From assembly GCF_002160255.1 (NCBI RefSeq), contig NZ_NFKF01000004.1, positions 62,001 to 126,000 on the forward strand: a stretch of DNA of 64,000 bases, in the 5' to 3' direction. The notes beneath the pieces are model-generated. The model saw only the letters and a program-made list of their open reading frames with translations. It was not told where the DNA came from and searched no databases. The translations under genes and the position numbers were made by a program. Source of the DNA: Olsenella sp. An188. GTDB lineage: Bacteria; Actinomycetota; Coriobacteriia; Coriobacteriales; Atopobiaceae. Below are positions 1 to 64,000 of this stretch, piece after piece (the first letter of the stretch is position 1; each line of letters begins with the position of its first letter).

Positions 1-1
1 G

Positions 2-1243
2 GCGGAGGCCCCCGCCCCTACGCCTGACGCCGTCGTGCGGCTGGCGGGCACGGTCGGCGGCGCGCCGGCGACGCTCGCCCTCTCGGAGGGTGACCTCGCC
101 ACCCACGTGCTGTTCCTCGGGCCCTCGGGCACGGGGAAGACCAACGCCCTGCGCGAGCTCCTTCGCCAGGCCAAGGCCTCGATGCGCTCCGGAGACACGA
201 TGTGCGTCTTCGATCCTAAGGGGGACTTCCTCCCGCTGCTCGACCCCTTCCTCGACCTTGCCGTCCCTGGCGGGGCGGACGCGTGGAACGTCTGCGGCGA
301 CGTGGTCGCGGACGGCTGGGACGAGGAGAGCGTGGCGGCCAACGCGCGCGAGGTGGCGCAGACGGTCTTCGCCGACGCGATCGAGTGCTCGTCGAACCCG
401 TTCTTTCCCAAGGCGGCCCGCGACCTCTTCGCCGACGTGCTCGGCGCGCTGTGCGTCTGCTCCGAGAAGGACCTCGACTTCCGGCGCAGGAACCTCAACA
501 ACCGCGCGCTGCGCGACTACCTCCTCGGGGCGACCGCCTCCGGGCTCCGCGAGTTCCTCGGGTGCGAGAAGCGCTTCTCGGGCTCGCTCAAGTACCTCGG
601 CGACGGCTCGTCCGAGCAGGCGCTCGGCGTGCTCGCGGAGCTCCAGGAGGCCACGTCGGCGCTCTTCTCGGGCGCCTTTGGCGGGAGCGGGTCCTTCTCT
701 TCGAGGCAGTTCCACCGCGCCGGGGTGGGGACGGTCTTCGTGGAGTACGACGTCACGCGCATGTCCACGCCCGCCTACCAGGTGATCATCGACTCGTTCA
801 TCAAGGAGGCCCTTGCGGGGAGGAGGGCGGGGTCGAGCACCTACGTGGTCATCGACGAGCTGCCCATGCTCCCGCACCTGCTCTTCCTGGAGAACGCCCT
901 CTCCTTTGGCCGGAGCCAGGGCGTGAAGGTGATAGCGGCCGCCCAGAGCGTCGAGCAGCTCTACGACGCCTACGGGAGGGACGCGGGCGCCGCCCTCGTG
1001 TCGGCCTTCCAGACGCTCGTGTGCTTCCGCCCGAGCGACGAGGCGACGCGCGCCTGCGCGCGCGAGCGGTGCGGCGGCTGCCTGAGGGAGCTCTCCTACC
1101 TCTCCGGTGAGGGGCGGGCGAGCTTCGAGCTGCGCGATGCCCACGTGGTCGAGGACTGGGACCTCGCCTCCCTCGGGCGGGGAGAGGCGTTTCTCTTCCG
1201 CCCGTTCGCGGGCCCGCTGCGGTTTCAGTTTGGGAGGTACTAG
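2..1243 (+). CDS. VirD4/HerA-like P-loop ATPase, 5' end outside the window
   Basis: The frame is open to the left edge without a stop, so the true start probably lies upstream; a GTG at 35 is the first candidate inside. A Walker A motif GPSGTGKT lies at nt 119-142, followed by DPKGDF (about nt 212), a Walker B segment VVIDELP (about nt 845) and a glutamine-containing AAAQS strand (about nt 938). This order is that of VirD4/TraG coupling proteins and HerA-type pumps, which use ATP to move DNA or protein. No transmembrane segment is visible in the part present. It is followed after 2 nt by a structurally similar gene without a proper P-loop, so the two may form a heteromeric ring. Family assignment is good; substrate and role in this operon are unknown. 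A conjugation coupling protein is the main alternative, but no relaxase or type IV secretion gene is seen. Confidence 0.72.
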   Translation, partial: AEAPAPTPDAVVRLAGTVGGAPATLALSEGDLATHVLFLGPSGTGKTNALRELLRQAKASMRSGDTMCVFDPKGDFLPLLDPFLDLAVPGGADAWNVCGDVVADGWDEESVAANAREVAQTVFADAIECSSNPFFPKAARDLFADVLGALCVCSEKDLDFRRRNLNNRALRDYLLGATASGLREFLGCEKRFSGSLKYLGDGSSEQALGVLAELQEATSALFSGAFGGSGSFSSRQFHRAGVGTVFVEYDVTRMSTPAYQVIIDSFIKEALAGRRAGSSTYVVIDELPMLPHLLFLENALSFGRSQGVKVIAAAQSVEQLYDAYGRDAGAALVSAFQTLVCFRPSDEATRACARERCGGCLRELSYLSGEGRASFELRDAHVVEDWDLASLGRGEAFLFRPFAGPLRFQFGRY

Positions 1244-1245
1244 GC

Positions 1246-2517
1246 ATGGCAAGTATCCTGGGCGTGGGGACGGGGCTGACCGTCTGGGCGCGCGACCTCG
1301 TGGCGCGGGGAAGCGCCCTGCGCAAGGCGCGTCGGCAAAACGACGCGGCGCGCGGCATCGTGGGCTACGGGGAGGTCCCGTCGGAGAGCCTGCTCGTTGG
1401 GTCGTCCCGCTCGATCGTGCTGGGAGCCCCCGACGAGACCCGCGCGCTGGCGCTTTCCGGCCTCGCCCGGGAGTCCGCGGCGAGCGGCGCCTCCACGGTC
1501 GTCATCGCCGAGGGCGCGCGCGTGCTCGCGGGCGACCTCGCGTCCGCCGGGTGCCCGGGCGTGAGGCTCTTGGACTCCTCCCGGCCCCTCTACGAGCCGC
1601 TCGCGCGGCGCTCGGCGGACGGCGTGGCCGAGCTCTTGGACGAGACCTTCAAGCTCGTCCCGGGGGCGCCCCAGGAGGCCGGCGCCTACGTGGGGGCGCT
1701 CGTCCGCGTCCTCGGCCACAGGGGGCTCCCCGCGTCCGTTCGCCTGCTCGCGGAGTGCCCCCACAACCGCATGCACGAGGTGATCGCGCGGCTCGAGCTC
1801 TCGGGTGCCGTCGACGCCACCGAGGCGGCCGACCTCAGGGCGTGCCTCGACGTCCCGGCCGCGTGCCGCTCGTTCGTGGAGGGGTTCTTCCGCGAGGCGG
1901 TCGCCGAGGGGGCGCTTCTCGCCGACCCGCTCTCAATGTCCGTGCCGTCCATGGTCTGCGTGAGTGACGCGGCCCTCTCGAGCGTGCCGGAAACCCTCGT
2001 GCTGGACGTGACCTCCGGGCAGGCCCGCGCGCTTCTCGCTCTCGTCTTTGCCGAGACGCAGCTCTGCGCGCGCCGCTGCGCCCCGCTCACGGTGGCGGTC
2101 TGCGCGGGCTCCGTGGACGGGTGGGACATGCTCGCGCAGGCGCTCAGGAGCGCGGCGGGGACCAGCTGGGCCGTGGTCACGAGCGAGGCGCTCGAGTTCT
2201 TCTCGTCGGAGGACGAGCTCAGGCGCTGGGTGGCCTCGAGCTCCCGGGTGCTGTGCTTTGCCCAGGGGCACGCGTCGTCCGACCTGGCCTCGTCGGTCTT
2301 TGGCGAGTACGACAAGGTCGACGTCTCGTACACGCGCTCGGGCGGCGGGGGCTTTGGGACCTTTGGCGTCAACTACACGGACGGAAGGAGCACCACGCGC
2401 TCCATCAAGCGCGAGCGCGTGGTCAAGCCCGAGGAGCTGCGCGCGCTCGGCAGGGACGAGTTCTTCGTCCTCGAGGCGGGCCAGCCCGGGGTCGGCAGGG
2501 GAATCGCGGTGAGGTGA
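1246..2517 (+). CDS. VirD4/TraG-like partner protein with degenerate P-loop
   Basis: 423 residues. ATG at 1246 is preceded by GGGAGG at 1231-1236, which overlaps the end of the previous gene. The expected Walker A region reads GAPDETRALALS after a VGSSRSIVLG strand, so the catalytic lysine and Ser/Thr are missing. The C-terminus carries a Gly-rich segment (about residues 364-378) followed by RVVKPEELRALGRDEFFVLEAG, a layout recalling the C-terminal strands of TraG/VirD4 proteins. I infer a catalytically dead paralogue or structural partner of the upstream ATPase. No other domain is recognised. The gene joins the operon by 2 nt upstream and 5 nt downstream spacing, so stoichiometric expression is likely. 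Confidence 0.6.
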   Translation: MASILGVGTGLTVWARDLVARGSALRKARRQNDAARGIVGYGEVPSESLLVGSSRSIVLGAPDETRALALSGLARESAASGASTVVIAEGARVLAGDLASAGCPGVRLLDSSRPLYEPLARRSADGVAELLDETFKLVPGAPQEAGAYVGALVRVLGHRGLPASVRLLAECPHNRMHEVIARLELSGAVDATEAADLRACLDVPAACRSFVEGFFREAVAEGALLADPLSMSVPSMVCVSDAALSSVPETLVLDVTSGQARALLALVFAETQLCARRCAPLTVAVCAGSVDGWDMLAQALRSAAGTSWAVVTSEALEFFSSEDELRRWVASSSRVLCFAQGHASSDLASSVFGEYDKVDVSYTRSGGGGFGTFGVNYTDGRSTTRSIKRERVVKPEELRALGRDEFFVLEAGQPGVGRGIAVR

Positions 2518-2522
2518 GGACG

Positions 2523-3632
2523 ATGGGGAAGATCATGGACTACGTGCACGTGCCGTCGAGGTTCATGCCGCACCGGCCCGAGCCGGGTGCGCGGCGCGAC
2601 GCCTACGACGCGCTGGTGGACGGCCTACTCGAGTATCGCGGGAGCGTCCGGGTGCCGCGCGGGGTGACGATGGAGGACCTGGACAGGCTCGTCGACCTGG
2701 TGAAGCTGGACTTTCCGGAGCTCTTCTACGTGGGCTCGGGGACCATCACCTCAAGGAGGCTCGGGCACTGCCAGGTCTCCCTCGAGTACGCCCCGTGCTA
2801 CCGCCTGGGCGAGAAGGACGTCCTGTCCACGCTCGAGGCCATGGAGCGCGCGACCGACGAGGTGGTCCGTGAGCTCACCCTCACGCGCCCCCAGGTGCTG
2901 CCCGGGGCGGTGTCGTACGACGACCACACGCTCGACGACCTCACCGCGCTGCACGACTGGCTCGTCCGGCGCTTCGCGTACGCGGACGGGGACCGCCCGT
3001 ACGCGCACGAGGCCCCCGGACCGCTCGTGTACGGCGTCGGGGTCTGCGAGGGCGTTGCCAAGGCGTACAAGTACCTCTGCGACCGCTGCGGCCTCGCCTG
3101 CTGCGTGGTCACGGGAGAGGCGCAAGACCCCGGGTGCCCGTCGGACGCCCCCGGGCCCCACGCCTGGAACCTCGTCAGGGTGCCCTCGCGCGAGGTGTGG
3201 CGCCGCCGCGACGAGCCGCCCCCGTGCCGCGAGGCCGAGTGGGCCAATGTGGACGTGACCTTCGACGCCTCGCTCTCGCACGCCATCGTCCGGCACGACT
3301 ACTTCGGCGTCACGGACGCCGCGATCGCCGCGAGCCACCGCCGCGACGCGTCGTGCCCGCTTCCGGGCGGGAACGCCTCCCTGCGCTACTACGAGAGCAA
3401 AAACCTGGTGGCCACCGCCGCGACGCGCCTCGCCCAGATCGTCGACTTCGACCTGCCTCGCCTGGGCGGGGCGGAGTTCGTTATGCCGTGCATCTGGGGC
3501 GGCCGCCCCCAGGTGGACCAGGCGGTGGAGCACGGGCTGGCGAAAAGCTCCGAGCTCGGCCGCGCTGGCCGCGCCTACGCCATCTACCCCAACTACGACC
3601 GCATGGTCTTTGGCGTGGAGGTGCTCTCGTGA
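2523..3632 (+). CDS. transglutaminase-like superfamily protein
   Basis: 369 residues; ATG 2523 lies just after the previous stop with GAGG 6-9 nt upstream, and the open frame further upstream is antisense-like noise. The central part has the transglutaminase/protease-like Cys-His-Asp arrangement: GVCEGVAKAY with Cys175, PHAWNLV with His213 and ANVDVTFD with Asp244. A helix containing DDHTLDDLTALHDWLVRRF precedes the core, as in many bacterial transglutaminase-like proteins. Such proteins act as peptidases, amidases or crosslinking enzymes; no signal peptide is visible, so a cytosolic target is more likely. The next gene begins inside its stop codon (GTGA), implying translational coupling. Family call is firm; substrate is unknown. 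Confidence 0.78.
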   Translation: MGKIMDYVHVPSRFMPHRPEPGARRDAYDALVDGLLEYRGSVRVPRGVTMEDLDRLVDLVKLDFPELFYVGSGTITSRRLGHCQVSLEYAPCYRLGEKDVLSTLEAMERATDEVVRELTLTRPQVLPGAVSYDDHTLDDLTALHDWLVRRFAYADGDRPYAHEAPGPLVYGVGVCEGVAKAYKYLCDRCGLACCVVTGEAQDPGCPSDAPGPHAWNLVRVPSREVWRRRDEPPPCREAEWANVDVTFDASLSHAIVRHDYFGVTDAAIAASHRRDASCPLPGGNASLRYYESKNLVATAATRLAQIVDFDLPRLGGAEFVMPCIWGGRPQVDQAVEHGLAKSSELGRAGRAYAIYPNYDRMVFGVEVLS

Positions 3633-4309
3633 GCGGGGTCGCCGCCACGCCCGAGCTGCACGCGGCGCGCGCCGGCGGCTTCGAGGTCGCCGCGGCGACG
3701 CTGCGCGGGGCCCGACGGGAGGTCAACGAGGACCGTGTCAGCGTGTGCGGGCGGGGGTTCTGCGTCTTTGACGGCATCGGCGGGTGCGGGGCGGGCGAGG
3801 TCTTCGCCGAGCTCGCGGCCAACCGGGTGCGAAGGGGGCTCCTCGGCGGGGAGGACCCCGGGCGCGCGCTCGCGGGGGCGAGCCGCGACCTCGCGTCCCT
3901 GGGGCGGGAGGTGCTCCGCTCCCCGGGCGGCGCGACGGGCTGCGCCTGCGCGCTCGGCGAGGGCGGCTGTCGCCTCGCCGTCATGGGCGACGTCCGCGTC
4001 TTCCTCGTCGGGCCGGAGGGCGTCGAGGAGGTGTGCCGGGACGTCCCCGGCCTCGACGGCGCGTACCTCGGCGACGGCCGCAGTGCGCCGCGCGTCGGCC
4101 TCATCGGCGAGAGGCGCCTGGACGCGCACGTTCTTCTCGCCTGCTCGGACGGGTTCTGGCGCTTCGTGGGCGCGCGGGAGCTCGCGGAGGTCGTGCGGGG
4201 AGCGCCCACGCTCGGCGAGGCGGCCGCGCTGCTCGTGCGGCTTGCGCGGAGCTGCGCCTCGCCCGACGACGTGACCGTCGCCCTCTGCCGTCCGCTTGCC
4301 GAGTCCTGA
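3629..4309 (+). CDS. PP2C-type serine/threonine phosphatase
   Basis: 226 residues with a GTG start overlapping the previous TGA and a GGAGG at 3617-3621. PP2C metal-binding motifs are present in order: NEDRV (Asp35), FDGIGGCGAGE (Asp48), MGDVRVFLV, ACSDGFWRFV and SPDDVTVAL near the C-terminus. At this length it is a bare catalytic domain of the PrpC/Stp1 size. PP2C enzymes remove phosphate from Ser/Thr. Here the obvious counter-enzyme is the kinase-like protein two genes downstream, and the FHA protein in between is the obvious phosphopeptide reader. No membrane segment is visible. Confidence 0.88.
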   Translation: MSGVAATPELHAARAGGFEVAAATLRGARREVNEDRVSVCGRGFCVFDGIGGCGAGEVFAELAANRVRRGLLGGEDPGRALAGASRDLASLGREVLRSPGGATGCACALGEGGCRLAVMGDVRVFLVGPEGVEEVCRDVPGLDGAYLGDGRSAPRVGLIGERRLDAHVLLACSDGFWRFVGARELAEVVRGAPTLGEAAALLVRLARSCASPDDVTVALCRPLAES

Positions 4310-4368
4310 CCGAGGTAGCCATGGCCGGGCCGTACAGTGAGAGGGTCACGCCGCGAGGAGGAGTCGCC

Positions 4369-6816
4369 ATGCCCGTTCCCATCCACTACGTGAGCCAAGC
4401 GATCGGCTCGTACCTGACCGCGCTCTACGGGGCGAGAAACGCCGGCGGCGGGCTCGAGAACCCCTGGAGGCTTCTGGGCACGAGGCCGAGCGAGGCGGGC
4501 GCCGTCGCGGACCAGATGGTCTCCAACGGCAGCTACTTCACCAGCTACGCGTGCGCGGGGACCTACCGGCTGCTGGCTGCGGGCGGTGCCCAGTACGGGC
4601 CCGTCGAGGAGCGCCGGAAGCTCTACGCCGGCCTCCTGGGGCCGCTCAGGCGGACGACCCGCAAGGCACGCTTTGTCCGCGCGGCGAGGGGCGGGACGGC
4701 TGCGGGTGCGCGGCGTGACGGCTCCGGCCGCCTGCGCCTTGGCGAGAAGAGCCAGGGATGGGTGCGCAAGAAGTTCTACGAGGCGTGGGTGCTCCCGCCC
4801 ACCGACCACGAGATCGAGAAGCGCCTGGTCGAGAGCCTGAGGAAGCTCGACGGCGCGCGGGAGGGCAGCCTTGCCGCCTGCCTGCGCGCGGTGCTCGAGC
4901 GCGTGCTTGACGAGGCGCGCCTCTACCAGGAGCTGAGACGCGAGGCCGAGGCGGCGGAGGAGCGCGGCGAGGCGAGCCGCGAGATCATGCTGCTCGAGGA
5001 CTACCGCGCCCTGCTGCCCATCTGGGTCTACACGCAGCGCACGCACGCCCACGAGGAGTGCGAGGGCCTGCCGGTCAACCTCTACAACCTCGACTTCTGG
5101 TCGTATCGCCCCTTTGCCGAGGACGGGGAGGGAAGAGGCTCGCTGCCGGCGCTCGTGGACGACCTCCGCTCCTGCTTCGAGCAGGATGCGCAGCTCGCGG
5201 GGCAGGGCCTCGTCGAGCGCTTTGTGCAGCGCGTAGACGATCTCTTCGAGCAGTGCGCGCGTGACGACGAGAGCGGCGGGCCCTCCCTGGCATTTGAGGA
5301 CGGCTGCGACGTTGACGCGCCCTCGGTGAGGGAGCTCCTCGCTCGGCTGCAGGCGGGCGAGAAGGGCGTCGTCCCCGCATGGGCCGTGAACCGCGCCGAG
5401 CTCATCTGGCTGATCATGGTCTCAAGCTGCGTGGGGCTCGAGGCCGCGCTCGGTGGCGGCGGGACCCAGACGGCGGATGAGCTCGCGGCGGCGGAGGAGC
5501 TCCTCGACTCCGACGAGCTCGGGAGGGGCTCGGGGGTGGTCCCGCTGAGCTCCCGGGTCGGCTCGCACGGCGCGGGCTCCCTTGACCTCGACCTGGGGGA
5601 CGAGGCGGGCGACGAGGGGGTCGTGTGCGTGCTGGGGCGCGAGCGCGACCCTGGGTTCTGGACGCCCTGGGCGGTCCGCGCGAAGGAGCTCCTGGGTGAG
5701 TTCTTCCTGCCCGAGACGCACCTTGACGCGACCGCGTCGGACGGCCTCCCCACGCAGCTGCGCGATGCCGCGATCGCGCACTTCGACCTCTCCACGAGGG
5801 AGGGGGCCGAGGCACTGGGGAGCTTCGCCCGCTTGGAGGCGGTCGGCTCCGGTCGCCTGGACGTGGCGGGGATGCTCGTCGACGCCGCGGTGCGCGCTCT
5901 CGGCGAGGGTCTGCGGGAATCCTTCGACTCGGGCTACGAGCCGGGCCAGGGGAGCGCGCTCGACCTGGGGACGGACGAGCGCTCAGGGGCCGGCACGCTC
6001 GTCGGCGCGGCCCGCGCAGCTGCGGAGGAGCTCAACAGGCTCCTGGTAGACGAGCTGCGCGCGCAGCGGGAGGACGAGTACGCCCGTACCGTCGCCGTGC
6101 TCGACGAGGAGGTTCCGGATCCCGAGGAGCGTGCCCTGCGGGAGCGCGAGGCAAGAAAGCGCCGCGACGCACGGGTGCCGAGCGTGCGGGCCGCCGTCTC
6201 GAGGTGGCTGGAGCGCGTGCTCGAGGGCTACTTCGACCAGCAGCGCGCCCTGCGCAGGCGCGACTCGGGGCCCGCGTTTGCGGGGCGCTCCCGGCTCGAT
6301 GTCCTTCTCGACCAGCTGGAGGACGAGTACGCGGCGAGGTACGGGCACGACCCCTCCATGCGCCTGGCGGTCGGGCAGCTGCGCGACGGCCTCGTGCGGC
6401 TCCTGTCCCCGGCTCGCGTGAAGGTCATCTCGCGGCGGAAGGTGTGCGCGAGCGTCGACGAGGTCTTCTCGAGCCTCGGCAAGGCGGAGGGATCCCGCTA
6501 CCTGACGCTGCCCTCGGCTGACGTCTCCGCCCGGCACGCGGTGCTCTACCTGAGCGGCGGCCGGCTCATGCTGGCAGACGCGGGATCGCTGCAGGGGACG
6601 GCGGTCATCCGCGAGCGCAGGGAGCCCTCGCAGGGGGCCGCCCTGGTTCGCGAGGAGGCGCTCGTGCTGGAGGGCACGGGGCGCAGGCTCGGCCGGATGC
6701 TCGACGCCACCTGGATGCCGTCGGAGCGCCGCGAGGTGCCGGAGGTCGAGCTGCGCCGCGGCGACGTCATCCGCCTGGCCGGGCAGACCGTGGTGAGGGT
6801 GGGGGGCGCGTCGTGA
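4369..6816 (+). CDS. large protein with C-terminal FHA domain
   Basis: 815 residues from ATG 4369, chosen because GAGGAGGAG lies 6-14 nt upstream; an in-frame ATG at 4321 has no comparable site. The first about 680 residues match no family I recognise and are rich in Arg/Glu helices, with acidic low-complexity stretches around residues 370-420. The last about 120 residues look like an FHA domain: strands around residue 710 (SRYLTLPSADVSARHAVLYL), then GGRLMLADAGSLQGTAVI and, close to the end, LRRGDVIRLAGQTVVRVGG. FHA domains bind phosphothreonine peptides. With the PP2C gene upstream and a kinase-like gene overlapping its stop codon, it is a plausible scaffold or substrate reader. Confidence 0.7.
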   Translation: MPVPIHYVSQAIGSYLTALYGARNAGGGLENPWRLLGTRPSEAGAVADQMVSNGSYFTSYACAGTYRLLAAGGAQYGPVEERRKLYAGLLGPLRRTTRKARFVRAARGGTAAGARRDGSGRLRLGEKSQGWVRKKFYEAWVLPPTDHEIEKRLVESLRKLDGAREGSLAACLRAVLERVLDEARLYQELRREAEAAEERGEASREIMLLEDYRALLPIWVYTQRTHAHEECEGLPVNLYNLDFWSYRPFAEDGEGRGSLPALVDDLRSCFEQDAQLAGQGLVERFVQRVDDLFEQCARDDESGGPSLAFEDGCDVDAPSVRELLARLQAGEKGVVPAWAVNRAELIWLIMVSSCVGLEAALGGGGTQTADELAAAEELLDSDELGRGSGVVPLSSRVGSHGAGSLDLDLGDEAGDEGVVCVLGRERDPGFWTPWAVRAKELLGEFFLPETHLDATASDGLPTQLRDAAIAHFDLSTREGAEALGSFARLEAVGSGRLDVAGMLVDAAVRALGEGLRESFDSGYEPGQGSALDLGTDERSGAGTLVGAARAAAEELNRLLVDELRAQREDEYARTVAVLDEEVPDPEERALREREARKRRDARVPSVRAAVSRWLERVLEGYFDQQRALRRRDSGPAFAGRSRLDVLLDQLEDEYAARYGHDPSMRLAVGQLRDGLVRLLSPARVKVISRRKVCASVDEVFSSLGKAEGSRYLTLPSADVSARHAVLYLSGGRLMLADAGSLQGTAVIRERREPSQGAALVREEALVLEGTGRRLGRMLDATWMPSERREVPEVELRRGDVIRLAGQTVVRVGGAS

Positions 6817-8339
6817 CCGAGGACTTCATCGACGGAGGGGCCTCGCCGTCCCCGGGTGCGCCCGCGCTGTCCTTTGACGGGGGCTACTTCCTCTGCGCGG
6901 AGCCCGTCCCCCCACGCGCGCGGGCGCGCTCGAGCTCGGGCAAGAAGTACGTGTACCGCGGCACCTACGTGCGCGCGCTCGACGCGGGCGAGCTCAGGGT
7001 GCCCGCGTGCGCGATCTTCTTCGCGCGCGAGGGCCGCGACGTGGACTACGCGCGGGAGCGTGCGGGGCTCGTCCTGGGGTCTGCGCTGGGCGTGGGCCCG
7101 CGCACCCTCGAGGTGGACGCGAGCAGGAGGCTGCCCGACGCGGGGCCGGACGAGCGGGCCCTTCCCATGCTGGTCGAGGAGGACGTGGGCGTGAGCCTGG
7201 AGGACGCCCTGCGCGGCGCGCCCGTCCCGCGCTTCTCGGACGGCGCGGAGCTCGCCGGCGAGCCGCTCCCCGACCCGTCCACGCCCGAGGGCGCCCGCGT
7301 GGCGCACAAGATCCTGTTTGACGTGCTCTGCCAGGTGGAGGCCCTGCACCGGCAGGGGCTCTACCACCGCGACCTCCGCTCCGCCAACGTGGCCCTGCGC
7401 TCGTGGGGACCGGGGGCGGAGGGCGTGCGCGCCACCCTGCTCGACCTCGAGTTCGTGACCGGCGAGCGCCGGGGGCTCGTGCGCTGCGCGCCCTACTACG
7501 ACCGGCTCTTCGCCGAGGGCGGCCTCGCGTGCCTGGGGCGCGCGCCCACGCTGCTCGAGCAGGACCTCGGCTACCTCGCGGTTCTCGCCGCCGAGGTGCT
7601 GTGCGGGCGAGCCGCGTCCGAGCTTGCCGACGACGAGGTCCGCGACGTCTTGCGCTCCCCGCACTGTCCGCTCAGGGTGGGGCCCGCGGGCGCCTTCTCG
7701 CGCCGCCTGCTGCTCCGCGACGTCTGGCGCGAGGCGCGCCTGGCGGGGCTGCCCACGGTCGGGGAGGCGTACGGGCACGTCTCGGCGCGGGCGGTCGCCG
7801 TCGCGCAGGGGGAGACGCGTCACGCCGGCTATGTTGACACGCTGGATCGCATTCGACTTGAGAGGAGCGTCGAGATGATCCTCGAGCAGCAGACGATCGA
7901 GCGGCTGGCCCGCGCGGTCTTCGAGAACTACCGCGAGCACCGCAGGAGGGACGGCCTGGACGTCGAGTACGAGACCTTCGACGAGCAGCCCGAGGACTTC
8001 AGGGAGTCCTGCCTCGAGCAGGCCCGCTCCTACTGCGACAAGGTGCGCCTCCTCGGGTGCGAGCTCGTGCTCGCCCAGGAGTGCGACGAGGCGAGCCGCG
8101 TCCGTTCGCTCAGCGAGGACGAGGTGGAGTTTCTCGCCCGCGTGGAGCACGACCGCTGGGTGGAGGAGCGCACCCGCGCCGGGTGGACATATGGCGCCGA
8201 GAAGGACGTGGAGCGGAGGGTCTCGCCGTACCTGGTGGGCTGGGAGGAGCTCTCCGACGAGGTCCGCGAGTACGACCGCGCGCCCATGCGTGAGATGATA
8301 GCGCTCGTGGAGTCGGCGGGGCTCGCGGTGACGAGGTAG
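6813..8339 (+). CDS. protein-kinase-like domain fused to RyR domain
   Basis: 508 residues; the GTG start overlaps the upstream TGA. Residues about 30-330 carry kinase-like features: a predicted N-lobe with YVYRGTYVRAL, MLVEEDVGVSLEDAL at the hinge, and a catalytic loop YHRDLRSANVALR (His near residue 185). The DFG position reads LLDLEF, so the metal-binding Asp may remain although the glycine is lost. Residues about 440-500 form an RyR (ryanodine-receptor-type) domain: VEHDRWVEERTRAGWTYG, then SPYLVGWEELSDEVREYDRAPMR. Prokaryotic RyR domains occur in signalling and conflict operons. Neighbouring PP2C and FHA genes support a phospho-signalling role. Whether the kinase is active cannot be judged from sequence alone. 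Confidence 0.8.
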   Translation: MTEDFIDGGASPSPGAPALSFDGGYFLCAEPVPPRARARSSSGKKYVYRGTYVRALDAGELRVPACAIFFAREGRDVDYARERAGLVLGSALGVGPRTLEVDASRRLPDAGPDERALPMLVEEDVGVSLEDALRGAPVPRFSDGAELAGEPLPDPSTPEGARVAHKILFDVLCQVEALHRQGLYHRDLRSANVALRSWGPGAEGVRATLLDLEFVTGERRGLVRCAPYYDRLFAEGGLACLGRAPTLLEQDLGYLAVLAAEVLCGRAASELADDEVRDVLRSPHCPLRVGPAGAFSRRLLLRDVWREARLAGLPTVGEAYGHVSARAVAVAQGETRHAGYVDTLDRIRLERSVEMILEQQTIERLARAVFENYREHRRRDGLDVEYETFDEQPEDFRESCLEQARSYCDKVRLLGCELVLAQECDEASRVRSLSEDEVEFLARVEHDRWVEERTRAGWTYGAEKDVERRVSPYLVGWEELSDEVREYDRAPMREMIALVESAGLAVTR

Positions 8340-8384
8340 GGCGCGGCGCCTGGCGGGGCCGATGTCTCGGGAGAGAGGGCTTTG

Positions 8385-11300
8385 ATGGGAAAGACGACGA
8401 CCAGCTATGGTCTCACGGTGGACTTCTCGCGCTGCGCGTGGGACCTGAGGGACAGGATGCACGACAGGGGCGTCCAGACCATCCTGCTCACCAACCTGGT
8501 GTGCGAGGCGGGCCTGTGCGGCCCGGGGACGTACTTCTCCGACTGCTACAAGCTTGCCAAGACCCTCGGGCGCAAGCTCACCCGCTTCATGGACGACCTG
8601 CTCGCCGCCGTCAACGACGACGTGCTGTGCATGGGGCACTGGGTCAGCCAGGGCGGAACGGCGGTCCATGCCCTCTTCTCCTACGAGTCGACCGAGGAGC
8701 CCAGCGAGGAGCTGCTCGTGAACCTCGCCCAGTGCCTGGGGGAGATCGCGCGGGGCGCGTCCAGCGTGCTCACCCTTGAGGGGCTTGCGGAGTCGTCCGA
8801 GGTGAGCCCCGCCCTGCGGCAGCTCTCCCAGCACCTGGGGGAGGACTGGGGAAGGGTTGCCCAGGCGCTGTCCGCGACCGGAGGGGTGGTCGTCGAGGTG
8901 GCCCCGGCGGGGTCCAGCGTCGGGCACGTCGTGAGGCGCGCGGACGAGCGCGCCGGCGAGCCCTCGCCCACCTCCTCGGGGGCCTCCCAGGCCCGCCCCG
9001 CCGTGCCCGCTCGCGACGCCTTGCTGGAGCCGGGGGTGGCGATCGAGGACGTCATGGTCCCGGGCTACCCGCCGCACGCCCTCGTCAACAAGGGGTCCGG
9101 GACCTCGCGGCGTCAGGTCGCGGCCCTCAAGGCGTCCGTGCGCATCGAGGACTGGCCGCGCCGCTGCGACGAGCTCCGCCTGCTCACCGGGCACGAGGGG
9201 CTCGACGACGAGGCGTGGCTCGCCATCGTTGCCAAGCAGGTCGCGGAGTCGCGCCTCGTGAGCCCCACGGACTCCCTGCCCGGCTACGTGGAGCTTCCCC
9301 TCCTGTTTGACCGCGGGGGGCGTCCGCTCTACGCGATCCTGAGGGCCTCGTCGGACCCCCTCGACGTGCGTCCCTCCCTCACCTCGGTCATGGACCACGA
9401 GAACGCCGCGGCAAACGTCCCGCTGGGCGTCTCGCCGGGTCCCGACCGGACCTTCCATGCCCTCGACTACCTGTCGTACCTGAGCTCCCGTGCCGCGCGC
9501 AGTGCCCATCTCCTCGACAAGCGGGCGTTCGCCGAGCTCGCGGCTCGCGTGGGCGAGGGGAGGGCGCCCGAGAGGGGGACGCTCGAGGCGCTCTCGAGAT
9601 ACGCCCAGGCGTGGGACGAGATGAACCGCGCCCTCGAGTATCTGGGGCAGCCGGGCGTCACGACGCTTCGCCAGGTCGAGGCCCTGGCGCAGGAGTGGTC
9701 CGCGCGCGCCCTGCGGCGCGTCGACCGTCGCGAGGCCCTGCGCGAGGTCATCGAGGAGTGCTCGGAGAGGTTCAGGGCGGTCGTGCCGTGGGGCCACCCC
9801 GTCATCAACGCCGACCTCGAGGGGCTGGACGGTCCCGAGGGCCCCTCCGACCAGGACCTGAAGGGGCTCGAGGACGCCTACGTGGCCCTCGTCGAGGAGA
9901 TGGGGCGCGACGAACCCTACGAGGAGCGCGGGCTCGACCTCGAGCGGGCCGAGCAGCACTTCGGGCCGCTCGGAGCGATGTTCGACATGCTTCGCTCCTC
10001 CTTCGTCGCCGACCCCGTGAGCCTCGACCGCCTGCGTCGGGCCGACGCCCCGTCCCCCGCCCTCGCGGCGGCCGACGCCACCACGGACGCGGGGTCGCGG
10101 GTCGAGGACGGGAACGGCGAGGACCTCGGGGTGTCCGGGCCCCTTCCCGACGAGGCCTGCGCCGAGGGCGCGGTCGCCCTCGTGCCGGCCGCGGCCGACG
10201 AGGGGCTCCTGATTGACGAGGTCCCCTCCTTCCACCAGGGTGACGAGGGCCCGCGGGAGCTCGCCCAGGACGAGCTTCGCCAGCTCGAGGCCCTTGCAGC
10301 CCCGACGGGTCCTACGGCCGAGCGCGTCGAGGAGCCGGCCGAGCCCGCGGAGCCGGAGGGGGCTGACCTGCGCTCCCTGTGCCCCGAGGACTACCGCGCG
10401 GGACGGGAGTCGGGCGTGCCCTGCGACTTCTCGACCCTCTTCGAGCTCGGCTCGGGCAGGGTCTGGCCGCGCGCCGAGGTGCCCGAGGGCACGGACGCGT
10501 TCGCCCGCTGCGCCCTCATGGGCGAGCGCTCCCTGCCCGACGTCCTCGCGTGCGCCGAGGAGGCGCTGTGCGACGGCGTGCGCCCCGCCCGCGTCCACCG
10601 CATCCTCGACCCCGTCCGCTCCCTCGTCCCCGACAGCCCGGGCGACCCCTCCTACCAGAGGTTCTGGTCGCTCGCGGCCCTCGCGGACCGACTCGGGCTC
10701 GCGGCCGGGGCCGTCCAGGTCGACCAGCTGGTCGAGGACCTCGAGTACCTCACGCTCGGCGAGGAGACGCTCCCCCTCGGGCCGGGCCTCGCGTGCCTGC
10801 TCGCCGAGGCAGCCCTGACCGCGCTCACCCACCGTCTCTCGGGGAGGACCGTGGGGACGTTCCAGGCCCTTCTCGCTCTCTTTGACGAGAAGGACGTCCA
10901 GAGGGCCGCGCTGCAGACGATCCCGGACGACCTCGCGGCCCTCCTCGGGCGGCTCGAGGAGAGCTACGCCTACAACCCCGCGATCGACTACTCCGCCATG
11001 ACGCTCCCGGCGCTCGAGTCCGTGAGGGTGCGCGGCGGGCTCGAGTCCCTGGCGGAAGAGGCCGCGCTGGCGCGCGACACGCCCCCCTCGACGAACTACC
11101 TGCCCGCAAAGAAGTTCTGGAGCGTCATGGCGACCAGGGAGGACCCGGAGTCTCACCTTGGGGTGGGGGTGCTTCTCGCCGACATGACGGGCGGCGGCGC
11201 GCGGGCGCGCGTGGACCGCGAGGAGCTGCACGACCTCAGGGTCGACGTCGACGACTCCCTCGACGCCGACCACAGGAACCTGTTCTGGACGGCGCAGGGG

Positions 11301-14300
11301 CACGGCGCCTACGAGCGGATCGTTGGCCAGGCGCGGCAGTCGCTCATCTCGACCGTCCGGAAGGTCTACGACCTCTACGAGCGCTACCTCGACCTCCTCG
11401 ACGCAGGGGCCGCCGCGGCGTCCCCCGGCGTGAGCGGCGACGTCGCGGCCGGGCTCGACGTCGTGCACCGGGACGTCCTCAGCTCGCTGCGCGGCCTGAA
11501 CGCCGAGCGACGGGGGGCGTGGGACACGCTGGTCGAGCGCGTCATCGCCCTCCAGCAGGACTACCCCTCGGGACGGCTCGAGGCGGGCGAGGAGGCCCCG
11601 GCGGGCCTCGCGGACGCCGCCCTTCCCCCCGACCTGCGGACGGAATCCGGGCGCGCGCTCGTCGAGCTGCTGCTCCACTCCCCGGCGCTGCGCGTCGACG
11701 GGAGGTGCGAGGTCCCGGGCGCGGCGCAGCTCGAGGAGCGCGTGGGGGCGAGCTGGGAGCTGCTCGAGCAGTCGTTCACGTTCAACGTCGTGGACGAGCG
11801 GCTCTACGACCTGCTGCGTTCGACGCTCGCGCGAACGCTGGGCGTGGTCGACGCCTCGGGAGGGGCGTCGGGCGGCGAGAGGGCGACCGGGGCCGTGCTG
11901 GCGAGATGGACGCTCGCCCTCGTCGACGCCCGCCTCGATGCGCTCAGCAGGGCGCTCGTGTCCCGTGCGGCCGCGCTGCTCGAGGGGGGAGCGAGCCTCG
12001 ACGAGGGTGCGCGGGCCCTCCTGGGCGACGCCGTGGCGAGCGGTGACGTGGCACGCGTCTTTGCCTACGCCGACTACGAGGTCGACAACGCGCTCATCTC
12101 GCTGGCCGCGCCCCCGAAGAGCTACGAGGACGAGTTCTATGGCGGGCAGGACGGCGCCCTCGGCCTCGTCGACCCCATCTGCCGGGCGCTGAGCGGGGCG
12201 GGACGCCCCTTCAGCTACCGCAACCTCGCCTTTGACCCCGACCTCACCAACCAGTACGGCGCCGACCGCGCCGAGGCGGCCTTCTCGTCCTTCAGGGAGC
12301 TGAGAAGGGCGATCGGCGGCCTCAAGTCCTGCGTCAGGGAGCACCGGCTCCCCGTGGACGGCCTGTCGGTGAGGACGGCGGGCGAGGGCACCTCGCCGGC
12401 GACGACCCAGGCGCTCGACCGCGTCTCCCGCTACCTGCGCGAGATCTTCGGGGAGCTTGGCTTCGAGGACGCCGAGGTCACGCCCTCGGTGAGCCACGCG
12501 GACGTGGCGGCACCGGTCTCTTCCTGGCGCCTGAGGTTCTATGCGAGCCCCTCCGACACCGACTCGCGCGGGGAGCTGGTGTGCCCGCTTCGCGAGTTCG
12601 TGACGCTCTCGGACCCCGCCGACGGGCTGGGCCCGGCGTGCGTCGAGTACGAGGTCGAGATCTTCAGGAAGTACGACGAGCTCGAGAAGGCGCTCCTGAG
12701 GGAGACGCCTCCCGGAGACGTCAGGCGCATCGCCCTCTTCCTCGCCCTCTCCGAGTCCGACATGCTCACGCCGCAGATGCGGCGCGACCTCATGCCCGCG
12801 CGGACGACGCCCAGGGACCTCAGGGCGGCCGGCATGATGGTGCTCGACGAGGTTCTTGTCGCCTACCTTGCGAGCGTGCCGAGGACCAAGCGAAGCAACG
12901 ACAGGCTCTCCGCCTTCTTCCGCTGCACGCTCCCCTTCACCGCGCCGCAGCCCTACGGAGACGACATACGCCGGAGCGCGGGCTCGCAGGGGTGGGGTGG
13001 CCCCGGGGCGGGCCAGCCGCCGCTGTTCTACGGGCGCGGGACCATCCTCCAGCAGCTCAGGACCAGGGCCGGGACCACCTTCATCTACGGCGCGCGCCGC
13101 ATGGGCAAGACCTCGATCCTGCGCGAGTTTGCCGCAGAGGAGCGGGCGAAGCTGCACGACCCGAAGGGCTCCGAGGGGAAGCTCGCCTGCGTGGCGTACG
13201 TCGACGCGATGGGGTTTGCCGGCGTCGACCTGGACAACTTCTGGACGCAGTTCGTGGGGCGCGCCTTCGAGCGTGACGTTGCCGGGATCAGGGAGGCGCG
13301 CAGCGCGTCCGAGGTGCGCGACGCCCTGACCGCGGCGTCCCGGGAAAAGAGCTTCTACCTGCTCATCGACGAGGCGGACGACCTGCTGCGCTATGACTCG
13401 TTCCTGCGCGTCGGGCACCCGAGGAACGCCATCATGGACAGCCTCGTGGAGTACATGCAGCAAAACGAGAAGTTCCGCGTCATCCTGGGCGGCCTCCACG
13501 CCACCATGCGCTACGCCGACGAGCGGGCCCGTCCCAACCAGACCCGAGGCCAGCTCGGGCACGCGGTTGTGGTGGGGCCGCTCTGGGAGGGCGGGGCCTA
13601 CGAGGACGCGGTGCGGCTCGTCCGCGAGCCCCTCAAGATGATGGGGTACGTCCTGCGGGACGAGGACGTCCTCAAGATCCTGAGCAAGGCCTGCTACTTC
13701 CCCAACCTCATTAACATCGTCTGCGAGCACCTGCTCGTGGTCCTGCGCCAGCAGCGCCGCCCCACCTCGACGGGGACCTTCGTGCTGGTTCCCGGCGCCA
13801 CGGTCGACTCGGTCCTGCGCGAGGTGACCGGAGCGCTCGCCGAGAAGTTCAGGCTCACGATCGAGCTCGACCCCGGCTACGACGTCGCGGTCTCGGCCCT
13901 CATGTCGCTCGAGGCGGACAGCGCGGCCGAGGGGAGCCCCCGACGCGCGTTCACCGCCGACGAGCTTCTCAGGCAGGTCTCCGACGCGTGCGCGGGCGGG
14001 GACGGCCAGGGGGCGCCGGCGGCGCGCGACCTTGCGGACTCGGGCCTCCTCGACAGTCTGGGGAGCGACATCGACGAGCTCGTGCGCTTTGGGATCCTCA
14101 AGAAGGTGGACGACCTCGTCATGCTGCGAGACGGCTCCATGCGCGCACTCGTCGGGCAGCGCTGGGAGAGGGACAGCGCGCGGATGGTGCTTCAGGGCGC
14201 GTGCCGGCGCTACCTCGACCGCGACGTGCTCGACGGGCGCCTCGAGGAGGGGGAGGCCAGAAACATCGTCTCCGTGAAGGACGTGGCGCTCTTCTCGCCG

Positions 14301-15233
14301 GTCAACGCGCGCGACGCCGCGGCCGTGGGGGTGGCCCTCAGGGAGCACGGCCACTGCGTGGTCGTGGCGGGGGAGATCGCGGGCTCGAGGCTTCTGACGG
14401 AACACCCGGGCGAGCTGCTCCCGACCCTGTGCGGTGGCCTGCGCCCCGTGCTCGCGGACGGAGCCAGCCTGCGCGGCATGCTCGGTGCCGGCCTCCCGGA
14501 CGAGCTCGTGGTGGTACCGGGGGGCTGGGGCCCCGAGGAGCTCCGGGCGCTCCGGGAGGCGGGCCGGACGAGCCCGTCTTCGCTCGGCGTGCTCCTCGTG
14601 GCCTCCCCGCGCACCGCCTGGGAGCTCCGCGACGAGCTTGCCCTGGCAGACGACGTCGTCGTCCCGACCCCGTGGAGCGACTGGACGTGCCTGGCGTGGG
14701 TGAGGGGCTTCACCGAGCGCTACGAGCGGACCACGACCGGAACGATCGAGCCGCGCGCGCAGCGTGCGCTCGCCGCGCGGCTGAGGGGGCTCTGCGGTGC
14801 GCAGGCCGGCGCGGTCGCGCAGGTCGTGGAGAACGTCCCGAGCGACGGGTCGTCCTTCTCGCTGAGGCAGGAGATGGAGGCTTTCTCCGGGCGCGCGCTC
14901 GATGAGGGGGACTTCGCCTGGGTGCTCGACGGGTCCTGCGAGGGCGCGGACGTGATCGCGCGAGTCTGGGGACAGCTCGCGGGCTTTGCCGACGCGGACG
15001 CGGAGCACCCGCTCGACGTGGCGTACACGGTGCGCGACTGGCTCGACTTCATGGACGTCGACGCCGGCCTCTCCCGCGCCGACCTCGAGGCCGTCCTCTC
15101 CTGGATGGCCGAGGCGGGCCTCGCGCGCCGCGTCGATGCGGGGGACGAGGGCGCCTTTGAGATGCGCGACTGGTTCATGCACGCCCTTCTCGCCCATGCG
15201 AGAAGCGCTGAGGGGGAGCGGGGTGAGTCGTGA
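8385..15233 (+). CDS. giant protein (2282 aa) with Orc/STAND-like ATPase module
   Basis: ATG 8385 has GAGAGAGG about 7 nt upstream; a TTG three bases earlier is the alternative. The first about 1540 residues are mostly acidic, helical and unrecognised. An ATPase module follows, introduced by PPLFYGRGTILQQL: Walker A GARRMGKTS (Lys1575), Walker B FYLLIDEADDLL (Asp1662-Glu1663), a VILGGLHATMRY strand that could hold the sensor, PNLINIVCEHLL, and a winged-helix-like segment near residue 1900 (FGILKKVDDLVMLRDGSMRALVG). This resembles Orc1/Cdc6- or STAND-type NTPases preceded by a GRG box. About 370 unassigned residues follow. STAND-like giants commonly act as sensor-switch proteins in immunity. 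It is by far the largest gene in the operon and overlaps the start of the next one. Confidence 0.75.
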   Translation: MGKTTTSYGLTVDFSRCAWDLRDRMHDRGVQTILLTNLVCEAGLCGPGTYFSDCYKLAKTLGRKLTRFMDDLLAAVNDDVLCMGHWVSQGGTAVHALFSYESTEEPSEELLVNLAQCLGEIARGASSVLTLEGLAESSEVSPALRQLSQHLGEDWGRVAQALSATGGVVVEVAPAGSSVGHVVRRADERAGEPSPTSSGASQARPAVPARDALLEPGVAIEDVMVPGYPPHALVNKGSGTSRRQVAALKASVRIEDWPRRCDELRLLTGHEGLDDEAWLAIVAKQVAESRLVSPTDSLPGYVELPLLFDRGGRPLYAILRASSDPLDVRPSLTSVMDHENAAANVPLGVSPGPDRTFHALDYLSYLSSRAARSAHLLDKRAFAELAARVGEGRAPERGTLEALSRYAQAWDEMNRALEYLGQPGVTTLRQVEALAQEWSARALRRVDRREALREVIEECSERFRAVVPWGHPVINADLEGLDGPEGPSDQDLKGLEDAYVALVEEMGRDEPYEERGLDLERAEQHFGPLGAMFDMLRSSFVADPVSLDRLRRADAPSPALAAADATTDAGSRVEDGNGEDLGVSGPLPDEACAEGAVALVPAAADEGLLIDEVPSFHQGDEGPRELAQDELRQLEALAAPTGPTAERVEEPAEPAEPEGADLRSLCPEDYRAGRESGVPCDFSTLFELGSGRVWPRAEVPEGTDAFARCALMGERSLPDVLACAEEALCDGVRPARVHRILDPVRSLVPDSPGDPSYQRFWSLAALADRLGLAAGAVQVDQLVEDLEYLTLGEETLPLGPGLACLLAEAALTALTHRLSGRTVGTFQALLALFDEKDVQRAALQTIPDDLAALLGRLEESYAYNPAIDYSAMTLPALESVRVRGGLESLAEEAALARDTPPSTNYLPAKKFWSVMATREDPESHLGVGVLLADMTGGGARARVDREELHDLRVDVDDSLDADHRNLFWTAQGHGAYERIVGQARQSLISTVRKVYDLYERYLDLLDAGAAAASPGVSGDVAAGLDVVHRDVLSSLRGLNAERRGAWDTLVERVIALQQDYPSGRLEAGEEAPAGLADAALPPDLRTESGRALVELLLHSPALRVDGRCEVPGAAQLEERVGASWELLEQSFTFNVVDERLYDLLRSTLARTLGVVDASGGASGGERATGAVLARWTLALVDARLDALSRALVSRAAALLEGGASLDEGARALLGDAVASGDVARVFAYADYEVDNALISLAAPPKSYEDEFYGGQDGALGLVDPICRALSGAGRPFSYRNLAFDPDLTNQYGADRAEAAFSSFRELRRAIGGLKSCVREHRLPVDGLSVRTAGEGTSPATTQALDRVSRYLREIFGELGFEDAEVTPSVSHADVAAPVSSWRLRFYASPSDTDSRGELVCPLREFVTLSDPADGLGPACVEYEVEIFRKYDELEKALLRETPPGDVRRIALFLALSESDMLTPQMRRDLMPARTTPRDLRAAGMMVLDEVLVAYLASVPRTKRSNDRLSAFFRCTLPFTAPQPYGDDIRRSAGSQGWGGPGAGQPPLFYGRGTILQQLRTRAGTTFIYGARRMGKTSILREFAAEERAKLHDPKGSEGKLACVAYVDAMGFAGVDLDNFWTQFVGRAFERDVAGIREARSASEVRDALTAASREKSFYLLIDEADDLLRYDSFLRVGHPRNAIMDSLVEYMQQNEKFRVILGGLHATMRYADERARPNQTRGQLGHAVVVGPLWEGGAYEDAVRLVREPLKMMGYVLRDEDVLKILSKACYFPNLINIVCEHLLVVLRQQRRPTSTGTFVLVPGATVDSVLREVTGALAEKFRLTIELDPGYDVAVSALMSLEADSAAEGSPRRAFTADELLRQVSDACAGGDGQGAPAARDLADSGLLDSLGSDIDELVRFGILKKVDDLVMLRDGSMRALVGQRWERDSARMVLQGACRRYLDRDVLDGRLEEGEARNIVSVKDVALFSPVNARDAAAVGVALREHGHCVVVAGEIAGSRLLTEHPGELLPTLCGGLRPVLADGASLRGMLGAGLPDELVVVPGGWGPEELRALREAGRTSPSSLGVLLVASPRTAWELRDELALADDVVVPTPWSDWTCLAWVRGFTERYERTTTGTIEPRAQRALAARLRGLCGAQAGAVAQVVENVPSDGSSFSLRQEMEAFSGRALDEGDFAWVLDGSCEGADVIARVWGQLAGFADADAEHPLDVAYTVRDWLDFMDVDAGLSRADLEAVLSWMAEAGLARRVDAGDEGAFEMRDWFMHALLAHARSAEGERGES

Positions 15234-16513
15234 TGGAGCGGCCCAACCCCTTCCTGAGCGTCCCGACGCTTCTGACGTTTGCCCGCGAGGTCGCGCACGA
15301 CCTCGCCGCCGGGGCCCGCGTGCTCGCCGTGCTCGGCCCGTACCAGCCGCGGCAGTTCCTGCACGCCGTGGCGAGGCTCACTGCGCTGGACGAGGCCGAC
15401 GTGCGGGTCCTGGGGAGCACCGTGCAGGTGCGCGACTCCTCCGGCGCGGGCTCGGCGCGCCTCGTGGTGGCGCGGGCCCTGCACGTGAGCGCCGAGCTCT
15501 ACGCGGGCACCGGGTGCGAGGGCTGGTACGGGGCCGTGCGCGTCTGCCCCACGGGGCTCACGCGCACGGAGCTGCGCGGGCTCGCGTTCTCCATGATCGC
15601 GAGGGAGGAGCTGTCGGGCGCGCTGCGCACGATGGTGATCGACTTCTGCTGCGAGCTCAGCGCGGGCAGCGTGGAGACCCTGTCGGACGCGCTCGAGGTG
15701 TGCCTGAGGCCGGAGTACCGACCGCCGGCGGCCTTCGTTCACCCGGGGGTCGTCGCGGCGGAGTGCGCCCGGAGGCAGGTCGGACGCCTGCGCAGCCGGG
15801 CCGAGGCGGGTGACGGGCTGCCGGGCACGGGGCGCGCCTCGGACGCCGATCTGCTCGTCGCGCAGTTCAGGCGCTCCATCATGGGTGGCCTGTCCAGGTC
15901 GGAGCCCCTCCAGGGCGCCGCCGACCCCGGGGCCAGGTCGGTCGGGCTCGACCTCATGTGGTGGCTCAACTGGTCCTACGGGCTCTGCGCGCGTCTGGAC
16001 GGGGTGTGGAGCCCCGGGTGGGGCGTGCTCATGAGCGGGGAGCGCGCCTGGGAGCCCGTGGACGACGCGGGCGCGCGCTTTGACGTGTGCCGAGCGGACA
16101 CGGTCTTCTCGGACGTGGTGTCCTGCAGGGAGGCGAGCGCCATGCAGGTGGGGTTTGGCCCCGTCTGGGAGCGCTACAAGGCGCACGCGATCGCGCGGGT
16201 GCTTGACTGCGGCGGGCGACCGGAGGACGAGGTGGGGCGCTTCCTCTACAACGGGGAGCGCCGCGTCATACGGCGCTTCAGCGACATGCCCCAGGTGGGC
16301 GAGCTCGCCCAGCAGGACCCGGAGGGATGGGGTATCGCCAACGATGACGGAGTCAGCTTCCGCCTGGCCAAGGAGCTGCGCAACAACGTGAGCCACGGCC
16401 AGGTCGAGCGCGTCGGGGCGCGCGACCTCGAGGCGCTCGGGAGGATGCTCGCTGAGCTTGAGAGGTACGAGCGGAACCCGTCTGCCCCGCGCTACCGTCG
16501 CTGCTTCTGCTAA
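15233..16513 (+). CDS. uncharacterised protein with C-terminal HEPN-like R-x4-H motif
   Basis: 426 residues from ATG 15233 (TGATG overlap with the giant gene; GTG 15230 is the alternative). The N-terminal half has alternating strands and helices (VLAVLGPYQPRQFLHAVARL, VRVLGSTVQVRD) but no family I know. Near the C-terminus LAKELRNNVSHG contains R-x4-H, flanked by helices that end in LEALGRMLAELERYERN; this is how C-terminal HEPN domains look, and HEPN proteins are often metal-independent RNases in toxin and defence systems. The motif is visible; RNase activity is inferred. It is the last gene of the operon, followed by a strong hairpin. Confidence 0.6.
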   Translation: MERPNPFLSVPTLLTFAREVAHDLAAGARVLAVLGPYQPRQFLHAVARLTALDEADVRVLGSTVQVRDSSGAGSARLVVARALHVSAELYAGTGCEGWYGAVRVCPTGLTRTELRGLAFSMIAREELSGALRTMVIDFCCELSAGSVETLSDALEVCLRPEYRPPAAFVHPGVVAAECARRQVGRLRSRAEAGDGLPGTGRASDADLLVAQFRRSIMGGLSRSEPLQGAADPGARSVGLDLMWWLNWSYGLCARLDGVWSPGWGVLMSGERAWEPVDDAGARFDVCRADTVFSDVVSCREASAMQVGFGPVWERYKAHAIARVLDCGGRPEDEVGRFLYNGERRVIRRFSDMPQVGELAQQDPEGWGIANDDGVSFRLAKELRNNVSHGQVERVGARDLEALGRMLAELERYERNPSAPRYRRCFC

Positions 16514-16518
16514 GGGAC

Positions 16519-16552
16519 GGGGCGGCCCGCGCGCCGTGGCGCGGGCCGCCCC
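16519..16552. terminator. 14-bp GC hairpin between convergent genes
   Basis: Arms GGGGCGGCCCGCGC (16519-16532) and its exact complement (16539-16552) enclose a 6-nt loop. No U-tract follows, but the position between the end of the first operon and the convergent LCP gene fits a bidirectional terminator. Confidence 0.65.
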
Positions 16553-16591
16553 TGCTGAGTCCTTGGACGGGAGGTTCTTCTCGCCCCTTGC

Positions 16592-18112
16592 CTAGCCCAC
16601 CTGGTCGGAGCCGAGGACGACGATGACGTCGTAGCTGGTGGAGTAGCCGAGCGTGTTCTCGGCAACGTTGGACGCGTCGACGCCGAGGGTCTGGGCCACG
16701 CCGAGCGCGGAGCTCCGGGCGCTGCCGTTGTAGTAGACCATGGTCGTGGTGTTCTCGGTGGAGTTGGCGTTGTCCGCGTAGGGGGAGAAGCCGGCGGCCT
16801 CGAGGTCCGAGGACTTGGAGGCGGCCAGCCCGCTCGTGGCGGTGCCGTTGAGCACGAGGACGCTGCCGGTGAAGGAGGCCTCCTCCGCGTTGCCGTCGGA
16901 GCCGTCGGAGATGTTGGTGCCGCCCCCGATGGAGATGGCGGCGTCCGACGTGAAGTCCTGGCTGGCGTCGGAGTAGGGCGACTCGCCGGCGTCGACGCGC
17001 TCCATCATGGTGCGCCAGGCGGCCTCGTCGGGCATCTCGTACCAGACGCTGTCGACGTACTCGGAGATCGTGGGCGTCTGGCCGGAGTAGATGTCCTCGT
17101 CCGCGTTGAGGTTCTGGAACTGCATGGCGAGGCCCACGATGTCGGTGACGCCGAGCGTGGTGATGACGCTGTTGGTGAGCTGGGAGACGGTGTTTGCCAT
17201 GCTCACGGGGTCGAGCTGGAGGACCTTCTTGACGATGGCCGCGATGACGGCGCGCTGGTTGGCGGCACGGTAGAAGTCGCCGCCGCCGTAGGCGTCGTAG
17301 GCGTGGCGGGTGCGCACGAGGGCGAGCGCCGTGGCGCCGTCGAGCTGGTGGGTGCCTGCGGTGAGGTTGATGCCGGCGTAGGTCTCGTCCACCACGTCGA
17401 CCGGAAGCGTGACCTCGATGCCCCCGATGGTGTCGACGATCGAGGTGAACTGCTCGAAGTCGATCTCTGCGTAATGGGAGATGTCGACGCCCGCAAACTC
17501 GGAGACGACCTCGACCATGTAGGCCGCCCCGCCGTATGAGTAGGCGCTGTTGATCTTCTGGTCCCCGTGGGAGCCCATGCTGACGAGCGTGTCGCGCGGG
17601 ATGGACACGAGCGTGACCTTCTGCGCGGGCGGGTCGATGCGCGCCAGGATGATGGTGTCGGCGCGGAAGTTGGCCGTCGAGTCGCCCCACTCCTCCGCAC
17701 GGCCCTCGCTCTTGTCGACGCCGAGGAGCAGCATGTAGAAGGGCTGCTGCGGCTCGACCGAGACGAGCTGCTCACGGAGCTCGGGGGTGATCTCGTCGCT
17801 GAGGTTGCTGTTGATGCTGGCGATCCAGGCCGCCGCGGCCACGGCGGCGCCGGCAAAGACGACGAGAAGGGAGATGAGCACGCCGCGCAGGACGCGCCCG
17901 CGGCCCTTCTTCTTGCGACGTGCGGTGTAGGCGCCCACGCCGTCCGCGCGCGACGCCGCGAGGCGTGCTGGCGAGGAGGACGATCCGGAGCGTCGGGTGG
18001 TGCGAGGCTCGGCATCGGCGCGGCCGTGTGCGGCGGCGTGACCGTATCGGCTCTCTGACCGGCGCGCTTGCTCGGCGCTCGTCATGCGCCTGTGGGGTCT
18101 TCTGTCAGCCAC
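16592..18112 (-). CDS. LCP (LytR-CpsA-Psr) family wall-polymer ligase with LytR_C domain
   Basis: 506 residues. The GTG at 18112 is preceded by AGAAAGG; an ATG at 18085 has a weaker site. A basic N-terminal tail of about 75 residues leads to one transmembrane segment (VLISLLVVFAGAAVAAAAWI), giving a type II topology. The LCP catalytic domain follows: MLLLGVDKSEG, DTIILARIDP, VTLVSIPRDTLV, then HQLDGATALALVRTRH and FYRAANQRAVIAAIV. The last about 100 residues form a LytR_C domain (VLVLNGTATSGLA through YDVIVVLG). LCP enzymes transfer undecaprenyl-linked glycopolymers to peptidoglycan on the outer membrane face. It is divergent from guaA. Confidence 0.92.
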   Translation of the reverse strand: MADRRPHRRMTSAEQARRSESRYGHAAAHGRADAEPRTTRRSGSSSSPARLAASRADGVGAYTARRKKKGRGRVLRGVLISLLVVFAGAAVAAAAWIASINSNLSDEITPELREQLVSVEPQQPFYMLLLGVDKSEGRAEEWGDSTANFRADTIILARIDPPAQKVTLVSIPRDTLVSMGSHGDQKINSAYSYGGAAYMVEVVSEFAGVDISHYAEIDFEQFTSIVDTIGGIEVTLPVDVVDETYAGINLTAGTHQLDGATALALVRTRHAYDAYGGGDFYRAANQRAVIAAIVKKVLQLDPVSMANTVSQLTNSVITTLGVTDIVGLAMQFQNLNADEDIYSGQTPTISEYVDSVWYEMPDEAAWRTMMERVDAGESPYSDASQDFTSDAAISIGGGTNISDGSDGNAEEASFTGSVLVLNGTATSGLAASKSSDLEAAGFSPYADNANSTENTTTMVYYNGSARSSALGVAQTLGVDASNVAENTLGYSTSYDVIVVLGSDQVG

Positions 18113-18313
18113 GAGGGCCCTTTCTGATCGTGGTGAGGCGGTCTGCGCCCCTCGGCCTTGAGTCAGTCAGACGCACAAATGATAGAGAAGCGAAGTGTGC
18201 GACGCATGTAGGGGCATAAAATCACATCTATTCTTACGAAAATGCAATAATGGTATGGATTTGTGCCGAGGGCGCCCGCGCGAGGATCGGGCGCCGAGAA
18301 GACCGGAGGTTAC
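18113..18313. promoter_or_regulatory. divergent intergenic region between LCP gene and guaA
   Basis: This 201-bp spacer is much richer in A+T than its flanks between about 18175 and 18265. TAAAAT at 18217-18222 and TATGGA at 18254-18259 could be -10 elements for guaA, but neither has a convincing -35 at 17 nt. A GGGCGC-rich inverted repeat lies around 18269-18296. I see no purine-riboswitch core. Confidence 0.3.
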
Positions 18314-19903
18314 ATGAGCGAGGCCACCCCCAAGCAGTTTGTCGCGGTTCTGGACTTTGGCGCCCAGTACGGGCAGCTGATCGCGCGCCGCGTGCGCGAC
18401 CTGCACGTCTATTCGGAGATCGTCCCGTGCGACATCCCCGCCGACGAGCTCGCCGCCATGGCGCCCGCCGCGCTCATCCTCTCCGGCGGTCCCGCGAGCG
18501 TGTACGCCGACGACGCCCCGTCCATCGACCCGGGCATCCTCGAGCTCGGCATCCCCGTGCTCGGCTTCTGCTACGGCCACCAGATCATGGCCGTGACGCT
18601 GGGCGGCGAGGTCGCGCACTCCGAGGTCGGCGAGTACGGCCCGGCAAAGATCGAGCGCGTGCCCGACTCCGCGCTGTTCAACGCTACGCCGCTCGAGCAG
18701 ACCGTGTGGATGAGCCACCGCGACGCCGTGAGCCGCGCGCCGCAGGGCTTCGTCGTGACCTCGCACACCGACGTGTGCCCGGTGGCGTCCATGGAGTGTC
18801 CTTCTCGCAAGCTCTACTCCACGCAGTTCCACCCGGAGGTGCGCCACACCGAGCACGGCGAGCAGCTGCTCAGGAACTTCCTCTTTGACATCTGCGGCCT
18901 CGAGGCCAGCTGGACGATGGACAACATCATTGACGAGAAGGTCGCGGAAATCCGCGCGCAGGTGGGGGATAAGAAGGTCATCCTGGCGCTCTCCGGCGGC
19001 GTTGACTCGAGCGTGGTGGCCGCTCTCGTGCACCGCGCGGTGGGCGACCAGCTCACGTGCGTGTTCGTGAACCACGGGATGCTGCGCAAGGGCGAGCCCG
19101 AGATGGTCGAGGAGGTCTTCCGCGGCCAGTTCCAGGTGCCGCTCGTGCACGTGCACGCCGAGGAGCGCTACGCGGCGCTTCTGGCCGGCGTGACCGACCC
19201 GGAGGAGAAGCGCCGCCGCATCGGCACCGAGTTCTGGAAGGTCTTCTTTGACGAGGCCCAGAAGATCGGCGACGTGGAGCTGCTGGCCCAGGGCACCATC
19301 TACCCTGACATCATTGAGTCCGGGGCGAGAAAGACCGGCGGCAAGGCGGCCACGATCAAGAGCCACCACAACCTGATCCCGTTCCCCGAGGGCGTGCACT
19401 TTGACCTCATCGAGCCGCTCGACCACTTCTTCAAGGACGAGGTGCGCGAGCTGGGCGTGGCGCTGGGCCTGCCGGCGAGCATGGTGTACCGCCAGCCGTT
19501 CCCGGGTCCGGGCCTGGCCATCCGCATCATCGGCGAGGTGACGCCGGAGAAGCTGGCGATCCTCAAGGACGCGGACGCCATCGTGCGCGAGGAGCTCGAC
19601 GCCTACAACGAGCGCCTGTTCCAGGCCACGGGTGAGCGCAACAGCGAGCACAGCTGCTGGCAGTACTTTGCCGTGCTGCCCGACATTAAGAGCGTGGGCG
19701 TGATGGGCGACGAGCGCACCTACGCGCGCCCGGTGATCGTGCGTGCCGTGGAGTCGAGCGACGCGATGACCGCCGACTGGGCGAAGCTGCCGTACGACGT
19801 GATCGGGAAGATCTCGAGCAGAATCGTGGCGGAGGTTCCCGGCGTGAACCGCGTGGTGTACGACGTCACGCCCAAGCCGCCCGCCACGATCGAGTGGGAG
19901 TAG
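18314..19903 (+). CDS. guaA: GMP synthase (glutamine-hydrolysing), full length
   Basis: 529 residues; ATG 18314 has GGAGGT 5-10 nt upstream. It converts XMP to GMP using ATP and glutamine in the cytosol. The N-terminal class I glutamine amidotransferase has FGAQYGQLIARRVR, ILSGGP and the nucleophile Cys86 in GFCYGHQ, with the His/Glu of the triad in STQFHPEV. The ATP pyrophosphatase domain has LSGGVDSSVVAAL (about residues 226-238), FVNHGMLRKGE and the C-terminal dimerisation part with RQPFPGPGLAIR. The length is that of standard bacterial GuaA. The window also encodes a second, shorter GMP synthase at 43711. A long hairpin follows the gene. Confidence 0.97.
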   Translation: MSEATPKQFVAVLDFGAQYGQLIARRVRDLHVYSEIVPCDIPADELAAMAPAALILSGGPASVYADDAPSIDPGILELGIPVLGFCYGHQIMAVTLGGEVAHSEVGEYGPAKIERVPDSALFNATPLEQTVWMSHRDAVSRAPQGFVVTSHTDVCPVASMECPSRKLYSTQFHPEVRHTEHGEQLLRNFLFDICGLEASWTMDNIIDEKVAEIRAQVGDKKVILALSGGVDSSVVAALVHRAVGDQLTCVFVNHGMLRKGEPEMVEEVFRGQFQVPLVHVHAEERYAALLAGVTDPEEKRRRIGTEFWKVFFDEAQKIGDVELLAQGTIYPDIIESGARKTGGKAATIKSHHNLIPFPEGVHFDLIEPLDHFFKDEVRELGVALGLPASMVYRQPFPGPGLAIRIIGEVTPEKLAILKDADAIVREELDAYNERLFQATGERNSEHSCWQYFAVLPDIKSVGVMGDERTYARPVIVRAVESSDAMTADWAKLPYDVIGKISSRIVAEVPGVNRVVYDVTPKPPATIEWE

Positions 19904-19998
19904 GAAATCCGCCAGTTATGGGGGTATAAATCGTCAGTTATGCTGAAAATGCCCCGATAAACATGGTGTTTGCCATGCTGTTTCCGATTAAGGGGTTG

Positions 19999-20038
19999 GG
20001 GCGCGGCGCGCGGCTGGCTTCCGCCGCGCGCCGCGCCC
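19999..20038. terminator. 15-bp GC hairpin between guaA and oleate hydratase
   Basis: Perfect arms GGGCGCGGCGCGCGG (19999-20013) and complement (20024-20038) with a 10-nt loop, lying between convergent genes. It likely terminates both. Confidence 0.65.
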
Positions 20039-20045
20039 GCCGCCG

Positions 20046-21941
20046 CTAGATCGCCTCGAACTCCCTCAGGACCTTCTCGATGTCCGTCCCCTTGATCTTC
20101 TTGAGCGCCTCCTTGAGCGCAAACCGCTCGACCAGCCCGAGCTTCATGTCGGTGATCGGCTTGCCGTCGCGCAGCTTCACGCTCGCCATGAGCAGGTCGC
20201 GCACGTCAAAGACGCTGCCCCACACCTCGGGCACGCCGCGGTCAACGTCGCAGAGCGTGTAGACTGCTTCCATGCCCGTGCGCATGGAGTACTCCGTGGT
20301 GAAGATGGTGTCGCGCGGGGTTTCGGCAAACTGACCGATGAAGGCAAAGTTGACCGCGCCGTCGGGCACCACGTCGGGACGGTCCCCCGCGGCGCGCGGC
20401 ATGAAGAACGCCGTGATGTAGGGCATCATGACCGGCACCGTGTTGGCGTGGTGCGCGGCGAGCTCGGGGATGCGGTCCTCGGGAACGCCCATGTGGTAGA
20501 GCCACTCCTGGCAGATCTCCTCGCCGGTGCAGTCGCGCATGGGCTTTCTCACGTAGTTGCCGGGCTCGTCGGGGAAGAGGCCGTAGACCCAGACGCACAG
20601 CTCGCTCTTGGGCTGGTCACGGAACTGCTGCTGGCGGTTGAGCGTCCAGCTCATGAGCCAGTTGGAGTCGGTGCAGGTAACGATGCCGCCGGTGACCACG
20701 TGGCCGGTGAAGGGGTCGCGCTTGCAGATCGCCTGGATGTAGGGCGGGATCTCGCCGTCGAGGGTCGTCACCGTGGCGCTCATCCACTTGGTCTTCTCGG
20801 GGTCGCCGCAGAAGGTGTCGGGACGGCCGAAGCTGGGGTCCTGCGCGGCGATGCGGCGCCACATGTCCCAGCCGCCGCCCGGGGCGAGCTCGGGCCTCCA
20901 CGCGGCGGGCCGGTCCTGCGCTCCCATGGTGGAGTTCTCTACGCAGCCGCCGTTGGTGATGAAGACGAGGTCGTCCTCGGTGAGGTCGATGACCGTGGTC
21001 GTGCCGGCGGAGTCACCGCCGTCCGCGGCCGTGCGGCTCAGCACGATGCGCGTCGCGACCTTCTTCTCGGGCGAGCTGTAGGGGTTGCGCGGGAAGGCCT
21101 CCTGCTGGATGCGCTGGATGGTGTCCTGTCCGGTGCCGGTGCGCGGACGCACCGGGCCCGCGTCGCCTCCGACGGAGAACCTGACGTCCTCGACCTTCGT
21201 GTTGAAGTGGAACTGCACTCCCGCTGCCCTGAGGTACTCGATGAGGGGCAAGATCATCGACTCGTACTGGTTGTACCTCGTGAAGCGCAGGGCCGAGAAG
21301 TCCGGCAGCCCGGCGATGTGGTGGATGTAGCGCTTGATGTAGAGCTTCATCTCAAGCGCGGAGTGCCAGTTCTCGAACGCGAACATGGTGCGCCAGTACA
21401 TCCAGAAGTTGGAGGAGAGCACCTCGTCGTCAAAGAAGTCGGTGATGGGGCGGTCGTAGAGCTTCTCGTCGGGCGTGAAGAAGAGCTCCATGATCTCCAT
21501 GGCCGCCTTGTCCGAGAGGCCGAACTTCCCGGCGCACCCCGCGTCTTGCCCGCGGTTCTTCGTCGCGCGGCAAAGCGAGTAGTTGGGGTCCTCCTTGTTG
21601 AGCCAGTAGTACTCGTCCAGGACGGAGACCCCGGGCGTCTCGATGGAGGGGATGGAGCGGAACAGGTCCCACATCACCTCGAAGTGGTTGTCCATCTCGC
21701 GCCCGCCGCGCATGACGTAGCCGAGGCCGGGGATGTCGAGGCCGTCGCACGCGCCGCCGGGAACGCCGTCCTTCTCGAAGATGTGGATGTTCTTGCCCGG
21801 CATCTGGGCGTCGCGTACGAGATAGCACGCGGCGGAGAGCGCCGCCAGGCCCGTGCCCACGATGTAGGCACTCTTGTGCTCGATGCCCGCGGGCTTCTTG
21901 GGACGAGCGAAGGCCTCGTAGTTGCCGCTTGAGTAGTACAT
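20046..21941 (-). CDS. ohyA: oleate hydratase (myosin-cross-reactive antigen family)
   Basis: 631 residues; ATG 21941 has AGAAAGGTG upstream. It adds water to the cis-9 double bond of unsaturated fatty acids to give 10-hydroxy acids, using FAD structurally. The FAD-binding motif VGTGLAALSAA lies at residues 28-38, followed by FEKDGVPGGACDG and the conserved MRGGREMDNHFE. WRTMFAFENWHSALEMKLYIKRYIHH, TRYNQYESMILPL and FIGQFAETPRDTIFTTEYS are typical of the family, and the length matches. Gut bacteria use it to detoxify host and dietary fatty acids. A TetR-family gene lies 172 nt upstream on the same strand and is the likely regulator. Confidence 0.96.
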   Translation of the reverse strand: MYYSSGNYEAFARPKKPAGIEHKSAYIVGTGLAALSAACYLVRDAQMPGKNIHIFEKDGVPGGACDGLDIPGLGYVMRGGREMDNHFEVMWDLFRSIPSIETPGVSVLDEYYWLNKEDPNYSLCRATKNRGQDAGCAGKFGLSDKAAMEIMELFFTPDEKLYDRPITDFFDDEVLSSNFWMYWRTMFAFENWHSALEMKLYIKRYIHHIAGLPDFSALRFTRYNQYESMILPLIEYLRAAGVQFHFNTKVEDVRFSVGGDAGPVRPRTGTGQDTIQRIQQEAFPRNPYSSPEKKVATRIVLSRTAADGGDSAGTTTVIDLTEDDLVFITNGGCVENSTMGAQDRPAAWRPELAPGGGWDMWRRIAAQDPSFGRPDTFCGDPEKTKWMSATVTTLDGEIPPYIQAICKRDPFTGHVVTGGIVTCTDSNWLMSWTLNRQQQFRDQPKSELCVWVYGLFPDEPGNYVRKPMRDCTGEEICQEWLYHMGVPEDRIPELAAHHANTVPVMMPYITAFFMPRAAGDRPDVVPDGAVNFAFIGQFAETPRDTIFTTEYSMRTGMEAVYTLCDVDRGVPEVWGSVFDVRDLLMASVKLRDGKPITDMKLGLVERFALKEALKKIKGTDIEKVLREFEAI

Positions 21942-22038
21942 GGTCGCACCTTTCTTACGTGCGCACCGGGCGTGTCCGATGCGTCTGGTTCCATGGTGGG
22001 TCCGCGGCGGGCGGCACACCATGGGCAGAACGGTGCTT

Positions 22039-22075
22039 CTGTACGGTTTCTTATCAATGCGGCCGGATTGTACAG
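22039..22075. promoter_or_regulatory. possible TetR operator upstream of oleate hydratase
   Basis: CTGTAC (22039-22044) and GTACAG (22070-22075) form an inverted repeat with a 25-nt spacer in the TetR-ohyA gap. TACAAT on the minus strand overlaps the distal half-site. Half-sites are short, so this is tentative. Confidence 0.3.
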
Positions 22076-22113
22076 ACGGGCGAGAAGAACGGGCGAGGCT
22101 CGCGACGCGTCCC

Positions 22114-22728
22114 CTACGACGTGGCTGGTCCCTCCGGCACGCTGCCCTCGCTCCCGGCGACGTAGCCGCCGGGGACCTCGAGCCGGTCGAGCGCGGTCTC
22201 GATGGCGCCGTCCGCGACGGTGGCCACCCGCTGCACCAGCTGCTGCGGGTCGTCGCGCATGTCTCGGGCGATCCAGTCCAGAACCGTTCCGATGAGCGCG
22301 TGCGCGAAGAAGCGTGCGATGAAGTCCCTGTCCTGGTCGTGCACGTGCCTGCGCGCCGCGTGCTCGTCAACCACGTCCTTCACCAGGTCGCTTACCACGG
22401 GGACGAGAAACCGCTCCACCTGCTCGCGGCTCATGTCGTGGTAGATGCTCGTGATGAAGGGCTTGTTCTCGCGCAGGGAGAGAAACGTGTCGAGGAGGCC
22501 GGTCTGCCAGGTGTCGGCGGTCTTGTTGCCGGCGATGGCCCGTGCGGCGTCCTCCGCGCACGACCACTCGACCAGGTCGTAGATGTCCTGGAAGTGATAG
22601 TAGAACGTCATGCGGCTGATGCCGCAGTCGTCGGTGATGTCTGCGATGGTGATCTTGCCCAGGGGCTTTACGAGCAGGAGGCGCTTGAGCGACTCCTCGA
22701 GCGCGCGCTTGGTGAGCTTGCTTGACAT
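22114..22728 (-). CDS. TetR/AcrR family regulator, likely controlling oleate hydratase
   Basis: 204 residues; ATG 22728 follows GGGAGG. The N-terminal helix-turn-helix reads KITIADITDDCGISRMTFYYHFQDIYDLV, a standard TetR recognition helix ending in the FYYHF signature. The rest is an all-helical ligand-binding domain of the DhaS-like TetR_C_8 type, including FITSIYHDMSREQVERFLVPVVSDLV. It sits just upstream of and co-directional with the oleate hydratase gene, so a fatty-acid-responsive repressor is a reasonable inference. The C-terminal about 15 residues are Gly/Ser-rich and probably disordered. Confidence 0.88.
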   Translation of the reverse strand: MSSKLTKRALEESLKRLLLVKPLGKITIADITDDCGISRMTFYYHFQDIYDLVEWSCAEDAARAIAGNKTADTWQTGLLDTFLSLRENKPFITSIYHDMSREQVERFLVPVVSDLVKDVVDEHAARRHVHDQDRDFIARFFAHALIGTVLDWIARDMRDDPQQLVQRVATVADGAIETALDRLEVPGGYVAGSEGSVPEGPATS

Positions 22729-22856
22729 GGGGCCTCCCGATGGTCGTTTCTCTCCGTATACCCTTGGACGACGGGTGGATGTGCGGGTAACTTCGACTTC
22801 AGGGTCGACGACGGCTCCGCTCTCCCGGCGACCCGTTCGCGGCGCAATCTCGCCGG

Positions 22857-23041
22857 GAGGTTCCGCGCGGAGGCTCTACGTGAGCCGCGTCACGGTGAGC
22901 CACTGGGAGACGTCGAAGACCCTGCCGGACGTCCAGAGCATGCTGCTCCTTGCCAACCTCTTCGTCACGACGACCGCCAAAGCGACCGACGACGGGATTG
23001 CCGCCCTTCTCGCTGGGCAAAGTTCGGTTGTGGCCGCTTAG
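22857..23041 (+). pseudogene. truncated XRE-type helix-turn-helix regulator
   Basis: The plus frame ending at 23041 encodes RRLYVSRVTVSHWETSKTLPDVQSMLLLANLF, which matches the recognition helix and following region of XRE/Cro regulators (compare the common LYVSRQTVSNWE... pattern). The usual preceding helices (GLSQEELAE) are degraded, no start codon or ribosome binding site fits, and the frame stops about 25 residues after the motif. Only this fragment is supported; full length and function are lost. Confidence 0.6.
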
Positions 23042-23283
23042 GAAAAACGGGTTATGGCAGCCGCGGCTCACGAGCCGCTTAAGAATCCGGGGTTGTGGCA
23101 GACGGCACTTGGGGAGTGCTTAATAAAACCGAGTTGTGGCGAGAAGAACCCTCATGTCGGCTTAACAATCCGGGGTAATAGCACGGCCCGAGGCCCTTCT
23201 CGTCTGACGAAGAGCGGGACAACCCCGGATTCCTAAGCGTCTGTACGATCCGGTTTGCCACAACTCCGGTTTCTTAAGCGGCC
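23020..23283. repeat. cluster of about 28-bp imperfect direct and inverted repeats
   Basis: At least six related copies share the pattern GCCGCTTAAGAATCCGGGG followed by TTGTGGCAG: 23033-23060, 23074-23101, 23116-23142 and 23156-23183 in plus orientation, and 23213-23241 and 23255-23283 inverted. A half copy lies at 23020-23034. Best conserved are CGCTTAA, CCGG and GTTGTGGC. The copies begin at the stop of the XRE remnant. No spacer regularity typical of CRISPR is present. Confidence 0.75.
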
Positions 23284-23468
23284 ATGGAGGGCGCGGTTTG
23301 CCGCCAGCCATTCGGGGTCTTGGGAGGTGCTGGGTGGCCCAGGGCCTCGCACACGCGATCCATGAACCTGATGCTGCTCTCCCAGTCGTTCAGCTCGTTG
23401 CAGGTCACCTCAAGAACGCGCACGTCAGGATGGGCGATTCGGTCAAACGGCTCTGCCGGCGTAGGCAA
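23274..23468 (-). pseudogene. possible C-terminal gene fragment
   Basis: A short minus-strand frame encodes HPDVRVLEVTCNELNDWESSIRFMDRVCEALGH, which has the look of the C-terminal end of a larger protein (strand, then a helix ending in RVCEALG). There is only a TTG start, no ribosome binding site, and the 3' end runs into the repeat cluster. I cannot name the family. Confidence 0.25.
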
Positions 23469-23554
23469 GGCGCCTAGCCCTGAGGGCGCATCGGCAGTTG
23501 GGATCCCGCGGCAGCCATCTACACTCCGTTCATCGGGCCGCCCTCCTTCGGGCG

Positions 23555-23701
23555 ATGCCCTCTAGGAAGTCACGCAGGCGCGAAAAGGACGTGCTCGACG
23601 TCGCGGAGATCGACCGCACGGGCTGCGACCCCGCGCGCTACGCCCGCGTGGCCGCCGCCTACGCGGCCATTCGCATCGACTGCGTGGCCCATGGGGAGTA
23701 G
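23555..23701 (+). CDS. small hypothetical ORF (48 aa)
   Basis: ATG 23555 opens a 48-residue frame with a basic N-terminus (SRKSRRREKD) followed by VLDVAEIDRTGCDPARYARVAAAYAAIRIDCVAHGE. Codon use is more coding-like than in the surrounding spacer, but no ribosome binding site is evident and no family is recognised. It may be a gene fragment. Confidence 0.25.
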   Translation: MPSRKSRRREKDVLDVAEIDRTGCDPARYARVAAAYAAIRIDCVAHGE

Positions 23702-24186
23702 GTGGGCAATCTGAAGACGAGGGGGCGGGTCGCCCGCCGGCGGTGCCTCATGACGTGGGCCCTGCCCTGGGCTTCATGCCGTTTGTTGCGGTTCACCTGC
23801 TGCTCGGGCTTGCGTTCGGGGCTCTCCGTGCCGTCCCTGACGTGCTTCACCCCCTTCGTGACGAGGATCTTGGGGCCCAAGCTCACGCGGGGGCTGCCCA
23901 TAACGGCGCACGGACCTACCACGATGGCAAGCGGATTATGTTCGAGCCGATCGACAATGCCCTCTTTGGCGATTTCATGCGCTTGCTCGCCATTAAGCGG
24001 CGCTCAAACCGCAGGCCTTCCCGCTAACCCCTCAGCGCGTCGTCCCTAATCGCGCTTCGTATCGTGTCGATTGAGTGGCCACCGTCGTTCGTGAGACCGC
24101 GCTTGCTTTCACCTGCTCAGGCACCCTTCCATATCTGGGTCAACGGGGTAGCCTTGTTCTCGAAAGCCAAGGGAAAGCGAGGTTCC

Positions 24187-24816
24187 ATGTCAGGTAGGTT
24201 CGAGCGCTTCGAGAGTCTTTCCGAGGACCGCAGGCGCGCCGTCGTTGACGCGGCGGTCGAGGTGTTCGGAGGCGATGACTACGCCTGCGCGTCCACGGCG
24301 GACATAGCGAGGCGCGCGGGCGTGTCGAAGAGCCAGCTCTTCTTCTACTTCAAGAACAAAAGGGACCTCTACCTCTACGTCCTCACAGCGGTCACCAGAC
24401 GCGTGGCCGACGCGGTGGTCGACGAGCGCTGGTACCAGATTGACGACTTCTTCGAGATCATGCGCTACGCCGCGACTCGGAAGGCCGCCCTCGTCAGACT
24501 GAGCCCGCGCATCATGGACTTCTTCGTCCGGGCGTTCTATCCCGGTCACAGAGACGTTTCCGGGGTGCTCGACGCCTTCATGACTGATTCCGTGCCAATC
24601 ATGGTGCGAACGTACCTGGGCCATGTGCACTGGGAGCGCTTTCGGGAGGACGTCGATCCCATGCGGGTGGTGCGCATGCTCGTATGGTGCGGAGACGGCT
24701 ATCTCCACGAACGGCTGCGCGGTGGAGGGGCGTTCGATATGGGGGAGATGCTCTCTGAGTTTCTCGTCTGGCTCGACTGGCTCAAGAGGGCTACGTACAA
24801 GGGGGAGTACCTATGA
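24187..24816 (+). CDS. TetR family regulator of the adjacent ABC exporter
   Basis: 209 residues from ATG 24187, with AGCGAGG about 6 nt upstream; the frame is open further 5' but has no ribosome site there. The helix-turn-helix is CASTADIARRAGVSKSQLFFYFKNKRDLYLYVL (about residues 35-67). The rest is helical, with aromatic residues suited to a hydrophobic ligand pocket. It overlaps the ATP-binding protein gene by 4 nt (ATGA), so it is part of the same transcript and probably autoregulates it. Confidence 0.88.
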   Translation: MSGRFERFESLSEDRRRAVVDAAVEVFGGDDYACASTADIARRAGVSKSQLFFYFKNKRDLYLYVLTAVTRRVADAVVDERWYQIDDFFEIMRYAATRKAALVRLSPRIMDFFVRAFYPGHRDVSGVLDAFMTDSVPIMVRTYLGHVHWERFREDVDPMRVVRMLVWCGDGYLHERLRGGGAFDMGEMLSEFLVWLDWLKRATYKGEYL

Positions 24817-25733
24817 CTGCGAACGGGGCGGGGCCTGCGATTCGCGTGCGCGGGCTCACGAAGGACTACGGGCGAGGCCGTGGCGTCTTCGACGTCAGCC
24901 TTGAGGTGGCTGCGGGAGAAGTGCTTGGGTTTCTCGGCCCTAACGGGGCCGGGAAAACGGTGACGATGCGCCACCTCATGGGATTTATCAAGCCGCAGAA
25001 AGGAATGGTTCAGATTCTCGGGCACGACTGCTTTCGGGAGCGCCCGCAGGTGCAGGCCAGCTTAGGTTACCTGCCCGGCGAGGGCGCCTGCATGCAGGAG
25101 ATGACGGCGCGGTCCTTCCTCGACCTCATGGCGGGGATGCGGGGCATGCGTGACCGCTCTCGGATGCTAGAGCTCGCCGATGTCTTTGAGCTGGACCTCG
25201 GTGCGCGGATCGGCGGGATGTCCAAGGGCAACCGGCAGAAGGTCGCGATCGTAGCGGCGTTCATGGCGCGCCCAGACGTGCTCCTGCTCGACGAGCCGAC
25301 GAGTGGTCTTGACCCGCTCATGCAGGAGCGCTTCCTCGACCTCATGGCGGAGGAGCGAGCGCGGGGTGCCGCCGTCCTGCTCTCCTCGCACATCTTCGAG
25401 GAGGTCGGGCGTGCGTGCGACCGGGTGGCGTTCATCCGCGCGGGACGGGTGGCCATGACCTGCACCATGGACGAGGTGCGCTTGATGCGCGGCCGCGGCT
25501 ACTCGGTCGAGTTCTCGAGCGCGGCCGAGCGCTCTCGCTGGGAGCTTGCCCACGGTGCCGAGCCTGCGGAGGGGGACGCCTGCGGGGTCGAGCTTGGCGA
25601 CGTGCGCGACGTGAACGCCCTCATCCGCGAGCTCTCCTCCTACGACGTGGCCTCGGTTACGTCCCGCGAGCAGACGCTCGAGGAGCTGTTCCTGCACCTG
25701 TACGAGGGCGTCGAGCCCTCGCGGCAAAGCTAG
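24813..25733 (+). CDS. ABC transporter ATP-binding protein
   Basis: 306 residues; the start overlaps the TetR stop. Walker A GPNGAGKT lies at residues 42-49, then the signature MSKGNRQKV (about residue 144), Walker B VLLLDEPTSGLDPL and the switch SSHIFEEVGR. The C-terminal about 80 residues (VEFSSAAERS to LEELFLHLYEG) are the accessory domain seen in CcmA/DrrA-type exporter ATPases. It energises the permease encoded 9 nt downstream. A drug, lipid or peptide exporter is likely; the substrate is not determinable. Confidence 0.92.
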   Translation: MTANGAGPAIRVRGLTKDYGRGRGVFDVSLEVAAGEVLGFLGPNGAGKTVTMRHLMGFIKPQKGMVQILGHDCFRERPQVQASLGYLPGEGACMQEMTARSFLDLMAGMRGMRDRSRMLELADVFELDLGARIGGMSKGNRQKVAIVAAFMARPDVLLLDEPTSGLDPLMQERFLDLMAEERARGAAVLLSSHIFEEVGRACDRVAFIRAGRVAMTCTMDEVRLMRGRGYSVEFSSAAERSRWELAHGAEPAEGDACGVELGDVRDVNALIRELSSYDVASVTSREQTLEELFLHLYEGVEPSRQS

Positions 25734-25742
25734 GGGGTTCCG

Positions 25743-26540
25743 ATGATCCTTCCTCTTTTCAGGCACGAGCTGCGCTCCTGCCTGCTTCCGACCGCAATCA
25801 TCTCCGCAGTGGTGATTCTCTACGCCTGCGTCATCATCGGCATGTACGATCCCGAGCTCGGTGAGTCGCTTACCCTCATGCGCGATGCCATGCCTGAGCT
25901 CTTTGCCGCCTTCGGCATGGCCGGCCAGGGGACGACGCTTCTAGAGTTCGTCGTCAACTACCTGCACGGCTTTTTGCTCGTGGTGCTTCCCCTCGTTCTC
26001 GTGGCGGTGCTCACCAGTCGGCTCGTGGTCCGTCACGTCGAGCGCGGCAGCATCGCCTACCTGCTCGCACAGCCCGTAGGGCGCACGCGTCTCATGCTCT
26101 CGCAAGCGTGCGTTCTCATTCTCTGCCTCGTTCTTCTCGCGGTGGCGCTCACTGCGTTCGAGCTGGCTACGGCCCATGTCATGTTCCCCGGCGAGCTCGT
26201 TGCCTCCGATCTCGTCGCCGTCAACGTGGCCACGTTCTGTCTGTGGCTGTTCCTCTCCGGCATGTGCTGGGCGGGGGCCTGTGCCTTCCCGAACGTCTCT
26301 GCCGCGAGGTGGGCGGGCGTTGCCGTGTGCACGCTCTTCGTCCTTGTCCAGATGCTCTCGGGGATGGGAGACGAGCTTGCCTGGCTCGCCGACGTCACGC
26401 CTCTCTCGCTCCTCGACCCCCTCGGGGTCGCCTCGGGGGAGGTTGGCGCCGTCTTGGGCACGGCCGCTCTTGCCGTCTTGGGTGTCGTGCTCTCCTCTCT
26501 GGGGATCGTCGCCTTTTCTCGACGTGATCTGAGCGTGTAG
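25743..26540 (+). CDS. ABC-2 type permease
   Basis: 265 residues with six predicted membrane helices: around residues 13-33, 74-96 (LHGFLLVVLPLVLVAVLTS), 118-142, 155-176, 187-206 and 237-258. The cytoplasmic loop RLVVRHVERGSIAYLLAQPVGRTRLMLSQ is typical of ABC-2 permeases, which form exporter channels with one ATPase partner. It completes a TetR-ATPase-permease cassette. Confidence 0.88.
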   Translation: MILPLFRHELRSCLLPTAIISAVVILYACVIIGMYDPELGESLTLMRDAMPELFAAFGMAGQGTTLLEFVVNYLHGFLLVVLPLVLVAVLTSRLVVRHVERGSIAYLLAQPVGRTRLMLSQACVLILCLVLLAVALTAFELATAHVMFPGELVASDLVAVNVATFCLWLFLSGMCWAGACAFPNVSAARWAGVAVCTLFVLVQMLSGMGDELAWLADVTPLSLLDPLGVASGEVGAVLGTAALAVLGVVLSSLGIVAFSRRDLSV

Positions 26541-26694
26541 GGGCTGATCTGAGACAGCTTGCCGACCTTCCATCGGGAGCTCCCGCGTCCGACCGGCCCC
26601 CTCGGCCCGCGCCGACCTCCCTGCCATGCGATACGATTGGGTAAGCGCCGACTCCCGCGCGGCGCGGGGATCGAGGAGGTTTGGCCGACGTCTC

Positions 26695-28656
26695 ATGGAA
26701 AGCGTGCGCGTCATAAAGGTTTTTCTCGCCTCGCCGATGGACCTCGCCGAGGAGCGGGCCGTCTTCAGGAGGGTTCTCGACCGCATCAGCGACCGCTTTG
26801 GGCGGCGGCTGGGAGCTCGCTACGACGTCGTGTGCTGGGAGAGGGACGTGCGCCCGGACTGCGCAGACGACGCCCAGGACGTCGTGAACCGGCAGGTCCC
26901 GCTTGACTACGACGTCTTTGTGGCGCTCTTCCGCCAGCGCCTCGGCACCCCCACGCACCGTGCCCCCTCGGGGACCGTCGAGGAGTACGAGCGCGCGCTC
27001 GTCTACCGCGCCGCCCGCCCCGACGTCTCCATCATGTGCTACTTCCTGGGCGACGAGGGAGGCGAGGAGATCGGGGGCCTCAAGGCTCGAATGGCGGCCG
27101 ACGGCGTGCTGTTCCACGAGGCCCTCACGAGGGAGAAGTTCGAGGACGCGGTCTTTGGCCACTTCACCGACCTCCTCCTGGAGAGGGTTCAGGTGGGGAG
27201 GGGCCCGAGCGACCTCAGGCCGGACCGCTCCGACGTTGCGAGGTCGGTCTCCGTCGCGCTGCTCGACGAGCGTGACCGCGTGCTCATACTCCGTCGCCCG
27301 CCCGACGCCAAGGTAGCCCCGGGTCTCTGGCAGCTGCCCGGCGGCAAGATGGACGCGGGGGAGGCTCCCGTGGAGACGGCGGTGCGCGAGGTCGGGGAGG
27401 AGCTGGGCTTTGAGCTGAGCCCCGACGACCTCACGTTTGTGAGGACCTTCCACTCGACGTCGATCGGGAAGGGCCGCCCGCGTCCGTTTGACATGTACCT
27501 CTACCTCTACGAGCCGCGCCTCGAGGCGGGCGCGGTGCCGACGCTCAGCTCGGAGTCGGACGCCTTCGAGTGGATCGACCTCACGAGGTTCCACCTCTTT
27601 GACGGGGCGTTTCTCGGGACGAACCTGGCCATGCTGCGCGTCTTGTGGCGCGAGCTGTGCCTCACCCGGGTTCTGGGTGCCGTCCTCGAGCACTGCGAGC
27701 GCTCGGGGTCCCTCGAGCTTCCCCGGGTGCTTCCCGGGGTCTCGGACGAGCGTCTGGCGCAGACCTACGCCACGCTCTCGCTGCTCGGGCTCGCCGAGGT
27801 GGGCCGCGGCGCCCGCATGACGGGCGCGACCTCGCTCAAGGTCCTCGCGGCGCTCTGCGACCTATCCCGTTCTGACGGCTCGGTCTTCGACGACTCGCAC
27901 ATCGACGTCGTGTCCCGGTTCGGCCTGGGGGACGCGGACTGCAGGCTGCTCCGTGACCACTTCGAGCGCGCGCTCTACTCCCACGAGTCACTGCTCGTCT
28001 CGCTCTCGTGCAAGACGCAGACGAGAAACAGCGTGCGCGACGTCTGCGACGTCCTTCTGTTCGGCCGTCTTGACGAGCGCCTGTACCTGCTGCTCAGGTG
28101 GGACTTCCACGCAGGCAAGTACCAGATGTTCGCGTCGGGCACCCCCGCTCCCGGGAGTGCGTCGTTCCGCGAGCGCGCGGACCACGTGGTCGCGCGCCGG
28201 CTGGACAGCTCGGTCTGCAGGCAGCTCGACCACCTGCTCGCAAAGAGCTTCACGACCTACCACCTGAGCGCGGGGAGCGTCGACGACGACCCCATCCTGC
28301 GTCGCTACGACGTCGACGTCTCCGCCTCCTCGGTCAGGGCCGGAAGGGAGGGGGACTTCCTCCGCGCGGTCCGAAACGTCAACAGGGCCGCGCGGCTCGC
28401 CCTGGAGTTTGGCTGGAGCTTCTCGACAGACGAGCTCAAGGAGCTGGGGTACTTCTCGTGGTGCGCCCTCGACGACCTCCTGGAGTGCGCCACGGAGTAC
28501 CGGGGCCGCCCGGTGCGCGGCTTTGCGGAGATCATGCAGCACCTCAGCACGGCGGAGGTCGTGCGCCTCGCGTCCCGCCCGGTGGCGCTCGAGCCTGCGG
28601 ACCTCGACGACGACCTCGACGTCTGCATCGAGTTCGCACGGGCCAAGCGGGCCTAG
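26695..28656 (+). CDS. DUF4062 domain fused to NUDIX hydrolase
   Basis: 653 residues from ATG 26695; GAGGAGGT at 26673-26680 is rather distant, and ATG 26626 is an alternative that overlaps a likely promoter. Residues about 5-120 are DUF4062: IKVFLASPMDLAEERAVF, CWERDVRPD, DVFVALFRQRLGTPTHRAPSGTVEEYERAL. Residues about 180-330 hold a NUDIX domain with box GKMDAGEAPVETAVREVGEELGF matching G-x5-E-x7-REUxEExGU (about residues 217-239). A second region with NUDIX-like strands (LYLLLRWDFHAGKYQMFASG, about residue 463) lacks the box. DUF4062 proteins are common in prokaryotic conflict operons. NUDIX enzymes cleave nucleoside diphosphate derivatives; the substrate here is unknown. It begins a co-directional island with channel-like and protease genes. 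Confidence 0.82.
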   Translation: MESVRVIKVFLASPMDLAEERAVFRRVLDRISDRFGRRLGARYDVVCWERDVRPDCADDAQDVVNRQVPLDYDVFVALFRQRLGTPTHRAPSGTVEEYERALVYRAARPDVSIMCYFLGDEGGEEIGGLKARMAADGVLFHEALTREKFEDAVFGHFTDLLLERVQVGRGPSDLRPDRSDVARSVSVALLDERDRVLILRRPPDAKVAPGLWQLPGGKMDAGEAPVETAVREVGEELGFELSPDDLTFVRTFHSTSIGKGRPRPFDMYLYLYEPRLEAGAVPTLSSESDAFEWIDLTRFHLFDGAFLGTNLAMLRVLWRELCLTRVLGAVLEHCERSGSLELPRVLPGVSDERLAQTYATLSLLGLAEVGRGARMTGATSLKVLAALCDLSRSDGSVFDDSHIDVVSRFGLGDADCRLLRDHFERALYSHESLLVSLSCKTQTRNSVRDVCDVLLFGRLDERLYLLLRWDFHAGKYQMFASGTPAPGSASFRERADHVVARRLDSSVCRQLDHLLAKSFTTYHLSAGSVDDDPILRRYDVDVSASSVRAGREGDFLRAVRNVNRAARLALEFGWSFSTDELKELGYFSWCALDDLLECATEYRGRPVRGFAEIMQHLSTAEVVRLASRPVALEPADLDDDLDVCIEFARAKRA

Positions 28657-28810
28657 GGCAACCCGGGCCCGGCCGCGCGCGGGGACCGGGCGACCAAGAC
28701 GTCCCGTTTGGGGAGAAGTGCCCGCGGACGCGAGCCGGGCCACGTATCATGGCCAGTAGGCGAATGACGCGCGTCTCGCTCCTTCCGGGACGCGGAGAAA
28801 GGCGGTTCGG

Positions 28811-31390
28811 ATGTCTGAGGGTGCGGGGCTCTATGTTGCGGACGGGCTCTTTCTTGGCGACGCCGTACTTCTCGCCTTCATGGTCGTCGGCGTCGTCGCG
28901 GCCCTCGTGCCCATGACGCTGCTCTCTCGCTCGCCGGACGGAAGGCGTCACGTGTCTGATGTCCTCCTGGGCCTGCTCGTTGGCTTCTTCATCCTCACCT
29001 TCGTGCTGCTGGTCCCCGTCATCTGGGTGACGCAGGGGGGAGACCCGCTGCTCGCCTTCCTTCGCACCACGTTCCTCACCATCCAGAGCCCGACGCTCAA
29101 CAGCGGCGCTGCCGACGTGGTGGGCGGCCTCCCGACGAGCTGGGTCGGGAGCGCCTACTGCGTCCTTCTCAACGTCTGCTACGTTGCGATGCCCCTGCTT
29201 GCCATCTCGAACATCCCGGACCTGCTGGGGCACCGCCTCTCGAGGCTGAGGTACTGGGCCATCTGCCGGTGGGGCGTCCGCGGGCGCAGCGTCTATGTCT
29301 TCAGCGGGCTGGGAGACCGCGAGATGTCCCTTGCCGGGGAGGTGCTCTCGCGCGCGGGAAAGAGGGGGGCCGCCGGGAGGGCAGGGCGTCCCGTCGTCAT
29401 CTTCGCCAACGTCTCTCACGTCGAGAAGGACGAGTTCAGCGACGCTCTTATCGCCATCGACAGCGCCGACCTCCACTGCCTCGAGCAGGGCTTCTCCGAC
29501 GTCGCCCTCAGGCTCTGCAACCCCATCCGCTTCAAGACGTGCTCGCTGTTCGCCCTCTCCGACGACGCCACGAGAAACGTGGCAAAGACCTGCACGGCGC
29601 TCGCCAAGCTCAGGGGGACTACCTCGACGGAGGGCGGAATCGAGCTCCCCGGGACCAAGGCCTTCCTCCAGTCCGCAAACGTCTGCGAGGGGACCGCGGC
29701 CGACGGGGACCTCCCCGTCAACCGCGTCAAGTTCTACGTGCGCATCGACTCGCCCGACGACCAGCTCGTCATAGACGCGGCCAACACGTCGACGGGGGGC
29801 GCGGAGGGCGTCTGCCCGCTTCGCGTGCGTACGCTCAAGGAGGAGTCGCTCGCCGCGTTCTCGCTGCTGCGTCGCGCCCCGCTGTACCGCGCGCTCTCCG
29901 ACGAGCCGGCGAGCTGCGTCTCCCTGCGGCCGTCCGTCGCCCAGGAGCTCAACGTGCTCGTGCTCGGCTCCGGATCGTTTGCCGAGGCCATGGTGCTGAA
30001 CGTGCTGTGGGCCGCCCAGATGCACAACGTGCTCCTGCACGTGACCGTCGCGGGGGAGGGCGTCGCCGAGATGGAGGCGCGCATGCGCATGCGCTACCGC
30101 GGTCTCTTTGAGATAGACGAGCACTTTGGCGCCGGGTACACGCAGAGAAACCTCTTTGACCTCTCGTTCGTCCCGTGCTCCCTGCGTTCCCCGGAGCTCT
30201 ACCGCAGCGCGCTCGGCCCCCTGGCGGCCTGCGAGCACCTCTACCTCATCGTCGCGCTCGAGGACGGGGACGCGGCAAACCACGAGATCGCCCTCAACGC
30301 GCGCCTCTTCTACCTCGACTATCACGTAGGCGAGGCCGAGCCGCCCATCGTCCCCACGATCGCCGCCCTCATCAAGGACGAGTCGATGGCGCGTCTCGTC
30401 TCCGGGAAGCTTGACCTCGGCACGAAGTCCTACGGGATCGTGACCTTTGGCTCCGACCTGTTTGGCTACGACTCGGTCCTCTCCTCCGACCTCGAGCGGG
30501 AGGCGCAGAGCGCCGACGACGTCTACGGCTACGTGTGCGGAGTCGGCGGGGTCTTCCACGACGAGAGGGCCAACCCCGACGATGTCCGCACCCTGGTCGT
30601 CGACATGCTGGAGAACCCCCCGCGAGGCGGCGTCCGGTCTCAGGACATCAGCTCCGCGCCGCAGGTCATGTACCACTCGAACCTCGCGCAGGCGCTGCAC
30701 GCAGAGTACAAGGCGTGGGCCATGGGGCTCGACTCTGGGGAGGGCGTGCGCGCCAACGCGGGCCTGGAGATCTCTGCGGAGGTCGTCGAGCGCATGGCGC
30801 AGATCGAGCACAATCGCTGGTGGGTCATGTACCTGACGTTTGGCTACACCTATCTGACGCCCGACCAGCGGCAGAGGTTCTCCTCGGTTCTCGGGGTCGA
30901 TTTCGCGAACAAGAACCGCCTCCGGAAGCTCGACGAGGTGCGCAAGCACGCGCTTCTCTGCCCCTGGGAGCGGGTGTGGGACAACTACGCAAGCGCGGTG
31001 GGCGGCTTTGCCTACCGCCTTCCCGCGACGTTGGGGGAAGGCTCGACGCGCCTCGTCCTGCGGGTGCGCGGTGGTGCCCCCGACCTCGAGGCCATCAGGC
31101 TGCAGCTCGTCACGCAGCGGGACCACCTCGTCGTCGACTCGTGGGACGCCGGCTCGTCCCCGCACGCCGTGCCCTCGCTCCCGGCGGGCAGCTACCTGGT
31201 CCACCCCGTCTCCGCACCCAGCGGCTTCCAGGTCGCGGACGACGTCGAGGTCGTCGTGGACGGAAGGGACGAGGAGCTCACCGTCGACCTCTCCCTTCCC
31301 GACTGCTCCCCGCTCGTCAACCCGGCCGTCTACGACATGGCCTTCTGCTGCTCCATCTGGTGGCATCGGGCCAACGGCCTCTGGCGGTAG
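28811..31390 (+). CDS. channel-like membrane protein with cytosolic Rossmann-like region and RyR domain
   Basis: 859 residues. Two long N-terminal membrane segments (about residues 15-38 and 49-73) are followed by a re-entrant-like stretch PLLAFLRTTFLTIQSP (about 78-93) and a third membrane helix (about 108-130). The cytosolic part begins with VYVFSGLGDREMSLAGEVL, a Rossmann-like start as in TrkA/RCK domains, and a second Rossmann-like strand VLVLGSGSFAEAMVLNVLW sits near residue 380. Around 660-720 lies an RyR domain, AQIEHNRWWVMYLTFGYTYL. The final about 120 residues are strand-rich. The layout resembles RCK-gated ion channels; ion selectivity is not visible. The same RyR family occurs in the kinase fusion at 6813. 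I infer a ligand-gated membrane effector. Confidence 0.7.
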   Translation: MSEGAGLYVADGLFLGDAVLLAFMVVGVVAALVPMTLLSRSPDGRRHVSDVLLGLLVGFFILTFVLLVPVIWVTQGGDPLLAFLRTTFLTIQSPTLNSGAADVVGGLPTSWVGSAYCVLLNVCYVAMPLLAISNIPDLLGHRLSRLRYWAICRWGVRGRSVYVFSGLGDREMSLAGEVLSRAGKRGAAGRAGRPVVIFANVSHVEKDEFSDALIAIDSADLHCLEQGFSDVALRLCNPIRFKTCSLFALSDDATRNVAKTCTALAKLRGTTSTEGGIELPGTKAFLQSANVCEGTAADGDLPVNRVKFYVRIDSPDDQLVIDAANTSTGGAEGVCPLRVRTLKEESLAAFSLLRRAPLYRALSDEPASCVSLRPSVAQELNVLVLGSGSFAEAMVLNVLWAAQMHNVLLHVTVAGEGVAEMEARMRMRYRGLFEIDEHFGAGYTQRNLFDLSFVPCSLRSPELYRSALGPLAACEHLYLIVALEDGDAANHEIALNARLFYLDYHVGEAEPPIVPTIAALIKDESMARLVSGKLDLGTKSYGIVTFGSDLFGYDSVLSSDLEREAQSADDVYGYVCGVGGVFHDERANPDDVRTLVVDMLENPPRGGVRSQDISSAPQVMYHSNLAQALHAEYKAWAMGLDSGEGVRANAGLEISAEVVERMAQIEHNRWWVMYLTFGYTYLTPDQRQRFSSVLGVDFANKNRLRKLDEVRKHALLCPWERVWDNYASAVGGFAYRLPATLGEGSTRLVLRVRGGAPDLEAIRLQLVTQRDHLVVDSWDAGSSPHAVPSLPAGSYLVHPVSAPSGFQVADDVEVVVDGRDEELTVDLSLPDCSPLVNPAVYDMAFCCSIWWHRANGLWR

Positions 31391-31492
31391 CCGGTCGCCC
31401 GCCGCGACGCCCCGGCCGGCCGGGATGCCGTATGCTAACCTGAAAAAGCGATGCGGGCGCCAGGGCGCCCTTCGTCCCAAAGGGGGCTTGTC

Positions 31493-34400
31493 ATGGCAAT
31501 GACCGGCGAGCAGATCTCCCAGCTCCTCTCATCCCTCAAGGTGTCGGACACGGCCGCGCTGCAGCTTGCCTGCGAGCTCTATCGGGCGCACGACGCGGAG
31601 CCCCTCGACATGGACATCGAGTCCGCGCCCGACGGCGCGTTTGCCTACCACCTCAAGACGGACTCCATCACCCGCCGCCTCGGAGACTGCGCCCTGCTCA
31701 ACGGCGCGCTCGAGCGCGGGAGGGGCGTCGTCATGGGGCCCGCTCACAAAGACCTCAGGTGCTCGCACCGCAGCTGCGGGTTCTCCGTCTGCCCCGTCGC
31801 CCTGGCGGCGTGCTTCGCGCTCCACGAGGCCCTGCTGCCCCAGAGCGAGATTCCCCTGCTCGCAGAGGCGGAGGGGCGCCGGGCGAGAAGAACGCGCGCG
31901 GGGCGTCAGTTCGTCGAGAAGTGGGAGGCGCTGACCGTCGACTCCGAGCGCGCGCTTCACCTGCTCGTGAGCGAGCGCGAGAACGACTTTGCCGGCATGG
32001 TCGTCGCCGACGACGACTCCTACCGCGCCGACTTCGTCTCGGACGTCGCCGATCTTCTTGCCACGCTGGGCAAGATCGAGCGAGGGTCCGTCCGCAAGGT
32101 GCGCGCGATGTCGCTCATCAACCAGGTCGACCAGGAGAAGTTCACCTTCATCTCGACGGGGGACGAGAACCTCCGCCCACGCACGCTCTACGTGATCGAC
32201 CGCCTGGGGGACTTCGTGTCCTTCAACCGCGCCGACCTCATCAAGGACTACGTGATCGAGCGCCTGGGACGCATCGTCGACGACCGCTACGTCCTGCTCG
32301 TGGGAACGCGCGCCGAGCTCATGCGCTTTGCGGGCCTTTCGAGCGCGTTTCACTTCACGTACGAGCTGAACCGCATCGAGCTGGGGTACATGACGCCCGA
32401 CCGCGTCTTTGACCACTACCTCGAGGACCTGGACCAGCCCCTGCGCGACGAGGCCCTGCGCGACGCCACCTTCCGGGACCGGTTCTGCTCCTTCGTGGCC
32501 TTCAACGCCGACGCGCTCCCCTTCAAGGGACGCGAGCTCGCCGATTACCTCGCCAAGGGCTCGAACGCGGCCGGCAGACTCGACCTTCCCCGCAGCAGGT
32601 ACCAGAGCTCCTCGCTCGAGGAGATGCTCGACGAGATTGTGGGCCTTGACGACGTCAAGGAGACCGTTCGCAGACTCGAGCGATTCGCCCTCTTCAGGAA
32701 GACGGCAGAGGCTCGCGGCGCCAAGCTGCCCCCCGCCAACTTCCACATGCTCTTCACGGGCAACCCCGGCACGGGCAAGACGACCGTCGCCCGGATGGTG
32801 GCCACGATGCTCTACAAGATCGGCATCACGCGCCAGAACGTCTTCAAGGAGGTCACGGCGAAGGACCTCATCGGGGAGTACGTGGGGAGCACGGCCCCCA
32901 AGACGGCGGCGGTCGTGGGCGAGGCGATGGGGGGCGTCCTCTTCATCGACGAGGCCTACGCCCTCGCAGGCGGCAAGGGCGAGCTGAGCGGCGCGGACTA
33001 CGGCGCCGAGGCCGTCGCCGAGCTCATCAAGGCGATGGAGGACCGCCGGGACGAGCTCGTCGTCATCTTTGCCGGGTACGAGAAGGAGATGTCCGACTTC
33101 ATCGAGACGAACCCCGGGATCTCGTCGCGCATAGGCTACAAGTTCCGCTTTGCGGACTACTCGACCGACGAGCTGCTCCAGATCTTCAGGAGGGACCTCG
33201 CCGTCGCGGGCTTCGACTACGACGGGGACGCCATCGACCCGGTGCTGCGCGAGACCTTCGACTACCATCGTCGCTTCCGCAGCTTTGGCAACGGGCGCTT
33301 CGTGGGAACGCTCGTCCAGAAGGCGCTCGTCAAGCACTCGAACCGCGCGGCCCAGGGCGTGGTAGCGCCCGAGGACACCATGCGCCTCTCGCTGGAGGAC
33401 GTTCCCACGCGCCAGGAGCTCTTCGACATCCAGGACTGGCAGCCCCGCCCCGCCCGGGAGCTCCTTGCCCCGCTCGTTGGGATGGCGGAGCTCAAGGAGA
33501 AGATCTCCGAGCTCGAGCGGGTCGTCTCGTTCCACGAGAGCGGAAACCGCTCGGGCCTCAGGATGCCCCCGATGAACCTCAACATGGTCTTCACCGGAAA
33601 TCCCGGCACGGGAAAGACCACGGTGGCCCGCATCATCGGCCAGGTTCTCTACAACGTCGGGGTGGTTCCAACGAACCGGTTCGTGGAGGTCGAGGCGAAG
33701 GACCTCACCTCGTCGCTCGTGGGCGGCAGCTCCCGGGCGGTGGAGGAGAGGCTCAAGGCCGCCGCGGGCGGCGTGCTCTTCATCGACGAGGCGTACGCCC
33801 TGCTCGAGACGAGCGCGGGCGCCGAGGTCATAGCCCAGCTCGTCAAGGCGATGGAGGACCACAAGGGCGAGCTCTCGGTGATGTTTGCGGGGTACGAGGC
33901 GGAGATGCGCAGGTTCATAGACCTCAACCCCGGCCTCGCGTCGCGAATCGGCTACACGTTCCACTTCGAGGACTACGGAACAGACGAGCTCGAGGAGATC
34001 TTCGAGCGCAAGATGACGAGCTATGGCTTTGCGCTCTCCGACGAGGCGCGCGCGGCCACCCGCGAGATCTTCCGGTACTTCCACAACGTGGAGCGCTTCG
34101 GCAACGGGCGCTTCGTCGACAAGGTGGTCCAGGAGGTCATCGCCAGGCGCTCGGAGGGCTCGTCCGACGACCCGGCGGCCATCGGGGCGGGGGACGTCCC
34201 CTCGATCGAGAGCCTGTGCAAGACCGTCTCGGTTCCCGTTCTGAGCCCGGACGACGCCTTCTCCGACGAGTCCCTGCGTCGCGTGGCGATTCACGAGATG
34301 GGCCACGCGACCTGTCGCCTCGGCCTCGTCGGCGAGACGAACATCATGGTCGTGACCGTGGAGCGCGAGGCGAGCGGGTCGCTCGGCTACGTGCAGCACA

Positions 34401-34837
34401 AGGCGTCCGCGACGGACATGCCGACGGCGGTCTACTTCGAGAACCGGATCGCGGAGCTCATGGGCGGCATGGCCGCCGAGCACCTCTACTACGGGGACTA
34501 CTCCGCGGGCAACTCGTCAGACCTGCGCATGGCGACGACGCTCGCGCGCGACTACGTGGCCCGCTACGGGATGTCGCCGGCGGGCTACGTCCAGTACGTC
34601 GACGACGCCTCCGCAGGCTCCGGGCGGACGGAGCTCGTCGACCTCCCGCGCGAGGTGCGCGACGAGATGAACCGCGTCATGGGCGAGGCGTTCTCCCGTG
34701 CGCAGGAGACCATCAAGGCCCACAGGGAGACGTTCGACCGGCTGGTGGAGGTTCTTCTCGCCGAGCGAACCATATCGGGCGAGCGGATCATGGCCCTGTG
34801 GAGCGAGCTGAGCGGGAAGGAGGGTGATGCCCGATGA
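31493..34837 (+). CDS. double CbxX/SpoVK AAA+ ATPase fused to FtsH-type metallopeptidase
   Basis: 1114 residues; ATG 31493 has AAAGGGGG 5-13 nt upstream. Residues 1-370 are a novel N-terminal region with a Cys-rich patch (CSHRSCGFSVCPVALAAC). Two AAA+ modules of the CbxX/SpoVK type follow: GNPGTGKTT at 423-431 with GVLFIDEAYALAGG near 483, and a second GNPGTGKTT near 703 with GVLFIDEAYALLE near 758. The C-terminus is an M41-like zinc peptidase: HEMGH at 934-938 is the HExxH motif, and AELMGGMAAEHLYYGDYSAGNSSDLRMATTLARDYVARYGM copies the FtsH helix that supplies the third zinc ligand (Asp in SSDL). It should be an ATP-driven protease, apparently soluble because no membrane segment is seen. It overlaps the next small ORF by 4 nt. 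Confidence 0.88.
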   Translation: MAMTGEQISQLLSSLKVSDTAALQLACELYRAHDAEPLDMDIESAPDGAFAYHLKTDSITRRLGDCALLNGALERGRGVVMGPAHKDLRCSHRSCGFSVCPVALAACFALHEALLPQSEIPLLAEAEGRRARRTRAGRQFVEKWEALTVDSERALHLLVSERENDFAGMVVADDDSYRADFVSDVADLLATLGKIERGSVRKVRAMSLINQVDQEKFTFISTGDENLRPRTLYVIDRLGDFVSFNRADLIKDYVIERLGRIVDDRYVLLVGTRAELMRFAGLSSAFHFTYELNRIELGYMTPDRVFDHYLEDLDQPLRDEALRDATFRDRFCSFVAFNADALPFKGRELADYLAKGSNAAGRLDLPRSRYQSSSLEEMLDEIVGLDDVKETVRRLERFALFRKTAEARGAKLPPANFHMLFTGNPGTGKTTVARMVATMLYKIGITRQNVFKEVTAKDLIGEYVGSTAPKTAAVVGEAMGGVLFIDEAYALAGGKGELSGADYGAEAVAELIKAMEDRRDELVVIFAGYEKEMSDFIETNPGISSRIGYKFRFADYSTDELLQIFRRDLAVAGFDYDGDAIDPVLRETFDYHRRFRSFGNGRFVGTLVQKALVKHSNRAAQGVVAPEDTMRLSLEDVPTRQELFDIQDWQPRPARELLAPLVGMAELKEKISELERVVSFHESGNRSGLRMPPMNLNMVFTGNPGTGKTTVARIIGQVLYNVGVVPTNRFVEVEAKDLTSSLVGGSSRAVEERLKAAAGGVLFIDEAYALLETSAGAEVIAQLVKAMEDHKGELSVMFAGYEAEMRRFIDLNPGLASRIGYTFHFEDYGTDELEEIFERKMTSYGFALSDEARAATREIFRYFHNVERFGNGRFVDKVVQEVIARRSEGSSDDPAAIGAGDVPSIESLCKTVSVPVLSPDDAFSDESLRRVAIHEMGHATCRLGLVGETNIMVVTVEREASGSLGYVQHKASATDMPTAVYFENRIAELMGGMAAEHLYYGDYSAGNSSDLRMATTLARDYVARYGMSPAGYVQYVDDASAGSGRTELVDLPREVRDEMNRVMGEAFSRAQETIKAHRETFDRLVEVLLAERTISGERIMALWSELSGKEGDAR

Positions 34838-34980
34838 GCGAGAAGGGCTCCGAGGACCTCGAGCGGGCGCTTGCCGAGCTTTTGGGCTCCTCGACCAAAA
34901 AGAGCGGGGACGGCGCCGGGGAAGAGGGAGAATTCATGGACAGGCTGCGCGCGTGCGAGACGGAGGTCAACGGGCGCTGA
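34834..34980 (+). CDS. small acidic protein (48 aa) coupled to the AAA+ protease
   Basis: The ATG overlaps the protease TGA (ATGA) and GGGTGATG lies upstream, so translation is probably coupled. The product is hydrophilic: an N-terminal helix SEDLERALAELLGSS, a KKSGDGAGEEGE linker and a second helix FMDRLRACETEVNGR. No family is recognised. Possibilities are an adaptor, inhibitor or substrate of the protease. Confidence 0.5.
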   Translation: MSEKGSEDLERALAELLGSSTKKSGDGAGEEGEFMDRLRACETEVNGR

Positions 34981-35040
34981 CATGACGCCCGGGCGCGCGA
35001 GCACGAGTGGCGGGCACGGACCTGGAGAAAGGAATCTGCC

Positions 35041-35547
35041 ATGGCAAGCACGGAGTCACTGAGAAAAGAGTTCGAGCAGTACATGGACTCCCACGGCGTG
35101 AAGTACTCGACCGTCAACAGCGGGGACAACATCGACCTCCTCTCGTTTGACCGCGACGGGGAGAGCACGCGCGTCTTTGTGGACTTTGACGAGGAGGGCG
35201 AGGCGAGCACCGTTCACTTCTGCGTGCAGAACTTTGCCAAGGTGAAGTCCGAGGAGCTCCTGGCCAAGGCCCTGCTCGTGGTGAACGGCCTCAACATGCG
35301 CTTCCGCTGGCTCAAGTTCTACGTCAACACCGAGACCCTCAACATCACGGCCGACTGCGACGCCAAGGTCTTCCCCGGCTCCGTGGGCGAGGAGTGCACC
35401 GAGATCTGCTTCCGCGCCGCGAGCATCATCGACGACGCCTTTGACGACCTCGGCGAGATCATCGAGAAGGACGACGATGATGCGCCCAGTAGGGAAGAGC
35501 TGCTTGCCATGCTCAAGAAGATGATGGCCCAGCTCGCCGACGAGTAG
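35041..35547 (+). CDS. YbjN-like domain protein
   Basis: 168 residues; ATG 35041 has GAAAGGAATC upstream. The sequence alternates helix and beta strands (RKEFEQYMDSHGVKYS, DNIDLLSFDRDG, RVFVDFDEEGEASTVHFCVQNFAKV, ALLVVNGLNMRFRWLKFYVN), as in the YbjN/type III chaperone-like fold, and ends in an acidic helix. Such proteins are small adaptor-like factors. It closes the second island, 60 nt after the 48-residue ORF, and is followed by a strong hairpin. Confidence 0.6.
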   Translation: MASTESLRKEFEQYMDSHGVKYSTVNSGDNIDLLSFDRDGESTRVFVDFDEEGEASTVHFCVQNFAKVKSEELLAKALLVVNGLNMRFRWLKFYVNTETLNITADCDAKVFPGSVGEECTEICFRAASIIDDAFDDLGEIIEKDDDDAPSREELLAMLKKMMAQLADE

Positions 35548-35551
35548 CACC

Positions 35552-35584
35552 CTCTCCCGGCGCCGCGCTCCGGCGCCGGGAGAG
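35552..35584. terminator. 14-bp hairpin closing the second island
   Basis: Arms CTCTCCCGGCGCCG (35552-35565) and exact complement (35571-35584) with a 5-nt loop lie 4 nt after the YbjN-like gene, followed by CCTTTC rather than a full U-tract. Confidence 0.7.
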
Positions 35585-35678
35585 CCTTTCGCGCGCGAGA
35601 CCCCCTGCCCGCCCCTTTGCCCCGCGAGGTCCATACGGCTATCCTTATCCACTCATGCACCCAACCGAGGGAGCCTAC

Positions 35679-37838
35679 ATGGACATCATCGCCACGCTCG
35701 CGGAGGAGCTTGGGCTCAAGCCCGCCGCGGTCCAGGCCGCCGTCGACCTCATCGACGAGGGGAACACCATCCCCTTCATCGCGCGCTACCGCAAGGAGGC
35801 GACGGGCGGCATGGACGACGTCGCCCTGCGCGCGCTCGACGAGCGCCTTGCCTACCTGCGCAACCTGGAGCAGCGCAAGGAGGACGTCATCGTTCTCATC
35901 AACGCCCAGGGCAAGCTCACGCCCGAGCTCGAGGCGGAGATTCGCGCGGCCACCCAGCTCCAGCGCGTCGAGGACCTCTACAAGCCCTACCGCAAGAAGC
36001 GCATGACCCGCGCCCAGAAGGCCCGCGAGGCGGGGCTGGAGCCGCTCGCCAACATGATCATCATGCAGGTCACGCCCAAGAAGGGCGGCCCGCTCGAGGC
36101 GGCTGCGCCCTTTGTGACGCCCGAGGCCGCCGAGGCCGGGTTCGACACGCCGGAGAAAGCGCTCGCCGGGGCGGCCGACATCGTGGCCGAGACGGTGGCG
36201 GAGGACGCCGAGAACGTGGCCGACCTGCGAGCCTTCACCGAGGGCACGGCCGACATCGTCTCTGTTGCGGTGGACGCGGGCGAGAAGACCCCCTACGAGC
36301 CCTACTACGACTTCGCCGAGCCGGCGCGCAAGATCCCCAACCACCGCGTCCTGGCCATCGATCGCGGCGAGCGGGAGGAGAAGCTCCGCGTGCGCGTGCG
36401 GGTGGACGTGGAGGCGGCCGTGACGCGGCTCGGGAGCCGCTGGCCGCGCCGCCAGGGACCCTTCGCCCCGATCCTCGACGCTGCCGTCGCCGACGGCTAC
36501 AAGCGCCTCATGGCACCCTCGCTCGAGCGCGAGCTGCGCGCCCGCCTCACCGTCCGTGCGCAGATGGACGCCATCAAGGTCTTTGCCAAGAACCTCGAGG
36601 GCCTGCTCTCCGCCCGCCCGGTGCGCGGCGCCCGCATCATCTCGCTCGACCCGGGCTATCGCACGGGCTGCAAGGTCGCGGTGCTCGACGAGACGGGCAA
36701 GCTCCTCGACCACGGTGTGGTCTACCCCACCAAGCCGCGCCACGACGTCGCGGGCACCAAGCGCGAGCTCGCGCGCCTCGTGAGCCGCTACGGCATCAAC
36801 ACCATCGTCATCGGCAACGGCACGGCGAGCCGTGAGACCGAGGAGGTCGTCTCCGAGTTCATCGCCGAGCAGGCGCCCGAGCTTCGCTACACCATCGTCA
36901 ACGAGGCTGGCGCCTCGGTCTACTCCGCCTCCGAGCTCGCGAGCCAGGAGTATCCCGACCTCGACGTGACCACGCGCGGGGCCATGAGCCTGGGGCGGCG
37001 CCTCCAGGACCCGCTCGCGGAGCTCGTCAAGATCCCGCCGCAGTCCATCGGCGTCGGGCAGTACCAGCACGACCTCGACCAGGCCGAGCTCGCCCGCGCG
37101 CTCGGCAACGTGGTCGAGGACGTGGTCAACCGCGTGGGCGTGGACGCCAACACCGCGAGCGCGAGCCTGCTCGGCTACGTCTCCGGCATCACGCCCGCCG
37201 TGGCGCGCAACATCGTGGCCTACCGCGAGGAGAACGGCGCGTTCACCGACCGCGGCCAGCTCAAGAAGGTGCCCAAGCTCGGCCCCAAGGCCTTTGAGCA
37301 GTGCGCGGGCTTCCTGCGCATCACGGGAGGGGACAACCCGCTCGACGCCACGAGTGTCCACCCGGAGAGCTACGCGGTCGCCACCGCCGTCCTCGAGCGC
37401 GCCGGGGTGGGCGAGAAGGACCTCGCGCAGGGCGGCGTTCCCGACATCGCGCAGCGCGTGGGCAACCTCGCCGCGCTCGCCGACGAGCTGGGCTGCGGCT
37501 TCCTGACGCTGTTCGACATCGTCCACGAGCTCGAGAAGCCCGGGCGCGACCCGCGTGACGACGCGCCCGAGGTGGTCTTCAGCCGCGCGGCGCTCTCGAT
37601 CGAGGACCTCCAGCCCGGCATGGAGCTCACGGGCACTGTGCGCAACGTGGTGGACTTCGGCGCCTTCGTGGACGTGGGCGTCCACCAGGACGGGCTCGTC
37701 CACATCTCCAAGATGGCGCGGCGCTTCGTCAAGCACCCGAGCGACGTGGTGGCCGTGGGCGATACGGTTAAGGTCTGGGTGGAGAAGGTCGACCGCGACC
37801 GCGGCAAGATCTCGCTCACCATGGTCGAGGGGAAGTAG
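35679..37838 (+). CDS. tex: Tex family RNA-binding transcription accessory protein
   Basis: 719 residues from ATG 35679 with GAGGGA 8-13 nt upstream (ATG 35655 is less likely). Order of parts: Tex N-terminal helical region with NTIPFIARYRKEATGGMDD, YqgF-like RNase H fold starting IISLDPGYRTGCKVAVLDETG (about residue 320), tandem helix-hairpin-helix around VNRVGVDANTASASLLGYVSGI and QLKKVPKLGPKAFEQCAGFLRI, and a C-terminal S1 domain (GTVRNVVDFGAFVDVGVHQDGLVHIS). Tex binds nucleic acids and RNA polymerase-associated RNA in the cytosol. The length and all parts match the family. Confidence 0.96.
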   Translation: MDIIATLAEELGLKPAAVQAAVDLIDEGNTIPFIARYRKEATGGMDDVALRALDERLAYLRNLEQRKEDVIVLINAQGKLTPELEAEIRAATQLQRVEDLYKPYRKKRMTRAQKAREAGLEPLANMIIMQVTPKKGGPLEAAAPFVTPEAAEAGFDTPEKALAGAADIVAETVAEDAENVADLRAFTEGTADIVSVAVDAGEKTPYEPYYDFAEPARKIPNHRVLAIDRGEREEKLRVRVRVDVEAAVTRLGSRWPRRQGPFAPILDAAVADGYKRLMAPSLERELRARLTVRAQMDAIKVFAKNLEGLLSARPVRGARIISLDPGYRTGCKVAVLDETGKLLDHGVVYPTKPRHDVAGTKRELARLVSRYGINTIVIGNGTASRETEEVVSEFIAEQAPELRYTIVNEAGASVYSASELASQEYPDLDVTTRGAMSLGRRLQDPLAELVKIPPQSIGVGQYQHDLDQAELARALGNVVEDVVNRVGVDANTASASLLGYVSGITPAVARNIVAYREENGAFTDRGQLKKVPKLGPKAFEQCAGFLRITGGDNPLDATSVHPESYAVATAVLERAGVGEKDLAQGGVPDIAQRVGNLAALADELGCGFLTLFDIVHELEKPGRDPRDDAPEVVFSRAALSIEDLQPGMELTGTVRNVVDFGAFVDVGVHQDGLVHISKMARRFVKHPSDVVAVGDTVKVWVEKVDRDRGKISLTMVEGK

Positions 37839-37842
37839 GGGA

Positions 37843-38484
37843 GTGCCGGGCCTCGTTCCTACAACCGAGGCGGAGCTGCTCGCTGCGGACGAGGAGCGCG
37901 ACGTGGCCATCTGCGGGCGCTCGCTCGCGCTCGACCGGCCCACGCGCTTCTCGGCGCAGAGGGCGCACGACACCACGCCGACGCCGTACTTCGTGCTCGA
38001 GGAGCTTCTCGGCGGGCTCGATCTCACCGAGTCCGATCACCTGCTCGACGTCGGCTGCGGTCAGGGCCGCGTGCTTGCGTATGCCGCCCGGTGTCTGCCG
38101 TGCCGCGCCACGGGCGTGGAGCTCGACCCTGAGCTCGCGTCCGTGGCGTCGGCGTGGGCTGCGCGCCACGAGCGCGTCTCGGTGGTCTGCGGGAGCGTGC
38201 TCGACCTGTCGCTTGCGCCCTACACGCACTTCTACCTGTTCAACCCGTTTGACACGCCGGTGCTCGAGGCGTTTCTCGCCAAGGTGGAGCGGGAGGCGCG
38301 CGGTCCGGTGACGCTCGTGCACATGTCGGACAACGGGGAGAGCTACTCCTACCTCGGTCGCGCCGGCTGGAGCGTGCTGCGCGAGGGGTCGTTTCAGGAC
38401 TTTCGTCCCGCACCGGGCGTTTGCGTTCCCGTCTACGAGTGGCCGCAGCACTTCTCGGTGCGTCGGTTTGAGCCGGTGCGCTAG
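37843..38484 (+). CDS. class I SAM-dependent methyltransferase
   Basis: 213 residues from GTG 37843, 4 nt after tex; the GGGGAG ribosome site is very close to the start, so a slightly later start is possible. Motif I of the SAM fold reads HLLDVGCGQGRVLAYAAR, with the acidic motif II ATGVELDPELA and a FYLFNPFDTPVLEAFL strand at motif IV. The N-terminal about 60 residues are an extension with PTPYFVLEELLGGL. The substrate is unknown; the NPF triad could suit an RNA or protein amine target but is not diagnostic. Confidence 0.78.
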   Translation: MPGLVPTTEAELLAADEERDVAICGRSLALDRPTRFSAQRAHDTTPTPYFVLEELLGGLDLTESDHLLDVGCGQGRVLAYAARCLPCRATGVELDPELASVASAWAARHERVSVVCGSVLDLSLAPYTHFYLFNPFDTPVLEAFLAKVEREARGPVTLVHMSDNGESYSYLGRAGWSVLREGSFQDFRPAPGVCVPVYEWPQHFSVRRFEPVR

Positions 38485-38601
38485 GGGCGGCGCTCGCAGG
38501 CGTTGCCCGTCCGGTCGGCGAACTGTTCGCCCGCGCGAATAGAAATCACCCCCCCTCGTGCATAGTGTGGGGCAGCACTTTCTCTCGGGGTGGGAGCCGC
38601 T

Positions 38602-39791
38602 ATGGAGTACATGACGGTGAGGGATGCCGCGCGGCGCTGGGGCGTGACGGAGCGCCTGGTGCAACGCCTGTGCGCCGATGGCCGCATAAACGGTGCCGAG
38701 AAGTTCGCCGGCTCGTGGCGCATCCCGGAGGGCGCGCCCAAGCCCGTTGACCCGCGCCGCACGCCCGCACCCTCGCGCCCAAGGCGCCTTTCCAGCGACC
38801 ACACCAACCTCATGCCTCTCATGAGCTCGGCCTTCGAGCCGGGACATGCCCGCGAGTTCGTGGAATCGCTCGATGCGGGACCACGTGCAGACATCGCGCG
38901 CTCCGAGCTCGCCTACTTTACCGGCTGCGCGAGCGAGGCGGTTGAGCTGGCGGGGCGGCACCTTGCGAGCGAGGAGCTGGGCATCCGGCTTTCCGCTTGT
39001 CTCATCTGCGCCTACGCCACCTGACGCTCGGTCGGATCGAGCGCGCCCGCAGCGCGCTCGAGATGGCGAGAGGAGCGCTTGCGCAGGCGTCTCTCGCGGA
39101 TCCGCGCCTGCGCGCGGCGGAGGGCTTCGTCGCCCAGACGGCGAGCGTCCTGCTGCACCTGCCCGCACCTGCCAACGCGCCCGACGCGGGCGAGGTGATG
39201 CCGCTTCTGCCGCCGGGGCTGCGCGCCTTCGCGCTTTACGTGAGGGCGCATGCCGCCTACCTCTCGGGGGACTACGCCCACAGTCTCGGCATCGCCGAGA
39301 CCGCGCTTCTCGCCATGGAAGCGGTCTATCCCATCCCGTCCATCTACCTGCACCTCGTTGCCGTCATGGACCTCGTGTCCCTGCGCCGTGCCGACGAGGC
39401 GCGCAGGCACCTGCTCGCAGCGTGGGAGCTGGCCCGTCCCGACGACCTCATCGAGGGGTTTGCCGAGCACCACGGGCTTCTCGGCGGCATGCTCGAGGCG
39501 GTGATCAAGCCCGCGTGGCCCGAGGACTTCCGGCGCATCATCGACATCACGTATCGCTTCTCCGCGGGATGGCGGCGCGTGCACAACCCTGTCACCGGCG
39601 ACGACGTGGCCGACAATCTCACCACCACGGAGTTTGCCGCCTCGATGCTCGCTTCCCGCGGGTGGACCAACGCCGAGATTGCCCAGCACATGGGGGTCTC
39701 TCCCCACACGGTCAAGAGCTGCATCTCCTCCGCACTGCGCAAGCTTGGCGTCTCCAGCCGCCAGGAACTCCGCCGCTTCATGCTCGCGTGA
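38602..39791 (+). pseudogene. LuxR-type regulator with N-terminal excisionase-like HTH, frameshifted
   Basis: The first frame (ATG 38602, TGGGAG upstream, stop 39024) has an excisionase/MerR-like helix-turn-helix TVRDAARRWGVTERLVQRLCADGRI with GSWRIP wing, then a helical region. It breaks at LSACLICAYAT; the second frame continues with LGRIERARSALEM and runs to 39791, ending in a LuxR HTH (GWTNAEIAQHMGVSPHTVKSCISSALRKLGV). Restoring one base near 39021 would give one continuous protein of about 396 residues. This two-HTH architecture is known from Coriobacteriia regulators. It could be a pseudogene or a sequencing error. Confidence 0.75.
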
Positions 39792-39822
39792 GGTGCGGCG
39801 GGGTGCCTGTCCCGCGCGCCAC

Positions 39823-39848
39823 CACCCGTTTTGGAGCGCTAACGGGTG
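39823..39848. terminator. 8-bp hairpin after the LuxR gene
   Basis: CACCCGTT (39823-39830) pairs with AACGGGTG (39841-39848) across a 10-nt loop. It is short and lacks a U-tract, so only a weak candidate. Confidence 0.3.
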
Positions 39849-39936
39849 ATGCGCCGTCTTTCGCCCTCGCCGAGAATGGACCTAGGCGAATACGTGCCCC
39901 GAAGGCTTGGGGCTGGCGAGAAGGGCGGTGGGCGTG

Positions 39937-42243
39937 ATGACGATGGCCAGGAGGATCTGCTCGTTTGTGGCGTGCGCGCTCGCCGCGATGGCGATCTGCG
40001 TGGGGCTGCTGCCCGCCGAGGCGCGGGCGGCGGGGAACGCCCCCGGGAGGCTTGTCATCGGCAACGTCACCGTTGACACCTCGCAGGGCGGCTACTGGAC
40101 GACGGACAGCACAACTGGCGAGCTGACCGAATCAAGCGCAGGCGAAAGCTGGAACGTCCACTATGATGCGGGAAGCAACATCCTGACCCTGAACGGTGCG
40201 ACCATCTCAGGTAGCGGAAGCGAGAATCCGTCAACCAACTATAGCAACGCTGCCATTTATGCGGACAGAAATGGACAGCCCGTTTCGCTGGCAATCGTTT
40301 TGGAGGGGGCAAACACCGTAAGCGCTTCCGTGGGCGTTTTTGTTTGGTCCGAGACAGGCGCAGCCAGCCTTGCCATCACGGGTCCGGGCAGCCTGAATGC
40401 CAGCTGTTTTCAGTGCGGAATCCTCGTTCAGAGCAACGGCAACAACGCTGCCCTGACCATCCGGGACGCCGATGTGGAGGCAGCGGTGACCAGCGCTGCC
40501 GGCGATGGGATCATGGTGCAGACGGGCATCAATTCGGACGCCTCTCTGACTGTGGATGGAGGCAGCCTGACTGCGGCTGGAAACGGCGACAGTGGCACGG
40601 GGGTTCGCTTTCAGTTTGGCAGCGGCGTTTCTGGCTCTGGAACGCCCGGTCTGACCGTCAACGGCAATACTGTCGTGCGAGCCAACGGTGGGATTGCGTC
40701 CAATTCCAGCCCTGTGACGCCCAACGGCACGGGCATCGTCTTTAACAACGGCACAGGCACCGTGTACGGCAACGTGACCTTGCAGGACAACCTGGAGGTT
40801 GGCAAGGACGAGAGCCTGACGATCCCGGGCGGCGCGAGCTTGACGATTCCGAACGGTCTCACGCTGACCAATCGGGGCACCGTGACCATTGAGGGCGGCG
40901 CCCTGACCAACGACGGTGTCATAGAAAACCACGGCACGCTGCCGAACAGCATCGGTGGAAACGGTACGGTCAGTCATATCCCGGAGTATACGTTCAGCTA
41001 TCCGCAAACGCGGACGCTTGCGGAGGACCATGGTTCCGGCTTTTACACGGCAAAGGGAACCCTGTCCCTTGGTAGCAACCCGGTTCTGACCGGAGGAGGA
41101 CGCGTTGTTGTGTACGGCACAAACAAGGCCGACTTCAACACCCTCACCCTGTCGAAAGACGACGATCCGACAAAGACCATCCCAGTTGGGATTTCTGCAC
41201 AGCAGCAAGGATCTGGTGATGGGGTCTATCTGAAGAACCCAGAAGAGACGAGGGTCTTCGCTGTCCTGGGCGCTGATGAGGCTGCCGACTTCAGCGTGCT
41301 GTGCGAAATTCACAACATGGGGAAGGTTCCCAGCGGGCAGTATAGCGGCACGATCTGCCTCTACGTCGGCTATACCACGGACGGGACCGTCAAGGCGGGT
41401 GATGCGGCGAACGACGTTGATCTGAGCCAGCTGGATCGTTATGAGGTCGAGGTGAACCTGTCCGTTGGACATGTCCACAGCCCCGCTGCCGCGTGGTTGA
41501 GCGATGCGGGCGGACACTGGCACGCCTGCTCGGGATGCGCCGACAAGCTGGATTATGAGACCCATGCGCCCAAGACCGTCAACGCGAAGGCGGCGACATG
41601 CACCGAGGACGGGTATACCGGCGACACGGTGTGCTCCGTCTGCGGGTACAAGATCTCGCGGGGCGAGTCCGTCCCCGCCCTCGGCCACGACTGGGGCGAG
41701 TGGACCGTCTCCGAGCCCGCCACCTGCACGGATGACGGCATGGAGGAGCGCTCCTGCGCAACCTGCGGCGTGACCGAGGAGCGCACGCTGCCCGCCCTCG
41801 GCCACGACTGGGGCAAGCCCGAGTGGAGCTGGTCTGAGGACGGGGCCAAGTTCGTTGCCACGTTCGCCTGCGCCCATGACGCGGCGCACGCCCGGGAGCT
41901 GACCGCGGAGCCCACGTCCTCCGTCAGGGCGGAGCCCGCCTGCACCGAGGCTGGTGTCAGGGTCTACACGGCTACGGTCGAGCTCGACGGCGCAAAGTAC
42001 ACCGCGACCTCCGAGCAGGCCATTCCCGCCCTCGGCCACGACTTCCAGGACGGCGTGTGCACGCGCTGCGGCGAGAAGGACCCGGACTACGTTGCCCCCG
42101 CGGAGACGGATGAGCCGCAGAACCCCGAACCCGAGAGCGACGAGCTGCCCAACGCGGGCGACGCGTCCCTCCCGGCCCTGGCCGCCGCGGTCGCGGGCTC
42201 GCTGCTCTGCCTCGTTGCCGCGCCGCGCCTGCGCCGCCGCTAG
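39937..42243 (+). CDS. secreted, wall-anchored mosaic surface protein
   Basis: 768 residues; ATG 39937 or 39943 begins a signal peptide (MARRICSFVACALAAMAICVGLLPAEARA-AG). The middle (about residues 50-380) is repetitive and strand-rich with Gly/Asn/Thr repeats (LTIRDADVEAAV, LTVDGGSLTAAGNG, TVTIEGGALTNDG), like a beta-helix adhesin. Residues about 510-720 carry GHDWGEW...PATCTDDGMEERSCATCG type repeats common in gut Gram-positive surface proteins. The end has ELPNAGD, a hydrophobic span and RLRRR, an LPxTG-like sorting signal. Codons before about nt 41550 are clearly lower in GC3 than those after, so the gene looks chimeric. Its stop overlaps that of the convergent next gene. Confidence 0.82.
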   Translation: MTMARRICSFVACALAAMAICVGLLPAEARAAGNAPGRLVIGNVTVDTSQGGYWTTDSTTGELTESSAGESWNVHYDAGSNILTLNGATISGSGSENPSTNYSNAAIYADRNGQPVSLAIVLEGANTVSASVGVFVWSETGAASLAITGPGSLNASCFQCGILVQSNGNNAALTIRDADVEAAVTSAAGDGIMVQTGINSDASLTVDGGSLTAAGNGDSGTGVRFQFGSGVSGSGTPGLTVNGNTVVRANGGIASNSSPVTPNGTGIVFNNGTGTVYGNVTLQDNLEVGKDESLTIPGGASLTIPNGLTLTNRGTVTIEGGALTNDGVIENHGTLPNSIGGNGTVSHIPEYTFSYPQTRTLAEDHGSGFYTAKGTLSLGSNPVLTGGGRVVVYGTNKADFNTLTLSKDDDPTKTIPVGISAQQQGSGDGVYLKNPEETRVFAVLGADEAADFSVLCEIHNMGKVPSGQYSGTICLYVGYTTDGTVKAGDAANDVDLSQLDRYEVEVNLSVGHVHSPAAAWLSDAGGHWHACSGCADKLDYETHAPKTVNAKAATCTEDGYTGDTVCSVCGYKISRGESVPALGHDWGEWTVSEPATCTDDGMEERSCATCGVTEERTLPALGHDWGKPEWSWSEDGAKFVATFACAHDAAHARELTAEPTSSVRAEPACTEAGVRVYTATVELDGAKYTATSEQAIPALGHDFQDGVCTRCGEKDPDYVAPAETDEPQNPEPESDELPNAGDASLPALAAAVAGSLLCLVAAPRLRRR

Positions 42244-42911
42244 CCCTCGGCGGGGACGAAGCGCACCGAGAGCAGGAAGAGCGCGCTTATCGCCAGGCAG
42301 GCGGGTTGGCCGACGAGGTCGATGAGGACCTTGCACAGCACCGCGCCGAGGCAGAAGAAGGTCACGAGCGCGGCGTAGCGGGCGGAGCGGTGCAGCTCGT
42401 GGCGGTCGCCGCGGAACACGCCCTCGTAGAGTGTCTCCCCGAGCGAGCGCAGGTTGCCGGTGCAGAACACGCTCGAGTAGGCCGAGCGCGTTCCGAAGAG
42501 GCGGAAGTTCTCGTAGGAGAGCGCCGCGCAGAACGATATGAAGCTGTTCACGAGGAGGTCGGGCGCGGCGGGCGGCAGCAGCGCCACGACGGCGAACGCC
42601 GCGGCCTCAAAGACCGCGACCCAGCGCATCATGGGGTAGCGGTTGTTGCCGTGCACGCTGGCGAGGATGTGCTTGGAGAGCACGATGCCAACGACGAACG
42701 CGATGATGGGCACGAGGTAGTGGCCCACGCCGGGCAGGTTGCCCGCGGCGAGGTTGATTCCAAGGAGGGCGACGTTGCCGGTCTGCCCGGTCGCGAAGAC
42801 GTGGTCGTGCAGGAGGTAGGAGTACGCGTCCATGAAGCCTCCCGCGCAGATGACGGTGAGGCCGAGCCTCACGGGCACCTTGGTCCTTCTCGCCGACGAC
42901 GCCTGCTCCAT
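42240..42911 (-). CDS. DUF1275 (YoaK-like) membrane protein
   Basis: 223 residues; ATG 42911 has GGGAGGG upstream. Six membrane helices are visible, starting with LGLTVICAGGFMDAYSYLL. The motifs FATGQTGNVALLGINLA and YSSVFCTGNLRSL are the two internal TGN motifs of the DUF1275 family. The family is widespread and of unknown function, possibly transport. Its stop codon overlaps the stop of the surface protein gene on the opposite strand, leaving no room for a terminator. Confidence 0.88.
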   Translation of the reverse strand: MEQASSARRTKVPVRLGLTVICAGGFMDAYSYLLHDHVFATGQTGNVALLGINLAAGNLPGVGHYLVPIIAFVVGIVLSKHILASVHGNNRYPMMRWVAVFEAAAFAVVALLPPAAPDLLVNSFISFCAALSYENFRLFGTRSAYSSVFCTGNLRSLGETLYEGVFRGDRHELHRSARYAALVTFFCLGAVLCKVLIDLVGQPACLAISALFLLSVRFVPAEG

Positions 42912-42990
42912 CTTGCCCTCCCGCTCGACTCCGCACCGACCGCGTGCCATCCTAGAACAAACGAGGCCCCGGGGCGAGCGGAGGAACAGG

Positions 42991-43674
42991 ATGTCCGGAG
43001 AGGCGCAGAGGGTCGCGCGGGAGGCCGGTCTGGAGCTGCGCGAGGGCGCGGCGGGGCTGGCGCTCGCCGGCGACGGCATGGAGCTCACGTGCGACCTCGC
43101 GCGCCTGCTGCCGAGGCTCCGCCCGGACCGGCTCGGGCGCGAGCTGCTCGTCCGCGCGGCGCGCGTCCGGGGCGTCGCGGCGCCCACTGCCGTGGACGCG
43201 ACGGCGGGCCTCGGCGAGGACTCGCTGCTGCTGGCGGCTGCCGGCTTCACGGTCACGATGTACGAGAAGGACCCGGTCATAGCGGCGCTCCTGCAAGACG
43301 CGCTCGACCGAGCGGCAAACGAGCCGCAGCTCAGCGCCATCGTCGAGCGCATGACGCTCGTGGAGGGAGACAGCGTGGCCGCCCTGCGCGCGATGGGCGC
43401 CGCCCCAGACGTGGTGTTTCTCGACCCGATGTTTCCCGAGCGCACCAAGAGCGCCGCGGTCAAGAAGAAGTTCCAGCTGCTGCACCGCCTCGAGCGTCCC
43501 TGCGAGGACGAGCGCGAGCTCCTGGACGCGGCGCTGACCGCGGGTCCGCGCAAGGTTGTGATCAAGCGGCCGCCCAAGGGGCCGTGCCTCGCGGGCGTCA
43601 GGCCCAGCCACGCGGTTGCGGGAAAGGCCGTCCGCTACGACGTGATCGTCCCGCCGAGAACCGCGTCCGAGTAA
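42991..43674 (+). CDS. rsmJ: RsmJ-like 16S rRNA guanine methyltransferase
   Basis: 227 residues from ATG 42991 with GGAGGAA about 5 nt upstream. The SAM motif reads VDATAGLGEDSLLLAAAG, then VTMYEKDPVIAALLQDAL, and the catalytic-region motif VVFLDPMFPERTKSAAVKKKFQLL, which is diagnostic for the RsmJ/YhiQ family (N2-methylation of a 16S rRNA guanine). The C-terminus is RKVVIKRPPKGPCLAGVRPSHAVAGKAVRYDVI. A shortened relative lies at 46365. The family call is strong; the precise substrate in actinobacteria is inferred. Confidence 0.85.
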   Translation: MSGEAQRVAREAGLELREGAAGLALAGDGMELTCDLARLLPRLRPDRLGRELLVRAARVRGVAAPTAVDATAGLGEDSLLLAAAGFTVTMYEKDPVIAALLQDALDRAANEPQLSAIVERMTLVEGDSVAALRAMGAAPDVVFLDPMFPERTKSAAVKKKFQLLHRLERPCEDERELLDAALTAGPRKVVIKRPPKGPCLAGVRPSHAVAGKAVRYDVIVPPRTASE

Positions 43675-43710
43675 AATCAGGTTACTGAAGCCTCGACCAA
43701 AGGAGCAGGC

Positions 43711-44697
43711 ATGGCACTCCCCAACAAGCGTCCGGATGACATGGCGCGCATCACCACCCCCGAGCTGGCGCAGGCCTTCATCGAGGAGCAGGTCGCAGCC
43801 GTGCGCGAGCAGGTCGGCGAGAAGAACGTCCTTCTCGCCCTGTCCGGCGGCGTCGACTCATCCGTGGTGGCCGCGCTGCTGATCAAGGCGATCGGCAAGC
43901 AGCTCATCTGCGTGCACGTGAACCACGGCCTCATGCGCAAGGGAGAGTCGGAGCAGGTCGTCGACGTCTTCAGGAACCAGATGGACGCCAACCTCGTCTA
44001 CGTGGACGCCGCCGACCGCTTCCTCGACCTGCTGGCCGGCGTGGCCGAGCCCGAGCGCAAGCGCAAGATCATCGGCGCGGAGTTCATCCGCGTCTTTGAG
44101 GAGGAGGCGCGCAAGGTGGCCGGCGAGGTGGACTTCCTCGCGCAGGGCACCATCTACCCCGACATCGTGGAGTCCGACGGCGTGAAGGCCCACCACAACG
44201 TGGGCGGCCTGCCCGACGACCTGCAGTTCGAGCTCGTGGAGCCCGTCCGCCTGCTCTACAAGGACGAGGTTCGCGTGGTGGGCCGCGCGCTCGGGCTGCC
44301 CGAGTCCATGGTCGAGCGCCAGCCGTTCCCCGGCCCCGGCCTGGGCGTGCGCTGCCTCGGCGCCATCACGCGCGACCGCCTGGAGGCGCTGCGCGAGGCC
44401 GACGCCATCCTGCGCGAGGAGTTTGCCGCGACGGGGCTGGCCGGCAAGGTGTGGCAGTACTTCGTCGTGGTGCCCGACATGCGCGCCACTGGCGTGCGCG
44501 ACGGTAAGCGCGCCTACGACTGGCTGGCCATCATCCGCGCCGTCAACACCGTCGACGCCATGACCGCCACGGTCCCCGAGCTCGACTGGGCGCTGCTCAA
44601 GAAGATCACCGACCGCATCCTCGCCGAGGTCCCGGGCATCTGCCGCGTGGCGTACGACCTCACGCCCAAGCCCGTGGGCACGATAGAGATGGAGTAG
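43711..44697 (+). CDS. GMP synthase ATP-pyrophosphatase subunit without amidotransferase domain
   Basis: 328 residues; ATG 43711 has AAAGGAG 5-11 nt upstream. LSGGVDSSVVAALL begins at Leu44, followed by HVNHGLMRKGESEQVVDVF, FLAQGTIYPDIVES, RQPFPGPGLGVR and the C-terminal RVAYDLTPKPVGTIEME, so the whole synthetase and dimerisation part is present. The N-terminal glutamine amidotransferase domain is absent, and no separate GATase gene is adjacent. The layout resembles the PP-ATPase subunit of two-subunit archaeal GMP synthases. It may use free ammonia or borrow a GATase. It is not a simple truncation: the start and ribosome site are good. Confidence 0.88.
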   Translation: MALPNKRPDDMARITTPELAQAFIEEQVAAVREQVGEKNVLLALSGGVDSSVVAALLIKAIGKQLICVHVNHGLMRKGESEQVVDVFRNQMDANLVYVDAADRFLDLLAGVAEPERKRKIIGAEFIRVFEEEARKVAGEVDFLAQGTIYPDIVESDGVKAHHNVGGLPDDLQFELVEPVRLLYKDEVRVVGRALGLPESMVERQPFPGPGLGVRCLGAITRDRLEALREADAILREEFAATGLAGKVWQYFVVVPDMRATGVRDGKRAYDWLAIIRAVNTVDAMTATVPELDWALLKKITDRILAEVPGICRVAYDLTPKPVGTIEME

Positions 44698-45198
44698 GCC
44701 TTATCGCCTGATTTTCTCCATTTTTGGCTTTTTACGGCCCTATTTTCGCCAGTTTTGGCGGGAGTAAGGCCGTAGAACAAAATGCGTTGCTATCGAAACG
44801 GCCGCCTGCGTAGGTGATATGCCCCTCATTTCCTGGACTTCTATTTCTCTGCCCAAGAAGGGGGATTGCCCTAGGTCAGACCGACACTCCTTGCCGACAC
44901 TTATGAGCGCCGGCAAGGAGTGTCGGCAAAAATGGGGCCTCGAGCGAAGGAGTGTCGGCATCTTCTTGGTGTTTGTCGAGAAGTGCCGGCTTCGTCTGCC
45001 CTCCCAGCCGACACTTATAAGTGTCGGCTCCGCCGCCCCACCGCCCCGCCGCCCCATCACCCCGCTTGGGACCCGGCCGCCAAGACCCGGGCCGCGCGGA
45101 CGGGTGAGGGTGCAGGGGCTGTGCGCGTCATGAGCGCTCCCCTCGCCCGGGCGCGAGGCCCGGGGCTTGGAGGATGGGTTGTAAAACGGTGCTGGCGA
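44698..45198. other. 501-bp intergenic region with palindromic elements
   Basis: No supported gene. The first 120 bp are A+T-rich (TTTTTGGC, TTTTACGG stretches) and may serve as terminator or promoter. The middle holds the palindromic repeats annotated separately. The last 150 bp are GC-rich with GGGCC runs and no clear structure. Confidence 0.5.
44881..45029. repeat. family of GTGTCGGC palindromes
   Basis: Arms CCGACACTCCTTGCCG (44881-44896) and exact complement (44911-44926) form a 16-bp stem with a 14-nt loop that itself contains ACACTTAT. AAGGAGTGTCGGCA recurs at 44947-44960. At 45006-45029 lies a perfect 24-bp palindrome with half-site AGCCGACACTTA. All share the core CCGACACTT or its complement. 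Confidence 0.8.
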
Positions 45199-46164
45199 CT
45201 AGGCGGCGGGCGTTGCGACGAGCGGCGCGGTGCCGGAGAGGTCGCAGGCAGAGAGCGGGTAGGCGCGGATGGTGGGATCGTCGTAGGTCGCGTGGTAGTA
45301 GGTCAGCGTGCTGGCCGAGAAGCAGCTGGTGTAGAGGGTCTTCTCGTAGGCGCCGTCGCCCATCCTGGCCACGCCGTCGGGCACGGCGGCCGCGCCGAGC
45401 GTGCGGAAGAGGCGGGTCACGTTGTTCTTCTCACCGTCCTGGACGGGGTAGCGCGCGTTCACGAACGCCGCGCGCACGAAGCGGGCCGGGCCGCCGTAGT
45501 CGCCGGGCAGGCCCTGGACGCCGCCGCCCGAGCCAAACGGCTTGAGGTCGGCGCGGTCCCAGGTGGCCGGCGCGGGCAGGCCGTCGGAGAGCGTGAGGTA
45601 GTTGCGCAGGTTCTGGCGGTGCCAGCCAAAGTCGGGCTCGTTGGTGAGCGTGTCGACGTCATCCTCCCAGACGCGCAGGCCGTCGGCCATGCACTCGACC
45701 ACCAGGCTGTCGGTGGCGTCGCCGACGAGCCAGTGGAGGTTGGCCACCGGCAGGTGCTCGTTCACGGGCTTGGCAACCACGGTCACGCTCGGCAGCGCCT
45801 TGCGCAGCTCGTCGAGCGTGGAGAAGTTCCGCGCGACCCAGTAGGGGAACTCGTAGGCGGCGACGTTGGTGGTGCCGTCCACGGCGTCGGGGGCGTAGTG
45901 GGCGCTCTGCGGGAAGTTGAGGCCCGCGACCGCCAGGCCGGCGTCGTTGCCGCAGTCAAAGTAGAGCGGTATGCCCGCCACGACGATGCCCATGCCCATC
46001 ACGGCGTGGCCGCGCACGGGGTCCCGGGGGCGCTCAAAGGCCGCGGGGACCTCTGCCGCCGGGGGCGTTACGACCACCTGCTCCCCGTAGCCCTGGGTCC
46101 AGTCCAGGTTCCGTCCAAAGTACATGGCGCCGTTCTTGTCGGTGAAGCGGATGCCCGTGCACAT
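45199..46164 (-). CDS. bsh: bile-salt-hydrolase/penicillin-acylase family (linear amide C-N hydrolase)
   Basis: 321 residues; ATG 46164 has AAGGGAG 8 nt upstream. As an N-terminal nucleophile hydrolase it starts Met-Cys2, where removal of Met exposes the catalytic cysteine. Arg18 and Asp21 in MYFGRNLDW, the GNDAGLAVAGLNFP loop and the downstream NLRNYLTLSDG match the Asn and surrounding residues conserved in bile salt hydrolases, as does the length. It probably deconjugates bile acids in the cytosol; penicillin V or N-acyl homoserine lactone acylase activity is the main alternative within this family. Confidence 0.88.
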   Translation of the reverse strand: MCTGIRFTDKNGAMYFGRNLDWTQGYGEQVVVTPPAAEVPAAFERPRDPVRGHAVMGMGIVVAGIPLYFDCGNDAGLAVAGLNFPQSAHYAPDAVDGTTNVAAYEFPYWVARNFSTLDELRKALPSVTVVAKPVNEHLPVANLHWLVGDATDSLVVECMADGLRVWEDDVDTLTNEPDFGWHRQNLRNYLTLSDGLPAPATWDRADLKPFGSGGGVQGLPGDYGGPARFVRAAFVNARYPVQDGEKNNVTRLFRTLGAAAVPDGVARMGDGAYEKTLYTSCFSASTLTYYHATYDDPTIRAYPLSACDLSGTAPLVATPAA

Positions 46165-46364
46165 TGGGCCGCTCCCTTCTCGTCGGCGGCGGGGCCGCTG
46201 GCGCTCGTGGGGAAGACGAAGTCCTTGTTCCCAAAAAAGGGGAGAAAAAATCGGTAAATGGCAAATTTGCTAGGCAAACGGTGGGATAAACCATCGTAAA
46301 CAGGCATCTAAGATGGAGCAGGGAGACATGTCGTCCGTATAATCTGCGTAGGAAAGGGGGCGCG
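46165..46364. promoter_or_regulatory. A+T-rich spacer upstream of the bile-salt-hydrolase gene
   Basis: This spacer has an A+T-rich core (46225-46300), a perfect 10-bp palindrome GCAAATTTGC at 46261-46270 and TATAAT at 46338-46343 on the plus strand without a good -35. Promoter activity is likely but the start sites are not resolvable. Confidence 0.35.
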
Positions 46365-46577
46365 ATGGGCTTCTCGATAGACGGGGCGGCCCACGAGTTC
46401 GCCGCGCGGGCGGGCCTGGAGCTGCGTCGCCGCGACGACGAGGCCGGGCTGCTCGGCGCCGCGCTCGCCGCGCGCCCGCGCAAGGTCGTGGTGAAGCGCC
46501 TGCCCAAGGGCCCGTGGCTCGTGGGCGTCAGGCCGAGCTATCAGGTTCGGGGCAAGGCCATCCGCCGCGTTGTGTAG
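46365..46577 (+). pseudogene. rsmJ remnant with internal deletion
   Basis: 70 codons. The first 21 (AAHEFAARAGLELRR) resemble the N-terminus of RsmJ (REAGLELR), and the rest (LLGAALAARPRKVVVKRLPKGPWLVGVRPSYQVRGKAIRRVV) aligns with its last about 45 residues. The SAM-binding and catalytic parts are missing, and the frame is kept across the deletion. It cannot be an active methyltransferase. Confidence 0.8.
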
Positions 46578-46638
46578 CGGCCGGCGGAGGGCCCTCGTGC
46601 TACCCTAGGAACGTGCGTTCCTGTAGGGGGTGCGAGGC

Positions 46639-47541
46639 GTGCACGACATCTGGAACCCGTGGCACGGGTGCCGCAAGGCGAGCGAGGGCTGCGCCAACTG
46701 CTACATGTTCACGATGGACCGCTGGCGCGGGCTGGACGGGTCCGTCGTGCGGCGCAACAAGGCGGCCTTTCGCTACCCGCTGTCCCGCTCGCGCGACGGC
46801 TCGTTCAAGGTGCGTCCCGGCGAGCTCATCCGCGTGTGCATGACCTCGGACTTCTTCGTGGGGGAGGCGGATCCTTGGCGCGACGAGGCCTGGGACGTCA
46901 TGCGCCAGCGTCCCGACGTGCGCTTCTGGTTGCTCACCAAGCGCCCGGAGCGCTTTGCCGCGTGCCTCCCGGACGACTGGGGCGAGGGTTGGGACAACGT
47001 CATGCTCAACGTCACCTGCGAGAACCAGCGTCGTGCCGACGAGCGAATCGCGATCCTGCTTGCCACGCCGGCGCGCCACAAGGGCATCATGTGCGCCCCG
47101 CTCATCGGGCGGGCGGACATAGAGACGTACCTGGAACTCGGCGAGCGCGGCGGGGACGGCGTACGCGGGTGCGGCATCGAGCAGGTCATCTGCGGCGGCG
47201 AGAACTACGAGGGCGCCCGCCCGTGCGACTTCGACTGGGTGCGTCTGCTCGCGGCACAGTGCCGCGAGCACGACGTGACGTTCGCGTTCACCGAGACGGG
47301 CACGGTCTTTGTGAAGGACGGGCGGACCTATCGCCTGCGCGACCACCGGCTCCAGTCCGAGCAGGCGTTCAAGTCCGGCGTGAGCATTGCCGGCCGGCCA
47401 ATCGAGTGGCGCCTGCACGACGCGCTCGGCCTGCCGATTCCCGCCGAGGAGCTCTACCAGCCTCGCTTTCGCGAGCGCTGCGAGACGTGCGGGCAGCGTC
47501 TCATCTGCAACGGCTGCTCCGACTGCGGTCGCTGCGCGTGA
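46639..47541 (+). CDS. DUF5131 (phage Gp37/Gp68-like) family protein
   Basis: 300 residues from GTG 46639 (303 from GTG 46630, which abuts the GGGGG ribosome site). The N-terminus IWNPWHGCRKASEGCANCYMF carries clustered cysteines as in the DUF5131 family, which is related to radical-SAM-like proteins and common in phages. IRVCMTSDFFVGEAD, FWLLTKRPER and VICGGENYEGARPCDFDWVR are further family motifs. The C-terminal CETCGQRLICNGCSDCGRCA is a probable zinc or Fe-S cluster site. Its function is unknown. The stop codon lies inside a long terminator stem. Confidence 0.85.
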   Translation: MHDIWNPWHGCRKASEGCANCYMFTMDRWRGLDGSVVRRNKAAFRYPLSRSRDGSFKVRPGELIRVCMTSDFFVGEADPWRDEAWDVMRQRPDVRFWLLTKRPERFAACLPDDWGEGWDNVMLNVTCENQRRADERIAILLATPARHKGIMCAPLIGRADIETYLELGERGGDGVRGCGIEQVICGGENYEGARPCDFDWVRLLAAQCREHDVTFAFTETGTVFVKDGRTYRLRDHRLQSEQAFKSGVSIAGRPIEWRLHDALGLPIPAEELYQPRFRERCETCGQRLICNGCSDCGRCA

Positions 47542-47576
47542 GCCAAAAGGGGACAGACCCCTTTTGGCTCACGCGC
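47534..47576. terminator. perfect 19-bp bidirectional hairpin
   Basis: Arms GCGCGTGAGCCAAAAGGGG (47534-47552) and exact complement (47558-47576) have a 5-nt loop ACAGA. It separates two convergent genes, with A-runs on one side and T-runs on the other, so it can terminate both directions. It includes the DUF5131 stop codon. Confidence 0.88.
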
Positions 47577-47577
47577 G

Positions 47578-48486
47578 TCAGCGAGACCGCTCCATGGCGA
47601 GGAAGTGCTCGTAGGCGCCGATGAGGTTGGCATCGTTGAAGAAGCGGCACGCCACGATGTCCGTCTCGGGGAAGGCGTTGTCGAACGAGGCGTTGAAGCG
47701 CCGGTGCGCGTCTCTCACGCCTTCCACGAAGAGCGGGTTCTGGCTGATGCCGCCGCCGAGGCAGACACGCTCGGGGTCGAGCCAGCACTGGATGTTGTGA
47801 ATCTGCAGGGCAATCTCGTCGCACACCCGACGGAACACGCCGGCGACGACCTCGTCCCCGCCTTCGAGCCAGCCGAAGAGCTGCCGTCCGTCGCAGCCGT
47901 CGATTCCCTTTGCCCGGGCAACGCGCTCGCATAGGGATTTGGTCGAGCAGGCGGACGACCAGAGACGGTCGTTTGCAATGGGGTCGCAGACCCTCTCGGG
48001 CCAGGAGGTGAGGACCTTCGAGGCCTCCCCCGCAAAGAGGTGCGCTCCCCGCAGGACCTTGCCGCCGGCGACGACTCCGCCACCGATGCCCGTCCCGAAC
48101 GCGAGCACCACGCCGCAGTCGACGCCCTGCAGATTGCCACGGGTGAGCTCGGCGATCGCCGAGCAGCGCGCGTCGTTCTCGACTTCGATCGTGAGGCCAA
48201 AGCGCCTCTCCCACTCCGTCACGTCGACGCCGTAGTTGTAGAGCAGTGCGCCGCCCGTCCGGATGTACTTCCGGCGCGCGTCGATCTCTCCCGGCATGGA
48301 GAGGGCCAGGCCCTCGACGTCACCCATGCGGGCGAGGATGCCCTCGATGGCCTCGAGGAACGGCTCGGGGTCGTGACTCTCCCCGTCGGGGGTGGGCACC
48401 TCCCCCTTGCCCTCGAGGCCCGGTCCGCACATGGTGCAGTACTTGATCGCGGAGCCGCCTACGTCGAGAACTGCCAGCTTCTTCAT
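47578..48486 (-). CDS. ROK family sugar kinase
   Basis: 302 residues from ATG 48486. The N-terminal phosphate-binding motif is VLDVGGSAIKYCTM, with the sugar-binding/catalytic ENDARCSAIAEL and LAFGTGIGGGVVAGGKVLRGAHLFAGEASKVL and, near the C-terminus, CLGGGISQNPLFVEGV. The zinc motif CxCGxxGCxE of glucokinases and repressors is absent, as in some ROK beta-glucoside kinases. It lies 26 nt after the GntR gene and next to a beta-glucoside PTS locus, so a glucose or beta-glucoside kinase is likely. Confidence 0.87.
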   Translation of the reverse strand: MKKLAVLDVGGSAIKYCTMCGPGLEGKGEVPTPDGESHDPEPFLEAIEGILARMGDVEGLALSMPGEIDARRKYIRTGGALLYNYGVDVTEWERRFGLTIEVENDARCSAIAELTRGNLQGVDCGVVLAFGTGIGGGVVAGGKVLRGAHLFAGEASKVLTSWPERVCDPIANDRLWSSACSTKSLCERVARAKGIDGCDGRQLFGWLEGGDEVVAGVFRRVCDEIALQIHNIQCWLDPERVCLGGGISQNPLFVEGVRDAHRRFNASFDNAFPETDIVACRFFNDANLIGAYEHFLAMERSR

Positions 48487-48512
48487 GTCCTTCTCCTGTC
48501 CCTGCCTGCTGC

Positions 48513-49283
48513 CTATATGACGTTCACGTCGCGCAGCTCGGAGCGCATGCCGTTGCTGCGTGCGACGGAGAACTCGAAGGGCGTTCCGTCGTCGAGGAAG
48601 CCGACCTGGGAGATCTCGAGCAGGGGGGTGCCCGCGTCGAGCCGCAGGCGCCCGGCCTCCTCCTCGGTCGCGCCCACGGCGCGGATGATGCGGTGGAAGC
48701 TCGAGATCTTGAGCCCGAGCGTGTCCTGGACGAACGAGTAGACGGAGTGGTAGAGCTGATCGCGCTTGAGGCCGGGCGTTACGTCGATCGGCATGTAGGT
48801 GTACTCAATCGTAATTAGGTCGTTCTCAAGGCAGCGCACCCGGCAGAAGTAGTAGGTGAAGTCGTCGGGGGAGATGCTCAGGTGCCGCGCGACGCTCTCG
48901 GGCGGGTTCGTGACCGAGAAGTCGTAGACCACCGAGCTCACGCTCCTCCCGCGCGCGCTGTGCGAGGCGGTGAAGCCAATCGGCTGGTCGGACCTGGTGA
49001 ACCCGAACGTGTCCTTCCGCGTGCCGTCCTCGCCCACGAGCAGCGGGTCGACGCCCCCCGTGTCGAAGAGCTCCGTGGTGTTCTTCACGTAGGTGCCCGA
49101 CCCGCGCTTGCTCGCGATGAGGCCCTTCTCGGTGAGGATCTCGAAGGCGCGCTTGACGGTGATCTTGCTCACGCCGTAGCGGTCGCAGAGGTCCACGACC
49201 GTCGGTAGCTTGTCGTTGGGCACGAGGTCGCCGTCCTCGATGCGGCTCTGGATGTCCTGGGCAATCGTCTCGTACTTGAGCAT
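48513..49283 (-). CDS. GntR family regulator with UTRA effector domain
   Basis: 256 residues; ATG 49283 is preceded by GAGGGAGG. The winged helix-turn-helix is KLPTVVDLCDRYGVSKITVKRAFEILTEKGLIASKRGSGTYV (about residues 25-66). The rest is a UTRA domain (YYFCRVRCLENDLITIEYTYMPI, then GTPLLEISQVGFLDDGTPFEFSVA). Such regulators bind a sugar phosphate. It is divergent from the GH1-PTS-GH4 operon and upstream of the ROK gene, so it most likely represses both. Confidence 0.92.
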   Translation of the reverse strand: MLKYETIAQDIQSRIEDGDLVPNDKLPTVVDLCDRYGVSKITVKRAFEILTEKGLIASKRGSGTYVKNTTELFDTGGVDPLLVGEDGTRKDTFGFTRSDQPIGFTASHSARGRSVSSVVYDFSVTNPPESVARHLSISPDDFTYYFCRVRCLENDLITIEYTYMPIDVTPGLKRDQLYHSVYSFVQDTLGLKISSFHRIIRAVGATEEEAGRLRLDAGTPLLEISQVGFLDDGTPFEFSVARSNGMRSELRDVNVI

Positions 49284-49591
49284 GGCGGCCTCCCTCGTGC
49301 TTCCCGCGGTCCTCGACGCGCTCCGCGAACGGTCTTGTTTCGCCCGCGAGCGGTTTGATTTTGCGGCCAGGCAAGAGGGCGCGGGTTCGTGCGCGTTGCG
49401 CCCCGTCGGGCTGGTCGGCTGCAAAACCCCAGTTCATCGACGTGGTTTTCGTCTGACGTAATCCATTATCTTCCTTTGTCCCCGTCTTTGTCGGCAATAA
49501 ATCCGCTACATAGAGAAAATAAGAGCGCTACAATTCAACTAACAAAGCGCGACAAAGAGCCGCGCAGGACGAGCGAGGAAACGGAGGCGTC
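49284..49591. promoter_or_regulatory. divergent regulatory region of the beta-glucoside locus
   Basis: Between gntR and the GH1 gene. The A+T-rich part (49450-49560) has four (G/A)ACAAAG sites: CCTTTGTC (49473-49480), TCTTTGTCG (49485-49493), AACAAAG (49541-49547) and CGACAAAGA (49550-49558), the second and last forming a perfect 9-bp inverted repeat. TACAAT at 49529-49534 is a possible -10 for the GH1 operon, without a consensus -35. These sites are good operator candidates for the GntR protein. Confidence 0.55.
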
Positions 49592-50992
49592 ATGGCAGAA
49601 CTGACCCTGCCCGAGGACTTCTTCTTCGGGGCGGCGATGTCCGGCCCGCAGACGGAGGGTGGCTGGAACGTGGGCGGCAAGCTCGAGAACGTGTGGGACA
49701 CCTGGTCCAACGAGGACATCGGGGCGTTCCACAACCGCGTGGGCTCCTACGTGGGCAACGACTTCATGCACCGCTACAAGGAGGACCTCGCCATCCTCAG
49801 GGGGCTCGGGCTCGACGGCTTCCGCACGTCGATCCAGTGGAGCCGCCTGCTCGACCAGGACGGCAACGTCAACCCCGAGGGCGCGGCGTGGTACCACGAG
49901 CTCTTCCGCGCGGCGCGCGAGGCGGGGCTCGAGCCCTTCGTGACCCTCTACCACTTCGACCTCCCCACCTACCTCTTCCGCCGCGGCGGCTGGGAGAGCC
50001 GCGAGACCTGCGAGGCGTACGCGAACTACGTCGAGAGGGCGCTCCGCGAGTTCGGCGGGGAGGTCCGGTACTGGTTCACGTTCAACGAGCCGGGCGTCGA
50101 GCCCGAGAACCGCTACTGGCACGGCGGCTGGTACCCGCAGCACCACAGCTTCCGCGAGGCCGTGGCGGCGCAGTACAACATCTCGGTCGCGCACGCGCTC
50201 GGCGTCGCCCGCTACCGCGCGGCGCGCGAGGAGGGCGCGCTCCGCCCGGACGCGCGCATCGGCATCGTGTGCAACTTCAGCCCCTCCTACACCAGGGAGG
50301 ACCCGAGCGAGGCCGACCTCGAGGCGCTGCGCATGAACGACGGCCTCACCACGCGCTGGTGGCTCGACCTCGCGACCAGGGGCAGCCTGCCCGCGGACGT
50401 GCTCGAGACCCTCGAGCGCCTCGGGGCGCCCGTCCCGGCGCGCCCCGGCGACGAGGAGGTCCTGCGCTCGGGCGTCGTGGACTGGCTCGGCTGCAACTAC
50501 TACCAGCCCTGCCGCGTGCAGGCGCCGACCCGCGACCGCGACGAGTGGGGCAGCCCGCTGTTCGCCGAGCCCTACGTCTGGCCCGGGCGCGTCATGAACG
50601 AGTCCCGCGGCTGGGAGATCTACCCCAAGGGCATCTACGACTTCGGCATGAAGTGCCGCGACGAGTACCCCGACCTCGAGTGGTTCGTGTCCGAGAACGG
50701 CATCGGCATCGAGGGCGAGTACAGGAACCGCGACGAGGGCGGCCAGATCCAGGACGACTACCGCGTCGACTTCGTGCGCGACCACCTCGCCTGGATCGCC
50801 CGCGCGATCGACGACGGCGCCAAGTGCCGCGGCTACCACTACTGGGGCCTCATCGACAACTGGTCCTGGGCGAACGCCTTCAAGAACCGCTACGGCTTCG
50901 TCGAGGTCGACCTCATGGAGAACTACGACCGCAGGCCCAAGAGGTCCGCGGCGTGGCTCAGGGAGGTCGTCGCGACACACGTGGTGAAGTAG
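49592..50992 (+). CDS. bglA: glycoside hydrolase family 1, 6-phospho-beta-glucosidase
   Basis: 466 residues; ATG 49592 has CGGAGG upstream. The acid/base Glu166 is in FTFNEPG and the nucleophile Glu368 in VSENGIG, the GH1 hallmarks. DFFFGAAMSGPQTEGGW near the N-terminus and GYHYWGLIDNWSWANAFKNRYGFVEVD near the C-terminus are standard. It cleaves phosphorylated beta-glucosides brought in by the PTS encoded downstream. Its position in front of lactose/cellobiose-type EII genes supports 6-phospho specificity. Confidence 0.94.
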   Translation: MAELTLPEDFFFGAAMSGPQTEGGWNVGGKLENVWDTWSNEDIGAFHNRVGSYVGNDFMHRYKEDLAILRGLGLDGFRTSIQWSRLLDQDGNVNPEGAAWYHELFRAAREAGLEPFVTLYHFDLPTYLFRRGGWESRETCEAYANYVERALREFGGEVRYWFTFNEPGVEPENRYWHGGWYPQHHSFREAVAAQYNISVAHALGVARYRAAREEGALRPDARIGIVCNFSPSYTREDPSEADLEALRMNDGLTTRWWLDLATRGSLPADVLETLERLGAPVPARPGDEEVLRSGVVDWLGCNYYQPCRVQAPTRDRDEWGSPLFAEPYVWPGRVMNESRGWEIYPKGIYDFGMKCRDEYPDLEWFVSENGIGIEGEYRNRDEGGQIQDDYRVDFVRDHLAWIARAIDDGAKCRGYHYWGLIDNWSWANAFKNRYGFVEVDLMENYDRRPKRSAAWLREVVATHVVK

Positions 50993-50999
50993 GTCCTCG

Positions 51000-51048
51000 G
51001 GCCGGGCCGGGGGGGAACGGTCCCGGGCTCCCTCCCCCCGGTCCGGCC
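51000..51048 (+). terminator. 15-bp hairpin between GH1 and PTS EIIC genes
   Basis: GGCCGGGCCGGGGGG (51000-51014) pairs with CCCCCCGGTCCGGCC (51034-51048) with one G-U pair and a 19-nt loop. It may partially terminate or stabilise processed operon mRNA. Confidence 0.5.
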
Positions 51049-51124
51049 ACCGGATACGCGTCCCCCGGAGAGGGGCGCGATGGCACGGCTAGTGTTCCCG
51101 ACAGTTCAGTTAGGAGTGAAAGAC

Positions 51125-52507
51125 ATGGCCAACGGACAAAGCTTCCTCGACAGGTTCGCGGAAGTCTCCGCCAAGGTCGGCAACCAGGTGCACCTGAGAA
51201 GCCTTCGCGACGGCTTCGCCACCATCATGCCGATCTTCATCCTCGCCGGCATCGCGGCGCTGCTCAACAACGTCGTCTTCACGTTCCTGTGGAGCGCGGA
51301 CCCGGGCAGCCCCGGGCTCTTCCCGAACGCCGACGTGCTCGCCACGGCCCAGTACTGGGGCAACTCGCTCACGCAGGGCGCGCTCTCCATCTCGGCCGTC
51401 CTGCTGTGCGCCATGGTGGGCTACAGCTTCGCGAGCAACAAGCGCTTCGACAACCCCGTCTCGTGCGTGGTGGTGGCGCTCGCGGTCTTCTTCATCATGA
51501 TGCCGCAGGCGGTCGCCGCCGACCTCTCCGCCTCGTCGCCGCTCTACGTGGCCGAGGAGGTGACCACCGCCCAGGTCTCGGGCGCGTTCGTCACGGACTA
51601 CACGGGCACCAACGGCATGTTCACCGCCATCATCATCGGCCTGTTCGCGCCCACGCTCTTCATCAAGGTCTCGGGCGTCGAGGGGCTGCGCATCAAGATG
51701 CCCGAGGGCGTGCCGCCCGCGGTCGAGAAGTCCTTCAACGTCCTGATCCCGATGCTGCTCACCCTGGGCGCCTTCGGCGTGCTCTCGATGGCTCTCTACG
51801 CGGGCTTCCAGACCGACGTCACCGCCCTCATCAACACCTTCATCCAGACCCCGCTGCGGGCCCTCACCACCAACCCGGTCGGCCTCGTGGTGATCTACTC
51901 GCTCGGCGTGTTCCTGTTCACCCTCGGCATCCACCAGTCCACCATCAACGGCGTGCTCGTCGAGCCCGTCCTCACGGTCGTGCTCGTCGAGGCCATGGAC
52001 CTCTACTCCGCCGGCGGCATGGACGCCGTCCTGGCCCGCCCGGACGTCTGGCTGAACATGAACGTCATCAACGTCTACGCCCTCATGGGCGGCTCCGGCT
52101 GCACCCTCGCCCTGCTCATCGCGACGTTCGTCTGGGGCAGGTGGCGCCCCTCCCGCGAGGTGGCCAAGCTCGGCATCCTGCCCGCCATCTTCAACATCAA
52201 CGAGCCGGTCATCTACGGCTACCCGATCGTGTTCAACATCCCGCTCATGGTCCCGTTCGTGCTCAACACCGTCATCGGCATCCTCGTCGGCTACTTCGCC
52301 ACGGTCGTCGGCCTCGTCAGCCCCACCTGCATCCAGGTGCCCTGGACCACCCCGATCGTCGCCTCGGGCGTCCTGTCCACGGGCGGCGACATCCGCGCCG
52401 GCGTTCTCCAGATCGTGCTGCTGGCGATCTTCACGCTGGTCTACCTGCCCTTCATGAAGGCGTCGGAGACCGCGCAGCGCAAGCAGTTCGAGATAGCCCA
52501 GGAGTAG
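51125..52507 (+). CDS. celB: PTS lactose/cellobiose family EIIC component
   Basis: 460 residues from ATG 51125, chosen because TAGGAG lies 9-14 nt upstream and the protein then begins like other EIIC (MANGQSFLDRFAEVSAKVGNQVHLRSLRDGFATIMPIFILAGIAALLNN). About ten membrane helices follow. VGLVVIYSLGVFLFTLGIHQSTINGVLVEP and ILPAIFNINEPVIYGYPIVFNIPLMVPFVL are EIIC signatures, the latter containing the NEP sugar-binding motif. It transports the beta-glucoside while EIIB phosphorylates it. Confidence 0.95.
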   Translation: MANGQSFLDRFAEVSAKVGNQVHLRSLRDGFATIMPIFILAGIAALLNNVVFTFLWSADPGSPGLFPNADVLATAQYWGNSLTQGALSISAVLLCAMVGYSFASNKRFDNPVSCVVVALAVFFIMMPQAVAADLSASSPLYVAEEVTTAQVSGAFVTDYTGTNGMFTAIIIGLFAPTLFIKVSGVEGLRIKMPEGVPPAVEKSFNVLIPMLLTLGAFGVLSMALYAGFQTDVTALINTFIQTPLRALTTNPVGLVVIYSLGVFLFTLGIHQSTINGVLVEPVLTVVLVEAMDLYSAGGMDAVLARPDVWLNMNVINVYALMGGSGCTLALLIATFVWGRWRPSREVAKLGILPAIFNINEPVIYGYPIVFNIPLMVPFVLNTVIGILVGYFATVVGLVSPTCIQVPWTTPIVASGVLSTGGDIRAGVLQIVLLAIFTLVYLPFMKASETAQRKQFEIAQE

Positions 52508-52528
52508 CCGCGTAGCTCGCCCCACCTG

Positions 52529-52567
52529 GGGCCGCAGGCGAGCAAAATCTCCCCGCGCCTGCGGCCC
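52529..52567 (+). terminator. 12-bp hairpin between EIIC and EIIB genes
   Basis: GGGCCGCAGGCG (52529-52540) pairs exactly with CGCCTGCGGCCC (52556-52567); the loop is 15 nt. It lies inside the operon, so partial termination or mRNA stabilisation is more likely than full stop. Confidence 0.5.
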
Positions 52568-52653
52568 GCCCTGCCTCAGACTGTACGTAACCGCACGTAA
52601 CGCGCCCGAAAGGGCCGCGGGGGCGCGAGCCCCGCAACGAAAGGAGCGTCACC

Positions 52654-52953
52654 ATGAAGATCATGCTCTGCTGCAACGCCGGAATGTCCACGAGCCTGCT
52701 CGTCCAGAAGATGCAGAAGGAGGCCGCGGCTCGCGGCATGGACGTGGCCATCGAGGCCCGTCCCATGAACGAGGCCATGGACCACATCGGCGAGGCCGAC
52801 GTCATCCTCCTCGGGCCCCAGATCGGCTACGCCAAGGGCGACTTCGAGAAGGCCGTCGACGGCCGCATCCCCGTCGCCGTCATCCCGATGGTCGACTACG
52901 GCCGCATGAACGCCCCGAAGATCCTCGACGACGTGGCCGCCCTTCTCGGCTAG
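52654..52953 (+). CDS. celA: PTS lactose/cellobiose family EIIB component
   Basis: 99 residues; ATG 52654 has AAAGGAG upstream. The N-terminal LCCNAGMSTSLLVQKM is the EIIB active site, with phospho-cysteine Cys7 in C-x2-GMSTS. ADVILLGPQIGYAK and AVIPMVDYGRMNAPKIL complete the fold. It transfers phosphate from EIIA to the sugar in the EIIC pore. Confidence 0.95.
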   Translation: MKIMLCCNAGMSTSLLVQKMQKEAAARGMDVAIEARPMNEAMDHIGEADVILLGPQIGYAKGDFEKAVDGRIPVAVIPMVDYGRMNAPKILDDVAALLG

Positions 52954-52987
52954 CCGCGAGCACCCGACCGCAGAGAGGAGAGGTCTG

Positions 52988-53323
52988 ATGGACGAAGAGA
53001 TGGAGATGATCTGCTTCCAGATCATCAGCTGCGTGGGCACCGCAAAGTCCTGCTACGTCAACTCCATCGCCAAGGCCGAGGAGGGTGACTTCGAGGCCGC
53101 CGAGGAGCTCATCAAGCAGGGTGACGAGGCATACGCCGCCGGGCATGACGTTCACATGCAGCTTCTGACCTCCGAGGCCAACGGCGAGCGCAAGGGCACC
53201 CCGCTGCTGCTCCTGCACGCCGAGGACCAGATGGCGAGCGCCGAGACCTGCAAGCTCATGGCGCAGAACTTCGCCAAGGTCTACCGCGAGCTCCTCGAGC
53301 TCAGGGGCGTGGCGAGCGCGTAG
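52988..53323 (+). CDS. celC: PTS lactose/cellobiose family EIIA component
   Basis: 111 residues; ATG 52988 has GAGAGGAG upstream. It is an all-helical EIIA: EEMEMICFQIISCVGTAKSCYVNSIAKAEEGDFEAAEELIKQGD, then LLLLHAEDQMASAETCKLMAQ with the phospho-histidine His77. It receives phosphate from HPr and passes it to the EIIB Cys7. Confidence 0.95.
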   Translation: MDEEMEMICFQIISCVGTAKSCYVNSIAKAEEGDFEAAEELIKQGDEAYAAGHDVHMQLLTSEANGERKGTPLLLLHAEDQMASAETCKLMAQNFAKVYRELLELRGVASA

Positions 53324-53379
53324 CGCGAGGCCGCGCCGGCGCCTGGGAGCCGGGCACAACCGCATGTTCATCGCACGTT

Positions 53380-53411
53380 GAAGGGCGCTGCCGGAGACGG
53401 TGGCGCCCTTC
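53380..53411 (+). terminator. 9-bp hairpin between EIIA and GH4 genes
   Basis: GAAGGGCGC (53380-53388) pairs with GCGCCCTTC (53403-53411) across a 14-nt loop, just before the ribosome site of the GH4 gene. Likely an intra-operon attenuating or stabilising structure. Confidence 0.45.
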
Positions 53412-53448
53412 TGAGAAAGGGAGCGTTTCCGACAGAAGGGAGCCATAC

Positions 53449-54831
53449 ATGGCCGAGAAGAACGAGAGCACGCAGGGCCGTCGCCCGATCAAGATCGTCA
53501 CCATAGGCGGTGGCTCGAGCTACACCCCCGAGCTCGTCGAGGGCTTCATCAAGCGCTACGACTCCTGCCCGGTGCGCGAGCTGTGGCTCGTAGACGTGGA
53601 GGAGGGGCGCGAGAAGCTCGAGATCGTGGGCCGGCTCGCCCAGCGCATGGTCGAGGCGGCCGGCCTCCCCATGGAGGTCCACCTCACGCTCGACCGCCGC
53701 GAGGCGCTCGCGGGCGCGGACTTCGTCACCACGCAGTTCCGCGTGGGGCAGCTCGACGCGCGCATCAAGGACGAGCGCATCGCACTCAAGCACGGCCTCA
53801 TCGGGCAGGAGACCAACGGCGCGGCGGGCATGTTCAAGGCCCTACGCACCATCCCGGTGATCTTCGACATCATCCGTGACATGGAGGAGCTCTGCCCCGA
53901 CGCCTGGCTCGTCAACTTCACCAACCCGGTGGGCATCGTGACCGAGGCGGTGCTGCGCTATACCAGCTGGAAGAAGATCATCGGCCTGTGCAACTGCCCG
54001 ATCTCCATGCGCTTTGGCATCGCCAAGTGGATGGGCGTGGACCCGGACCGCGTGCGCATGGAGCTCTCCGGCCTCAACCACCACTTCTTCGTGACCGACG
54101 TCTTCATCGACGGGAGGAGCCGCTTCGACGAGGTGCTCGAGCGCTACTGCGAGCTGCCCGTAGAGGAGCTCGGCACCATGAAGAACATCATGGCCATCCC
54201 CTGGTCCAAGCGTCTCATCCGCGGCCTGCGCGCCATCCCGGTGAGCTACCTCAACTACTACTTCTCCACGCGCGAGGAGCTCGAGCAGCTCGAGAGGGAC
54301 TATCGGGCCCACGGCGTGCGCGCGGAGGTGGTAAAGCAGGTCGAGGCCGAGCTCTTCGAGCTCTACAAGGATGCCGGGCTGCACGTCAAGCCCAGGCAGC
54401 TCGAGGAGCGCGGCGGCGCGTACTACTCCGACGCAGCGTGCTCGGTGATCGACTCCATCGTGAACGACCGCGGCGACGTCCAGTACGTCGACGTCCAGAA
54501 CAGGGGCGCCGTCACGAGCCTGCCCTACGAGAGCGCCGTGGAGTGCGCCTGCGTCATCACCGGTGACGGCCCCAAGCCCATCGTGGTGGGGGAGCTCCCT
54601 CCCGCCATCAGCGGCACCATCCAGATGACCAAGAGCTTCGAGCGCATGGTTGCCGAGGCCGCCGTGACCGGAAACGGGGACGTTGCCGTGGCGGCGCTCG
54701 TGGCCAACAAGCTCTGCGACTCCGACGCCGTGGCCAACGAGGTCTTCGACGAGCTCTGCGAGGCGCACAAGGACTACCTCCCGCAGTTCTACAACGCCGA
54801 CGGCACGCCGAGGGAGGCCGCGCGCGTTTAG
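53449..54831 (+). CDS. celF: glycoside hydrolase family 4, 6-phospho-beta-glucosidase
   Basis: 460 residues; ATG 53449 follows AGAAGGGAGC. The NAD-binding start is KIVTIGGGSSYTPELVEGF. GQETNGAAGMFKALRTIPV, LVNFTNPVGIVTEAVLRY and the metal-binding GLCNCPIS with GLNHHFFVTD match GH4 (Cys and His ligands for Mn2+). GH4 enzymes cleave phospho-glucosides by an NAD-dependent elimination route. Together with the GH1 gene, the operon has two mechanistically different phospho-glucosidases. Confidence 0.94.
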   Translation: MAEKNESTQGRRPIKIVTIGGGSSYTPELVEGFIKRYDSCPVRELWLVDVEEGREKLEIVGRLAQRMVEAAGLPMEVHLTLDRREALAGADFVTTQFRVGQLDARIKDERIALKHGLIGQETNGAAGMFKALRTIPVIFDIIRDMEELCPDAWLVNFTNPVGIVTEAVLRYTSWKKIIGLCNCPISMRFGIAKWMGVDPDRVRMELSGLNHHFFVTDVFIDGRSRFDEVLERYCELPVEELGTMKNIMAIPWSKRLIRGLRAIPVSYLNYYFSTREELEQLERDYRAHGVRAEVVKQVEAELFELYKDAGLHVKPRQLEERGGAYYSDAACSVIDSIVNDRGDVQYVDVQNRGAVTSLPYESAVECACVITGDGPKPIVVGELPPAISGTIQMTKSFERMVAEAAVTGNGDVAVAALVANKLCDSDAVANEVFDELCEAHKDYLPQFYNADGTPREAARV

Positions 54832-54850
54832 ATGGCGTGCGTCTCGTGGG

Positions 54851-54892
54851 TATAATTGCTCACGTTGAGGGCGCGTCGGCCGTCGGCCGACG
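54851..54892 (+). promoter_or_regulatory. TATAAT element and short hairpin before the membrane protein gene
   Basis: TATAAT at 54851-54856 is a consensus -10; TTAGAT at 54828-54833, 17 nt upstream, is a weak -35. An 8-bp hairpin (CGTCGGCC, 54874-54881, with complement 54885-54892) follows and could end transcription of the PTS operon. Confidence 0.45.
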
Positions 54893-54940
54893 TCACGTCT
54901 GTGATAGGCACGGTTTGGCGTGGGCCGGGAGAAGAGGGTC

Positions 54941-55426
54941 ATGAGAAAGTCGACGTTCATCGGAAACCTTGTCGCGTGGGTCGTCGTGGCGGCGGTCTGC
55001 GTTGCGTTTCTCGCCTGGTACCACATGAGCGACATGGACGTTGTCGCCGCGGCCATCGGCGACTCCGCGCTCGTCCAGCTGGGCGTGGTCGCGGCCTCGC
55101 CGGTCCTGCTCTTTGCGATGGGCGTCCTGATCGGCCTGACGCTCGTGTGGTTCAAGAAGATCACGCTCGGCCGCGGCTTCAAGGTGCTGTGGCGCGTGGT
55201 GGGGATCGCGGGCCTGGCGCTCATCGCCATGTCTGCCGCCCCGATGCTCTCGCCCGAGATGGAGAGCGCCTTCATGTGGGCCTCCGTGATCGTGGTCTAC
55301 GTGTCCATCGCCGCGCCCATCCTCATCATGATGTTCGGCCTCGCCTACGCGCTCGGCTGTGCGGGTACGGACGCCAGCAAGCGGGGGCCGTTCGCCAAGT
55401 ACCTCCCTGACGACCACTTCGAGTAG
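54941..55426 (+). CDS. small membrane protein (161 aa), unknown function
   Basis: ATG 54941 has AGAGGG upstream. Four membrane helices are predicted around residues 8-28, 45-68 (VQLGVVAASPVLLFAMGVLIGLTL), 82-101 and 112-137. The N-terminus MRKSTFIGNLVAWVVVAAVCVAFLAW and the C-terminus ALGCAGTDASKRGPFAKYLPDD recur in shortened form in the next gene. No family is recognised. Confidence 0.7.
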   Translation: MRKSTFIGNLVAWVVVAAVCVAFLAWYHMSDMDVVAAAIGDSALVQLGVVAASPVLLFAMGVLIGLTLVWFKKITLGRGFKVLWRVVGIAGLALIAMSAAPMLSPEMESAFMWASVIVVYVSIAAPILIMMFGLAYALGCAGTDASKRGPFAKYLPDDHFE

Positions 55427-55480
55427 GGCGCGCGTGCCCTAGACTGGTGGTACCTGCCAATCCCGTGGGGGGAGGCTGCC

Positions 55481-55693
55481 ATGAGCAAGCGGTCCTTCGT
55501 CGTCAACCTCGTCGTGTGGTCGGCGGTGCTCGTCGCGTGCGGGGCCTTCATCGCGCTCAACGTGGACTCGGCGCTCTCGCACGTGAGCGGGGGCCTCGGC
55601 GTGGTGTACGCGCTCGGCCTTGCCGGCGTGTCCGGGCCGGAGCGGCGCTCGCCCGCGGACGACGGTGACGCCGGGCCGGTTCTCCCCGCGTGA
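55481..55693 (+). CDS. short paralogue (70 aa) of the preceding membrane protein
   Basis: ATG 55481 with GGGGAGG upstream. The N-terminus KRSFVVNLVVWSAVLVACGAFIAL parallels KSTFIGNLVAWVVVAAVCVAFLAW of the preceding protein, and VYALGLAGVSGPERRSP parallels its AYALGCAGTDASKRGP. The two middle helices are missing, so it looks like a tandem copy with an in-frame internal deletion. It may still be expressed as a single-span peptide. Confidence 0.6.
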   Translation: MSKRSFVVNLVVWSAVLVACGAFIALNVDSALSHVSGGLGVVYALGLAGVSGPERRSPADDGDAGPVLPA

Positions 55694-55758
55694 CGCCGGG
55701 CCGCGCGCGGTGACGGGCCTCCGCGCGCGGGGCTTTCATTGCGGGAAGGTTACGGCGC

Positions 55759-55787
55759 TTGCGCGCCTCGCGCGGCGTTGGTAGTCT
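55759..55787 (+). promoter_or_regulatory. candidate promoter of the Met-rich leader and metNIQ
   Basis: TTGCGC (55759-55764), 17-nt spacer and TAGTCT (55782-55787). The ATG at 55795 lies 7 nt beyond the -10, so transcription would start at or next to it and the leader mRNA would be leaderless. Confidence 0.45.
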
Positions 55788-55794
55788 AGCCCGC

Positions 55795-55929
55795 ATGCTT
55801 TGCGCAGCCGGACATAACGCGATGATGACCCAGATGATGGTCATGGGGATGCCCAAGCCCGGGCACTCCATCCTCGCGTGCGGCGCGCGTGTGCGGCTCG
55901 TGCGGGTGGAGACCGGGCGCCTCCAGTAG
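55795..55929 (+). CDS. candidate methionine leader peptide (44 aa)
   Basis: The short ORF has seven methionines in its first 19 residues, including the run MMTQMMVMGM at residues 10-19. It ends 59 nt before the methionine transporter gene metN. Leader peptides rich in the regulated amino acid control attenuation in many operons. The mRNA after it can fold in different ways: GGCTCCG (55935-55941) can pair with CGGAGCC (55974-55980), which would cover the metN ribosome site, and GGGAG (55942-55946) can pair with CTCCC next to the start. Attenuation is inferred, not shown. Confidence 0.55.
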   Translation: MLCAAGHNAMMTQMMVMGMPKPGHSILACGARVRLVRVETGRLQ

Positions 55930-55988
55930 GGCCGGCTCCGGCGGGAGACGGCCCGTCCCTGTCACCCCCGTGAGCGGAGCCACCTCCC

Positions 55989-56730
<742 letters not shown>

Positions 56731-56738
<8 letters not shown>

Positions 56739-57414
56739 CCTTGTTTCCGAGTTCGTGGCCGAGTACGGGGCGCTTCTCGCCGAGGGGACGCTCTCGACCA
56801 TCGTGATGACGCTCGTCCCCACGGCCATCTCGTACGTGATCGGCCTCGCGCTCGGCGTGGTGCTCTACCTCACGGCGCCCGGCTCGCTGCGGCCCCTGCC
56901 GGTGCTCAACGCCGCGCTCGGCTGGGTGGTCAACGTCCTGCGCTCGTTCCCGTTCATCGTGCTCATGGTGTTCATCATCCCGCTCACGCGGCAGATCATG
57001 GGCACCGGGTCGGGCCTCGCCGGTATCATCCCCCCGCTCGTGCTGGCCACGGCGCCCTTCATCGCGCGCATGGTCGAGCAGTCGCTGGCCGAGGTGCCGC
57101 GCGCGACCGTGGAGGCCGTGGAGGCGTGCGGCGCGAGCGTGCCGAGGATCGTGCTCTCGGCGCTCCTGCCCGAGGCGCTGCCGTCGATCGTGCGCGGCGC
57201 GGCCGTGGTGCTCATCGCCGTGCTGGGCTACACGGCCATGGCGGGCGCCATCGGGGCGGGCGGCCTGGGCGACATCGCCGTGCGCTACGGCTACTACCGG
57301 CGCGTGGACGAGGTCATGTGGGTGGCCGTCGTGGTGCTCGTCGTGATTGTGCAGGCCATCCAGAGCGCCTGCGACCTCGCGGCCCGCAGGGTGGACCACC
57401 GCATGCGCGGTTAG
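56731..57414 (+). CDS. metI: methionine-type ABC transporter permease
   Basis: 227 residues; ATG 56731 has GGAGAGGG upstream within metN. Five membrane helices are visible. VLRSFPFIVLMVFIIPLTR and the coupling-loop EAVEACGASVPRIVLSALLPEALPSIVRG are MetI signatures, as is YTAMAGAIGAGGLGDIAVRYGYYR. It forms the membrane channel of the transporter. Confidence 0.94.
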
Positions 57415-57492
57415 GCGCCCTTCTCGCCCTTGCCTCAACCTCTGTCGAGAAGAACCTCGATATATCAAAACTCAAAGTAAAGGAGTCTCACC

Positions 57493-58332
57493 ATGTCTTG
57501 CGTTTCTCGCCGCTCCCTCCTGTCCGCCGCCGCGCTGCTCGCCACGGGCGCGCTCGCCGCGTGCTCCGGCTCGGGCGACGCCGGGTCCTCCGAGGGTGGC
57601 TCCACCCTGCGCGTGGGCGCCTCGCCGAGCCCGCACGCCGAGATCCTGAGCGACTTTGCCGCGCCGCGCCTGGCCGAGCGGGGCATCACGCTCGAGGTGC
57701 GCGAGTACACCGACTACCTGCTGCCCAACCAGGACGTCACGGCAGGAGAGCTGGACGCCAACTACTTCCAGCACATCAACTACCTCAACAACTACAACGA
57801 GGAGAACGGCACGGACCTCGTGAGCGCCGGCAAGGTCCACTTCGAGCCGATGGGCGTCTTCGCGGGCCGCTCGAGCGACCTCGCCAGCGTGCCCGAGGGC
57901 ACGACGATCTCCGTGCCCAACGACGCCACCAACGAGGGCCGTGCGCTGCTCCTGCTGCAGGAGGCGGGCGTGATCGCGCTGTCTGAGGACGCCGGCCTCA
58001 CCGCCACGGCAAACGACATCGCGGACAACCCGCACGGCGTGAGGATCCTGGAGCAGGAGGCGGCGATGCTGCCGTCCACCCTGGCCGACGTGGACTTCTC
58101 CGTGATCAACGGCAACTACGCCATCGACGCGGGGCTCACGCTGGCCGACGCGGTCGCCGCCGAGAGCGCGGAGTCCGACGTCATCGCCAACGAGTACGCC
58201 AACGTGATCGCCACGACGCCCGAGCTCTCGGACGACGAGCGCGTGCGGGCCCTCGTCGAGGTGCTCCAGACCGACGACTTCAAGGCCTACCTCGACGAGA
58301 CCTTCGGCGACGCCGTCCAGGCCGCGTTCTAG
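57493..58332 (+). CDS. metQ: methionine-binding lipoprotein
   Basis: 279 residues; ATG 57493 has AAAGGAG upstream. A lipoprotein signal ends in LAAC with Cys24. The NlpA/MetQ fold begins TLRVGASPSPHAEILSDFAAPRLAERGITLEVREYTDYLLPNQDVTAGELDANYFQHINYL, with NDATNEGRALLLLQEAG and DFSVINGNYAIDAGL as further family motifs. It is anchored outside the membrane and delivers methionine to MetNI. A 78-bp spacer with an A+T-rich GATATATC element precedes it. Confidence 0.94.
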   Translation: MSCVSRRSLLSAAALLATGALAACSGSGDAGSSEGGSTLRVGASPSPHAEILSDFAAPRLAERGITLEVREYTDYLLPNQDVTAGELDANYFQHINYLNNYNEENGTDLVSAGKVHFEPMGVFAGRSSDLASVPEGTTISVPNDATNEGRALLLLQEAGVIALSEDAGLTATANDIADNPHGVRILEQEAAMLPSTLADVDFSVINGNYAIDAGLTLADAVAAESAESDVIANEYANVIATTPELSDDERVRALVEVLQTDDFKAYLDETFGDAVQAAF

Positions 58333-58341
58333 CTCTGGGGA

Positions 58342-58392
58342 AGCCTGCGGCGAGAAGGACCTGCGGCCTGCGGGTTCTTCTCGCCGCAGGCT
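58342..58392 (+). terminator. 19-bp hairpin after metQ
   Basis: AGCCTGCGGCGAGAAGGAC (58342-58360) pairs with 58374-58392 with a single mismatch; the loop is 13 nt. Likely terminator of metNIQ. The right arm contains GTTCTTCTCG. Confidence 0.65.
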
Positions 58393-58557
58393 GACGCGGC
58401 CCGGGCCGTATGCCGCTGCGTCCGTTCAGGCCCGACGGGCGCGGTCTGCCCGTTCTCGTGAGCCCCCTCCTGGTGCTAAGCTCCCATGAGAGCAAGCGAT
58501 TCCGCGGCGCCCGGCGCGGCCCGTGGCGTCCCGGTCCAGAGAGCGTGGGAGCCCGAC

Positions 58558-58956
58558 ATGTCTGACGGCATCATGATCGTCCTCATCTTCGCGCTGATCG
58601 CGCTTCTCGGCGGCGGCACGACCGCGCTCGTCCTCCTGATCGCCAAGAAGACCCGGGAGCGCAAGGAGCGCGCCTACACCGCCGAGACGGTCGGTACCGT
58701 CGTGCGCGTGCGTCCCGGAAGCGTCGATCGCCCCGCGGTCGTGTACGTGCGCTACGAGGTCGACGGCATCTCCTACGAGTGCCACGAGACCGTGAAGCTC
58801 GCGAGCGAGCTCGTCAAGCTCGGACCCATCCCCATCGGCCAGCGCAAGCGCGGCAAGATCGCCTCGCGCGTGGGCAGCCAGGTGCGCGTAGCGTACCTGC
58901 CCGAGGACCCGTCGCGGGCGATTCTGGCGGACAACTCGGGCCTGGTGAACGTGTAG
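58558..58956 (+). CDS. DUF3592-like membrane protein
   Basis: 132 residues; ATG 58558 has GGGAG 7-11 nt upstream. One N-terminal membrane helix (GIMIVLIFALIALLGGGTTALVLLIAK) leads to a cytosolic or extracellular strand-rich domain (TAETVGTVVRVRPGSVDRPAVVYVRYEVDGISYECHETV, VRVAYLPEDPSRAILADNS) typical of DUF3592. The function of the family is unknown. Confidence 0.7.
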   Translation: MSDGIMIVLIFALIALLGGGTTALVLLIAKKTRERKERAYTAETVGTVVRVRPGSVDRPAVVYVRYEVDGISYECHETVKLASELVKLGPIPIGQRKRGKIASRVGSQVRVAYLPEDPSRAILADNSGLVNV

Positions 58957-58965
58957 GACCTCGCG

Positions 58966-59148
58966 CTACCGCTCCAGCGTCGCGCCCAGCGCACGGTTGA
59001 CTCGCTCCGCTACGCCCACGCTCAGCGCCACCTTGATCGCGTCCGGCACCACGAACGGCACGACGGCAAAGCCCAGGAGGTAGCCCCCCGTGGGTCCCAG
59101 CAGCACGCCGACCCCGCCCTGAAGGCCGGAGAACACCGGAACGCCCGC
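58966..59148 (-). pseudogene. bioY: bioY remnant with internal deletion
   Basis: The minus frame encodes GVPVFSGLQGGVGVLLGPTGGYLLGF, the hallmark of the biotin-transporter substrate-binding subunit BioY, joined directly to PFVVPDAIKVALSVGVAERVNRAL, which is its C-terminal helix. The about 80 intervening residues and the N-terminus are missing. A plus-strand ORF begins about where the homology ends, marking a rearrangement junction. Confidence 0.75.
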
Positions 59149-59175
59149 CGCCGTCGCGTGTCGGTGGAGAGTCTC

Positions 59176-59280
59176 ATGGTAGGCAGCGAGGACTTCTGGG
59201 CGTTCATCGAGGGCAACGTCGACCCATCCAGGATCGTCACCAAGGTCAACCGGTGGGGTGGCACGCATGAGGGTCGCTGA
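59176..59280 (+). CDS. small ORF (34 aa) overlapping the next frameshifted gene
   Basis: ATG 59176 with GGTGGAGAG about 4 nt upstream encodes VGSEDFWAFIEGNVDPSRIVTKVNRWGG. Its stop overlaps the start region of the following ORF at 59267. No family is recognised. It could be an antitoxin-like first gene or a fragment. Confidence 0.35.
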   Translation: MVGSEDFWAFIEGNVDPSRIVTKVNRWGGTHEGR

Positions 59281-59769
59281 GCTCACCGACACCCGTCTCG
59301 TCGTCGAGCTGTCCGAGTGGGACCTCTGGGAGCTGGAGCGCTCGTTTGGCGTGTGCCTGCCGGGCGGCACGTGGCTCATCCCCGGACGCATGGCCGCATC
59401 CGACGGGTTCTGCGCGAGGGCGGACGAGATGCGGGTTAGAGGCGCGGACGGGGCCTTCACCGGCGACGGGCTCGATGACGCCGAGCGGCTCGTCGTCGCC
59501 GAGGCGGTCTGCTCCCTGTGGCCGTGGGTCTGCGACAGCTGCGACGTCCGCTTCGTCGGCGAGGACGGGGAGCTGTGGTGCCGGGGCGGCCACCACCTCA
59601 AGGTCGAGGTCCGCGCGCTGCGGTCGAGCGCGTGGTCTCCTCGGACGGCTCGGGGGCGCTGCGCAGGCTCGTGGTCCGCACGGCGGACGCGCGCGTCTCC
59701 CTGTCTGCGTCGCTGGAGGGGGTCGAGGCACTGGACGCCCTCCTCGCCGAGCGCGTCCGCCCGTCGTAG
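59267..59769 (+). pseudogene. frameshifted ORF, unknown function
   Basis: ATG 59267 (GTG 59258 alternative) begins RVAELTDTRLVVELSEWDLWELERSFGVCLPGGTWLIPGR, a compact hydrophilic protein with a C-x2-C pair (WVCDSCDVRF). Around 59615 the frame changes: the first frame reads HHLKVEVRAL, while AVERVVSSDGSGALRRLVVRTADARVSLSASLEGVEALDALLAERVRPS continues in another frame to the stop at 59769. Together about 167 residues. Either a real frameshift, a sequencing error or a slippage site. Confidence 0.55.
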
Positions 59770-59874
59770 CCGCCGAGAAGAACGAACAGTCCGTGTGATG
59801 GTCGTGGAGTGGTTTTTCTCGGCCGTCCGTTCGCAGGCATAAACATGCCGTCTGCCGCCGCTTTAAAAAACCCC

Positions 59875-59914
59875 TTGAAACCCCCTTGAAATATGCCATG
59901 ATATGGGCTAACAA
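59875..59914 (+). promoter_or_regulatory. tandem promoter elements of the ygeX operon
   Basis: Two TTGAAA hexamers at 59875-59880 and 59886-59891 lie within CCCCTTGAAA direct repeats. The second has a 17-nt spacer to TAACAA (59909-59914); the first has a 17-nt spacer to ATGATA (59898-59903). Confidence 0.65.
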
Positions 59915-59943
59915 ACTTTTTGTCTGGTAATCAGACAAAAAGT
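59915..59943. promoter_or_regulatory. perfect 12-bp inverted repeat at the likely transcription start
   Basis: ACTTTTTGTCTG (59915-59926) and exact complement (59932-59943) with loop GTAAT. Sitting directly behind the -10, it is a probable repressor operator; a 5' mRNA hairpin is the alternative. Confidence 0.6.
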
Positions 59944-59973
59944 CGGTAAGCCGCCACGGAGCGAGGAGGACGC

Positions 59974-61185
59974 GTGAGCGAGAAGATCAGGTGGGTCGCC
60001 AACAAGATGCCCAAGAGCGAGGACGCGCAGCTGGCGGTGATGGCGCTCGACAACGTGGCGAAGGCCCGGGCCTTCCACCGCGGCTTCCCGCAGTACTCCG
60101 TGACGCCGCTCGCCAAGCTCGACGGCATGGCCGAGCGCCTGGGCCTCGGCGGCCTCTTCGTCAAGGACGAGTCCTACCGCTTTGGCCTCAACGCCTTCAA
60201 GGTGCTCGGCGGCTCGTTCGCCATGGCGCGCTACATCGCGCAGGAGATGGGGCGCGACGTCTCCGAGATGACCTACGACTACCTCACCTCCGAGCAGTTC
60301 CGCGAGGACTTCGGCCAGGCGACCTTCTTCACCGCCACCGACGGCAACCACGGCCGCGGCGTGGCCTGGGCTGCCAACAAGCTGCACCAGAAGGCCGTCG
60401 TCCACATGCCGAAGGGCTCCACCAAGACCCGCTTCGACAACATCGCCAAGGAGGGCGCCGAGGTCACCATCGAGGAGGTCAACTACGACGACTGCGTGCG
60501 CATGGCCGCGGCCGAGGCCGCAGAGACCGAGCACGGCGTCGTGGTGCAGGACACCGCCTGGGACGGCTACGAGGAGATCCCGTCCTGGATCATGCAGGGC
60601 TACGGCACCATGGCCGCGGAGGCCGCCGATCAGCTGCGCGCCCTCGAGGTCAACCGCCCGACGCACGTCTTCGTCCAGGCCGGCGTGGGCTCGCTCGCGA
60701 GCGCCATGGTGGGCTTCTTCGCCAACCTGTTCCCCAGCTGCCCGCCCAAGTTCGTGATCATGGAGGCCGGTGCCGCCGACTGCCTCTACCAGGGCGCGCT
60801 TGCCGCCGACGGCGACCCGCGCATCGTGGGCGGCGACCTCCAGACCATCATGGCCGGCCTCGCGTGCGGCGAGCCCAACACCATCGGCTGGGACATCCTG
60901 CGCAACCACGCCGACGCCTTCGTCTCCTGCCCGGACTGGGTGGCCGCCAACGGCATGCGTCGCCTGGCCGCCCCGGTCAAGGGCGACCCGGCCGTCACCT
61001 CCGGAGAGTCCGGCGCCGTGGGCATGGGCGTCATCACCGCCATCATGACCGACCCGGACTACGCCGACCTGCGCGACGAGCTGGGCCTCGACAAGAACAG
61101 CCAGGTCCTGCTCTTCTCGACCGAGGGCGACACCGACCCGGAGCGCTACGCGCAGATCGTGTGGGACGGCGCCTGGAGCAGGTAG
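59974..61185 (+). CDS. ygeX: diaminopropionate ammonia-lyase
   Basis: 403 residues; GTG 59974 with GAGGAGGA upstream. It is a PLP fold type II enzyme that converts 2,3-diaminopropionate to pyruvate and two ammonia. RFGLNAFKVLGGSFAMARY has the PLP lysine Lys76; TDGNHGRGVAWAANKL and SGESGAVGMGVITAIM bind substrate and PLP phosphate. DTAWDGYEEIPSWIMQGYGT is a further family motif. Together with ygeY and ygeW it forms a conserved cluster linked to selenium-dependent purine or amino acid catabolism. Confidence 0.95.
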   Translation: MSEKIRWVANKMPKSEDAQLAVMALDNVAKARAFHRGFPQYSVTPLAKLDGMAERLGLGGLFVKDESYRFGLNAFKVLGGSFAMARYIAQEMGRDVSEMTYDYLTSEQFREDFGQATFFTATDGNHGRGVAWAANKLHQKAVVHMPKGSTKTRFDNIAKEGAEVTIEEVNYDDCVRMAAAEAAETEHGVVVQDTAWDGYEEIPSWIMQGYGTMAAEAADQLRALEVNRPTHVFVQAGVGSLASAMVGFFANLFPSCPPKFVIMEAGAADCLYQGALAADGDPRIVGGDLQTIMAGLACGEPNTIGWDILRNHADAFVSCPDWVAANGMRRLAAPVKGDPAVTSGESGAVGMGVITAIMTDPDYADLRDELGLDKNSQVLLFSTEGDTDPERYAQIVWDGAWSR

Positions 61186-61254
61186 GCGGGGGACGACCGG
61201 GGCCCGGGGCCCCGTTGGGAACGTATCGGAAGCGTCAGAAAGGACGTAAGCAAA

Positions 61255-62661
61255 ATGGCCAAGGAACTGGACTTCGATCAAATCAGGAAGGCAGCCGAGG
61301 GCTACGGCAAGGACATGACCGCGTTTCTGCGCGCCATGATCTCCCACCCGTCCGAGTCCTGCGAGGAGGGCGAGGTCGTGGCCTGCATCAAGGCCGAGAT
61401 GGAGAAGCTCGGCTTTGACAAGGTGGAGGTCGACGGCCTGGGCAACGTCATCGGCTGGATGGGCGAGGGCGACAAAATCATCGCCATCGACTCGCACATC
61501 GACACCGTGGGCATCGGCAACCGCGACAACTGGGAGGCCGACCCCTACGAGGGCTACGAGACCGACGACGTCATCTACGGCCGCGGCGGCTCCGACCAGG
61601 AGGGCGGCATGGCCAGCGCCACCTACGCCGCCAAGATGATGAAGGACCTCGGCCTCATCCCGGAGGGCTACAAGATCATGGTCGTCGGCTCGGTCCAGGA
61701 GGAGGACTGCGACGGCATGTGCTGGCAGTACATCGTCAACAAGTACTTCGACGGCCCGGAGGACGCGCGCGAGAAGATCGAGTTCGTGATCTCCACCGAG
61801 CCCACCGACGGCGGCATCTACCGCGGCCACCGCGGCCGCATGGAGATCCGCGTGGACGTGCACGGCGTCTCCTGCCACGGCTCCGCGCCCGACCGCGGCG
61901 ACAACGCCATCTACAAGATGGCCGACATCATCGCCGACGTCCGCGCCCTCAACAACAACGGCTGCGACGAGTCCACCGACATCAAGGGCCTCGTCAAGAT
62001 GCTCGACCCCAAGTACAACCCCGAGCACTTCGAGGACGCCCGCTTCCTCGGCCGCGGCACCTGCACCGTCTCCCAGATCTTCTACACCTCGCCGTCCCGC
62101 TGCGCCGTGGCAGACTCCTGCGCGATCTCCATCGACCGCCGCATGACCGCCGGCGAGACCTGGGACTCCTGCCTCCAGGAGATCCGCGACCTGCCTGCCG
62201 TCAAGAAGTACGGCGACGACGTCAAGGTCTCCATGTACATGTACGACCGCCCGAGCTGGAAGGGCACCGTCTACGAGACCGAGGCCTACTTCCCCACGTG
62301 GATCAACGCCGAGAGCGCCGCTCACGTCCAGGCCCTCGTCGACGCGCACCACGCGCTCTTCGGTGACGAGCGCATCGGCTGCGAGGCCTCGATGGACAAG
62401 CGCACCGGCCGCCCGCTGACCGACAAGTGGACCTTCTCCACCAACTGCGTCTCCATCCAGGGCCGCTACGGCATCCCGTGCGTGGGCTTCGGCCCCGGCG
62501 CCGAGAGTCAGGCGCACGCCCCCAACGAGGTCACCTACAAGCAGGACCTCGTGACCTGCGCCGCGCTCTACACCGCCGCGCTCAACCTCTACGACCCGTC
62601 CAAGAAGACCGGCGACGTGACGGTCTTCCGCGCCGGCGCCACGGACAACGACATCCAGTAA
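61255..62661 (+). CDS. ygeY: YgeY family M20 metallohydrolase
   Basis: 468 residues; ATG 61255 has AAAGGACG upstream. M20 zinc peptidase motifs: [10 protein letters not shown] (first His/Asp), [13 protein letters not shown] (bridging Asp), [11 protein letters not shown] (catalytic and binding Glu) and the C-terminal [13 protein letters not shown]. The whole sequence follows YgeY, which is linked to selenium metabolism clusters. Its precise substrate is not established. Confidence 0.94.
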
Positions 62662-62726
62662 TACGGGGGACCGTCCCTCCGTATCGTCAAAGACGCAATG
62701 AGGCAAGGGGGGCGTCCCTTTGCCTC
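62661..62726. other. two short hairpins between ygeY and ygeW
   Basis: ATACGGGGG pairs imperfectly with CCCTCCGTAT (62661-62684), and GAGGCAAGGGG with CCCTTTGCCTC (62700-62726). They lie within the operon and may modulate ygeW expression. Confidence 0.4.
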
Positions 62727-62742
62727 GGGAAAGGAAACCACA

Positions 62743-63945
62743 ATGGCTAAGGACTTCTCCGCCCTTCTCGACGAGCTCTCCGGCTACGACTTCTCGGGCA
62801 TGTACGACTCCGACTTCCTGCACACCTGGGACAAGACCACCGACGAGCTGCGCGCCCTCTACGCCACCGCCGCCGCCCTGCGCAACCTGCGCGAGCGCAA
62901 CATCTCGCCGCGCATCTTCGACTCGGGCCTCGCGGTGTCGCTCTTCCGCGACAACTCCACCCGCACGCGCTTCTCGTTCTCCAAGGCCACGAACCTCCTG
63001 GGCCTCCAGCTCCAGGACCTCGACGAGGGCAAGAGCCAGATCGCGCACGGCGAGACCGTCCGCGAGACCGCCACGATGATCTCCTTCATGGCCGACGTCA
63101 TCGGCATCCGCGACGACATGTACATCGGCAAGGGCGACGCCTACATGGCCGAGGTCGCCGAGTCCGTCGACGAGGCCTACAAGGACGGCGTGCTCGACCA
63201 CCGTCCCACCCTCATCTCGCTGCAGTCCGACTCCGACCACCCGACGCAGTCCTCCGCCGACATGCTCTACCTCATCGAGGAGTTCGGCGGCCTGGAGAAC
63301 CTGCGCGGCAAGAAGGTCGCCGTGACCTGGGCCTACTCGCCCAGCTACGGCAAGCCGCTGTCCTGCCCGCAGTCGCTCATCTCGCTGCTGCCGCGCTTTG
63401 GCATGGACGTGACGCTGGCTCACCCCGAGGGCTACGACCTCATGGGCGACCGCGTGGAGGCCGCGAAGGCCTACGCCGCCGAGTCCGGCTGCACCTTCAA
63501 GCAGGTCAACACCATGGCCGAGGCCTTCGAGGGCGCCGACATCGTCATCCCCAAGAGCTGGGCTCCCTACGCCGCCATGGAGAAGCGCACCAACCTCTAC
63601 GCCGAGGGCGACGACGCCGGCATCAAGGCGCTCGAGAAGGAGCTGCTGGCCCAGAACGCCACGCACCAGGACTGGTGCTCCACGACCGACCTCATGGCGA
63701 AGACCGCCAACGGCCAGGACACCATCTACATGCACCCGCTGCCCGCCGACATCTCCGGCGTCTCCTGCGAGCACGGCGAGGTCATGGCCGACGTCTTTGA
63801 CATGCACCGCGTGGGCATGTACAAGGAGGCCAGCTACAAGCCCTACGCCATCGCCGCGATGATCTTCCTGCAGAAGGTCAAGGACCCGGTGGCCACCCTG
63901 CGCGCCCTCGAGTCCGCCGCCAAGCCCCGCTGGAACCAGGCGTAG
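62743..63945 (+). CDS. ygeW: YgeW family carbamoyltransferase
   Basis: 400 residues; ATG 62743 has AAAGGAA upstream. It is a knotted aspartate/ornithine-carbamoyltransferase fold enzyme: SLFRDNSTRTRFSFSKATNLLG (carbamoyl-phosphate site with the S-T-R-T-R box), SDSDHPTQSSADML and MHPLPADISGVSCEHGEV. The substrate of YgeW is not known; a role with 2,3-diaminopropionate or purine breakdown is suggested by its cluster. The window ends 55 bp later. Confidence 0.95.
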   Translation: MAKDFSALLDELSGYDFSGMYDSDFLHTWDKTTDELRALYATAAALRNLRERNISPRIFDSGLAVSLFRDNSTRTRFSFSKATNLLGLQLQDLDEGKSQIAHGETVRETATMISFMADVIGIRDDMYIGKGDAYMAEVAESVDEAYKDGVLDHRPTLISLQSDSDHPTQSSADMLYLIEEFGGLENLRGKKVAVTWAYSPSYGKPLSCPQSLISLLPRFGMDVTLAHPEGYDLMGDRVEAAKAYAAESGCTFKQVNTMAEAFEGADIVIPKSWAPYAAMEKRTNLYAEGDDAGIKALEKELLAQNATHQDWCSTTDLMAKTANGQDTIYMHPLPADISGVSCEHGEVMADVFDMHRVGMYKEASYKPYAIAAMIFLQKVKDPVATLRALESAAKPRWNQA

Positions 63946-64000
63946 CCAACCGCTAGCAACCTGGGGGCCGCCGGGTCAGTCGCGCGCTCACTGCGCTGCG

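Follow-up and report, generated by a model that had tools for sequence, protein, structure and literature searches.

A conserved Met-rich leader upstream of metNIQ in Coriobacteriia, a probable methionine-responsive attenuator

In Gram-positive bacteria, the control of methionine genes is usually ascribed to SAM riboswitches, T-boxes or repressors, and the S-box SAM riboswitch (RF00162) controls such genes in many of them. The locus described here raises the question whether methionine uptake can be placed under another kind of control. An initial annotation of the window (the whole stretch of 64,000 nucleotides that was analysed) had proposed that a short, Met-rich and probably leaderless open reading frame (ORF) upstream of metNIQ attenuates the operon by ribosome stalling at its Met codons. 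Conservation of the leader, its promoter geometry, a second set of leaders upstream of metY and the absence of a SAM riboswitch support this proposal at the level of sequence, and we consider it likely that the leader is a methionine-responsive, ribosome-mediated attenuator.

The leader ORF and its promoter

The arrangement given in the initial annotation was borne out by the sequence. On the forward strand, a predicted −35 element TTGCGC (55759-55764) is followed after a 17-nt spacer by a predicted −10 element TAGTCT (55782-55787), which lies 7 nt 5′ of the ATG of a 44-codon ORF (MLCAAGHNAMMTQMMVMGMPKPGHSILACGARVRLVRVETGRLQ, 55795-55929) of which both the frame and the Met run are conserved. 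The predicted 44-amino-acid leader peptide contains the run MMTQMMVMGM that had been read in it (55822-55851, with the final Met codon at 55849-55851), and its TAG stop codon, ending at 55929, is separated by 59 nt from the metN ATG at 55989. A Shine-Dalgarno sequence for metN (GAGCGGAG) is located at 55972-55979.

The downstream genes had been named metNIQ, and metN, metI and metQ are indeed their best NCBIfam matches, each scoring under the curated cut-off. The methionine ABC transporter ATPase gene metN (55989-56738, 249 amino acids) has TIGR02314 as its best match, under the full-length cut-off, with Pfam ABC_tran above cut-off; the permease gene metI (56731-57414, start codon taken from the sequence) matches NF008049 with 191.7 bits compared to a cut-off of 212; and metQ (57493-58332), for the methionine-binding lipoprotein, has NF008285 as best match, under cut-off, next to Pfam PF03180. 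With only 249 amino acids, the MetN of the window has no C-terminal regulatory (NIL) domain in Pfam and its alignment with TIGR02314 covers 240 of 343 positions; in E. coli MetN, the NIL domain gives methionine feedback. No methionine link was seen for the upstream neighbours, a PTS EIIC component and a family 4 glycosidase (51080-54831), nor for those downstream, a PLP-dependent enzyme and an M20 peptidase (59974-62661).

For comparison, 55 metN upstream regions were inspected, consisting of the window and 54 of the 80 nearest metN loci, of which the closest carry the names Olsenella, Thermophilibacter, Atopobium, Collinsella, Enorma and relatives, placing the window in Coriobacteriia, near Olsenella and Thermophilibacter. 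The 26 omitted loci are L041, where the contig begins within metN, and 25 others that are nearly all much more distant. These 55 regions were scanned for CCCGGGC and a pair of TANNNT and start codon, leaving frame, spacing and segment 2 (see below) free. In addition, a set of 48 non-redundant leaders (at most 92% identity) was chosen by the motif GATGCCC..GCCCGGGC.C together with an in-frame start, so that the invariance of core, spacing and frame among these 48 is partly by construction. Counts on 41 leaders refer to this set minus seven, dropped because their metN match begins after residue 1. The leader start in L167 was assigned by hand, copying its near twin L168.

A TANNNT −10 element is present 6 to 10 nt 5′ of the start codon in all 48 non-redundant leaders, at exactly 7 nt in 40 of them, and a TTG −35 element at 16 to 18 nt from the −10 in 44. 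Among 26 further leaderless leaders the −10 recurs in 25 and the TTG −35 in 23, with TTGACA-N16 in eight. Within the window, on both strands, merely 2 of 1364 ATGs combine a TANNNT 5 to 11 nt upstream with a TTG hexamer 15 to 19 nt further up, and one of these two is the leader's own ATG. This geometry suggests that transcription starts at the leader ATG; a start downstream of the ORF, which would contradict the initial proposal, appears improbable with a promoter conserved directly 5′ of the start codon.

Close to the start, at an offset of 17 nt after the A of the ATG, lies an ACATA element (55812-55816). Of the 48 leaders, 43 have it at this offset and three at offset 18, the remaining two having ACAGA at 17; as it is found in two reading frames, it is conserved at the nucleotide level. 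A general leaderless-ACATA pattern gave four sites in the window's own genome and none in the reversed control. One of the three other sites (L276) was rejected, as by eye it resembles the start of a longer reading frame.

The coding character of the leader is apparent from its Met codons. ATG accounts for 179 of the 692 codons between start and last Met in the 48 leaders, whereas 1000 mononucleotide shuffles average 12.3 Met codons and never exceed 23; in the other two frames it occurs 3 and 0 times. The distance from start to last Met takes eight values between 39 and 60 nt, every one a multiple of three, and a codon-blind MAFFT alignment likewise places the gaps of this region in threes. 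Agreement in frame was also found where it had not been required, the promoter-proximal start being in phase in all 42 leaders detected in the 55 regions (some of these have additional candidate starts, one of which is out of phase). Further downstream, 42 of the 48 leaders keep segments 1 and 2 apart by a multiple of three, because the ORF usually continues through, and the distance from segment 2 to metN (n=41) falls into all three phases (19, 14 and 8). The leader ORF and its Met run are thus real and not a product of chance. Their enrichment in Met codons is tied to downstream methionine genes, as in a leader-peptide attenuator, with the ORF presumably translated. That the ORF arose by chance, or is translated without having a regulatory role, is practically out of the question in the light of its frame conservation, its promoter geometry, its association with methionine genes and the covariation described below.

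Distribution of the leader in front of metN and metY

The initial annotation had implied that a Met-rich ORF should be conserved before metN in related genomes. A leader with TANNNT 6 to 10 nt before an in-phase ATG was found in 42 of the 55 metN upstream regions; it was not found in the other 13, of which twelve are MAG loci (L051-L062; Clostridia, Ruminococcus, Erysipelotrichaceae) and the thirteenth is L043 (Parafannyhessea umbonata). A strict pattern combining the last Met codon with segments 1 and 2 was run on 396 genomes of the class and matched 61 of them, in one copy each, with no match in the reversed control. These belong to two families, f1 (22 genomes) and f3 (39 genomes), read as Atopobiaceae and Coriobacteriaceae from the named metN loci. 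All 61 sites have metN downstream, with 66-100% identity, and the genome of the window has one match to the strict pattern and one to a covariance model of the leader (model R1). ORF and Met run are kept in two families, and in a third (f2, which we take to be Eggerthellaceae) they have diverged. In L043, another inverted repeat (GAACCAAGC/GCTTGGTTC, by eye) is present upstream of position 3001, directly before the Shine-Dalgarno sequence.

Ten leader-negative genomes of the window's genus were tested, nine negative according to model R1 and one (G101) by peptide search only. Eight of them have neither a metN match (E 1e-70 or better) nor a metQ match (E 1e-30 or better). Of the remaining pair, one is a genome in which a contig begins within metN, and the other is G087, which carries a more distant metNIQ locus (metN 56-57% identity) from which the leader is absent. 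In genus g40, all seven sampled leader-negative genomes are also without a metQ match. Leader and transporter thus appear to have been largely gained or lost together. In G087 (L283), metN itself looks leaderless, following a perfect inverted repeat (AGCAATAACCTATGA/TCATAGGTTATTGCT).

With a threshold of E 0.01, model R1 detects 143 of the 396 class genomes. We read 60 further loci, mostly weaker matches (unfetched matches, many of them above E 5e-4, lie outside the counts), and these have metN downstream in 25 cases, metY in 29 and neither in six. In other orders of the class, a Shine-Dalgarno-led leader, e.g. MVRFAAFVMMMDMMMTQPGSSRACEGSGRLGHPAVA, precedes the gene for O-acetylhomoserine sulfhydrylase at 28 loci in 25 genomes, the NCBIfam runs behind the metY assignment covering three N-terminal pieces. 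Before metY, the leaderless form is found in one f1 genome (L264). Three genomes contain two metY genes, each with a Met leader of its own (L225 and L239 in G181, L230 and L267 in G241, L226 and L262 in G229). A second model, R2, built solely from the 28 metY leaders, matches 47 of 396 class genomes, of which 34 are in other orders (25 of them already read) and 13 are weak matches in the window's order, ten of the latter coinciding with R1 leader sites. Among 246 genomes of the phylum, the class included, neither R1 (10 hits, E 1e-4) nor R2 (1 hit, E 1e-3) matched outside the class. The recurrence of the same design of Met run and helix before two unrelated methionine genes constitutes the best comparative evidence for methionine as the signal.

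The six loci with neither metN nor metY downstream (L257, L258, L260, L261, L268, L269) were rejected as candidates, and all but L261 look by eye like chance matches within coding DNA; the three of them in f2 (L257, L261, L268) are not leaders of the f2 metN type. L261 (1210-1410, minus strand) contains a leaderless-looking ORF of 66 codons (MFIFAAHITAGETAGAVARARWAEQC..., with a repeated RWAEQC) with ACATA before a transporter-like gene, possibly encoding another leader peptide.

Known RNA families were searched for as well. Rfam gave no match at gathering threshold over the whole window, two matches at E up to 10 around the leader, neither being a riboswitch, and for 20 further loci merely below-gathering matches at loose thresholds (E up to 10 or 1), again without a riboswitch. 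The SAM riboswitch RF00162 is ruled out as the controlling element here, in line with the initial annotation: it is absent from all 25 genomes of the genus, own genome included, while it exceeds its cut-off in 4 of 40 relatives, all from other families of the order, and was found in the B. subtilis control. A metabolite-binding RNA of another kind, i.e. a SAM or methionine aptamer that contains the ORF by coincidence, could account for the conserved unpaired GCA/A internal loop in helix 1:2 and for ACATA near the start. We consider it highly improbable, however, since the Met run is in frame and changes length by triplets, the Rfam matches at loose E include no riboswitch family, and in the 28 Shine-Dalgarno-led metY leaders ACAT is absent from offsets 17-18 and, where present, belongs to GAC-ATG codons of the Met run.

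RNA structure and the output step

Following the Met run, segment 1 (55857-55869, with the GCCCGG core at 55857-55862 and an extension at 55866-55869) would form the 5′ strand of helix 1:2, the 3′ strand of which is segment 2 (55908-55918, extension at 55908-55911 and CCGGGC core at 55913-55918). The last Met codon and this helix are 5 nt apart in all 42 metN leaders that were found without requiring the spacing, and the same distance holds throughout the 26 further leaderless leaders and the 28 metY leaders. The core GCCCGG/CCGGGC is invariant in the 48 leaders, which were themselves picked with it; in the extension, 94.8% of the cells are paired and two of the four pairs show two-sided changes. 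A two-sided change of the core was found in f2, where the 12 metN leaders read have GCCUGG or GCCUGA with UCAGGC and an in-frame stop codon one base after segment 2. Further on, hairpin 3:4 (GGGCCGGCUCC, loop GGCG, GGAGACGGCCC; 55929-55954), of which the first base in the window is the last base of the leader stop codon and which leaves the metN Shine-Dalgarno sequence outside, shows two-sided changes at all ten counted pairs of the 48 leaders, with 92.8% of the cells paired (shuffles 86.4%, slid alignments no more than 58.2%) and none of 500 shuffles reaching any of the five measures. The covariation of the 1:2 extension was likewise reached by none of 500 shuffles. Both predicted structures, helix 1:2 and hairpin 3:4, are therefore supported by covariation.

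The initial annotation had assumed alternative pairings between the ORF and metN. The two helices just described agree with that idea, but the candidate antiterminator 2:3, on which the alternation would turn, does not stand out clearly from shuffles: 78.8% of its cells are paired compared to 77.5% in shuffles (27 of 500 equally high), and its covariation score is matched by 16 of 500, with sliding reducing the pairing to at most 56%.

Partition-function folding with the ribosome footprint blocked was performed on 41 leaders in a free, a stalled and an at-stop state. Helix 1:2 has a mean probability of 0.80 when free (1.00 in the window) and 0 when stalled, where it is blocked by construction. 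Hairpin 3:4 has mean probabilities of 0.51, 0.49 and 0.25 in the free, stalled and at-stop states, and of 0.00, 0.01 and 0.00 in the window. Folding energy therefore shows no switch between the states, and the case for hairpin 3:4 is one of covariation and not of folding energy. The automatic hairpin finder chose another hairpin in at least L020, L120 and L167.

From these features we infer that the leader is translated, that ribosomes stall on it, where the transcript begins, in which direction the system responds and that the output is premature termination. The transcript would begin at the A of the leader ATG, and a ribosome would follow the polymerase closely, translating the Met-rich ORF. 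Under a shortage of charged Met-tRNA it would wait on the Met run. With the last Met codon in the A site, the ribosomal footprint would extend over the greater part of the 5′ strand of helix 1:2, thereby blocking the helix, and metNIQ (in other orders metY) would be expressed; a ribosome stalled at an early Met codon would remain short of helix 1:2. When methionine is plentiful, the ribosome would reach the stop codon and either helix 1:2 would form or the ribosome would cover segment 2, after which hairpin 3:4 would form and the transcript would end before metN. The stop codon touches the base of hairpin 3:4 in 19 of 41 leaders and is at most 2 nt away in 25, so that a ribosome positioned there would interfere with 3:4; in other leaders the stop codon precedes segment 2 or lies between segments 1 and 2.

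We think that premature termination is the likelier output and that translational control is its main rival. According to the latter, which we regard as rather doubtful, the same stall at Met codons would act on a full-length mRNA by exposing the metN ribosome-binding site. That most leaders in the window's group have poor U-tracts would fit this explanation: at least five T in the 12 nt after hairpin 3:4 occur in 6 of 41 of these leaders, the window itself having three T, compared to 8 of 12 f2 metN leaders and 4% of background windows. The terminator-like hairpins of f2, for their part, speak for attenuation by premature termination. Also in favour of translational control, translation attenuation has been attributed to the cysteine biosynthetic genes of M. 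smegmatis (PMC13236596), and stalling renders the metN start region more open in 26 of 41 leaders; the gain exceeds 0.1 in eight, and in two a change of that size goes the opposite way. The mean change of the unpaired metN start is small, however, from 0.351 when free to 0.379 when stalled, and duplexes between the Met run and the start region are of no greater strength than those with other parts of metN, ranking as chance (median rank 0.43, at most 0.05 in 2 of 41, window 0.19), so that this pairing, striking by eye in the window, was rejected. The RNAalifold structure pairs the Shine-Dalgarno sequence with the GCCC that follows the last Met; this pairing was rejected too, as that structure offers no Shine-Dalgarno partner with two-sided changes. 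Neither the antiterminator 2:3 nor masking of the Shine-Dalgarno sequence is thus supported as the output step.

Another explanation places the stall in the peptide itself, with the conserved M-P-x-P-G-H arresting the ribosome on methionine or SAM. It draws on the presence of M-P-x-P-G in all 42 leaders of the 55-region scan, which were found by CCCGGGC alone, and on the retention of P-G in the metY type. In those 42 leaders, however, the third position of the first Pro codon is invariant too, which points to a constraint at the nucleotide level; f2 reads M-L-K-P-G or M-P-K-P-G, and the codons used there for the last two residues, CCT-GGG or CCT-GAG, suit the changed helix; and metY leaders mostly read M-T-Q-P-G. 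Moreover, the diverged leaders at L264 (301-424) and L266 (301-440) end at most two codons past the last Met (M-P-stop and M-L-stop) and still keep the −10, the Met codon and the helix, so that the peptide past the Met codon seems dispensable. Arrest by the nascent peptide is accordingly judged improbable, and stalling at Met codons for want of charged Met-tRNA remains our preferred reading.

Relation to known attenuators and significance

The Cys-rich upstream ORFs of mycobacteria are reportedly leaderless, going by the title of a 2020 study by Canestrari. Amino-acid leader peptides, leaderless ones included, are known in Actinobacteria, and the mycobacterial Cys-rich attenuators also represent an actinobacterial short ORF that is rich in the codon of the supplied amino acid (PMC4633059); they differ in responding to cysteine in place of methionine and are said to act by translation attenuation (PMC13236596). 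A 2005 comparison describes mycobacterial cys leaders without conserved hairpins that could be terminators and, before methionine operons of the actinobacteria then compared, no conserved RNA structures (PMC1262725).

Most similar is metL of Streptomyces lividans TK24, a proposed leaderless leader peptide before metNIQ (PMC8079986). Like the leader studied here, it is a short ORF with Met codons for which attenuation was proposed, and likewise no typical Rho-independent terminator is reported (PMC8079986). Unlike here, a Met run and M-P-x-P-G-H are both absent from its peptide (MSTTSDRTPATEATTTPGARCMCRRMCAF), and the description consulted deals with one organism and several hairpins without a cross-species comparison (PMC8079986). 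Models R1 and R2 had no match outside the class in the 246 genomes of the phylum, and the likeness of the two leaders is taken here as one of anatomy. The ilvBNC and ilvB1 attenuators of Corynebacterium and Mycobacterium have, likewise, an upstream ORF with control codons followed by mutually exclusive hairpins (PMC11857589, PMC13236596, PMC11109978), but these are described with a clear intrinsic terminator and antiterminator, whereas here support for 2:3 is not clear and most leaders of the window's group have no U-tract. In the literature covered, which was mainly open-licence, nothing closer than S. lividans metL was found for a Met leader or for a Coriobacteriia attenuator. As far as searched, the Coriobacteriia Met leader is a new, well-supported family of a known kind, absent from Rfam 15.

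A broader and more speculative idea, which as a whole we hold to be unlikely, is that of an old Coriobacteriia methionine regulon built on a single dual-coded element. This element, a Met-run peptide combined with an RNA helix, would act on metY in some lineages and on metN in others and would replace SAM riboswitches. The output of the regulon would be neither a canonical terminator nor Shine-Dalgarno masking, and ACATA and the GCA/A loop could be extra contacts for polymerase, Rho or ribosome.

The Met leader provides a covariance model that can be used for annotation. Moreover, its natural series of forms (leaderless before metN, Shine-Dalgarno-led before metY, with and without U-tract) offers a way to ask how attenuators work without strong intrinsic terminators. 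If the proposed attenuation is true, a group with common gut bacteria, e.g. Collinsella, would sense charged Met-tRNA instead of SAM.
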